Shown here: positions 1 to 34,334 of the stretch, in pieces
Numbering within the stretch: the first letter of the stretch is position 1
Layout of the letters: every line of letters begins with the position of its first letter
Notes under the pieces: generated by a model
Database searches by the model: none
Seen by the model: only the letters and a program-made list of their open reading frames with translations
Told to the model about the DNA's origin: nothing
Origin: Desulfobacteraceae bacterium
GTDB taxonomy: Bacteria > Desulfobacterota > Desulfobacteria > Desulfobacterales > ETH-SRB1
NCBI GenBank assembly: GCA_028571455.1
Contig: JAPVVG010000168.1
Coordinates: 1 to 34,334, forward strand
Direction of reading: 5' to 3'
DNA: 34,334 nucleotides
Translations under genes and position numbers: made by a program

Positions 1-1301
1 GGAATACCTGATAGCCGTGCGGCTCGTGCTACATTTCTACCATTGACTCCGAAGCCGATTATAATAAGGTGGTCTTTTTTACTCTTAACCTTTATCTCTG
101 AAACAGGATAAAAACCCGATATTAACCTTTTTGGTAGCGGCAACAATAGAATAATATCAGCTATTCGTGGCGCCAGGGTTATAATGAATGGTGTCGCGGC
201 CATGCTAAGCACAGAAAAAGCCAGAAACATCTGATAAATATTTCCGGTAAGCAAACCATGTTCAACACCGGTCTTGGATAAAATGAAAGAAAATTCACCA
301 ACCTGACTTAGTGCAAGGCCAACCAGGATTGAAGTACGAAAAGGGAATCCTAATAAAACTGTTGCAAAACAGGCAATGATGGATTTTATAACCAAAATTC
401 CCAAGGCAATCAGCGCAATGGTTCCCGGGTGCCGGAAAAGAAAGCCTACATCCAGCAACATGCCGATGGAAACAAAAAAGAAACTTGTGAAAACGTCACG
501 AAAGGGTAAAATGCTTCCGAGCGCCTGATGACTGTATTCGGATTCGGAAATAATCAATCCTGCTAAAAAAGCGCCAAGGGCAAGGGAAAGACCCGCGCTG
601 GAAGTTATCCACGCAACTGCGAGGCAAATTACAACTATGCTCAAAATGAAAAGTTCCCGGCTTCGTGTCCGGGCGATTTGATACAATACCTGTGGTACAA
701 TCCATTTAGCGCTGACGATCACCAACCCGATGATTCCGATCCCTTTGGCAATAAGAATAAGGACGGATTCGCCTGTACCCCCTGGTGCTCCGGCCAGTAA
801 AGGCGTAATCAATATCATTGGAACAATAATAATGTCCTGAAAAATCAAGATGCCAAGAGCAGTACGCCCATGGGGGCTATCAACTTCAGCTCTTTCCTGG
901 ATCAGTTTGAGAACAATGGCCGTGCTGGAAAGGGATATAAGAAATCCTATAAAGATTGAGTTGCCAACAGGTTGGCCCAGTTGCCTAACTATAACAAAAG
1001 TAACCAAAAATGTAAGCAACACCTGAATCGAGCCTCCCATGAGGACTGATTTCTTGATTTGCAGCAGCTTTTCAAGTGAGAGTTCGATTCCAATAGTAAA
1101 AAGCAATAACACAATACCGACTTCAGCTAAAAGTTCAACTTCATGAACCGCCTTTACCAGTCCAAGTCCGTAAGGCCCGGCCAATATCCCGGCAAGAAGA
1201 AATCCCACAATTGCCGGCACTCGAAGTCGATGGCATATAAAGAGAATAGCAATGGACAGCACAAATATGATAACAATGTCATTTAGCAGCGGTATTCCCA
1301 T
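1..1301 (-). CDS. Kef-type monovalent cation/proton antiporter (CPA2), C-terminally cut by window edge
   Basis: Not in the ORF track because it runs off the left edge. Reading the minus strand from ATG at 1301 gives an uninterrupted 433-codon frame. It starts MGIPLLNDIVIIFVLSIAI and continues through many hydrophobic segments typical of the CPA2 exchanger domain, for example LLLFTIGIELSLEKL and ISLSSTAIVLKLIQER, followed by a short linker. The last visible residues, HLIIIGFGVNGRNVARAA, form the GxGxxG nucleotide-binding loop of a TrkA-N (RCK) domain, so the complete protein should be about 560-670 aa. By family it would exchange K+ or Na+ for H+ across the inner membrane, gated by nucleotide. 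A GAAGG Shine-Dalgarno-like motif lies about 12 nt upstream of the ATG. It is divergent from nagZ. Family confidence is high; the transported ion is not determinable. Confidence 0.9.
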   Translation of the reverse strand, partial: MGIPLLNDIVIIFVLSIAILFICHRLRVPAIVGFLLAGILAGPYGLGLVKAVHEVELLAEVGIVLLLFTIGIELSLEKLLQIKKSVLMGGSIQVLLTFLVTFVIVRQLGQPVGNSIFIGFLISLSSTAIVLKLIQERAEVDSPHGRTALGILIFQDIIIVPMILITPLLAGAPGGTGESVLILIAKGIGIIGLVIVSAKWIVPQVLYQIARTRSRELFILSIVVICLAVAWITSSAGLSLALGAFLAGLIISESEYSHQALGSILPFRDVFTSFFFVSIGMLLDVGFLFRHPGTIALIALGILVIKSIIACFATVLLGFPFRTSILVGLALSQVGEFSFILSKTGVEHGLLTGNIYQMFLAFSVLSMAATPFIITLAPRIADIILLLPLPKRLISGFYPVSEIKVKSKKDHLIIIGFGVNGRNVARAARLSGI

Positions 1302-1421
1302 ATTCTAATTTGCCTTCTGATTTTATAGAGCAAAATCGATTTGTTCATTAAAGTCACCAAGACCAAGAAAATTATATACTATTTTTCCTCTTGTAATTGC
1401 CAAAAATTTTACATTCTGTGA

Positions 1422-1449
1422 TTGACAACAATTATAGTATCAATATAGT
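1422..1449 (+). promoter_or_regulatory. Putative sigma70 promoter for nagZ-fabH
   Basis: A TTGACA box at 1422-1427 is followed after 16 bp by TATAGT at 1444-1449, in the AT-rich divergent gap between the antiporter and nagZ. The start codon is about 80 bp downstream. Assignment rests on consensus match only. Confidence 0.5.
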
Positions 1450-1531
1450 AAAACAATAAATTTTAAAATTCCTTTTAATTTAAATATATTATGAGGCAAA
1501 AATCAAATAATGTCAATAAATTTGGCTGTAT

Positions 1532-2533
1532 ATGGAAATTAAAGACCTTTCAAATGAACAATTAGCCGGGCAGCGCCTGATGGTCGGGTTTGACGGAACC
1601 GAGCTAAACAATGACCTTAAGTTGCTGATCGATACAATAAAGGTTGGAGGGATAATTCTTTTTGCCAGGAATTTATCTTCTCCAGAGCAAATCAAAGACC
1701 TGTGCTTATCCGCACAGGAATATGCATTAAAATGCGGGCAGCCGGCGCTATTTATATCCATCGATCAGGAAGGCGGACAGGTGGCCAGGCTGAAACCCCC
1801 CTTTACTCAGTTCCCTGGCAATCCAAAAATGAAAAGGGAAGAAGACGCAATCAACTTTGCACGGGTTACAGCAAAAGAGCTTAAAGGGGTTGGAATAAAC
1901 ATGAACATGGCTCCTGTCCTGGATGTGGCTCAAAAAGGAATAAACAGTGTAATGGCGGGCAGGGCCTTTGGCAGTAATCCTGCCTGGGTATCAAAACTGG
2001 GCGTTAAAGTAATAGAAAATTTGCAGCAAAATAAAGTTATGGCTGTTGCAAAACACTTCCCTGGAATAGGACGCACTACCTTGGATTCGCATCTTGATAT
2101 GCCGACTTTAAAAACAGATTTAATCTCTATGGAATCTGTTGACCTTTTGCCGTTTAAGGCCGCGATAAAGCATGATGTGGCCGGCATTATGCTGTCGCAT
2201 ATACTTTGCAAACAAATCGATCCTGATTGGCCTGCGAGTTTGTCGGGCCGTATCGCTGTCGACATTTTACGAAAACAGATGGGGTTTAATGGGATTGTTA
2301 TTACAGACGACCTGGACATGGGGGCAATAAAAAAGCGTTTTGACATCAAAACAATAATCACGCGGATTCTGGCGGCTGATATAGACATTGCCCTTATATG
2401 TCACAAAAGTCCAAATATTGAGCTTGCATTTAATGAAATATTAAATGGGCTTAAAGTTTCCAGCCAAATAACGGAAAAAGGCAAGGAATCTGTCAGGAAC
2501 ATATTGAATCTTAAAAAAAAGTATCTTAATTAA
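1532..2533 (+). CDS. nagZ: Beta-N-acetylhexosaminidase, glycoside hydrolase family 3 (NagZ-like)
   Basis: 333 aa, the usual length of single-domain NagZ. By family it removes the N-acetylglucosamine from GlcNAc-anhydroMurNAc peptides during cytoplasmic muropeptide recycling. Visible signatures: SIDQEGGQVARL (about residues 76-87), KHFPGIG (174-180), the Asp-Ser-His loop DSH (185-187) that carries the general acid/base His in NagZ, and ITDDLDMGA with the nucleophile Asp near 259. The common GHG in KHFPGHG reads GIG here; the DSH dyad is retained, so activity is expected. There is no signal peptide, fitting a cytoplasmic enzyme. No clear Shine-Dalgarno precedes ATG 1532, so the start is the least certain part. 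fabH follows after 23 bp and is probably cotranscribed. Confidence 0.9.
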   Translation: MEIKDLSNEQLAGQRLMVGFDGTELNNDLKLLIDTIKVGGIILFARNLSSPEQIKDLCLSAQEYALKCGQPALFISIDQEGGQVARLKPPFTQFPGNPKMKREEDAINFARVTAKELKGVGINMNMAPVLDVAQKGINSVMAGRAFGSNPAWVSKLGVKVIENLQQNKVMAVAKHFPGIGRTTLDSHLDMPTLKTDLISMESVDLLPFKAAIKHDVAGIMLSHILCKQIDPDWPASLSGRIAVDILRKQMGFNGIVITDDLDMGAIKKRFDIKTIITRILAADIDIALICHKSPNIELAFNEILNGLKVSSQITEKGKESVRNILNLKKKYLN

Positions 2534-2556
2534 TAAAAGTTTAGGAGGTTTTACTA

Positions 2557-3546
2557 ATGCGGGCTATCATAACCGGAGTCGGACATTTTGTTCCAACTCG
2601 AAAACTAACAAATAAAGATTTAGAACAGATGGTGGAAACAAATGATGAGTGGATTGTCAGCCGTACAGGAATAAAGGAAAGAAGGATTCTGGGAAAAGAT
2701 AAAGGAACATCTTATATGGCCGTAAGAGCTGCGAAGAAAGTGCTTAAGCAGACAAATACTGCGCCAGATGAACTTGATTTAATCATTGTTGCAACATCAA
2801 CTCCGGATATGCTTGTTCCCCCAACAGCGGCATTTGTTCAAAGCAAACTCAATGCCTCTAAATGCTGGGGATTTGACATCAACGCTGCCTGCTCAGGGTT
2901 TGTTTACGGTTTAGCAACCGCTTCAGGCTTTATAGAAACCAAAAAACATAAAAAAATTATGGTGATTGGGGTCGATAAAATGAGCTCTATCATTAATTAT
3001 GAAGACAGAAACACCTGTCTTATATTCGGAGATGGTGGAGGAGCTGTTTTGATGGAACCATCAAACGAGGATGATCTCGGAGTGGAAGATTTTATTTTCC
3101 ATCTCGACGGCTCAGGCATAAAACACCTTAATGTGCCGGCTGGAGGCAGTTTAATGCCAGCCTCTCATGAAACCGTTGACAAAAAAAAGCACTGCATTTA
3201 TCAGGCCGGCAAAAAAATCTTTAAGTATGCTGTAACCGAGATGTCGGATATTTCTCTAAAAGTTATTGGCAAAAACAAACTCACAAGCAAAGATATCAAA
3301 CTGCTTATCCCGCATCAGGCCAACCGCAGAATAATCGATGCTGTATCAAAAAAGATAGGGCTTAGAGATGATCAGGTAATAATCAACATTGAAAAATACG
3401 GCAATACAACGGCAGGCACAATACCGATTGCCATGTCAGAAGCTTATCAAAAAGGGATGATGAGCAAAGGTGACTGGATACTTATTTCAACATTCGGCGC
3501 CGGTTATACCTCGGGGAGCTTGCTGCTTAAATGGGCTATGGATTAA
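2557..3546 (+). CDS. fabH: Beta-ketoacyl-ACP synthase III (FabH)
   Basis: 329 aa, normal for the family. Condenses acetyl-CoA (or another short acyl-CoA) with malonyl-ACP to start type II fatty-acid synthesis. The catalytic triad is visible in order: Cys112 in NAACSGFVYG, His253 in LIPHQANRRI and Asn283 in EKYGNTTAGTIP. The N-terminal EWIVSRTGIKERR motif is characteristic. A strong AGGAGG Shine-Dalgarno sits upstream of ATG 2557. It follows nagZ closely on the same strand. No truncation or missing residue is seen. Confidence 0.97.
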   Translation: MRAIITGVGHFVPTRKLTNKDLEQMVETNDEWIVSRTGIKERRILGKDKGTSYMAVRAAKKVLKQTNTAPDELDLIIVATSTPDMLVPPTAAFVQSKLNASKCWGFDINAACSGFVYGLATASGFIETKKHKKIMVIGVDKMSSIINYEDRNTCLIFGDGGGAVLMEPSNEDDLGVEDFIFHLDGSGIKHLNVPAGGSLMPASHETVDKKKHCIYQAGKKIFKYAVTEMSDISLKVIGKNKLTSKDIKLLIPHQANRRIIDAVSKKIGLRDDQVIINIEKYGNTTAGTIPIAMSEAYQKGMMSKGDWILISTFGAGYTSGSLLLKWAMD

Positions 3547-3835
3547 ATAACCTTTTGATAATGAATGAATCTAAGGCAGTAGCGATTTTGCGGACAATAA
3601 AACTAACCCACCTCAAACAATTAACCTTTTAAAGCAACATAATAAATTTCTTTGGAATAGAGGTATAGTGTCGCAAAGGTATTTTTCATTACCTCTGTTG
3701 GCAGAACTTGCGGGACATCCATTAGTTTATAAGTTGACGTGGCAATTGAACTGAAGAATGCAGTTGACTGTGTTGAATAAGTCTGATGCGAAATTTCCAA
3801 GGAAGCGTCCACCGGGAGAAGGGGGAGGTTATAAA

Positions 3836-4366
3836 ATGGGTAAAGGTTATCTGGTGCTTGGTGAACTTGTCGATTTCATAACCGGCGAAACCATAAAAGA
3901 TACACATGACGAGCGCTATAAACAAAAATTAGCCCGTTTGCTTGTTGATGATAAGGGTTATCAAAAAAATGAAATCAAAGCCGGTTGTGAACTTCATGTA
4001 AAAGCTGGAGATAAAAGCGCAATTTTAATTGTTGATTTTATGGTTACCTTATCAGGAAAAATCTGCATGATAATTAAATATGCCCCGGGCTCCCTGGTAA
4101 CCAGATGCCGGCCCGCGCTTGCCGTATCAAGACTTGTTGCCGGTTATCAGGTGCCTGTCGTTGTTGTATCAAACGGAAAAGATGCAGAGATTATTGATGG
4201 TTCAACAGGAAAGGTAATTTCGCATAATCTTGAATCCATACCTTCAAAATCTGAAATCCTTTCTATTGCCGAACATACTGGTTTTACGCCAATTTCGGAA
4301 AAGCAAGCCATGATGGAAGCTCGAATTATTTATGCTTTTGAAATTAATGACAGTTGCCAAATATGA
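3836..4366 (+). CDS. Stand-alone HsdR N-terminal-like protein
   Basis: The ORF track starts at 3758, but the ATG at 3836 is preferred because GGGGGAGG lies 7 nt upstream, inside what the longer version would translate; this gives 176 aa beginning MGKGYLVLGELVDFITGE. The region around HDERYKQKLARLLVDDKGYQ, then GCELHVKAGDKSAILIVDFM and later ALAVSRLVAGYQVPVVVVSN, resembles the small proteins annotated as type I restriction enzyme R subunit N-terminal (HSDR_N_2) domains, a nuclease-fold module. No helicase part, specificity subunit or methylase is nearby, so a restriction role is not supported. Function is unknown; the family call is by pattern memory and is moderate. Confidence 0.6.
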   Translation: MGKGYLVLGELVDFITGETIKDTHDERYKQKLARLLVDDKGYQKNEIKAGCELHVKAGDKSAILIVDFMVTLSGKICMIIKYAPGSLVTRCRPALAVSRLVAGYQVPVVVVSNGKDAEIIDGSTGKVISHNLESIPSKSEILSIAEHTGFTPISEKQAMMEARIIYAFEINDSCQI

Positions 4367-4457
4367 CGCGACTTATTTTTTTCTTGCATTTCTTAATGTT
4401 GTTATATATGCGATAGTTTTGCAAATAAGGATTTAAAATTAAGACTCACTACAGTTG

Positions 4458-4588
4458 GAGACCTTTGAATTTTGTCAGAAATAGTCTGAATCATCATTCC
4501 CGTGAAAACGGGAATCCAGTATTCTCAATTAGTTATAGATTCCCGCTTTCGCGGGAATGACAGGAAGGGGACGTTTTGCAAAGGTCTC
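4458..4588. mobile_element. MITE-like element, GAGACCTTTG termini, 8-bp target duplication
   Basis: The element begins GAGACCTTTG (4458-4467) and ends CAAAGGTCTC (4579-4588), perfect 10-bp inverted repeats. It is flanked directly by TACAGTTG at 4450-4457 and 4589-4596, an exact 8-bp direct repeat consistent with target-site duplication. Inside are two oppositely oriented copies of a CATTCCCG...CGGGAAT hairpin, a nested repeat. It encodes no protein and lies just upstream of the infC ribosome-binding site. A relative with the same termini lies at 29542-29683. Confidence 0.85.
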
Positions 4589-4612
4589 TACAGTTGATTA
4601 AACTGCAACATC

Positions 4613-4628
4613 AGGAGGTAAAGGCATA
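4613..4628 (+). promoter_or_regulatory. Shine-Dalgarno plus AUA initiation codon of infC
   Basis: AGGAGG at 4613-4618 is followed after 7 nt by ATA at 4626-4628. Between the in-frame stop TAA at 4599 and the GTG at 4710 the infC frame contains no ATG, GTG, TTG or CTG. AUA is thus the best-placed start for a full-length IF3. Confidence 0.75.
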
Positions 4629-5165
4629 GCAATATTCAGACATACAAACAGACCAGCCAGATCAAACAGAGTAAACATTAATAATAGGATAAGAGCAAAA
4701 GAGGTAAGGGTGATAGATCCTGACGGCAATCAGATCGGCATTATTCCAACTTATAAGGCGCTCGCAACGGCCGCTGATTTTGGTCTTGACCTGGTAGAAA
4801 TTTCTCCTAACGCAGACCCTCCTGTTTGCAAAATAATGGATTATGGGCGGTATAAGTATCAACTGACCAAGAAACTACAGGAAGCAAAAAAGAAACAAGC
4901 CTCATTCCAGGTAAAAGAGATAAAGATACGTCCAAAGACCGGAGATCATGATCTGCAGACCAAGATAGGTCATATAAAGAAATTTATCGGCAAAAAGGAT
5001 AAGGTCAAGGTAACCGTTGTTTTTAGAGGCCGGGAAATTACACTATCCCAGCGCGGCAGGGATTTACTGAAAAGAGTTGCTGAAGAAATCGACGATATAG
5101 CATTTGTGGAGCAGCATCCCAAATTTGAGGGACGCAGCATGGTGATGGTTCTATCGCCAAAATAA
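4626..5165 (+). CDS. infC: Translation initiation factor IF-3, probable AUA start
   Basis: The ORF track gives 151 aa from GTG 4710, which would delete the start of the IF3 N-terminal domain. The same frame is open upstream and reads AIFRHTNRPARSN then INNRIRAKEVRVIDPDGN, the expected IF3 N-terminus; with ATA 4626 as start the protein is 179 aa, the normal length. Further motifs are DLVEISPNADPPVCKIMDYG (linker region), VKEIKIRPKTGDHDLQTK and the C-terminal VEQHPKFEGRSMVMVL. IF3 binds the 30S subunit and rejects non-canonical start codons; a rare start on its own mRNA is the known basis of autoregulation in E. coli (AUU there). Leads the infC-rpmI-rplT group. Gene identity is near certain; the exact start is inferred. 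Confidence 0.95.
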   Translation: MAIFRHTNRPARSNRVNINNRIRAKEVRVIDPDGNQIGIIPTYKALATAADFGLDLVEISPNADPPVCKIMDYGRYKYQLTKKLQEAKKKQASFQVKEIKIRPKTGDHDLQTKIGHIKKFIGKKDKVKVTVVFRGREITLSQRGRDLLKRVAEEIDDIAFVEQHPKFEGRSMVMVLSPK

Positions 5166-5200
5166 TAACCGGAAACCAGATTAATAATAATTTCCTTAAT

Positions 5201-5268
5201 GAGACCTTTTAAAAAAGGTTTCGATGGCGTGGGCTGGCATTTGTCGATTGCTCACGCCATCGATTTTT
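5201..5268 (+). terminator. Hairpins with T-run between infC and rpmI (terminator or attenuator)
   Basis: A small stem GAGACCTTTT/AAAAAAGGTTTC (5201-5222) is followed by a strong stem, CGATGGCGTG pairing with CACGCCATCG (ending 5262), then ATTTTT. The form is that of a rho-independent terminator. Being inside a ribosomal-protein operon just before rpmI, it may act as an attenuator. Confidence 0.6.
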
Positions 5269-5293
5269 GAGCTGCATAAGGAGAAAACATAAC

Positions 5294-5491
5294 ATGCCAA
5301 AGATCAAGACAAATAGAGCTGCTGCAAAACGTTTCAAAAAAACAGGCACAGGCAAATTCGTCTTTTCAAAATCGAATGCAAGTCATATACTAACTAAAAA
5401 GACCACCAAGCGTAAGAGGTCTTTGAGACAGGGCCAGATTATCGACAAATCCAACAAAAAGGAAATACGGCTGCTTCTTCCTAATACCTAA
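5294..5491 (+). CDS. rpmI: 50S ribosomal protein L35
   Basis: 65 aa from ATG 5294, preferred over the track start at 5267 because AAGGAGA lies just upstream and the family begins MPKIKTN. The body [14 protein letters not shown] and the [12 protein letters not shown] segment are classic L35. A small basic protein of the large subunit, placed between infC and rplT as in most bacteria. Its stop codon TAA lies inside the left end of a dispersed repeat (TACCTAAGATGAGC), so the element abuts or invades the 3' end of the gene without changing its normal length noticeably. Confidence 0.97.
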
Positions 5492-5662
5492 GATGAGCGA
5501 TTAGCTCTTAGTAATTAGCTGTTAGCTCTTATTATCTCAGGTGGTTACCAGCGATTAGATTTTCACCTCCGCCAACGGGCTCTGGCGGATTGACCTTTAG
5601 CAATATATTGAAATTATTTTGCTAACTGCTAAAAGCTAACTGCTAAAAGCTCAATTGAGGTA
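5485..5662. repeat. Dispersed repeat, TACCT...AGGTA family, copy 1
   Basis: About 178 bp with imperfect inverted ends: TACCTAAGATGAGCGATTAG at left and TCAATTGAGGTA at right, rich in GCTAATTGCTAAAAGC-type units. The middle holds a hairpin TCCGCCA/TGGCGGA. Nearly the whole unit recurs at 18505-18694 and a diverged copy lies at 21522-21690. It overlaps the rpmI stop codon and fills most of the rpmI-rplT gap. Confidence 0.85.
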
Positions 5663-5707
5663 ATAAGTTGAGTGGTAGCCGAACTTGAATATTTTCAGGA
5701 GTAAATT

Positions 5708-6058
5708 ATGCGCATTAAGAGAGGTTTTAAAGCAAGAAAACGTCGCAATAAGGTTTTGAAATTAGCCAAAGGATTTCGTGGAGGTCGCAGCAAATTATTT
5801 CGCACCGCTGCTGATGCAGTAGACAAAGCGCTTATGTATGCTTATCGGGATCGAAGAGTTCGCAAAAGGGATTTTCGCAGACTCTGGATTCTCAGGATTA
5901 ACGCAGCAGTCCGCATGAATGACATGTCATACAGTAAATTTATCCACGGGTTAAAAGTCGCGAACATCGAGCTTGACCGCAAGGTGCTTGCAGAGCTGGC
6001 GATATCCGATCCTTTAGCATTTACACAGATAGCCAACCTATCTGCGCAACAGATATAA
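5708..6058 (+). CDS. rplT: 50S ribosomal protein L20
   Basis: 116 aa, normal length. The basic N-terminus [20 protein letters not shown], the [12 protein letters not shown] segment and [19 protein letters not shown] are diagnostic. L20 is an early-assembling 23S rRNA-binding protein and in E. coli represses its own operon; no L20-binding structure could be confirmed here by eye. CAGGAG precedes ATG 5708 at good spacing. It is separated from rpmI by a 178-bp repeat. Confidence 0.98.
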
Positions 6059-6065
6059 ATTTTGG

Positions 6066-6155
6066 TAAGCGTTCACGGTTGTCAGTTATACAGTTCACGG
6101 TTAACAGTTGATCAAAACATATAAAAAACTGTAAACCGTGAACGGTTACAATTTT
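6066..6155 (+). terminator. Inverted repeat with trailing T-run between rplT and pheS
   Basis: GTTCACGGTT occurs at 6071, a second copy of TTCACGG follows at 6094, and the complementary AACTGTAAACCGTGAAC lies at 6128-6144, giving a stable stem followed by ATTTTTG. It could terminate or attenuate transcription after rplT, or be a decayed repeat. Assignment is from base pairing only. Confidence 0.45.
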
Positions 6156-6198
6156 TGTATACCCTCCGACAAAAGTCTCAAGGAATGTAAAGTAACAA

Positions 6199-7206
6199 GT
6201 GGATAAAAATATTGAACAGATTCAACAAGAGGCGCTTAAAGAGCTTGAAGCCGCTTCTGACAGCAAAAAGATTAATGATCTTTCAGTAAGATATCTGGGG
6301 CGAAAAGGGGCTGTTACTCAATTCTTAAGAACTATTTCAAGCCTGCCACAGAAAAAAAGAGCAGACGCGGGAAAAAGGGCAAATGAAATAAAGAAGAGCC
6401 TGGATAAAGCCTTCAAGGAAGCATTAATACGGATAGAAGCCAGGTTAGCAGCAATTGAAGACAGCATTGATGTTTCGCTGCCCGGAAGAATTGTAAGCCA
6501 GGGTTCTTTGCATCCCATTACACAAATTACCCGGCAAATATGTGATATTTTTTCCAGGCTGGGTTTTGCTATAGCTGAAGGGCCTGAAGTTGAAACAGAT
6601 TATTATAATTTTGAAGCCCTTAACATCCCGAAAAATCATCCTGCCAGGGATATGCAGGATACCTTTTATATATCACGAAATATAGTTCTGCGCACTCATA
6701 CCTCTCCGATTCAGCCCAGAATAATGGAAAAACAGGAGCCCCCATTAAGGATTATTGCCCCCGGTAAGGTCTACAGGTGCGATTCCGATTTGACACACAC
6801 GCCGATGTTTCAGCAGGTGGAAGCCCTTCTTGTGGATAGGCAGGTGTCTTTCGGAGATCTCAAGGGGATACTTACCACCTTTATTCACCAGATTTTTGAC
6901 GACCAGACAAGCCTGAGATTTCGGCCCAGTTTTTTCCCTTTCACAGAACCAAGCGCAGAGATCGATATACGCTGCGTCATGTGCAAGGGAAAGGGGTGCA
7001 GGATCTGTTCTCAAACAGGATGGCTCGAAATAATCGGCGGCGGTATGGTTCACCCTGCTGTGTTTGAAAATGTCGGATACGACACATCCATTTTTACGGG
7101 ATTTGCCTTTGGAATGGGTATAGAACGGATTGCCATGCTGAAATACGGAATTGATGACATCCGCAAATACTATGAAAACGACATAAAATTTTTAAGGCAG
7201 TTTTAA
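6199..7206 (+). CDS. pheS: Phenylalanyl-tRNA synthetase alpha subunit
   Basis: 335 aa from GTG 6199, typical for PheS. Residues 1 to about 85 form the N-terminal coiled-coil that contacts tRNA. The class II core contains HPITQITRQICDIF, the motif 2 region VYRCDSDLTHTPMFQQVEAL, FRPSFFPFTEPSAEID, and motif 3 FAFGMGIERIAMLKYGIDD. A Cys cluster (CVMCKGKGCRICSQTGW) typical of many bacterial PheS is present. With PheT it forms the alpha2-beta2 enzyme charging tRNA-Phe. An AAGGA motif lies 13 nt upstream of GTG, a little distant. pheT follows after 1 bp, indicating translational coupling. Confidence 0.97.
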   Translation: MDKNIEQIQQEALKELEAASDSKKINDLSVRYLGRKGAVTQFLRTISSLPQKKRADAGKRANEIKKSLDKAFKEALIRIEARLAAIEDSIDVSLPGRIVSQGSLHPITQITRQICDIFSRLGFAIAEGPEVETDYYNFEALNIPKNHPARDMQDTFYISRNIVLRTHTSPIQPRIMEKQEPPLRIIAPGKVYRCDSDLTHTPMFQQVEALLVDRQVSFGDLKGILTTFIHQIFDDQTSLRFRPSFFPFTEPSAEIDIRCVMCKGKGCRICSQTGWLEIIGGGMVHPAVFENVGYDTSIFTGFAFGMGIERIAMLKYGIDDIRKYYENDIKFLRQF

Positions 7207-7207
7207 T

Positions 7208-9625
7208 ATGAAGGTTAGTTTAAGCTGGTTAAAAGACTATATCTCCATTGACATGAATATTGATGACTTAGCCGATTCCCTTACCATGGCCGGGCTTGAA
7301 GTCGAATATGTTTCAGATAGATACAGTTATCTCAACAGCGTTATGGTAGGACGTGTTGTCGAAGTCGAAACGCATCCCAATGCCGATAAACTTAAGCTTT
7401 GTCATGTGGATATCGGCAAACGGAGTATTCCTGTTGTTTGTGGTGCGCCGAATGTAAAAAAGGGTATTCTTGCGCCATGCGCTCTACCCGGCACTGTTTT
7501 TCCAAACGGAACCTTGCTGGAAAAACGCTCTATCATAGGAGAGGTATCGGAAGGAATGCTTTGCAGCGCTGTTGAATTAGGCCTTGGAGCAAACAGCAGC
7601 GGCATAATGGAGCTTAAAGAAAATCTTACTGTTGGAAATAAGCTTCATCAAGCCCTTGACCTGTCAGACCCTGTGCTTGAAATCGATCTTACTCCAAACA
7701 GGCCGGACTGCCTCAGTGTAATTGGGACGGCACGGGAAATTGCGGCATTTCAAAAAACAAAACTAACCTACCCGGTAATTAGCCTTCCTGAATCTGATGA
7801 AGATATTGCCGATTTTACCTCGGTTACAATATTAGATCCTGATCTTTGTCCCAGATACAGCGCACGACTTGTTTTCGATATTAAAATTGCGCCATCACCT
7901 TTCTGGCTGCAGGATCGCCTGATATCGCTCGACCTAAAACCTATAAATAATATTGTTGATATCACCAATTTTGTGATGATGGAAACCGGCCAGCCGCTTC
8001 ATGCCTTTGATTTTGACCGCCTTGCGAAAAACAAAATAGTTGTGCGAACAGCTAAAAAAGGTGAAACATTAACAACCATTGACCAGAAACAGCGCCTTCT
8101 TTCTCTGGAAATGCTCATGATCTGCGATGGTGAAAAACCGGTGGCTCTTGCAGGCATTATGGGCGGGCTCGATTCTGAAATTAGGCGGTCCACGACAAGG
8201 ATTCTGCTTGAAAGCGCATATTTTGACCCCGTCTGCATTCGTAAAACTTCTAAAAAAACAGGGCTTGCCTCAGATGCGTCCCATCGTTTTGAACGCGGAA
8301 CAGATCCCAACGGCACGATCACGGCATTAAATCGGGCAACGCAACTCATTGCAGAAATTTGCAACGGCAATATAATTGGCAATATAATTGATGAATATCC
8401 AAAACCTGTGTCTGACAGGGTAATCACCCTTAGCGTTGACTCTACAAATCGGAGGCTGGGTACCAAGTTAAGCCAAAATGATATTGAGCAATACTTAAGT
8501 TCTATTGAATTTAAGGTTGAAAAGATTGATGATGATCAACTTCGAGTTATTCCGCCATCTTTCAGGGTGGATATAAGTGGATTTGAAGACCTTACAGAGG
8601 AAGTTGCACGTCTTTACGGTTATAACCATATTGAAACAACCTTTCCGCTTATACCGGCCGAAGCTGTTAAACCGTCAAAAAAAATCGATTCAAGGTATCG
8701 TATCAAGCGCCTGCTTGTGGGTCTTGGTTTTACCGAAACGATAACTTATAGCTTTATCAACAAATTGTCATGCGATCGTCTCGAGCTTAAATCGGATGAT
8801 CAGAAAAGACGCTTAATGAATGTATTAAATCCTATTGCAGAGGATCAATCGGTTTTGCGGACATCGCTTATTCCAGGCCTTCTCGAAACAATGCATTACA
8901 ACATAACTATGCAGAATAAGAATCTTAAGCTGTTTGAAATCGGCAATGTCTTTTTCAATACCGGCAAAGAGGACAGCCAGCCTGATGAGGTTGAAATGTT
9001 GGCAGGCCTATGGACTGGAAAGAGGATGGATGACTCCTGGCTTTCCAGGGGAAAAAGCTGTGATTTTTATGACATAAAAGGGGCTGTTGAAGAGCTTTTA
9101 AGAAATCTGCGCATAACAAACATAAAGTTTACCCGCATGCGGCCTGAACACTGCTGTTATACAAAACCAGGATATACTGCCCAACTTGTTGTTGGAAATA
9201 AATCAATAGGCATTCTCGGAGAGGTTCTTCCTCAAGTACGTAAGAATTATGATCTAAAACAACAGGCGTATATTTTTGAACTTAATGCCGACAATTTCAT
9301 TGAACTTATACCTGATATTAAGTCGGCAAAACCGCTGCCAAAGTTTCCGTCAACATCCAGAGATGTCACCCTGATTGTCGATAAGGATATCGAGGCGTTT
9401 AATATTATAAAAAGTGTTGAAGTCCTTAACGAAGATCTGGTAGAAAGTTTATATTTATTTGATGTTTATAAAGGAAGTCCGATCCCGGCCGGCAAAAAAG
9501 GCATCTCACTGAGAATAACATACAGATCGGCCTTTGAAACACTTGAGGATAAAATGATAAATTCCCTTCACAAGGACATTACAGGCAGGCTGGCAAAGGA
9601 GTTTAATGCGATACTTCCTGTGTGA
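7208..9625 (+). CDS. pheT: Phenylalanyl-tRNA synthetase beta subunit
   Basis: 805 aa, full length. Domain order visible: EMAP/tRNA-binding domain (GRVVEVETHPNADKLKLC, about residues 45-62), B3/B4 editing region, B5 domain, catalytic-like core and C-terminal FDX-ACB anticodon-binding domain beginning near KFPSTSRDVTLIVDKDIE. The HRFERGTDPNG and LARIYG-like RLYGYNHIETTFP motifs are typical. It contributes tRNA binding and Tyr/Phe editing. Directly coupled to pheS. Confidence 0.97.
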   Translation: MKVSLSWLKDYISIDMNIDDLADSLTMAGLEVEYVSDRYSYLNSVMVGRVVEVETHPNADKLKLCHVDIGKRSIPVVCGAPNVKKGILAPCALPGTVFPNGTLLEKRSIIGEVSEGMLCSAVELGLGANSSGIMELKENLTVGNKLHQALDLSDPVLEIDLTPNRPDCLSVIGTAREIAAFQKTKLTYPVISLPESDEDIADFTSVTILDPDLCPRYSARLVFDIKIAPSPFWLQDRLISLDLKPINNIVDITNFVMMETGQPLHAFDFDRLAKNKIVVRTAKKGETLTTIDQKQRLLSLEMLMICDGEKPVALAGIMGGLDSEIRRSTTRILLESAYFDPVCIRKTSKKTGLASDASHRFERGTDPNGTITALNRATQLIAEICNGNIIGNIIDEYPKPVSDRVITLSVDSTNRRLGTKLSQNDIEQYLSSIEFKVEKIDDDQLRVIPPSFRVDISGFEDLTEEVARLYGYNHIETTFPLIPAEAVKPSKKIDSRYRIKRLLVGLGFTETITYSFINKLSCDRLELKSDDQKRRLMNVLNPIAEDQSVLRTSLIPGLLETMHYNITMQNKNLKLFEIGNVFFNTGKEDSQPDEVEMLAGLWTGKRMDDSWLSRGKSCDFYDIKGAVEELLRNLRITNIKFTRMRPEHCCYTKPGYTAQLVVGNKSIGILGEVLPQVRKNYDLKQQAYIFELNADNFIELIPDIKSAKPLPKFPSTSRDVTLIVDKDIEAFNIIKSVEVLNEDLVESLYLFDVYKGSPIPAGKKGISLRITYRSAFETLEDKMINSLHKDITGRLAKEFNAILPV

Positions 9626-9663
9626 TCAATCTTGACGATTACGAGTTTATTGTTTTTTTACGT

Positions 9664-10011
9664 ATGCAAAGTAACGGGCCATATCAAAAAGAATTACCGG
9701 ACAAACTATACTTTAAGATCGGAGAGGTCGGCGAAATTGCAGAGCTTCCAACATATGTATTAAGATTTTGGGAAACCGAGTTCACAAGGATAAAACCAAA
9801 GAGGACATCTTCAGGCCAGAGACTGTATAGCAAAAACGATGTTGAGCTTATCCTGAAAATCAAGCATCTTTTACATGACAGAAAATATACCATCCAGGGT
9901 GCAAAGCAGCAGCTTAAATCCAAAGAGCCTGAAAAAAAGGCGGATTCTTCGACAAACATACTCGGTGATATCCGATCAGAACTTAAAAACATCCGTGATC
10001 TTCTTGCCTGA
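9664..10011 (+). CDS. MerR-family transcriptional regulator
   Basis: The track begins at GTG 9622, overlapping the pheT stop; the in-frame ATG at 9664 gives 115 aa and places the helix-turn-helix nearer the N-terminus, as is usual. Neither start has a clear Shine-Dalgarno. The segment LYFKIGEVGEIAELPTYVLR then FWETEF, SSGQRLYSKNDVELILKIK is a winged-helix MerR DNA-binding domain, followed by HDRKYTIQGAKQQLKSK and a short charged C-terminal helix. No metal- or drug-binding domain is present, so the effector is unknown. A MerR gene in the slot after pheT (where enterobacteria have ihfA) is common in Desulfobacterota. Confidence 0.88.
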   Translation: MQSNGPYQKELPDKLYFKIGEVGEIAELPTYVLRFWETEFTRIKPKRTSSGQRLYSKNDVELILKIKHLLHDRKYTIQGAKQQLKSKEPEKKADSSTNILGDIRSELKNIRDLLA

Positions 10012-10100
10012 TCCTTGATTTTCTTTCCCGTCCATTAGCCTTTCCCTTCTGACCGAGATTAACCAACCCCTTTCCGGGAGCAGCCCTGGCAAGCGGTACT

Positions 10101-10688
10101 GTGAGTGGTTACGTGAAATTTGAAGAGAAAAAAAAGAGATTGAGAGAGCTTTATAATAGGTTTGAAACAGAGGCTCAAGAATATAAAAAGCTGGCTGTCT
10201 GCAAACCCGGTTGCGCTTATTGCTGCATACATTTTGGATCAGTCGATATTATAACCCTTGAAGGGCTTATAATCAGGCAGCATATAAATAGTTTTGCAAA
10301 GCTTTTGAAAAGCGAGGTTAAGAAAAAAATCGCTCAAAACAGGAAGCTAAAGGAAAAACAGAAAATTGCTCAATGCCCTTTTTTGAAAAAAGACCAAACC
10401 TGTTTAATATATGATATACGACCTTTCAGTTGCCGGCAACTTTATTCCTTGCGAAAATGTGAAGGGCGTGGGCCTATGGTTCACCGTCAGGCAGTGGATT
10501 TAGCTCAAAATACTGTTAAAAAACTACAACACTTGGATTATACAGGATATTCTGGGCATATCAGCTTTATTTTACACCTTCTTGACAAACCGGAATTTAG
10601 AAAGCTTTACATGGCAGGAGGGGTCGATCCGGGTCAAATTATGGAGTTTGGAAAATCACACGGCATTATTATTAATTCCAGCAAATGA
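10101..10688 (+). CDS. YkgJ-family cysteine cluster protein
   Basis: 195 aa from GTG 10101 (a second GTG at 10113 is possible; no strong Shine-Dalgarno for either). Cysteines occur in the order CKPGCAYCC (about residues 33-41), then CPFL...CLIYDIRPFSCR (about 93-113) and C120. This spacing is the signature of the YkgJ/PF03692 putative zinc- or iron-chelating domain. Proteins of this type are widespread but biochemically poorly defined. Cytoplasmic by composition, with no signal peptide. It follows the MerR gene on the same strand with an 89-bp gap. Confidence 0.85.
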   Translation: MSGYVKFEEKKKRLRELYNRFETEAQEYKKLAVCKPGCAYCCIHFGSVDIITLEGLIIRQHINSFAKLLKSEVKKKIAQNRKLKEKQKIAQCPFLKKDQTCLIYDIRPFSCRQLYSLRKCEGRGPMVHRQAVDLAQNTVKKLQHLDYTGYSGHISFILHLLDKPEFRKLYMAGGVDPGQIMEFGKSHGIIINSSK

Positions 10689-10750
10689 GAACATTTTCTC
10701 TTTAAAAATTTATTTCAGCCTCTACTGCTTAAAGCTTTTGATAAATAAAA

Positions 10751-10774
10751 TACTCAAGTTTCGCAACTTGAGTA
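10751..10774. terminator. Perfect 10-bp hairpin with 4-nt loop
   Basis: TACTCAAGTT and AACTTGAGTA enclose a TCGC loop. It lies 63 bp after the YkgJ stop and has an A-run on its left and right but no immediate T-run on the plus strand, so termination is plausible but not textbook. The rest of the roughly 290-bp gap to the next gene shows only a short TGTCAA/TTGACA palindrome near 10834-10854. Confidence 0.45.
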
Positions 10775-10979
10775 ACATAATCAAAAAAAAGTTAATGGCG
10801 TGCAACAGCTAAGGATGCGGGTTATCAATGGTTGTCAATTGTTTGTTGACACGCATTGCTTTTTATGATTTGAAAATTTTTTACAGCCTTGCTTTCAGGA
10901 GCGATTCGATCATAAGGAAGGCTGCTATTTTAGAATTTGCTCTCGTAGTTCATTTTATAGAAAATTTGAAAGGCAGCCA

Positions 10980-11453
10980 ATGAAACAAAAATATTTAATC
11001 CTTAAAAATGACGAAAAAAACGAGTTGATAATTAAAGAGTTCTTGGAAATAAATAAAGAAATGTTTTCACTTGTCTGCGAGGAGACATACGATAATAATG
11101 ATATAGAATCAGCTATTGCAAAAGATAAAAAGCATCTGGTCTCTGTATTGAGAACAAATAATATGTATCCTGTTTGGTTATATGCAGACAAATTAGCCGA
11201 ATCGATTATAACTATGTATGGCACAAAACATAAAGAGCCTATTAAACTTCTTTTTGATGATGCTGAATCGTTTTCAAAAACCCAGGAAAAGGTTGTAGCT
11301 TTAGAAGTGGTTGATGAAGATAAGGTGCCTGAGGATGATGAATTGCTTGAGGATGATTTTGATAGTCATAAAATATTAAAAAATAATTGTACCATTAAAG
11401 TGGCAGATGATGAGCCGGATGACGATGAGGTTGATCACGAAGAAGAAATATGA
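10980..11453 (+). CDS. Uncharacterised acidic protein
   Basis: 157 aa. Not recognised. The N-terminal two thirds look like a small folded alpha/beta domain (MKQKYLILKNDEKNELIIKE ... LVSVLRTNNMYPVWLYADKL). From about residue 110 the chain is dominated by Asp and Glu, ending DDEPDDDEVDHEEEI, a low-complexity acidic tail. There are no cysteines beyond isolated ones, no signal peptide and no membrane segment. ATG 10980 has only a weak AAAGG-like motif upstream. It converges with prfB, whose stop lies 15 bp beyond. An acidic tail could mimic nucleic acid or bind basic proteins, but nothing here shows that. Confidence 0.75.
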   Translation: MKQKYLILKNDEKNELIIKEFLEINKEMFSLVCEETYDNNDIESAIAKDKKHLVSVLRTNNMYPVWLYADKLAESIITMYGTKHKEPIKLLFDDAESFSKTQEKVVALEVVDEDKVPEDDELLEDDFDSHKILKNNCTIKVADDEPDDDEVDHEEEI

Positions 11454-11468
11454 AGAAATCCTGATATT

Positions 11469-12558
11469 TCAGGAGAGAAGCACCCCCTCTATGAAAGGAT
11501 CAATCGCTCCGTCTAAAACATTATATACATTGCCGATTTCAAGATTTATCCGGTGATCCTTAACCATTTGATATGGTTGCAGAACATATGATCTGATCTG
11601 GCTTCCCCAGGCTATTTCATCTTTGCTTTCATGCAGCTCATGCATTTTTTCATCCTGCTTCAGCTTTTCAAGCTGGTAAAGCCTGGCTTTTAACACCTTC
11701 ATGGACATCTCTTTGTTCCTGTGCTGTGATTTTTCCTGCTGGCACTGAACAACAATCCCGCTTGGAAGGTGTGTAATACGGACAGCGCTGTTCGTTTTAT
11801 TGACATGTTGTCCTCCGGCCCCTCTCGCCCTGAAAACGTCTATACGCAAATCTTTATCACCAATATCGATTTTGATTTCTTTGTCAAGCTCCGGATAGAC
11901 AAATACAGAAGCAAAGGAGGTATGCCGTTTTCCGCTTGCATTAAATGGTGAAATTCTCACCAGGCGGTGCACCCCGTTTTCTGTCTTTAAGTAGCCGTAC
12001 GCATATTCTCCGTTTGCTGTAAAGGTAACACTTTTAATGCCTGCTTCATCACCAGGTTGATAATCGATTATATTGCTTTTAAAGCCTTTCCGTTCAACCC
12101 ATCTCGTATACATTCTAAAGAGCATCTCAACCCAGTCCTGGGCATCAGTTCCACCGGCTCCGGCGTTAATGGAAACAATGGCATTGTTCCGGTCGTCTGC
12201 AGCGCTTAAGGTCAGGTCGAGCGAGAATTTTTTGATTCTTTCCCCGACATCCTGAACTTGCTGGATTGCTTCTTCAATTGTATCAACATCTGATTCTTCC
12301 CTGGCAAGATCAAACAGGATTTTACTTTCTTCCAGGTCATTGCAGAGCCTGTTCCATCTTTCGATTTTATTGGTAATAGATGTTCGTTCTTTTAAAACAA
12401 GCTTGGTCTCTTCAGGATTGTCCCAAAAATCTTTTTTTGCAATTAGGCGCTCAATTTCCTTTAGCCTTTTTTCTTTGCCGGCAAAGTCAAAGATAGCCTC
12501 GCAATTGTTCTAATTTCAAAAAAAGTTCCTTTATTGTTTGCTCAAGTTCTATCGACAT
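11469..12558 (-). CDS. prfB: Peptide chain release factor 2, with programmed +1 frameshift
   Basis: The track shows only the distal 218 aa. The gene starts at ATG 12558 (GGAGGAAA Shine-Dalgarno immediately upstream), reads 23 codons MSIELEQTIKELFLKLEQLR-GYL, meets an in-frame TGA at 12489-12487, and continues in the +1 frame DFAGKEKRLKEIERLIAKK to the stop at 11469. Total 362 aa. RF2 decodes UGA and UAA. The anticodon-like SPF motif is in RISPFNASGKRHTS, and the peptidyl-hydrolysis GGQ is in RARGAGGQHVNKTNSAVR. lnt is upstream on the same strand, a common pairing. No other disruption is present. Confidence 0.97.
12485..12501 (-). promoter_or_regulatory. prfB autoregulatory +1 frameshift site
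   Basis: On the minus strand the sequence reads CGAGGCTATCTTTGAC: an internal Shine-Dalgarno-like GAGG three bases before CTT-TGA-C. This is the conserved slippery site in which low RF2 lets the ribosome slip from CUU to UUU and bypass UGA. The frame after the slip joins the rest of RF2 exactly. Confidence 0.93.
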
Positions 12559-12702
12559 ATTATTTCCTCCATTTTTTAGTTCAGCCACAAAGGCACTAAG
12601 ACACCAAAATTATAGTATAATTTGGGAATTTAGGGATTCGCCTCGCTTAATTGCGAATTTAGGGATTCAGGAATTAAGGAATTGAAGGTATCCTATTGAT
12701 TT

Positions 12703-12758
12703 CAATCCCTCAATCCCTCAATCCCTCAATCCCTCAATCCCTCAATCCCTCAATCCCT
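12703..12758. repeat. Octanucleotide tandem repeat (7 x CAATCCCT) over the lnt stop
   Basis: Seven uninterrupted copies of the 8-bp unit CAATCCCT, then a partial CAAT. The minus-strand lnt stop codon (TGA, 12752-12750) and its last codons KLRD are encoded by the repeat. Related AATTTAGGGATT units lie at 12627-12675. Copy-number change would not alter more than the C-terminal tail of Lnt. Confidence 0.95.
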
Positions 12759-14318
12759 CAATTTTATATTATAAACATATTTTAACACAAAGCAAATAGC
12801 TGTTGCAACAACACAGGCTATTGCAAACATATCTCCGAAACGGGTATAAAAGGATGTCATACCTATTAAAGGCACAGAACGTGTAACCACCGCTTCCTTA
12901 AAAAGATCTGTTTTTTCGATAATTCTGCCAACAGGATCGATAAAGCCGCTTATTCCTGTATTTGCCGACCTGATAAGGGCCCGCCTGTTTTCTACAGCTC
13001 TGAATATTGCCATGGAAAAATGCTGATAAGGAGCGCTGGTTGTGCCAAACCACGCATCATTGGTAATATTTATGAGCAATGATGCATTATTTTTTGCCAT
13101 AGCTCTGGAAAGGTCTGGAAAAATAATCTCATAACAGATCTGCAAACCTAAACTATACTCCCCCCACTTAATGGTTTTGCCTTTAATACCAGGCTTGAAA
13201 TCACCAACCCCTTCCACCATTTTGCCGACAAATGGCAACCATTTATTAAAAGGGATGTATTCTCCGAATGGAACAAGATGCACCTTGTCATATTTGTCGC
13301 ATACCTTTCCATCCCGGCTGATCAGGTAAGCTGTATTGTAATGTTCAACAACCCCTTTTTTACGGACAAAGGAAGGGCTGCCAAACAGGAATGTTGTTCC
13401 TGCATCATTAATCCCTTTTTTAACCATGTTTGAGAGCCCGACATTATAAAGGAAATAAAAAGGGACGGCGGTTTCAGGCCAAACAACAATGTCGGGATTA
13501 TTTTTTTTTGATAAAAGTGAAAGCTTAATATATTTTTTTACAGTTAAGCGTTGAAATTCAGGATTCCATTTTACAGCCTGATCAATATTTCCCTGAACAA
13601 CTGCGGCTTTAATTGATGGAGAAGAGTAAACAAGTTTATCAATTGAATCTATTCGCCATTTGCCATAAGACAATACAAGGACAATAATCAGCGCAAAAAC
13701 AGATATTGATCCAAAAGCGACCCTTTTTGTTACGGCCTTCCTTTTCCAGTCTTTTCCCGCCAAATAAAGAACCGCCAGAAAAATTGTCGCATTTGATAGG
13801 ACAATTAAAAAGGATACGCCGTAAACTCCAAAGATGTCTGAAATCTGTATAAGAAGTAAATTGTTATATTGGGAATAACCGATAAGTTCCCATGGAAAAC
13901 CAAGAAAAAAAAGGCTGCGCATATATTCAAATGCGATCCATAAAACAGGAACTGCAAATATGCAAATCGCGGGCTTTGCACATAAATTTAATAGGGTTGC
14001 TGAAAATGCCGCCGGGTAAAGAGCAAGAAAGGCGGAGAGAAGAATGAGTATAAACGTGCCTAACAGCAGGGGAAGGTGGCCGTATGTATGCATTGTATAT
14101 ACAAGCCAGTACAAAAGTGTTAGATAATGAACAAGTCCTGCAATAAAGCCAAGGATAAAACCTCTTTTTGGAGAAAGGTTTCTTATTGCGATTAAGAGCG
14201 GAACAAGAGCGAACCAGGCAAACAAGCTAATACCGATTTTGGGAAAAGAACCGGTAAGGAGCAATCCGCTCAATATCGCCAGGCATAATTTTAGTTTGTT
14301 AATTTTTTGGGTTTGCAA
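12750..14318 (-). CDS. lnt: Apolipoprotein N-acyltransferase
   Basis: 522 aa, usual length. Transfers the third acyl chain to the N-terminal Cys of lipoproteins in the inner membrane. The N-terminal half has about seven hydrophobic segments (LCLAILSGLLLTGSFPKIG, ILILLSAFLALYPAAF and others). The C-terminal half is a nitrilase-like domain with the Glu-Lys-Cys triad visible in VVWPETAVPF, KVHLVPFGEYIP and LQICYEIIFP. A last transmembrane helix near the C-terminus precedes the tail KLRD, which is encoded by the octamer repeat. prfB lies 191 bp downstream on the same strand. At least two lipoproteins with lipoboxes are encoded in this window. Confidence 0.96.
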   Translation of the reverse strand: MQTQKINKLKLCLAILSGLLLTGSFPKIGISLFAWFALVPLLIAIRNLSPKRGFILGFIAGLVHYLTLLYWLVYTMHTYGHLPLLLGTFILILLSAFLALYPAAFSATLLNLCAKPAICIFAVPVLWIAFEYMRSLFFLGFPWELIGYSQYNNLLLIQISDIFGVYGVSFLIVLSNATIFLAVLYLAGKDWKRKAVTKRVAFGSISVFALIIVLVLSYGKWRIDSIDKLVYSSPSIKAAVVQGNIDQAVKWNPEFQRLTVKKYIKLSLLSKKNNPDIVVWPETAVPFYFLYNVGLSNMVKKGINDAGTTFLFGSPSFVRKKGVVEHYNTAYLISRDGKVCDKYDKVHLVPFGEYIPFNKWLPFVGKMVEGVGDFKPGIKGKTIKWGEYSLGLQICYEIIFPDLSRAMAKNNASLLINITNDAWFGTTSAPYQHFSMAIFRAVENRRALIRSANTGISGFIDPVGRIIEKTDLFKEAVVTRSVPLIGMTSFYTRFGDMFAIACVVATAICFVLKYVYNIKLRD

Positions 14319-14426
14319 TTTTTAACATCTTTCATGGTTGCGTAGCTATACGGCCTGATTTTTTAATACTCTATCATATTTTGACCGTTTCGTAAAAAGT
14401 CATTTTGCGAAATCATCAACCTTGAG

Positions 14427-14455
14427 TTGACATTTATTCCAGCCGTTTATAGTAT
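14427..14455 (+). promoter_or_regulatory. Strong sigma70-type promoter for panC
   Basis: TTGACA at 14427-14432, a 17-bp spacer, then TAGTAT at 14450-14455. The panC ATG lies 36 bp further on. This is the best consensus promoter seen in the window. Confidence 0.7.
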
Positions 14456-14490
14456 TATTTTCAGGATCACTGCTGCAGGGTGAATTTAAG

Positions 14491-15339
14491 ATGCATGACA
14501 TCAAGGTTATTATTAGGGCAACAGAGATGCAGGAATATTCCGAGCGTATGCGGAGTGCCGGCAAAACTGTTGCCTTTGTGCCGACCATGGGGTTTCTGCA
14601 TAAAGGACACCTGTCCCTGATAAAGGAGGGACGCAAACTCGGGGATTATCTGGTTGTCAGCATTTTTGTAAATCCCTCCCAGTTTTCTCCAGGGGAAGAT
14701 TTTGAATCATACCCAAGAAATTTTGACAAGGATCTTAAGCTATTGCAAAAAGAGGGTGTAGATGTAATTTTTTCTCCAAATGAAGATGAGTTGTATCAGG
14801 ATGGCTTTCAGACATATGTAGAGCTAAAAAATCTTCCGAACCATCTTTGCGGAATTTCCAGGCCCATATTTTTTCGAGGGATTGCGACAGTTATTACAAA
14901 GCTGTTTAACATTGTAAGGCCGCATATTGCCATATTCGGTCAGAAAGATTACCAGCAGCTTGCAGTCATTCGCCGGATGGTGCGCGATCTAAATTTTAAT
15001 ATAAAAATTGTCGGATATCCGACAGTAAGGGAGCCTGACGGTCTTGCCATGAGTTCAAGAAACAGTTATCTTACTCCTGAGCAGAGAATTAATGCGCTCT
15101 CCCTTTATAAATCATTAAACCAATCTAAAAAACTTGTTGAAAGCGGAATTAAGGAGGCAAAAAGGATCATTGATGTGGCATATGCTTTGATCAAATCACA
15201 CCCGGAAACAACGATAGATTATATCGCCATCTGTGATCCTGAAACCCTTGCTGATATGGAAACAATCGACAGGCCGGCGTTGATGGCTCTTGCGGTGAGC
15301 ATCGGCAAAACCCGTCTGATCGACAACATGATACTATAA
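14491..15339 (+). CDS. panC: Pantothenate synthetase
   Basis: 282 aa, normal. Ligates pantoate and beta-alanine using ATP in the coenzyme A pathway. The HIGH-type nucleotide motif appears as PTMGFLHKGHLSLI (about residues 31-44); SIFVNPSQFSPGEDFESYPR, FGQKDYQQLAVIRRMV and AMSSRNSYLTPEQR are standard PanC signatures, the last containing the KMSKS-like serines. No panB or panD is nearby. Its TAA stop touches the left end of an inverted-repeat element (15339-15455), and a consensus promoter stands upstream. Confidence 0.97.
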   Translation: MHDIKVIIRATEMQEYSERMRSAGKTVAFVPTMGFLHKGHLSLIKEGRKLGDYLVVSIFVNPSQFSPGEDFESYPRNFDKDLKLLQKEGVDVIFSPNEDELYQDGFQTYVELKNLPNHLCGISRPIFFRGIATVITKLFNIVRPHIAIFGQKDYQQLAVIRRMVRDLNFNIKIVGYPTVREPDGLAMSSRNSYLTPEQRINALSLYKSLNQSKKLVESGIKEAKRIIDVAYALIKSHPETTIDYIAICDPETLADMETIDRPALMALAVSIGKTRLIDNMIL

Positions 15340-15455
15340 ACTTTTCAGATAAATAATTTCACGGCGTTATCGGTCGGACTTCTCGACGACGTACTAACAT
15401 GTACGCCTTACTCGAAGTCCTCCCTCTAGCCTTGTGAAATGAATTATCTGAAAGT
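15339..15455. repeat. MITE-like inverted repeat between panC and metK
   Basis: Left arm CTTTTCAGATAAATAATTTC (15341-15360) pairs imperfectly with the right arm GTGAAATGAATTATCTGAAA (15434-15453). The centre folds on GTACTAACATGTACGCC, flanked by ACTTC/GAAGT arms. The pentamer CTATA flanks both ends (15334-15338 and 15456-15460), a possible target duplication overlapping the panC stop. It encodes no protein. Confidence 0.75.
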
Positions 15456-15482
15456 CTATACAAACAAAGGAGATATTTTATT

Positions 15483-16652
15483 ATGAGCAAAGAACAATTC
15501 TTTTTTACTTCTGAATCTGTCACAGAAGGGCATCCGGACAAGGTGGCCGATACAATATCTGATGCTATACTGGACGCAATTATTAAAGACGATAAAAACT
15601 GCAGAGTCGCTTGTGAGACCTTGGTAACAACCGGTTTAGCTTTTATTGCCGGAGAGATCACAACAGAATGTTATGTTGATATACCACAGATCGTCAGGGA
15701 AACAATACAGGAGATAGGCTATCATTCGTCTCAGATGGGCTTTGACTGGCAAACCTGTTCGGTAGTAACCAGCATTGACCATCAATCGCCCGATATTGCT
15801 CAAGGGGTAAATATTGGAGAAGGGCTGTTCAAGGAACAGGGGGCCGGAGATCAGGGCCTTATGTTCGGATTTGCATGTGATGAAACCCCTGAATTAATGC
15901 CTATGTCTATAATGTATGCTCACAAACTGACCAAACGTCTCGCCAAAGTGCGAAAGAATGGAGCGCTTGACTTTTTAAGGCCCGACGGCAAAGCTCAGGT
16001 AACCATAGAATATGAAAACGGATCTCCCAAACGTGTTGATACAATAGTAATAGCAGCACAGCACAAGCCGGATATCACACATGCCGAATTAAAAGAAGCT
16101 ATTATAGAAGAGGTAATAAAAAAGGTAATTCCAAAAGAGCTGATAGATGGTGATACATGTTATTTAATAAATGCCACGGGCAAGTTTATTATCGGGGGAC
16201 CCATGGGAGACTGTGGACTAACCGGCCGCAAAATAATTGTTGATACCTACGGCGGCCAGGGAAGTCACGGTGGTGGTTGCTTTTCCGGCAAAGACCCTTC
16301 CAAGGTGGATCGAAGCGCATCTTACATGGGAAGACATATTGCAAAAAATATAGTTGCCGCGGGCCTGGCAAAAAAATGCGAGCTACAGATTGCATATGCA
16401 ATCGGCGTGGCACAACCTGTTTCCATCATGTTAGATCTTAAGGGCACGGGAATTCTTCCCAAACATCAAATTAAACAAATAATCACCGAGGTTTTCGACC
16501 TTAGACCGGCCGCAATGATCGAATATCTTGATCTTTTGCGGCCTATCTATAAAAAAACAGCCGCTTATGGGCACTTTGGAAGAAGTGAGCCGGAATTTAC
16601 ATGGGAAAAAACTAACATGGTTGATGTGCTCAGAGAAAAGGCCGGATTGTAA
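15483..16652 (+). CDS. metK: S-adenosylmethionine synthetase
   Basis: 389 aa, full length. Makes SAM from methionine and ATP. The N-terminal [20 protein letters not shown], the ATP/Mg motif [12 protein letters not shown], and the P-loop-like [20 protein letters not shown] are all intact, as is [24 protein letters not shown] lies just upstream of ATG 15483. ahcY follows after a 148-bp gap filled by degenerate heptamer repeats, pairing SAM synthesis with SAH removal. No SAM riboswitch fold was recognised upstream. Confidence 0.98.
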
Positions 16653-16661
16653 CCCGTGGGC

Positions 16662-16781
16662 AGATGTCAGAAGTCGGAGGTCGGAGGTCAGAGGTCAGAG
16701 GTCAGAGGTCGGAGATCGGAGGTCGGATGTCAGAAGTCGGAGGTCAGATGTCAGAGAACCAGTAACCAGTAACCAGCAACC
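16662..16781. repeat. Degenerate heptamer tandem repeat between metK and ahcY
   Basis: About thirteen units of the form (A/G)GAGGTC / AGATGTC / AGAAGTC, followed by three AACCAGT/AACCAGC heptamers. It ends 19 bp before the ahcY start. The track ORFs across it are simple-sequence artefacts. Confidence 0.9.
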
Positions 16782-16800
16782 CTGAACTAAGGAGGATTGA

Positions 16801-18255
16801 ATGTCTGTTTTAAAAGCAATAAAGGAGGTAAAGGGGTTTTTAGAGATAGATCCCTCCCTTCCGTATAAGGTGGCCGACATTTCGCTTGCAGATTTCGGAT
16901 TCAGAGAGATGAAACTTGCAGAAAATGAAATGCCCGGCCTTATGGCGGTTCGGAAAAAATACGGTCCTGAAAAACCGCTAAATGGAATGAAAATTATGGG
17001 AAGTCTCCATACGACCATTCAGACCGCCATGCTTATTGCAACGCTCAAGGAGCTTGGAGCCGACCTACGCTGGGCTACGTGCAACATCTTTTCAACACAG
17101 GATCATGCTGCTGCTGCAATTGCCAAAGCAGAACTTGCGGCAGTCTATGCATGGAAAGGCGAAACTCTCGAAGACTTCTGGTGGTGTACGGAACAGGCCC
17201 TTACATGGCCCGACGGCAGCGGTCCCGATCTTATTGTTGATGATGGCGGAGACGCCACTCTATATGTGCATCAGGGCGCAAAAATAGAAAATGACCCTGC
17301 CCTTTTAGATAAGGCTTATGACAGCCGTGATATGCAATGTCTTATAGCGCGCCTGAAGGTGAGTTATGAACGGGATTCCAGGCGCTGGACAACAATCGCA
17401 TCAAAAATCAGAGGCGTTTCCGAAGAGACAACTACCGGTGTTCACAGGCTTTACCACCTTGCAAGAAGCGGCGAGCTGCTTTTTCCGGCTTTTAATGTAA
17501 ACGATTCGGTCACAAAATCAAAGTTTGACAACCTTTACGGATGTCAGGAATCGTTGGCAGATGGAATCAAACGTGCCACAGATATTATGCTTGCCGGCAA
17601 GATCGTAGTGATATGCGGGTATGGTGATGTTGGCAAGGGATGCGCAAAATCGATGAGCGGATACGGAGCGCGTGTGCTTATTACCGAGATCGATCCTATA
17701 TGTGCTCTGCAGGCTTCTATGGAAGGATATGAAGTTGTGACCATGGAGGACGCAGCGCCGGTCGGAGATATCTTTGTTACAGCCACAGGATGCTACCATG
17801 TGATTACCGGCGAGCATATGGAACAGATGAAAAATGAAGCAATTGTCTGCAACATCGGACATTTTGATAATGAAATTCAGATGACCCATCTGGATGATAA
17901 TCCAGATTGTAAAAAGGAGCAGATTAAACCACAGGTTGACAAGTGGACTCTTAAATCAGGGCGATCCATTATTGTGCTTGCAGAAGGGAGGCTGGTAAAC
18001 CTCGGATGCGCAACAGGCCATCCCAGCTTTGTAATGAGCAATAGTTTTACAAACCAATGTCTTGCACAGATGGAGCTTGCATTAAAGCAATACGAAAGAA
18101 AAGTATATACGCTTCCCAAAAAGCTTGACGAGGAGGTAGCCCGGCTTCATATTGGCAAGCTTGGCGTAAAACTAACAAAACTCAACCAGTTCCAGGCCGA
18201 TTACCTTGGAGTACCGGTTGACGGTCCCTATAAAGCGGACAACTACAGGTACTAG
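16801..18255 (+). CDS. ahcY: S-adenosylhomocysteine hydrolase
   Basis: 484 aa, the longer form common in bacteria. Cleaves SAH to adenosine and homocysteine with tightly bound NAD. Visible: [19 protein letters not shown] with the family's substrate-site region, [14 protein letters not shown], the [19 protein letters not shown] substrate motif, the Rossmann loop [14 protein letters not shown], and the C-terminal [10 protein letters not shown] and YKADNYRY ending. The usual Cys ([10 protein letters not shown]) is present. AAGGAGGA precedes ATG 16801 at ideal spacing. It completes the methyl cycle with metK. No defect seen. Confidence 0.97.
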
Positions 18256-18341
18256 CCCGAATATTGAAACTACCTGCAGCCCCGCAACCTGCTAAAACAG
18301 AAAGGCCGCAACTCATTAGAATTACAGCATTTGTTTTAGTA

Positions 18342-18428
18342 TGGTGCCGAAGGGGAGACTCGAACTCCCACAGGCATACACCCACTAGACCCTGAACCTA
18401 GCGCGTCTACCAGTTCCGCCACTTCGGC
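18342..18428 (-). tRNA. tRNA-Leu (anticodon CAG)
   Basis: On the minus strand an 87-nt tRNA starts GCCGAAG and ends CTTCGGC-A-CCA, with CCA encoded. The 5' region GTGGCGGAACTGGTAGACGC has the leucine-type D arm, the anticodon loop reads GGTTCAGGGTC giving CAG, a long variable arm follows, and GAGTTCGAGTCTC is the T arm. The ORF 18182-18385 across it is a shadow. Confidence 0.97.
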
Positions 18429-18504
18429 ACAAAATTAAAATGATTGATTTTTTAACAGAATTAATTTAACTAAATTCTTTTTTGTTTGTTGTCAAGTTCA
18501 TTAT

Positions 18505-18694
18505 TACCTAAGATGAGCGATTAGCTCTTAGCAATTAGCGATTAGCTTTTATTATTTCGGGTGGTTACCAGCGATTCGATTTTCACCTCCGCCAACGGGC
18601 TCTGGCGGATTGACCTTTAGCAATATATTGAAATTATTGTGCTAATCCGCCAAAGGGCTCTGGCGGACTAACTGCTAAAAGCTCAATTAAGGTA
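18505..18694. repeat. Dispersed repeat, TACCT...AGGTA family, copy 2
   Basis: Nearly identical to 5485-5662 over most of its length: it begins TACCTAAGATGAGCGATTAG, shares GGTGGTTACCAGCGATT and the TCCGCCA/TGGCGGA hairpin, and ends CTCAATTAAGGTA. A second TCCGCCA/TGGCGGA hairpin is present near 18647-18668 that copy 1 lacks. It fills the tRNA-Leu to ribF gap, together with an AT-rich stretch. Confidence 0.9.
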
Positions 18695-18723
18695 TTATTA
18701 ATAATAATTATTGGATAATATAA

Positions 18724-19659
18724 ATGAACATCATTGAAGATATTGAAAAGATTGATCATCCATATAAAAATGCGGTTATTACCATCGGCAACTTCGATGG
18801 CGTGCACATTGGGCACCGGGCCCTTTTCCATCAGGTAATAGAAAAGGCAAGGGCGCTTCAGGGCACCTCTATCGTCATGACCTTTGAGCCTCATCCAGTT
18901 AGGGTGTTAAAACAAAACAACCATCCACCCCTTATAACCCTGTATGAACAAAAAATAGAGCTCATCGAAAAGGCCGGAATTGATATTCTTATTTGCATAC
19001 ACTTTACACGAGAATTCGCCTCAATACCGGCAAAAGAATTTATAGAAGAAATTCTGGTTGATCGTATCGGCACGAAAGCCGTTGTTGTTGGAAAAGATTA
19101 TACTTTTGGCAAAAACCGTGAAGGTAACCTCGATTTACTTAAAACATATGGAAAACGGCTCGATTTTGAAGTAATCGTTGTCAGAGAAATTCAAATGTTA
19201 AACAATTCGGAAGATAAAATCAGCAGCACCGGGATACGTGAGCTTATATCAGATGGAAAAGTTGCTGAATCACAAAAACTTTTAGGCAGACACTACCAGA
19301 TAAGGGGCACAGTTATGACCGGACGAGACAGAGGGGGCAGGCTCCTTGGCTTTCCTACCGCCAATATAAACCTTTATGATGAACTCAGCCCTAAAACCGG
19401 TGTCTATGCGGTTACCGTTGAATGCAAAGGGAGTAAATATAAAGGGGTCGCCAATATAGGATACAGCCCGACTTTTGATGACCGCATCTTTACGGTTGAG
19501 GCTCATATCCTCGACTTTAATGATGATATATACAGACAGAAAATCCGTGTAAATTTTATAAAGCGGCTCAGAGATGAAAAAAAGTTTTTAAATATTTCAG
19601 AATTATCAAAACAGATTAAAAAAGACATAGATAAAGCGCGCGATATCATTTCATTATAA
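18724..19659 (+). CDS. ribF: Bifunctional riboflavin kinase / FAD synthetase
   Basis: 311 aa, typical length. The N-terminal FAD synthetase domain has the nucleotidyltransferase motif GNFDGVHIGHRALF (about residues 22-35), DYTFGKNREGNLD and SSTGIRELISDGKV. The C-terminal flavokinase domain starts near residue 185, with TGRDRGGRLLGFPTANI and GVYAVTVECKG. Converts riboflavin to FMN and FAD. No FMN riboswitch was recognised upstream; that gap is occupied by a repeat. No strong Shine-Dalgarno is visible. Downstream is a MITE. Confidence 0.97.
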   Translation: MNIIEDIEKIDHPYKNAVITIGNFDGVHIGHRALFHQVIEKARALQGTSIVMTFEPHPVRVLKQNNHPPLITLYEQKIELIEKAGIDILICIHFTREFASIPAKEFIEEILVDRIGTKAVVVGKDYTFGKNREGNLDLLKTYGKRLDFEVIVVREIQMLNNSEDKISSTGIRELISDGKVAESQKLLGRHYQIRGTVMTGRDRGGRLLGFPTANINLYDELSPKTGVYAVTVECKGSKYKGVANIGYSPTFDDRIFTVEAHILDFNDDIYRQKIRVNFIKRLRDEKKFLNISELSKQIKKDIDKARDIISL

Positions 19660-19694
19660 TACCGGTATAAATTGTTCCTGCTGCCTTTATATTT

Positions 19695-19895
19695 GATGAA
19701 CTCGTAAAAAGTCGGATTTCTACCGTTTTGTCATTCCCGACCTGATCGGGGCACGTAGTGACACGAAGTGACACGAAGTGAAGCGTCAGCGCTAACCGTC
19801 AGCGCTAACCATTAGCGCTATCCAGTTCTTTCAAGCACTTATGGACTCCCGCCTTCGCGGGAGTGACTCGATTTTTGACTTTTTACGAGACCATC
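19695..19895. mobile_element. MITE-like element with GATGAACTCGTAAAAAGTC terminus and 6-bp target duplication
   Basis: The left end is GATGAACTCGTAAAAAGTC and the right end is GACTTTTTACGAGACCATC. It is flanked by ATATTT on both sides (19689-19694 and 19896-19901), an exact 6-bp duplication. The interior carries nested ATTCCCG/GGACTCCCG hairpin pieces and short tandem units (GTGACACGAA, GTCAGCGCTAACC). A second element with the same ends lies at 33552-33703. Confidence 0.85.
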
Positions 19896-19909
19896 ATATT
19901 TTAATAGTT

Positions 19910-20989
19910 ATGAAAAAAAACATAAGCATTTATCTGACTCTGGGAATATTATTGTCCGCCTTAGCCCTTTATCTATCCTTTAGAAATGTTCCGTTTGCCG
20001 ATCTTGCAACTTATCTGACAACAATAAATTACTTTTGGATATTACCATCTGTATTTATCGCCCTGATTAGTTTTGTTATAAGAACTCTTAGGTGGCAGTT
20101 TATCCTTGGGGCGGCACACACAGTAAGCTTCCGGCAGGCATTTCATCCCCTGATGATTGGCTTTATGTTAAACTGCATCCTTCCCGGCAGGATCGGCGAG
20201 TTGGCAAGGCCTGCAATTCTACAGAAAAAGGATAATATTCCATTTTCTACCGGTCTTGCAACGGTTGCTGCTGAAAGGTTGTTTGACATAATTCTTCTGA
20301 TAATACTTTCAATAACTGTGTTTGCATCTGTTCATATAGATCCGGCGCTTGATATTTCCTTTGGCAAGTATCATCTAAACAGAGAAACACTGCTAACTAT
20401 TGGCGCAGGCATGTTTAAGCTAAGCGCTGTGCTAATTGCCGGAATAATAATAATCAACTTTTCAGCAATCCAAAAGGTTGTAAAAAGGTTGATCATGGCA
20501 ATGCCATCTATATTTTTTTTTGTGGGCAGTGATTTTAAAAACCGGATGCAGGAAAAAATTTGCACGCCCCTTATAGGTTTTTTAGAAAATTTTGCCTTAG
20601 GTTTTGCTCTGATTAAGAACCCAAGAAAGGTGGGTATTTGCATTGTGCTGTCAACTATTATCTGGAGCCTTGCAGCTTTATCATATTATGTAATGGCGCT
20701 TGGCTGTCCAGGCATACGGCTTTCATATTTTGAGATCACGGCGGTCATGATAATTATCTGTCTGTTTATCGCTCTTCCGTCAGTACCCGGTTTCTGGGGA
20801 CTCTGGGAAGCAGGAGGAGTGTTTGCCCTGTCTCTTTTCGGGATTTCGGCAAAGGAAGCCCTCGGCTTTACACTTGCAAACCATGTAATTCAAATAGTTC
20901 CTGTAATAATTATCGGTATTTTATCAGCAATGGCAATCGGTGTGAATATACTGAAGCTCCATGCAACAGACAAATTAAAAGATAGATAA
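19910..20989 (+). CDS. Lysylphosphatidylglycerol synthase TM-region (flippase-like, UPF0104) membrane protein
   Basis: The track start (19841) lies inside a MITE; ATG 19910, beginning MKKNISIYLTLGILLSALAL, is the likelier start and gives 359 aa. About eight hydrophobic helices follow. Family hallmarks are the conserved N-terminal block RTLRWQFILGA, then LNCILPGRIGELARPAILQKK and TVAAERLFDIILL, and C-terminal GFWGLWEAGGVFAL. Such proteins are the membrane half of LPG synthases or stand-alone transporters or flippases of lipids and glycans; no aminoacyltransferase domain is present, so a transport role is inferred. The MITE upstream may supply or alter its leader. def follows after 25 bp. Confidence 0.88.
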   Translation: MKKNISIYLTLGILLSALALYLSFRNVPFADLATYLTTINYFWILPSVFIALISFVIRTLRWQFILGAAHTVSFRQAFHPLMIGFMLNCILPGRIGELARPAILQKKDNIPFSTGLATVAAERLFDIILLIILSITVFASVHIDPALDISFGKYHLNRETLLTIGAGMFKLSAVLIAGIIIINFSAIQKVVKRLIMAMPSIFFFVGSDFKNRMQEKICTPLIGFLENFALGFALIKNPRKVGICIVLSTIIWSLAALSYYVMALGCPGIRLSYFEITAVMIIICLFIALPSVPGFWGLWEAGGVFALSLFGISAKEALGFTLANHVIQIVPVIIIGILSAMAIGVNILKLHATDKLKDR

Positions 20990-21014
20990 GACTCATTTTT
21001 AAAAGGATATTATT

Positions 21015-21524
21015 ATGTCGACACTAACTGTGCTAACATATCCGGACAAATTTCTTAGTCAATCTGCAAAACCTGTAGAAAATATCGATGGCGCAATCCA
21101 GAATATGATTGAAGGCATGTCTTCCACCATGTATGAATCTCCTGGCGTGGGGCTGGCTGCCATACAGGTGGGATTTGACCAAAGCATTATCGTTTACGAC
21201 ATTTCGCCAAGGGATGAAAAGCGGTCTTTACATGTTCTTATAAATCCAAAAGTTATCTCCAGTGAAGGAACTACTATTTCCGAAAGCGAAGGATGTCTGA
21301 GCGTTCCTGATTTTAGGGCTGATGTAAAACGCTCAGCCTCTATCCTGGTTGAAGGGTTTGACAGGAAAGAAAAACCATTGAGAATAGAGGCCCATGGACA
21401 CCTTGCTGTTGTCTTGCAGCATGAAATTGATCATTTAAACGGCATATTATTTATAGACCGGATAAGCAGTTTAAAAAGAGGTCTTTATAAAAGACGTATC
21501 AAGAAGATGTTAAAACAAAAGTGA
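21015..21524 (+). CDS. def: Peptide deformylase
   Basis: 169 aa. Removes the formyl group from nascent N-terminal Met. The three metal/catalytic motifs are intact: GVGLAAIQVG (about residues 44-53), EGCLS with metal-ligand Cys94, and HEIDH with His136, Glu137 and His140. An AAAAGGATA Shine-Dalgarno-like motif lies upstream. The TGA stop is inside the first bases of repeat copy 3 (TGAGCGATTAGC). Next in the order is fmt, the enzyme that adds the formyl group def removes. Confidence 0.97.
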   Translation: MSTLTVLTYPDKFLSQSAKPVENIDGAIQNMIEGMSSTMYESPGVGLAAIQVGFDQSIIVYDISPRDEKRSLHVLINPKVISSEGTTISESEGCLSVPDFRADVKRSASILVEGFDRKEKPLRIEAHGHLAVVLQHEIDHLNGILFIDRISSLKRGLYKRRIKKMLKQK

Positions 21525-21690
21525 GCGATTAGCCATTAGCTTTTAGCTATTAGTCAAACTATATCAAGATGTTATTAAATAATAATCCGCCAGAGCCCAT
21601 TGGCGGAGGTGATTAATAAATAATTATACGAATGCATATTTCATAAGAGCCAACGGCTAATTGCTAACAGCTAATCGCTTAACATAGGTA
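21522..21690. repeat. Dispersed repeat, TACCT...AGGTA family, diverged copy 3
   Basis: Its left part TGAGCGATTAGCCATTAGC and right part GCTAATCGCTTAACATAGGTA form imperfect inverted ends; the right end inverted (TACCTATGTTAAGCGATTAG) matches the left ends of copies 1 and 2. The hairpin TCCGCCAGAGCCCATTGGCG appears in inverted orientation. It fills the def-fmt gap, and its terminal AGGTA contributes to the fmt ribosome-binding site. Confidence 0.8.
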
Positions 21691-21698
21691 AGGCAAAA

Positions 21699-22655
21699 AT
21701 GACAAAGCCGGCGATAAAGAAAAAAATCAAAATCATATTTATGGGCACGCCGGATTTTGCCGTACCCGCATTAACTGCCCTTCACAACAATAAATATGAC
21801 GTGGTTTTAGTGGTAACCCAGCCTGACCGGCCAAAAGGAAGGGGCCGCAAGCCGGTTTCTCCCCCTGTTAAGCAGACAGCCGTGCATCTGGGATATGATG
21901 TAATTCAGCCGATATCGATCAAAACAGACGAGTTTGCAAACAATGTGATAAGATTAAAACCGGACATGTTTGTTGTGTCGGCCTTTGGTCATATTCTTCC
22001 AAAAAGGCTTCTAAAACTGCCAAAAATCGGCGCATTAAATATACATGCCTCACTCCTTCCAAAATATCGGGGGGCTGCGCCAATCCAGTGGGCTATCATA
22101 AACGGCGAAAAGGAGACCGGAGTTACCACCATGCTTATAGATGAAGGTCTGGATACAGGAGACATCCTCTTTACATCAAAAATTCAAATCTCTCATGATG
22201 ACACATCAGCCACCCTTCACGATCGTCTGGCCGATCTTGGAGCTGATCTTCTTATAAAAACCCTAAAAGCTATAGAGGCCGGCAATATAAATTCCATTCC
22301 TCAAGACCACACAATGGCCACGTATGCACCAAAACTTAAAAAAAAGGACGGCCATATAAACTGGGAGATGGCTGCAGATAAACTCGAGGCTTTTATACGC
22401 GGGATGACACCATGGCCAGGAGCATTTACTTTTTGCAAGAACACACGTCTCAAGATATTCAGTTCAACGCCAATCATGATACCTGTCGATAAAACCCCGG
22501 GCACTATATTAAAAGGGTTTCCTGATGAACTTCGCATTGCAACCGGAAAAGGGGCTCTGTCCATCCTGGAAATACAGGGAGAATCCGGAAAGCGCCTTTT
22601 GATTAAAGATTTTCTGCGCGGATTTAAACTGCCACCCGGCACTGTCCTAAATTAA
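21699..22655 (+). CDS. fmt: Methionyl-tRNA formyltransferase
   Basis: 318 aa, normal. Transfers formyl from 10-formyl-THF to Met-tRNAi. The N-terminal KIIFMGTPDFAVPALTAL and TQPDRPKGRGRK are typical; the catalytic region has NIHASLLPKYRGAAPIQWA with the Asn-His pair and EGLDTGDILF with the Asp. The C-terminal OB-fold region is complete. AGGTAAGG upstream of ATG 21699 acts as Shine-Dalgarno and is partly repeat-derived. rsmB starts 1 bp after its stop, so the two are probably translationally coupled. Confidence 0.97.
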   Translation: MTKPAIKKKIKIIFMGTPDFAVPALTALHNNKYDVVLVVTQPDRPKGRGRKPVSPPVKQTAVHLGYDVIQPISIKTDEFANNVIRLKPDMFVVSAFGHILPKRLLKLPKIGALNIHASLLPKYRGAAPIQWAIINGEKETGVTTMLIDEGLDTGDILFTSKIQISHDDTSATLHDRLADLGADLLIKTLKAIEAGNINSIPQDHTMATYAPKLKKKDGHINWEMAADKLEAFIRGMTPWPGAFTFCKNTRLKIFSSTPIMIPVDKTPGTILKGFPDELRIATGKGALSILEIQGESGKRLLIKDFLRGFKLPPGTVLN

Positions 22656-22656
22656 T

Positions 22657-24069
22657 ATGAAAGCTAATCCTCGCAAGACTGCGCTGTTTGTCTTGAATTC
22701 TCTGGATAAAGGACGTCATACTCTGGATAGGATACTGGAAGATATTCAAAACAAAGAGCTGTTTCTTTCAAGAAGAGATCAGGCTTTGTTTTATGCGCTG
22801 GTTTACGGGGTTTTAAGATGGCAGGGTCTCCTTGACTGGACAATAAATCATTTTTCAAAAACCAGCCTTAAAAAGATAGACCCCAGGGTTTTGAATATTC
22901 TTCGGCTTGGGCTTTTTCAAATAATTTATTTAAACAGGATACCTGTTTCTGCTGCTGTTAATACCTCTGTTGAAATCGCAAGGTCATTTGCATCTTCCCG
23001 TGCCGCCGGGTTTGTAAATGCTCTCTTGCGCAATGCTGCCGGAGAATATAAAAATATCCCTTTCCCTGACCCTGTTAAAAACTCTGTATACAGTCTGTCT
23101 GTTAGAAAATCGTTTCCAGAGTGGCTGATTAAGCGATGGGTAAATCAATTTGGGCTAAAAGAGACCGAAGAGCTCTGTGATGCAATAAATACAATTCCCC
23201 CAATTACCGTCCGTACAAACAGTCTCAGGACAACCCGTGATGATCTGGCTAAAAGCCTTGCATCTGATGTGCAGCAAATTGAAAATACAACTTACTCTCC
23301 TGACGGCATACGTTTTATTAAACCAGACAGATCAATTCCTGAAATAAAAGCCTTTAAGAACGGCTGGTTCCAGGTCCAGGATGAGGCTGCACAGCTTGTT
23401 ACCTGTCTATTAAATCCCCGGCCCGGAGATACTGTTTTAGACGCATGCGCAGGTCTGGGCGGCAAAACCGGACATATTGCACAGATGATGAAAAATACAG
23501 GCAGACTGTTAGCTCTGGATAATCAGGATAATAAACTGCAACGGCTTGAGTCTGAAATGAAAAGACTTGGAATCTCAATTGTAACAACCTGCGATTACGA
23601 TCTTACTATCCCGTTTGACAGGCAATTTTCATATATGGGCTTTTCCGGATTTGACCGTATTCTTTTAGACGCGCCATGTTCGGGGCTGGGCGTTTTAAGG
23701 AGAAACCCTGATGCAAAATGGTTAATATCAGCTAATAGATTCAATACTTACAAGACAAGACAGATAAACTTTCTAAGTAATTTAGCGCAGCTTGTCAAGC
23801 CGTCAGGCACCCTGGTTTATGCTGTATGCAGCACAGAACCGGAGGAAAATGAAGAGGTGGTTAAAGGGTTTTTGAATATGCATTCAGAGTTTGTTGTAAA
23901 TAATAAGCTTGAAGGTCTGCCAAAAAATGTATATTCTCTTATAAATAAAAACCGATATTTAAAAACTTATCCGCATATAAATAATATGGATGGTTTTTTT
24001 GCGGTTTGTTTTAAACGGATAGTAACTATTCAGGTAGGCACAGAGGGGCAAAGGCACAAAGAAAAATGA
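22657..24069 (+). CDS. rsmB: 16S rRNA (cytosine-967-C5)-methyltransferase
   Basis: 470 aa. The first about 145 residues form a NusB-like RNA-binding domain (ALFYALVYGVLRWQGLLDW, VNALLRNAA). The Rossmann methyltransferase domain shows SAM motif I DACAGLGGKTGHIA, motif IV DAPCSGLGVLRRNPD with one catalytic Cys, and motif VI VYAVCSTEPEENEE with the second Cys. The expected family ending is DGFFAVCFKRI; the next about 17 residues (TIQVGTEGQRHKEK region) are encoded by the left end of an inverted-repeat element, a repeat-derived C-terminal extension unlikely to be catalytic. It follows def and fmt as in many bacteria. Confidence 0.96.
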   Translation: MKANPRKTALFVLNSLDKGRHTLDRILEDIQNKELFLSRRDQALFYALVYGVLRWQGLLDWTINHFSKTSLKKIDPRVLNILRLGLFQIIYLNRIPVSAAVNTSVEIARSFASSRAAGFVNALLRNAAGEYKNIPFPDPVKNSVYSLSVRKSFPEWLIKRWVNQFGLKETEELCDAINTIPPITVRTNSLRTTRDDLAKSLASDVQQIENTTYSPDGIRFIKPDRSIPEIKAFKNGWFQVQDEAAQLVTCLLNPRPGDTVLDACAGLGGKTGHIAQMMKNTGRLLALDNQDNKLQRLESEMKRLGISIVTTCDYDLTIPFDRQFSYMGFSGFDRILLDAPCSGLGVLRRNPDAKWLISANRFNTYKTRQINFLSNLAQLVKPSGTLVYAVCSTEPEENEEVVKGFLNMHSEFVVNNKLEGLPKNVYSLINKNRYLKTYPHINNMDGFFAVCFKRIVTIQVGTEGQRHKEK

Positions 24070-24222
24070 AAACATATAGGAATGCTTCAATAAGTTGTAG
24101 AATTTCCGAGACGTTGAATTAAGCCGAGAAATAGAACGAATGCTTAGCAGTTTAATCAGGAAGTTAAGCAACAAATAGCAAGACAACTTTGTGCCTCTGT
24201 GCCTATTAACCTGAGTAGTTAC
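24022..24222. repeat. MITE-like inverted repeat overlapping the rsmB 3' end
   Basis: The left end GTAACTATTCAGGT and the right end ACCTGAGTAGTTAC are inverted with 13 of 14 matches. Just inside, AGGCACAGAGG...GGCACAAAG matches the inverted CTTTGTGCCTCTGTGCCT on the right. Length is about 201 bp. It contains the rsmB stop codon. No target duplication is obvious. It occupies most of the gap before the TPR lipoprotein. Confidence 0.8.
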
Positions 24223-24291
24223 AATCCTATAACACCTAACACGTTTCGCAAAAAGTTCGAAAATATAAAGATATATTCTGGAAGGATTATC

Positions 24292-25224
24292 ATGAAACGA
24301 TTTTATTCTATTTTAATATTAATTGCGGTTCTTTTTTTCTTTGGATGCGCGGGTGGCAATGCTGTGAAGAAGAAGCCTGAGCATATTATCTCAGGCATGA
24401 AAGAAATACGGAAAGGAACCACATGGTATCAAAAAGGTTGTTACAAACGATCTCTGGAGCACTTTTTCAGGGCGCATGAACTTTTTGCCGCATCCGATCA
24501 ATTAGACGGAGTCGCCATGAGCATGAACAATATCGGAAATATTTACAGAATCATGGAAGACATTGACAGCTCCTTACTCTTTTTTGAAGAATCTATCACT
24601 ATATATCAGGATATCAAGGATTACAGCGGGTTAGTACAGGCTCTCTCGAACAAAGCCGCTGTGCTGATAGATAGCGACAGGCTAAAAGAGGCTGCCGCTG
24701 TGTTAAAGTCGGCTGAAGATATTGCGCAAAAAAATTCTATTCCCGCCAATCACATATTAAACAAGTGGGGCATCCTCTTTATCAGGCAAAAGGAATACAG
24801 CCGAGCGGAGGAGATATTGAACTCAGCCCTTGCTAATACTGATCCTGCTAACCATTCAGAATATGCAACAGTAAATTTTGCTCTGGGCACCCTGATGCGT
24901 GAAACCGGGCGCTATGAAAAAGCTATTTATTTCTTTAAGGCAGCTCTGGATACTGACCGCTTATCGGGATTCCACAAAGGGATTGCCGACGATCTTAGCG
25001 CTATTGGGGATATCAATTTTAGCCAAAGCAAATACGAACCAGCAGTGAATTTCTTTAAGCGGAGTATAAAGATTTATGCTCTTATCGAAAACAGAAAGAA
25101 AGTATCTGAAGTCATGGGCCGGCTTGTAAAGGCCGCGGAAAAAGCAGATCTGGATATCAGCATTACAAAACATTTTGTAAAAACCTGGATTGAGGGAAAA
25201 GCTTTTGAAAACCCATGCAAATAA
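24292..25224 (+). CDS. Tetratricopeptide-repeat lipoprotein
   Basis: ATG 24292 is preferred over the track start (24199): GGAAGGA is upstream, and the protein then begins MKRFYSILILIAVLFFFGCA, a lipoprotein signal with lipobox FFGC (Cys about 19). 310 aa. The mature part is helical, with about six TPR-like repeats, for example YKRSLEHFFRAHELFAASDQ, AMSMNNIGNIYRIMEDIDSS, ALGTLMRETGRYEKAIYFFK and AIGDINFSQSKYEPAVNFFK. Likely anchored to a membrane and acting as a protein-protein scaffold; partner unknown. Its 3' end overlaps the start of the TraB-family gene by about 20 bp, suggesting joint expression. Confidence 0.85.
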   Translation: MKRFYSILILIAVLFFFGCAGGNAVKKKPEHIISGMKEIRKGTTWYQKGCYKRSLEHFFRAHELFAASDQLDGVAMSMNNIGNIYRIMEDIDSSLLFFEESITIYQDIKDYSGLVQALSNKAAVLIDSDRLKEAAAVLKSAEDIAQKNSIPANHILNKWGILFIRQKEYSRAEEILNSALANTDPANHSEYATVNFALGTLMRETGRYEKAIYFFKAALDTDRLSGFHKGIADDLSAIGDINFSQSKYEPAVNFFKRSIKIYALIENRKKVSEVMGRLVKAAEKADLDISITKHFVKTWIEGKAFENPCK

Positions 25225-26374
25225 CAGCGATATACATCGCCTTTTCTTTGAAGACAAGGAAATTACTCTTATAGGCACGGCTCACGTATCAAGAGAAAGC
25301 GCAAGGCTTGTAGCCTCTGTTATCGAAGAGGAAAAACCTGATACGGTCTGCATCGAACTTTGCCAATCCAGATACCAGTCTATCCGACAAAAGGACAGAT
25401 GGCAAAATATGGATATTGTCAAAGTCATCAAGGAGAAAAAAGCTTTTCTCCTTCTTTCCAACCTGCTTCTGGCATCATTTCAAAAAAGGATAGCTGAAAA
25501 ACTCGATATTAAACCAGGGGCGGAAATTATATCGGCCATTGAAACAGCGGAAAAGGTTGGAGCACAGATAAATCTTGCAGATAGAGATATTCGCATAACA
25601 CTGTCAAGGACCTGGCGCGTTATGTCTCTATGGAACAAGCTGAAAATACTGTTTCAACTTATTTTATCTGCGGGAGAAATTGATGAAATTTCCGAAAAAG
25701 ATATTGAAAAAATGAAACAGGAGGACATGCTGGAAACTCTTCTCGCAGATGTTAAAAAATCGCTTCCTGTTTTAAGAGATATCCTGATTGATGAAAGGGA
25801 CAGATATCTTGCTCATAAGATCAAAGCAGCGCCGGGCAAAAGAATAGTGGCGGTTGTCGGCGCAGGTCATGTGCCGGGCATAAAAAAATACTGGAAAGTA
25901 AATGCAGATATTAACGCTCTTGAAAAGATTCCTCCCAGGAGCATGTTCATGCGCATTTTTAAATGGATTTTGCCTTTATCTATACCGGTTCTCTTTATTT
26001 TAGGCTTTTTCTACGGCGGTTCTACGGCAGGCGCTCAGATGATAACCTGGTGGATAGTGGCAAATGGGGTGATGGCAGGACTTGGAGCGCTAATCGCTTT
26101 TGCCCATCCATTGACGATTCTATCTTCGATCCTGGCAGCTCCTTTAACATCCTTAAATCCAATGATTGCCGCGGGATGGGTTTCAGGGTTGGTTGAGGCT
26201 TTTTCAAGGAAGCCAAAGGTCAAAGATTTTGAAAGCCTTTCTGAGGACATTCTTTCCATAAGTGGTTTCTGGAAAAACAAGGTAACCAAAATCCTGCTGG
26301 TGGTAGCATTTACAAACTTGGGAAGCGCTATAGGCACCTTTATTGCTATTCCGCTTATGTTAAAAGTATTGTAG
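25205..26374 (+). CDS. TraB/PrgY-family membrane protein
   Basis: The track uses TTG 25190; a second in-frame TTG at 25205 has GAGGG 8 nt upstream and is preferred (389 aa). No ATG is available near the family N-terminus. The conserved TraB motifs are present: EITLIGTAHVSRESARLV, CIELCQSRYQ, LADRDIRITLSR and VVGAGHVPGIKKYW. The last about 130 residues hold four hydrophobic segments (ILPLSIPVLFILGFFYGG, IAFAHPLTILSSILAAPLTS, ILLVVAFTNLGSAIGTFIAI). The family includes PrgY, which blocks a pheromone peptide in Enterococcus, and is proposed to be a metalloprotease fold. The substrate here is unknown. Confidence 0.85.
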   Translation: MKTHANNSDIHRLFFEDKEITLIGTAHVSRESARLVASVIEEEKPDTVCIELCQSRYQSIRQKDRWQNMDIVKVIKEKKAFLLLSNLLLASFQKRIAEKLDIKPGAEIISAIETAEKVGAQINLADRDIRITLSRTWRVMSLWNKLKILFQLILSAGEIDEISEKDIEKMKQEDMLETLLADVKKSLPVLRDILIDERDRYLAHKIKAAPGKRIVAVVGAGHVPGIKKYWKVNADINALEKIPPRSMFMRIFKWILPLSIPVLFILGFFYGGSTAGAQMITWWIVANGVMAGLGALIAFAHPLTILSSILAAPLTSLNPMIAAGWVSGLVEAFSRKPKVKDFESLSEDILSISGFWKNKVTKILLVVAFTNLGSAIGTFIAIPLMLKVL

Positions 26375-26610
26375 AAGCTATTTCAAAACCCCCGGGGCTT
26401 ATCCAATAGGTACCGTAGCCCTTACCATCAACACGGACTGGGGCAGATAACCGGTTTGCGATCTCCGCAGGTGCGGGATGGGGACGTCCTTGACTAATTA
26501 TACTAATTCCCTCATCGAGTTTGTGTTGTTGCGATCCATAACCCCCTCGAATTCACACCCGCCGTTTTGTCCAATTTGTCAAGGGCCCCCAAGGAGCCTC
26601 ATGATGAATA
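26375..26610. other. Gene-free stretch after the TraB-family gene
   Basis: No supported gene. It contains a weak inverted pair near its right side, GGGGACGTCCTTGAC (about 26481) against GTCAAGGGCCCCCA (about 26578), resembling eroded mobile-element ends. A short minus-strand open stretch near 26380-26470 was seen but not recognised. Confidence 0.4.
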
Positions 26611-26773
26611 TATACCTCGGAAGGTCACAAATTGTGCTTTTTTCGGTGAGCAATGAGCATCAAAAGCAAGGCGCGAAGGCGCGGAATAGCAGGCTATTGC
26701 AAGTCTGAGCAACGCTGCTATTGTGATGTTCATGGCCAGCGAAAAATCGTTATTTGTGGCCTTCCGAGGTATA
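26611..26773. repeat. MITE-like inverted repeat with TATACCTCGGAAGG terminus
   Basis: The left end TATACCTCGGAAGGTCACAA (26611-26630) matches the inverted right end (26752-26773) with one mismatch over 22 bp. The interior keeps imperfect complementarity and has CAAGGCGCGAAGGCGCGG and a GCAATAGC-type tip. It lies about 70 bp upstream of the decayed glycerate kinase. The track ORFs across it are artefacts. Confidence 0.85.
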
Positions 26774-26840
26774 GAGCCTACGCATAAACTCAAACTGATC
26801 TTTGACACCGTATTTTTAAATCTTCTGTGAAAACAGGGCA

Positions 26841-27797
26841 ATAGAGAACCTGATCTTTTCTCTCATATCCGGAGGGGGATCCGCCCTTCTTCCCTACCCC
26901 GGGGGAAATATCACTCTTTCGGACGAGCAGGAAATTACCCGGCAACTGCTCGTGTGTGGCGCAAGTATTAATGAGATAAATGCTGTCAGAAAGCACATGA
27001 CTTCTTCTAAAGGAGGACAGATGGCAAGGGCCGCCTTTCCGGCCACGGTTATTAACTTGATGCTCTCGGACGTGGTGGGAGACAAAATGGACGTGATCGC
27101 CTCAGGACCTTTTGTGCCTGACACCTCTACGTTTAAAGATGTTTGGGGAATCTTCAAAAAATATGATTTGAAGAATATCCCCGCTGTCATTCAAAACATA
27201 TGAAGGCGGGCCTGGACGGACAAATTCCTGAAACACCCAAAGAAAATGACAGGATATTCGACCGCGTCTTCAATTTTATCGTGGGGAGCAATATTTTAGC
27301 CTTGGAAGCGGCAAGTGAAAAGGCCAAAACGCTTGGATATGAAACAGTTATTTTATCCTCTATGGTGGAAGGAGAAACAAAAGAAGTCGCGCGGGTTCAC
27401 ACCGCCATAGCCAAGGAAATTATTAAAACCGACCGGCCGATACCTGCGCCGGCATGTATTATTTCAGGAGGCGAAACCACTGTAACGATTCGAGGTGATG
27501 GTCTTGGAGGAAGGAATCAGGAGTTCTGTCTGGCTGCATGCCTGGACCTTGTGGAGCTTCCGCCTCGGGTTGTCATACTGAGCCGGCGGCACGGACGGAA
27601 ATGACGGTCCCACAGACGCAGCAGGCGCTTTGGTAGATCCGTTCACGGTAACACGAGGAAAAGATGCCGGGATGGAGGCGGACGAGTTTCTGAACAGAAA
27701 CGATGCGTATCACTTTTTTGAAAAAACAAAAGATCTTCTCATGACCGGTCCGACCCATACAAATGTAATGGATGTCAGGCTTGTATTGGTGGGCTAA
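26841..27797 (+). pseudogene. Glycerate 2-kinase (MOFRL/DUF4147 family) remnant, 5'-truncated, two frameshifts
   Basis: Three frames join into one recognisable product. Frame one: LISGGGSALLPYPGG, GASINEINAVRKHM, LSDVVGDKMDVIASGPFVPD, ending at TGA 27201. A missing base would connect it to frame two (KAGLDGQIPETPKENDRIFD, FIVGSNILALEAASEKAKTL, GGETTVTIRGDGLGGRNQEF), which ends at 27604. An extra C near 27584 separates it from the last part (GTDGNDGPTDAAGALVD, FLNRNDAYHFFE, LMTGPTHTNVMDVRLVLVG, stop 27795-27797). The first about 120-150 residues are absent; an in-frame stop lies at 26817. Intact relatives (about 430-450 aa) phosphorylate D-glycerate to 2-phosphoglycerate. A MITE lies on each side. 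Sequencing error could explain the shifts but not the lost N-terminus. Confidence 0.9.
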
Positions 27798-27798
27798 A

Positions 27799-27943
27799 TA
27801 GTGTCCATCCATAAATGAGGATTTTGGTTCAAGATCAAGGCATGTGAAAAAAATAACCACAGGCATATGTTTAATATTCCGAGGATTATTTTTTGAACAT
27901 AACGCAGAGATTGGGCAAAAAGACCATTTATGGATGGACACTA
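27799..27943. repeat. MITE-like element with perfect 19-bp inverted ends
   Basis: TAGTGTCCATCCATAAATG at 27799-27817 is the exact reverse complement of 27925-27943. Length 145 bp. Its interior (GGTTCAAG..CAAGGC, AACCACAGGCAT, GAGATTGGGCAAAA) aligns with that of the GAGACC element at 29542-29683 despite unrelated ends. It starts 1 bp after the kinase remnant's stop codon. No clear target duplication. Confidence 0.88.
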
Positions 27944-28001
27944 ACTAAGGCTTCGCCTCAATTGCAATAACAGGTTACCGTAAAATTCCTCTTGACAGGA
28001 A

Positions 28002-28031
28002 TTAACTATATGAATTACATACTTCCAATCT
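28002..28031 (+). promoter_or_regulatory. Putative promoter for the PA2779/PA2778-like pair
   Basis: TTGACA at 28002-28007, an 18-bp spacer, and TACATA at 28026-28031; the ATG is at 28162. Consensus-based only. Between it and the gene is a stretch of ATTCCA-type pentamers near 28051-28072. Confidence 0.4.
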
Positions 28032-28161
28032 CGCTCAAAGCGGGGCCAGCATTCCAATATTCCATTCTTTCATTCGAAGAGTATAATTAGGTTGCGGATT
28101 GGGTGTTTATGATTTCTATAAGTGATTGAATTTCCTAAAGGTTAATTATTGGAGGTGTAAG

Positions 28162-28569
28162 ATGCATAGGATAAGGTGTTCAGCCAGGTATGTAAGTTTT
28201 TTTATGACATTGACTATGGTATTTATGACCATCCCTCTTCAAACGGTTTGTGCAGCAATGGTCGGCACCGAAACGGTGTTTACGATTACAGAGACAGAAA
28301 CTGCGCGTGAAAATCTTATCGGGTTTCTTGAACGTGAGGATATAGAAGCCGTAATGATAGCCCAGGGGATTAATTCGCTCGAAGCCAAAGCCCGTGTTAG
28401 CAGTCTTTCTGATGCCGAGGTCATGCGAATTGCAAAAAAGATGGATCAGCTTCCTGCCGGAGGCGATGGGTTCGGCTTCTTGATAGGCGCTGCTTTGATC
28501 GTCTTTTTGGTACTACTCTTTACAGATATTGCGGGTTATACCGACATCTTTCCGTTTGTTAAACACTAA
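28162..28569 (+). CDS. PA2779-like small secreted/membrane protein
   Basis: ATG 28162 is chosen over the track start (28126) because GGAGG stands 7-8 nt upstream; 135 aa. An N-terminal signal-like hydrophobic segment (VSFFMTLTMVFMTIPLQTVC) ends in AMVGTE. The middle shows the family core LIGFLEREDIEAVMIAQGIN then EAKARVSSLSDAEVMRIAKK and MDQLPAGGDG. A C-terminal helix (FGFLIGAALIVFLVLLFTDI) likely anchors it in a membrane. The family is uncharacterised and typically sits next to a PA2778-type cysteine peptidase, as here; joint function is inferred from that pairing. Confidence 0.85.
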   Translation: MHRIRCSARYVSFFMTLTMVFMTIPLQTVCAAMVGTETVFTITETETARENLIGFLEREDIEAVMIAQGINSLEAKARVSSLSDAEVMRIAKKMDQLPAGGDGFGFLIGAALIVFLVLLFTDIAGYTDIFPFVKH

Positions 28570-28582
28570 AAGTAAAAATAAG

Positions 28583-29524
28583 GTGGCAATCCGCCGGTTA
28601 CACCTGCTATTGTGTGGCGGTCTGTTGCTGATATGCCTGACCGGATGTGCCGGTCTTAAAAAATGGGAAATGCTGCAAAAAGCGGGTGATTTGCCACCCC
28701 GCTTTGAGCTTAAGACGGTACCATTTTTTCCCCAAAAGGCACATCAGTGCGGTCCTGCGGCTCTTGCAATGGCACTCAACTGGAGCGGGTTGCCTGTTTC
28801 CCTTGAAGACCTTACAGACGAGGTCTTCACCCCCACACGAAAAGGAAGCCTTCAAACCGCACTCATAAGCGCCGCCCGCCGCCACGGTAGAATCGCTTAT
28901 ATATCCACCGGAATGGACGTGATCTTCTCGGAAGTGGCTGCCGGTCATCCGGTAATCATTTTGCAAAACCTCGGGCTTTCCTGGTATCCTGTCTGGCACT
29001 ATTCGGTTGTTGTGGGGTATAATATACCGAAAAAATTTGTTATTCTTCGCTCCGGTGCCACCGCCCGCAAGATTATGGCTTCCCGGGTTTTCGAAAAAAC
29101 CTGGGCTCGCAGCAATTACTGGGGGCTATTAATTCTACGACCTGAGCAACTTCCTTCCATGGCCAAGAAGGACCTATTTCTGGAAGCGGTGCTGGGACTT
29201 GAAAAGGCCCGCCGGTTCCGCGCCGCGATCCATGGGTATAAAACAGCACTGACACGCTGGCCTCAAAATCTGACTGTCCTTATGGGTATTGGCAACTGCC
29301 ATTATGCACTCGGAGAATTAAAAGATGCCGAGTCGGCCTTCAGAGAAACTGTGCGGTTACATCCCAAGGAAGGTTCCGTTTTAAACAACCTGGCACAAAT
29401 TCTTTTTGAGCAGGGGCAAAATCAGGAAGCGCTGGAAGTTGCCAAAAAGGCGGTTTCTCTTGGCGGTCCGTTAACCGCTGTTTATCAAAAGACCCTTGAA
29501 GAGATTCAAGCCGGAGCGCCGTGA
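28583..29524 (+). CDS. PA2778-like C39-type cysteine peptidase lipoprotein with TPR domain
   Basis: The track starts at TTG 28529, inside the preceding gene; GTG 28583 gives 313 aa starting VAIRRLHLLLCGGLLLICLT followed by GC, a lipoprotein signal (lipobox LTGC). The start lacks a good Shine-Dalgarno, so it is tentative. Residues about 45-185 form a papain-like C39 peptidase domain: catalytic Cys in HQCGPAALAMALNW, catalytic His in WHYSVVVGYN, followed by FVILRSG. The C-terminal about 110 residues contain TPR units (LLMGIGNCHYALGELKDAES-like, VLNNLAQILFEQGQNQEALE). There is no ABC transporter half, so it is not a bacteriocin-export peptidase. Probably envelope-anchored; substrate unknown. Confidence 0.86.
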   Translation: MAIRRLHLLLCGGLLLICLTGCAGLKKWEMLQKAGDLPPRFELKTVPFFPQKAHQCGPAALAMALNWSGLPVSLEDLTDEVFTPTRKGSLQTALISAARRHGRIAYISTGMDVIFSEVAAGHPVIILQNLGLSWYPVWHYSVVVGYNIPKKFVILRSGATARKIMASRVFEKTWARSNYWGLLILRPEQLPSMAKKDLFLEAVLGLEKARRFRAAIHGYKTALTRWPQNLTVLMGIGNCHYALGELKDAESAFRETVRLHPKEGSVLNNLAQILFEQGQNQEALEVAKKAVSLGGPLTAVYQKTLEEIQAGAP

Positions 29525-29541
29525 AATATTGTTAACTAACC

Positions 29542-29683
29542 GAGACCTTTGAAAAATATTCAATTTTGTTCAAGGCCAAGGAAGGCGAAAATTTTAACCA
29601 CAGGAATACATTGAGTATTTCAAGGATTAAAATTTGAGCCTGACGCCGGAATTGGGCAAAAGGGGACGTTTTTCAAAGGTCTC
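29542..29683. repeat. MITE-like element, GAGACCTTTG termini, second copy
   Basis: Perfect 15-bp ends GAGACCTTTGAAAAA (29542-29556) and TTTTTCAAAGGTCTC (29669-29683). Shares both ends, including GGGGACGTTTT before the right end, with the copy at 4458-4588, but has a different interior. Ends 3 bp from the stop codon of the convergent HD-GYP gene. Flanks share TAACTA on both sides, only a rough target duplication. Confidence 0.85.
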
Positions 29684-29686
29684 TAA

Positions 29687-31063
29687 CTATAAACGATAAC
29701 CTTTCTCGTTAAACAATCTCAGGCAGGCATCGACCACTTTGGAATCATAAGAGGATCCGCGGTTCTTTGAAATTTCATTTAACGCAAGATCAATTCCAAG
29801 GGCTGCCCGGTAAGGCCGGTGAGAAGCCATAGCCTCAACCACATCAGCCACTGCCAGTATTCTTGCTTCGATCAAAATATTATCACCTGAAATACCATCT
29901 GGATATCCGGAACCATCCATCCTTTCGTGATGCTGTAGTACAATTTGTGCAATCGGCCATGGGAAATCCACCGTCTTCAATATATTATAACCCACCCGGG
30001 GATGTTCTTTAATTATCCCAAATTCGTTTGCACCTATTTTGCCCGGCTTACTGAGAATTTCTCCGGGTACCGATATTTTACCGACGTCATGGATCACTCC
30101 TGCCAGTCGGATTCCTTGAATCTGATCTTCTGAAACTCCCATTTCTGTGGCTATGGCACGAGCAAGATTGCTGACACGACGCTGGTGACCGGCGGTATAA
30201 GGATCTCTGGTTTCGACTGTCAATGCCATGGCTTCAATGGTTCCCCCTAATGCTTTTCTCAATTCCTTCAGGGTTTTTTCAAGTTGTTTACGGTTTGACA
30301 CCAGCTCACTGATATCTCGAATTATGCCCTGGTATCCTATTACACTTTTATCTCTTGCCAGCCGAACCGTGGACGTGATCAAACAATCTATTTCAGTACC
30401 GTCTTTCTTACGCAGCTTTACCTCAAACTCCCTGACAGATCCTTTTTGTGCTATCTCCTCCTGCCACCTTCCATATTCATCAGGGTTTACAAAAACGTCC
30501 TTTGTATTAATCCCTAACATCTCTTCTCTGGAATAACCGAAGAGATCCAACGTCGACCGGTTAAAATTAATCAACCCACCTTCTTTATCGTTAAGATAGA
30601 TCGCATCTTTGGAGTCTTCAAAGAGGGTACGATATTTCTCTTCGCTCTTCCTTAATTGGATTACGGTATTCCTGCGTTCCTGCCGATTTTTGGCCTCGCG
30701 TAATTCCCGATCGATAGCAGAGCTCAGTCGCGCAAGATTGCTTTTCATGATGTAATCGTGTACACCGGCCTTCATGGCCACAACGGCGGTTTCATCTGCA
30801 ATAGTGCCCGATACGATGATGAACGGCAGATCGAGCCTTTTATCCTTATAAAGCTCCAGGGCGGAAAATGCATTAAAACCGGGCATAGAATTATCGCACA
30901 GGATTACATCCCATGTCTGTTTATCCAGGGCTTTGCTCATAGCTTCAGCCGTATCCACCTGCTCGTAAGTGGGGCTATAGCCTCCTTTCTTCAACTTCCT
31001 CAGAAGCAGCAAGCCATCGTCTTCAGAATCATCAACAATCAATACACGGATTGGTTTATCCAT
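29687..31063 (-). CDS. REC-PAS-HD-GYP response regulator, probable c-di-GMP phosphodiesterase
   Basis: 458 aa. Receiver domain residues 1-120 with acidic pocket DD (11-12), phosphoacceptor Asp57 in ILCDNSMPG and Lys107 region. PAS domain about 135-255 (YRTLFEDSKDAIYLND, GYQGIIRDISEL). Coiled linker, then HD-GYP 270-458: TAGHQRRVSNLA, HDVGK (325-329), KEHPRVGYNIL and HHERMDGSGYP (378-388), all metal-ligand motifs intact. The family hydrolyses c-di-GMP. Strong AAGGAG before ATG 31063. It is the last gene of a minus-strand run with a kinase and a single-domain receiver, suggesting phosphorylation-controlled c-di-GMP turnover. Confidence 0.93.
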   Translation of the reverse strand: MDKPIRVLIVDDSEDDGLLLLRKLKKGGYSPTYEQVDTAEAMSKALDKQTWDVILCDNSMPGFNAFSALELYKDKRLDLPFIIVSGTIADETAVVAMKAGVHDYIMKSNLARLSSAIDRELREAKNRQERRNTVIQLRKSEEKYRTLFEDSKDAIYLNDKEGGLINFNRSTLDLFGYSREEMLGINTKDVFVNPDEYGRWQEEIAQKGSVREFEVKLRKKDGTEIDCLITSTVRLARDKSVIGYQGIIRDISELVSNRKQLEKTLKELRKALGGTIEAMALTVETRDPYTAGHQRRVSNLARAIATEMGVSEDQIQGIRLAGVIHDVGKISVPGEILSKPGKIGANEFGIIKEHPRVGYNILKTVDFPWPIAQIVLQHHERMDGSGYPDGISGDNILIEARILAVADVVEAMASHRPYRAALGIDLALNEISKNRGSSYDSKVVDACLRLFNEKGYRL

Positions 31064-31073
31064 AAAATACTCC

Positions 31074-31511
31074 TTATACAGGCGGGGATTCGTTCAAAAC
31101 CAGCCAGTACAAACCGAGTTGCCGGATAGCTTCGGTAAACTGGACAAAGTTGACAGGTTTGCGAATATAACTGTTGGCTCCCAAACTGTAACTTTCAGTT
31201 AAATCCTGCTCTTCTTTAGATGAAGTAAGAACAACTACAGGGAGCAGTTTGGTCCGTTGATCATTACGAAGACGCCTTAACACTTCCAAACCATCTATTT
31301 TCGGCAGCTTCAAATCGAGCAGTATGATCTGGGGCATCTCACTCATGTCTCGGCCGGCATGGGCCCCGGTACCGAACAGATAGTCAAGGGCTTCGACACC
31401 ATCCCTTGCAACCACAACTTCATTCGAAATATTATTTTTTTTAAGAGCGCGAATGGCCAACAGTTCATCGTCGGGATTGTCTTCAACCAATAGTATTATT
31501 TTTTTGCTCAT
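31074..31511 (-). CDS. Single-domain response regulator (Rcp1-like)
   Basis: 145 aa, only a CheY-like receiver: EDNPDD (10-15), phosphoacceptor Asp66 in ILLDLKLPKIDG, switch Thr/Ser in VVLTSS (94-98) and Lys118 in IRKPVNF. The long insert between helix and strand (FGTGAHAGRDMSEMPQ) and the C-terminal LGLYWLVLNE are typical of Rcp1-type partners of phytochrome-like kinases. AAAGGATA is upstream of ATG 31511. It lies between the kinase and the HD-GYP protein (10-bp gap to the latter), and may relay phosphate between them. Confidence 0.93.
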   Translation of the reverse strand: MSKKIILLVEDNPDDELLAIRALKKNNISNEVVVARDGVEALDYLFGTGAHAGRDMSEMPQIILLDLKLPKIDGLEVLRRLRNDQRTKLLPVVVLTSSKEEQDLTESYSLGANSYIRKPVNFVQFTEAIRQLGLYWLVLNESPPV

Positions 31512-31546
31512 TTTATCCTTTCCAAATATTGATGATCTCGTAAATA

Positions 31547-33511
31547 TTAAAGCACAAAATAAAAACTAGCACCGCGATTTACATATCCCTCGGCCCAGAT
31601 ACGGCCTTCGTGACGGTTAATGATGCGCATCACCGTAGCAAGACCGATGCCGAAACCTTCAAAATCGGTGTCTTTATGCAAGCGCTGGAAGGCTCCAAAC
31701 AATTTGCCGGCATAAGCCATGTCAAATCCTGCGCCATTGTCTCGAACACAATAGCCAATCTCATTATCTTGCAAAACCGTATCGAATACTATCCACGGTT
31801 TTTCTTGCTTGGATGTAAACTTCCATGCATTGCTCAGCAGGTTCTCAAGCACAACCTCAATCAGGTTGGAATCGCAAATTGCAGTCACCTTATGGCCAAT
31901 AACAATATCTACCTTGCGATCCGGTTCTCTGTCTTGAAGTTTTGAGATTATTCTTTCAGCTATTACACTTAAATTGACTTCTTCTTTATGGAGCTCACGG
32001 CGCGATATCCTTGAGAGGGAAAGCAGATCATCAATTATTTGGCCCATGCGTTGGCTCGCGGAACGTACCCTCTTCAGGTAATCTTTTCCTTCTTCATCCA
32101 TCTGGTCATTATATTCTTCCAGCAAGGCCATACTAAATCCGTCAATACTGCGAAGAGGCGCCCTTAGATCGTGTGAAACCGAATAGGAAAATGCTTCCAG
32201 TTCCTTATTGGTAGATTCAAGCTGAACGGTCCGTTTCTTTACCCTATGCTCAAGTTCTTCATTAAGCTTGCGAAATTTCTCTTCCGCACGTATGCGGTCA
32301 CTGACATTTTCACAAATGATATATTCCTTTTCTGCTTCAAGAATAACCTGCCTGAAGATAATATTTTCTATATTTCCGTTCTTGTTTGTTACATTAAACA
32401 TACGAGGTTCCCTGTTTAACTTTTTTGCCTCGGACATGTCCTCTTGCCAGTGGGCAATAAAATCTCGCCGGTCAAAAACATTAGGGAAAATCTTATTATA
32501 CCACTCTGTAACGGTGGGTATATCTTCAAGCTGGTAACCAAAACTTTCAACAAATTCGGGATTTATGTATTCAACACGTCCGCCGGAATCCACCACAGTT
32601 ATGGGATAAGGCGAAATCTTTACAATCTTTTTAAGAAGTTTTTCAGATGATGAATATTTGTTCATATATCTTGTCGATAATATCACTCCTGTTAACAGTG
32701 CAATAAAAAAAGAGAGTCGCTCAAACAGGGCATACGGCGGAACTTTAAAAACGATTAAATCAAGAAGACTTTCAGTTCCCTGGGAAGTTATGGAATGAGA
32801 AAAATTCCTGAATATTAAACTAAAAATACCATCAATCACCCAAAAAACACAACAGATTAAAACAGCAGCACCAAGAAGATAATTGGATCTCTTTTGGTCT
32901 GCAATCTGTTTTAGCCCGAATATTTTCCGAATAGGTCCGAAAATTATCAAAACATCCGAAAGCAATAAGATAAGATAACCATTAACCACAGCTTGTATGG
33001 CGGTAATATTTACAAAGGTCGAAGAAACTGATGCGCCGGGAATTTTAGTCACCCACGCAGGGGGGGTAAATTGAAAAGCCCATCTAAATATTATATATAA
33101 TATTAGGATATTAAATAACCGAAACGGAATTTCAACTAAATAAGGATTCCATTTCTTATCTCCGGTGTTGCCGAATTTTTTTGCACACCATCCGTGCCAT
33201 ATAACCCAGAGTAGAAATATCAAAACCGTAACATCAGATATCTGCCCACCTTGAATCCACATGGTATTAAAGGCCAAACAGAATATGGCGGAAAGCAACC
33301 CATATCTCCATCCCCACCTAAGAGATACGATCATTGGGCATACCAGACCCGCCATGAACTTAATCTCGTAAGGTGGAAGTAAAAAAACAAATGGACGTAT
33401 GTTCAGACAAAACCCAATTAAGCCTAAAACAATAGAGATAAAAATTTTATATATATTCTCTTTGGTTATCATAGGGATTTGATACATAATTGAACGTTTC
33501 GCAATTTCCAT
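31547..33511 (-). CDS. Membrane PAS sensor histidine kinase
   Basis: 654 aa from ATG 33511; ATG 33487 or 33472 are alternatives, none with a convincing Shine-Dalgarno. Residues 20-280 hold about eight hydrophobic helices (IFISIVLGLIGFCLNI, VTVLIFLLWVIWHGWC, FFIALLTGVILST), a MASE-like integral sensor region with the LRWGWRYGLLSA signature seen in such domains. PAS about 295-410 (YPITVVDSGGRVEYINPEF). HisKA with phospho-His447 in FSYSVSHDLRAPLRSIDGF. HATPase with ENLLSNAWKFT (N box), DNGAGFD and GFGIGLA. The H-box type matches Cph1-like kinases, whose usual partner is an Rcp1-like receiver, present next door. The signal is unknown. Confidence 0.92.
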   Translation of the reverse strand: MEIAKRSIMYQIPMITKENIYKIFISIVLGLIGFCLNIRPFVFLLPPYEIKFMAGLVCPMIVSLRWGWRYGLLSAIFCLAFNTMWIQGGQISDVTVLIFLLWVIWHGWCAKKFGNTGDKKWNPYLVEIPFRLFNILILYIIFRWAFQFTPPAWVTKIPGASVSSTFVNITAIQAVVNGYLILLLSDVLIIFGPIRKIFGLKQIADQKRSNYLLGAAVLICCVFWVIDGIFSLIFRNFSHSITSQGTESLLDLIVFKVPPYALFERLSFFIALLTGVILSTRYMNKYSSSEKLLKKIVKISPYPITVVDSGGRVEYINPEFVESFGYQLEDIPTVTEWYNKIFPNVFDRRDFIAHWQEDMSEAKKLNREPRMFNVTNKNGNIENIIFRQVILEAEKEYIICENVSDRIRAEEKFRKLNEELEHRVKKRTVQLESTNKELEAFSYSVSHDLRAPLRSIDGFSMALLEEYNDQMDEEGKDYLKRVRSASQRMGQIIDDLLSLSRISRRELHKEEVNLSVIAERIISKLQDREPDRKVDIVIGHKVTAICDSNLIEVVLENLLSNAWKFTSKQEKPWIVFDTVLQDNEIGYCVRDNGAGFDMAYAGKLFGAFQRLHKDTDFEGFGIGLATVMRIINRHEGRIWAEGYVNRGASFYFVL

Positions 33512-33551
33512 AACTTTTTAAAAAATAGTTAGTTAATGAGAAGTTACCATT

Positions 33552-33703
33552 GATGAACTCGTAAAAAGTCAAAATTGAGACGGCAAAGTAAAAAGTTCAA
33601 GTTCAAGGCGTTGCGAATTTCCTGGAATGAGGCGTACTGATGTACGCCGCAGTGAACACGAAATGAAGTGCAAGGCAGAAATTGGACTTTTTACGAAGCC
33701 ATC
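33552..33703. mobile_element. MITE-like element, GATGAACTCGTAAAAAGTC terminus, second copy
   Basis: Begins GATGAACTCGTAAAAAGTC and ends GACTTTTTACGAAGCCATC; flanked by ACCATT on both sides (33546-33551 and 33704-33709), a 6-bp duplication as at 19695-19895. Interior GTTCAAGTTCAAGGCG and a tip GAGGCGTACTGATGTACGCC. It lies upstream of the kinase gene. Confidence 0.88.
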
Positions 33704-33851
33704 ACCATTGATTTATACATCAGATAGTCTGATCGAGCCGTAACTGCCTTCTGCCATCCTTCTTTGCACGCAATAATTAGGCCGAATCGGTTAATTAGAG
33801 AATAATGAGCTTAGGTACTTCGCCACTATTGGATTGGTGGAATAATAGTGT

Positions 33852-33944
33852 AATGGAATGTTGGACTTGAAGGAGTTTTTTCCCCAATTAAAATGGGTTA
33901 TTTCCACCCAACTCCCCAATATTCCAGCATTCCAACATTCCATT
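33852..33944. repeat. Inverted repeat of ATTCCA-type units in a gene-free region
   Basis: AATGGAATGTTGGA (33852-33865) is exactly complementary to TCCAACATTCCATT (33931-33944); the right arm continues a run of ATTCCA units. Similar units occur at 28051-28072. No gene is seen from 33512 to 34268 apart from this, the MITE at 33552-33703 and the insertion sequence end. Confidence 0.7.
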
Positions 33945-34193
33945 CTGACGGTATAAATAGGTTTTTATTAAAAAACTTTTATCTTCAGAGGTTATAGAAT
34001 TCCCGAAACATATAATTATTTTAATGGAATGTATCAGCTAAAAAGCATTTAATCCCGATATTTTATGACAAAATCAACAAAACAAGTGACAAAAATTGTC
34101 ATCCTTAACGGACGGTGTTGCGGTTATGCTCAAGTTTGTTCGCGGAGACTTTAACTACCTTAAACCTTTGAACCTTGAACCCTGATCTAATAA

Positions 34194-34334
34194 TGAAGTG
34201 GACCCCAAGTCAAGGACAATTTTCTCCTAAATTAAGGTGCGCTTCTTTTTGTCTTTTAACCGAATTATTCATGCTGCCATTTGGGCAACTTCCTCTCCCC
34301 AATACACCTCAGCAGGTGTTTTTCCTGAGAACGA
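34194..34334 (-). mobile_element. End of an IS3-like insertion sequence (cut by window edge)
   Basis: Contains the C-terminus of a transposase reading leftward and, beyond its stop, a likely terminal repeat TGAAGTGGACCCCAAGTCAA beginning at 34194. The opposite end lies outside the window, so boundary and intactness cannot be verified. Confidence 0.65.
34269..34334 (-). CDS. IS3-family transposase, C-terminal 21 residues only
   Basis: Minus-strand frame from the window edge reads SFSGKTPAEVYWGEEVAQMA and ends at TGA 34271-34269. The GKTPAEVYxG motif is characteristic of the C-terminal end of IS3-type integrase-core (OrfB) transposases. Most of the protein lies outside the window. Confidence 0.75.
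   Translation of the reverse strand, partial: SFSGKTPAEVYWGEEVAQMAA

Follow-up and report, generated by a model that had tools for sequence, protein, structure and literature searches.

The sequence evidence strongly supports an AUA codon at position 4626 as the start of infC, the gene for translation initiation factor IF3, in this Desulfobacteraceae bacterium. It is highly probable that translation starts there by mismatch decoding with the initiator tRNA and that IF3 limits its own synthesis at this codon. Nearly all sampled relatives share the AUA start, which therefore looks like real self-limiting control of a known type and not a peculiarity of this single genome. Positions refer to the window, the whole stretch of 34,334 nucleotides that was analysed. 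The source genome comprised 2.93 Mb on 267 contigs, was 97% complete and held a single copy of infC. Coordinates of the relevant features are compiled below.

Features of the infC locus with their positions in the window, strand and supporting evidence
Feature	Position	Strand	Evidence
infC, translation initiation factor IF3, 179 aa	4626..5165, stop included	+	TIGR00168 score; IF3_N and IF3_C complete from ATA
In-frame stop TAA, upstream bound of the infC frame	4599..4601	+	read from sequence
Shine-Dalgarno sequence AGGAGG of infC	4613..4618	+	spacing; anti-Shine-Dalgarno tail in own genome
Start codon AUA of infC (strongly supported)	4626..4628	+	column conservation; no in-frame NTG from stop to conserved motif
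GTG, default start for a standard gene caller; read here as internal Val codon	4710..4712	+	column variable in relatives; IF3_N cut

The infC frame was open from ACT 4602 to the stop codon ending at 5165, and its start region reads ATA GCA ATA TTC AGA. The earlier note had described this open frame, the absence of any in-frame ATG, GTG, TTG or CTG ahead of GTG 4710 and an AGGAGG seven bases before the ATA, all of which agreed with the sequence; the gap spans positions 4619-4625. AGGAGG can pair with the 16S rRNA, since the 3' tail GGATCACCTCCTTT with the anti-Shine-Dalgarno sequence is present once in the organism's own genome. The infC start is a non-NUG codon behind a Shine-Dalgarno sequence, with no usable canonical start upstream and with a position that is conserved in relatives.

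Membership in the IF3 family was evident from scores above the cut-offs of TIGR00168, PF05198 and PF00707. The protein initiated at ATA contained a complete IF3_N domain (profile positions 1-70) as well as IF3_C. Initiation at GTG would reduce IF3_N to profile positions 13-70 and yield 151 residues, and the TIGR00168 score was 222.5 bits for the long frame versus 201.5 bits from GTG, with a cut-off of 60. The suggestion that the interval upstream of GTG encodes the IF3 N-terminus, and that a start at GTG drops 28 residues, was borne out by these comparisons. Residues linked to IF3 fidelity in Escherichia coli are conserved: Tyr75, Arg99 and Arg131 align with Y78, R102 and R134 of this protein.

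Searches recovered infC from 56 of 58 relatives and from 110 of 116 order genomes, and 120 infC loci were read as the order sample. The name Desulfobacterales for this order follows from named loci among the best matches (Desulfoluna butyratoxydans and Desulfobacterales MAGs); D. butyratoxydans (L194) has ATA. Each in-frame NTG and ATN codon was scored by its Shine-Dalgarno sequence and spacing. By this rule, the starts were ATA in 115 loci, ATT in two, ATC in two and TTG in one, and ATG was never chosen. Inspection by eye reassigned one locus (L083) to ATA and left another (L053) without an assigned start, giving ATA 116, ATC 2, ATT 1, ATG 0 and one locus with no assignment. L053 (1440-1480), a member of the order, has neither an NTG nor an ATN codon where the start normally follows GGAGG, and reads GGA GGC GAG TCG GCA GAC AAG CGG there. 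Among the order loci with ATA, the spacing from GGAGG to ATA was seven bases in 66, six in 20, eight in 15 and five in 12. In 69 of 115 such loci, an in-frame stop preceded ATA by at most 10 codons, and 61 of the 111 that were testable had no NTG at all between the stop and the conserved N..IR motif. When the choice was opened to all 64 codons, the best-placed codon after the Shine-Dalgarno sequence was ATA in 98 of 118 order loci; this rule was not relied on alone, because its control on rpmI was weak (ATG in 18 of 51), an outcome for which a loose search pattern was probably partly responsible. These comparisons show where infC starts, that this start is conserved and that AUG is avoided. 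The alignment proposed in the earlier note gave the expected picture: GTG 4710 was not conserved, but the N-terminal extension and the ATA were, through the genus, family and order and in a large part of the phylum. The AUA start proposed in that note is matched by the ATA that 116 of 120 order loci carry in this column after a Shine-Dalgarno sequence.

The ATA at this column is not a chance isoleucine codon, since its frequency of 116 in 120 compares with 28% ATA among the other isoleucine codons of the order's infC genes (n=1774; about 26-28% over the compared sets). Internal ATA codons numbered no more than one in 31 order loci, of which 30 still started with ATA and one with ATC; these counts are not independent because the loci are related by descent. 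If the codon could drift freely between ATA, ATT and ATC, such uniformity would not be expected in genomes that avoid ATA.

Non-canonical infC starts are known, including AUA for infC in Staphylococcus aureus. Triplets without a 3' G (AUU, AUC and AUA) are subject to IF3 discrimination (PMC4611024), which substantiates the earlier remark that this discrimination includes AUA. The infC start is ATC in Streptomyces (PMC5472188) and ATT in Bacillus subtilis (PMC1805508). The gene described here resembles E. coli infC in encoding IF3, in its Shine-Dalgarno sequence, in an ATN start without a third-position G and in the absence of an AUG alternative. It differs in that the start is AUU in E. coli and AUA here, and that infC directly follows thrS in E. 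coli, whereas no thrS lies just upstream here. The gene itself agrees with the E. coli type of infC in every feature visible in its sequence, and feedback would follow by analogy. With S. aureus infC, the gene, its AUA start codon and an extended Shine-Dalgarno sequence are shared (PMC13009471). Ribosome profiling located retapamulin-enriched ribosomes at that AUA, and autoregulation was suggested by the authors (PMC13009471). S. aureus belongs to a distant phylum and its start was mapped experimentally, whereas the start here was read from sequence and is conserved across an order. Streptomyces and Myxococcus infC likewise have a non-canonical start open to IF3 feedback, although theirs is AUC (PMC5472188). 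In Streptomyces sigR, a GUC start is repressed by IF3 (PMC5472188), so that a non-canonical start again serves as a handle for IF3, but the gene and codon are different and the regulation is not of IF3 itself.

In the proposed mechanism, the initiator tRNA with its CAU anticodon would decode AUA with a third-position mismatch, and the strong Shine-Dalgarno sequence at good spacing would aid initiation at this codon. IF3 would destabilise initiation complexes on codons without a third-position G and so limit its own synthesis. Low IF3 would permit more starts at AUA, and high IF3 would switch AUA initiation off. By homology, we infer autoregulation of this infC; the grounds for both mismatch decoding and feedback are the genetics of the E. 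coli AUU start and the fact that IF3 is a conserved protein. An improbable alternative is that the AUA start merely keeps IF3 synthesis constitutively low, with no feedback by IF3. Non-AUG starts cut output by themselves, AUA and AUU sites of S. aureus reaching about 10% of AUG when the medium was poor (PMC13009471). Feedback is a better fit to the combination of a strong Shine-Dalgarno sequence and IF3-sensitive infC codons kept across phyla, and in E. coli the AUU start of infC confers IF3 feedback that is abolished by a change to AUG, according to the summary of Butler 1987 given in PMC5472188.

Other starting points for translation were each considered very unlikely. If IF3 started at GTG 4710, the upstream open frame would be an untranslated leader. 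GTG 4710 is the first canonical start, with GAGG five bases ahead of it, but the protein part upstream of it is conserved order-wide and includes N19 and I22, which were invariant across 28 diverse IF3s. The GTG column itself was not kept: it held GTG in 20, CTG in 17 and TTG in 6 of 111 loci, as well as GTT, GTC, GTA and others. Together with the loss of the first 12 IF3_N positions, this led to the rejection of GTG 4710 as the start. A minor short form of IF3 may nevertheless arise there, given the GAGG preceding it. A start at ATA 4632, the second in-frame ATA and two codons after 4626, is equally unlikely. The codon recurs commonly among relatives (ATA GCT ATA), but it lies 13 bases from AGGAGG, which is too distant, and its column varies (ATT, ATC, AAG, AGG, AAC, CTG, TTA) while the first ATA is kept, so it was also rejected. 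Translational coupling through a short upstream frame ending at a UAG that overlaps the AUA (AUAG) would agree with the G found directly after ATA in 129 of 148 loci, but is scarcely credible and was discarded, since this G is accounted for by an Ala or Val second codon and the overlapping frame was open upstream for a median of 11 codons, hardly longer than the 8 in a control frame.

Beyond the order, starts chosen by rule in 68 further infC loci of the phylum were ATA in 33, ATC in 13, ATT in 12, CTG in 9 and GTG in 1. The named bacteria used as controls behaved as expected, with ATT in E. coli and Bacillota and ATC in Myxococcus, in keeping with the AUU and AUC examples that the earlier note had mentioned; Nitrospira in the named sample also had ATC. 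By eye, Geomonas, Malonomonas and nearly all Rhodobacterales had ATA, the latter with weak Shine-Dalgarno sequences. The view of AUA as a rarer infC start needs qualifying, since AUA is not especially rare in this gene: it was the most frequent start in the phylum sample, recurs in Rhodobacterales and has been mapped in S. aureus (PMC13009471). In a tree of 269 IF3 proteins computed with FastTree, at least 31 start-codon changes were needed, versus at least 3 between canonical and non-canonical starts; the tree is built on a short protein and 31 is probably an overestimate, yet the contrast with 3 holds. It is conceivable, though on balance doubtful, that selection in Desulfobacterales, and in Rhodobacterales too, favours AUA specifically over other non-AUG codons at the infC start, and that lineages thereby adjust IF3 feedback to differing set points through AUA, AUU, AUC or CUG and almost never change to AUG.

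No description was found of the near-fixation of AUA across an order, of AUA as the most frequent start in the phylum or of the group with CTG. The literature search yielded no account of infC starting at AUA in either Desulfobacterota or Rhodobacterales; part of this ground may already be treated in an arXiv survey of non-AUG genes (2008.10758, cited in PMC9845219) and in Hecht 2017 (PMC5397182). An essential gene can thus retain one of the poorest start codons order-wide, even in genomes that avoid AUA. Gene callers restricted to ATG, GTG and TTG would remove a median of 33 residues from the order's IF3 where no upstream codon misleads them. The lineages with AUA, AUC, AUU and CUG constitute a natural series in which the influence of the start codon on IF3 feedback could be compared.

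Several observations were made on individual loci. CTG appeared to be the infC start in nine members of the phylum (L055-L061, L063 and L066), in which no canonical start fits; GGAGG is followed after 7-8 bases by CTG and then by GAR or AAA. Rhodobacterales loci (L212, L214, L216, L220, L223-L227 and others) showed ATA-GCC-CGC-AGA in GC-rich genomes behind a weak Shine-Dalgarno sequence of the AGAAGGA type. One record titled Comamonas sp. KCTC 72670 (L257, 2001-2507) is probably mislabelled or contaminated, because its infC start region is nearly the same as in Myxococcus (L266).

In the window, no RNA structure beyond that of shuffled sequences was detected over the infC start region (z 0.52), and no promoter or terminator signal in 4300-4720 exceeded shuffles. 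No Rfam family was found near infC, and the only match in the whole window was a tRNA at 18345-18428. Ahead of infC, an ORF of 202 aa with an HSDR_N_2 domain was located at 3758-4366. Most relatives have another conserved ORF ending at this place instead, and thrS is not directly upstream. A repeat of about 131 bases at 4458-4588, whose terminus lies 37 bases ahead of the infC start, has terminal inverted repeats of 10 bases (GAGACCTTTG / CAAAGGTCTC) and, further inside, the palindromes ATTCCCG..CGGGAAT. It had 45 matches in the genome, mostly partial, and looks like a MITE- or REP-type element in the infC leader. Two tandem repeats were present elsewhere in the window, one of 7.6 perfect copies of TCAATCCC at 12702-12762 and one of CAGAGGT-type units of 7/21 bases at 16661-16756.
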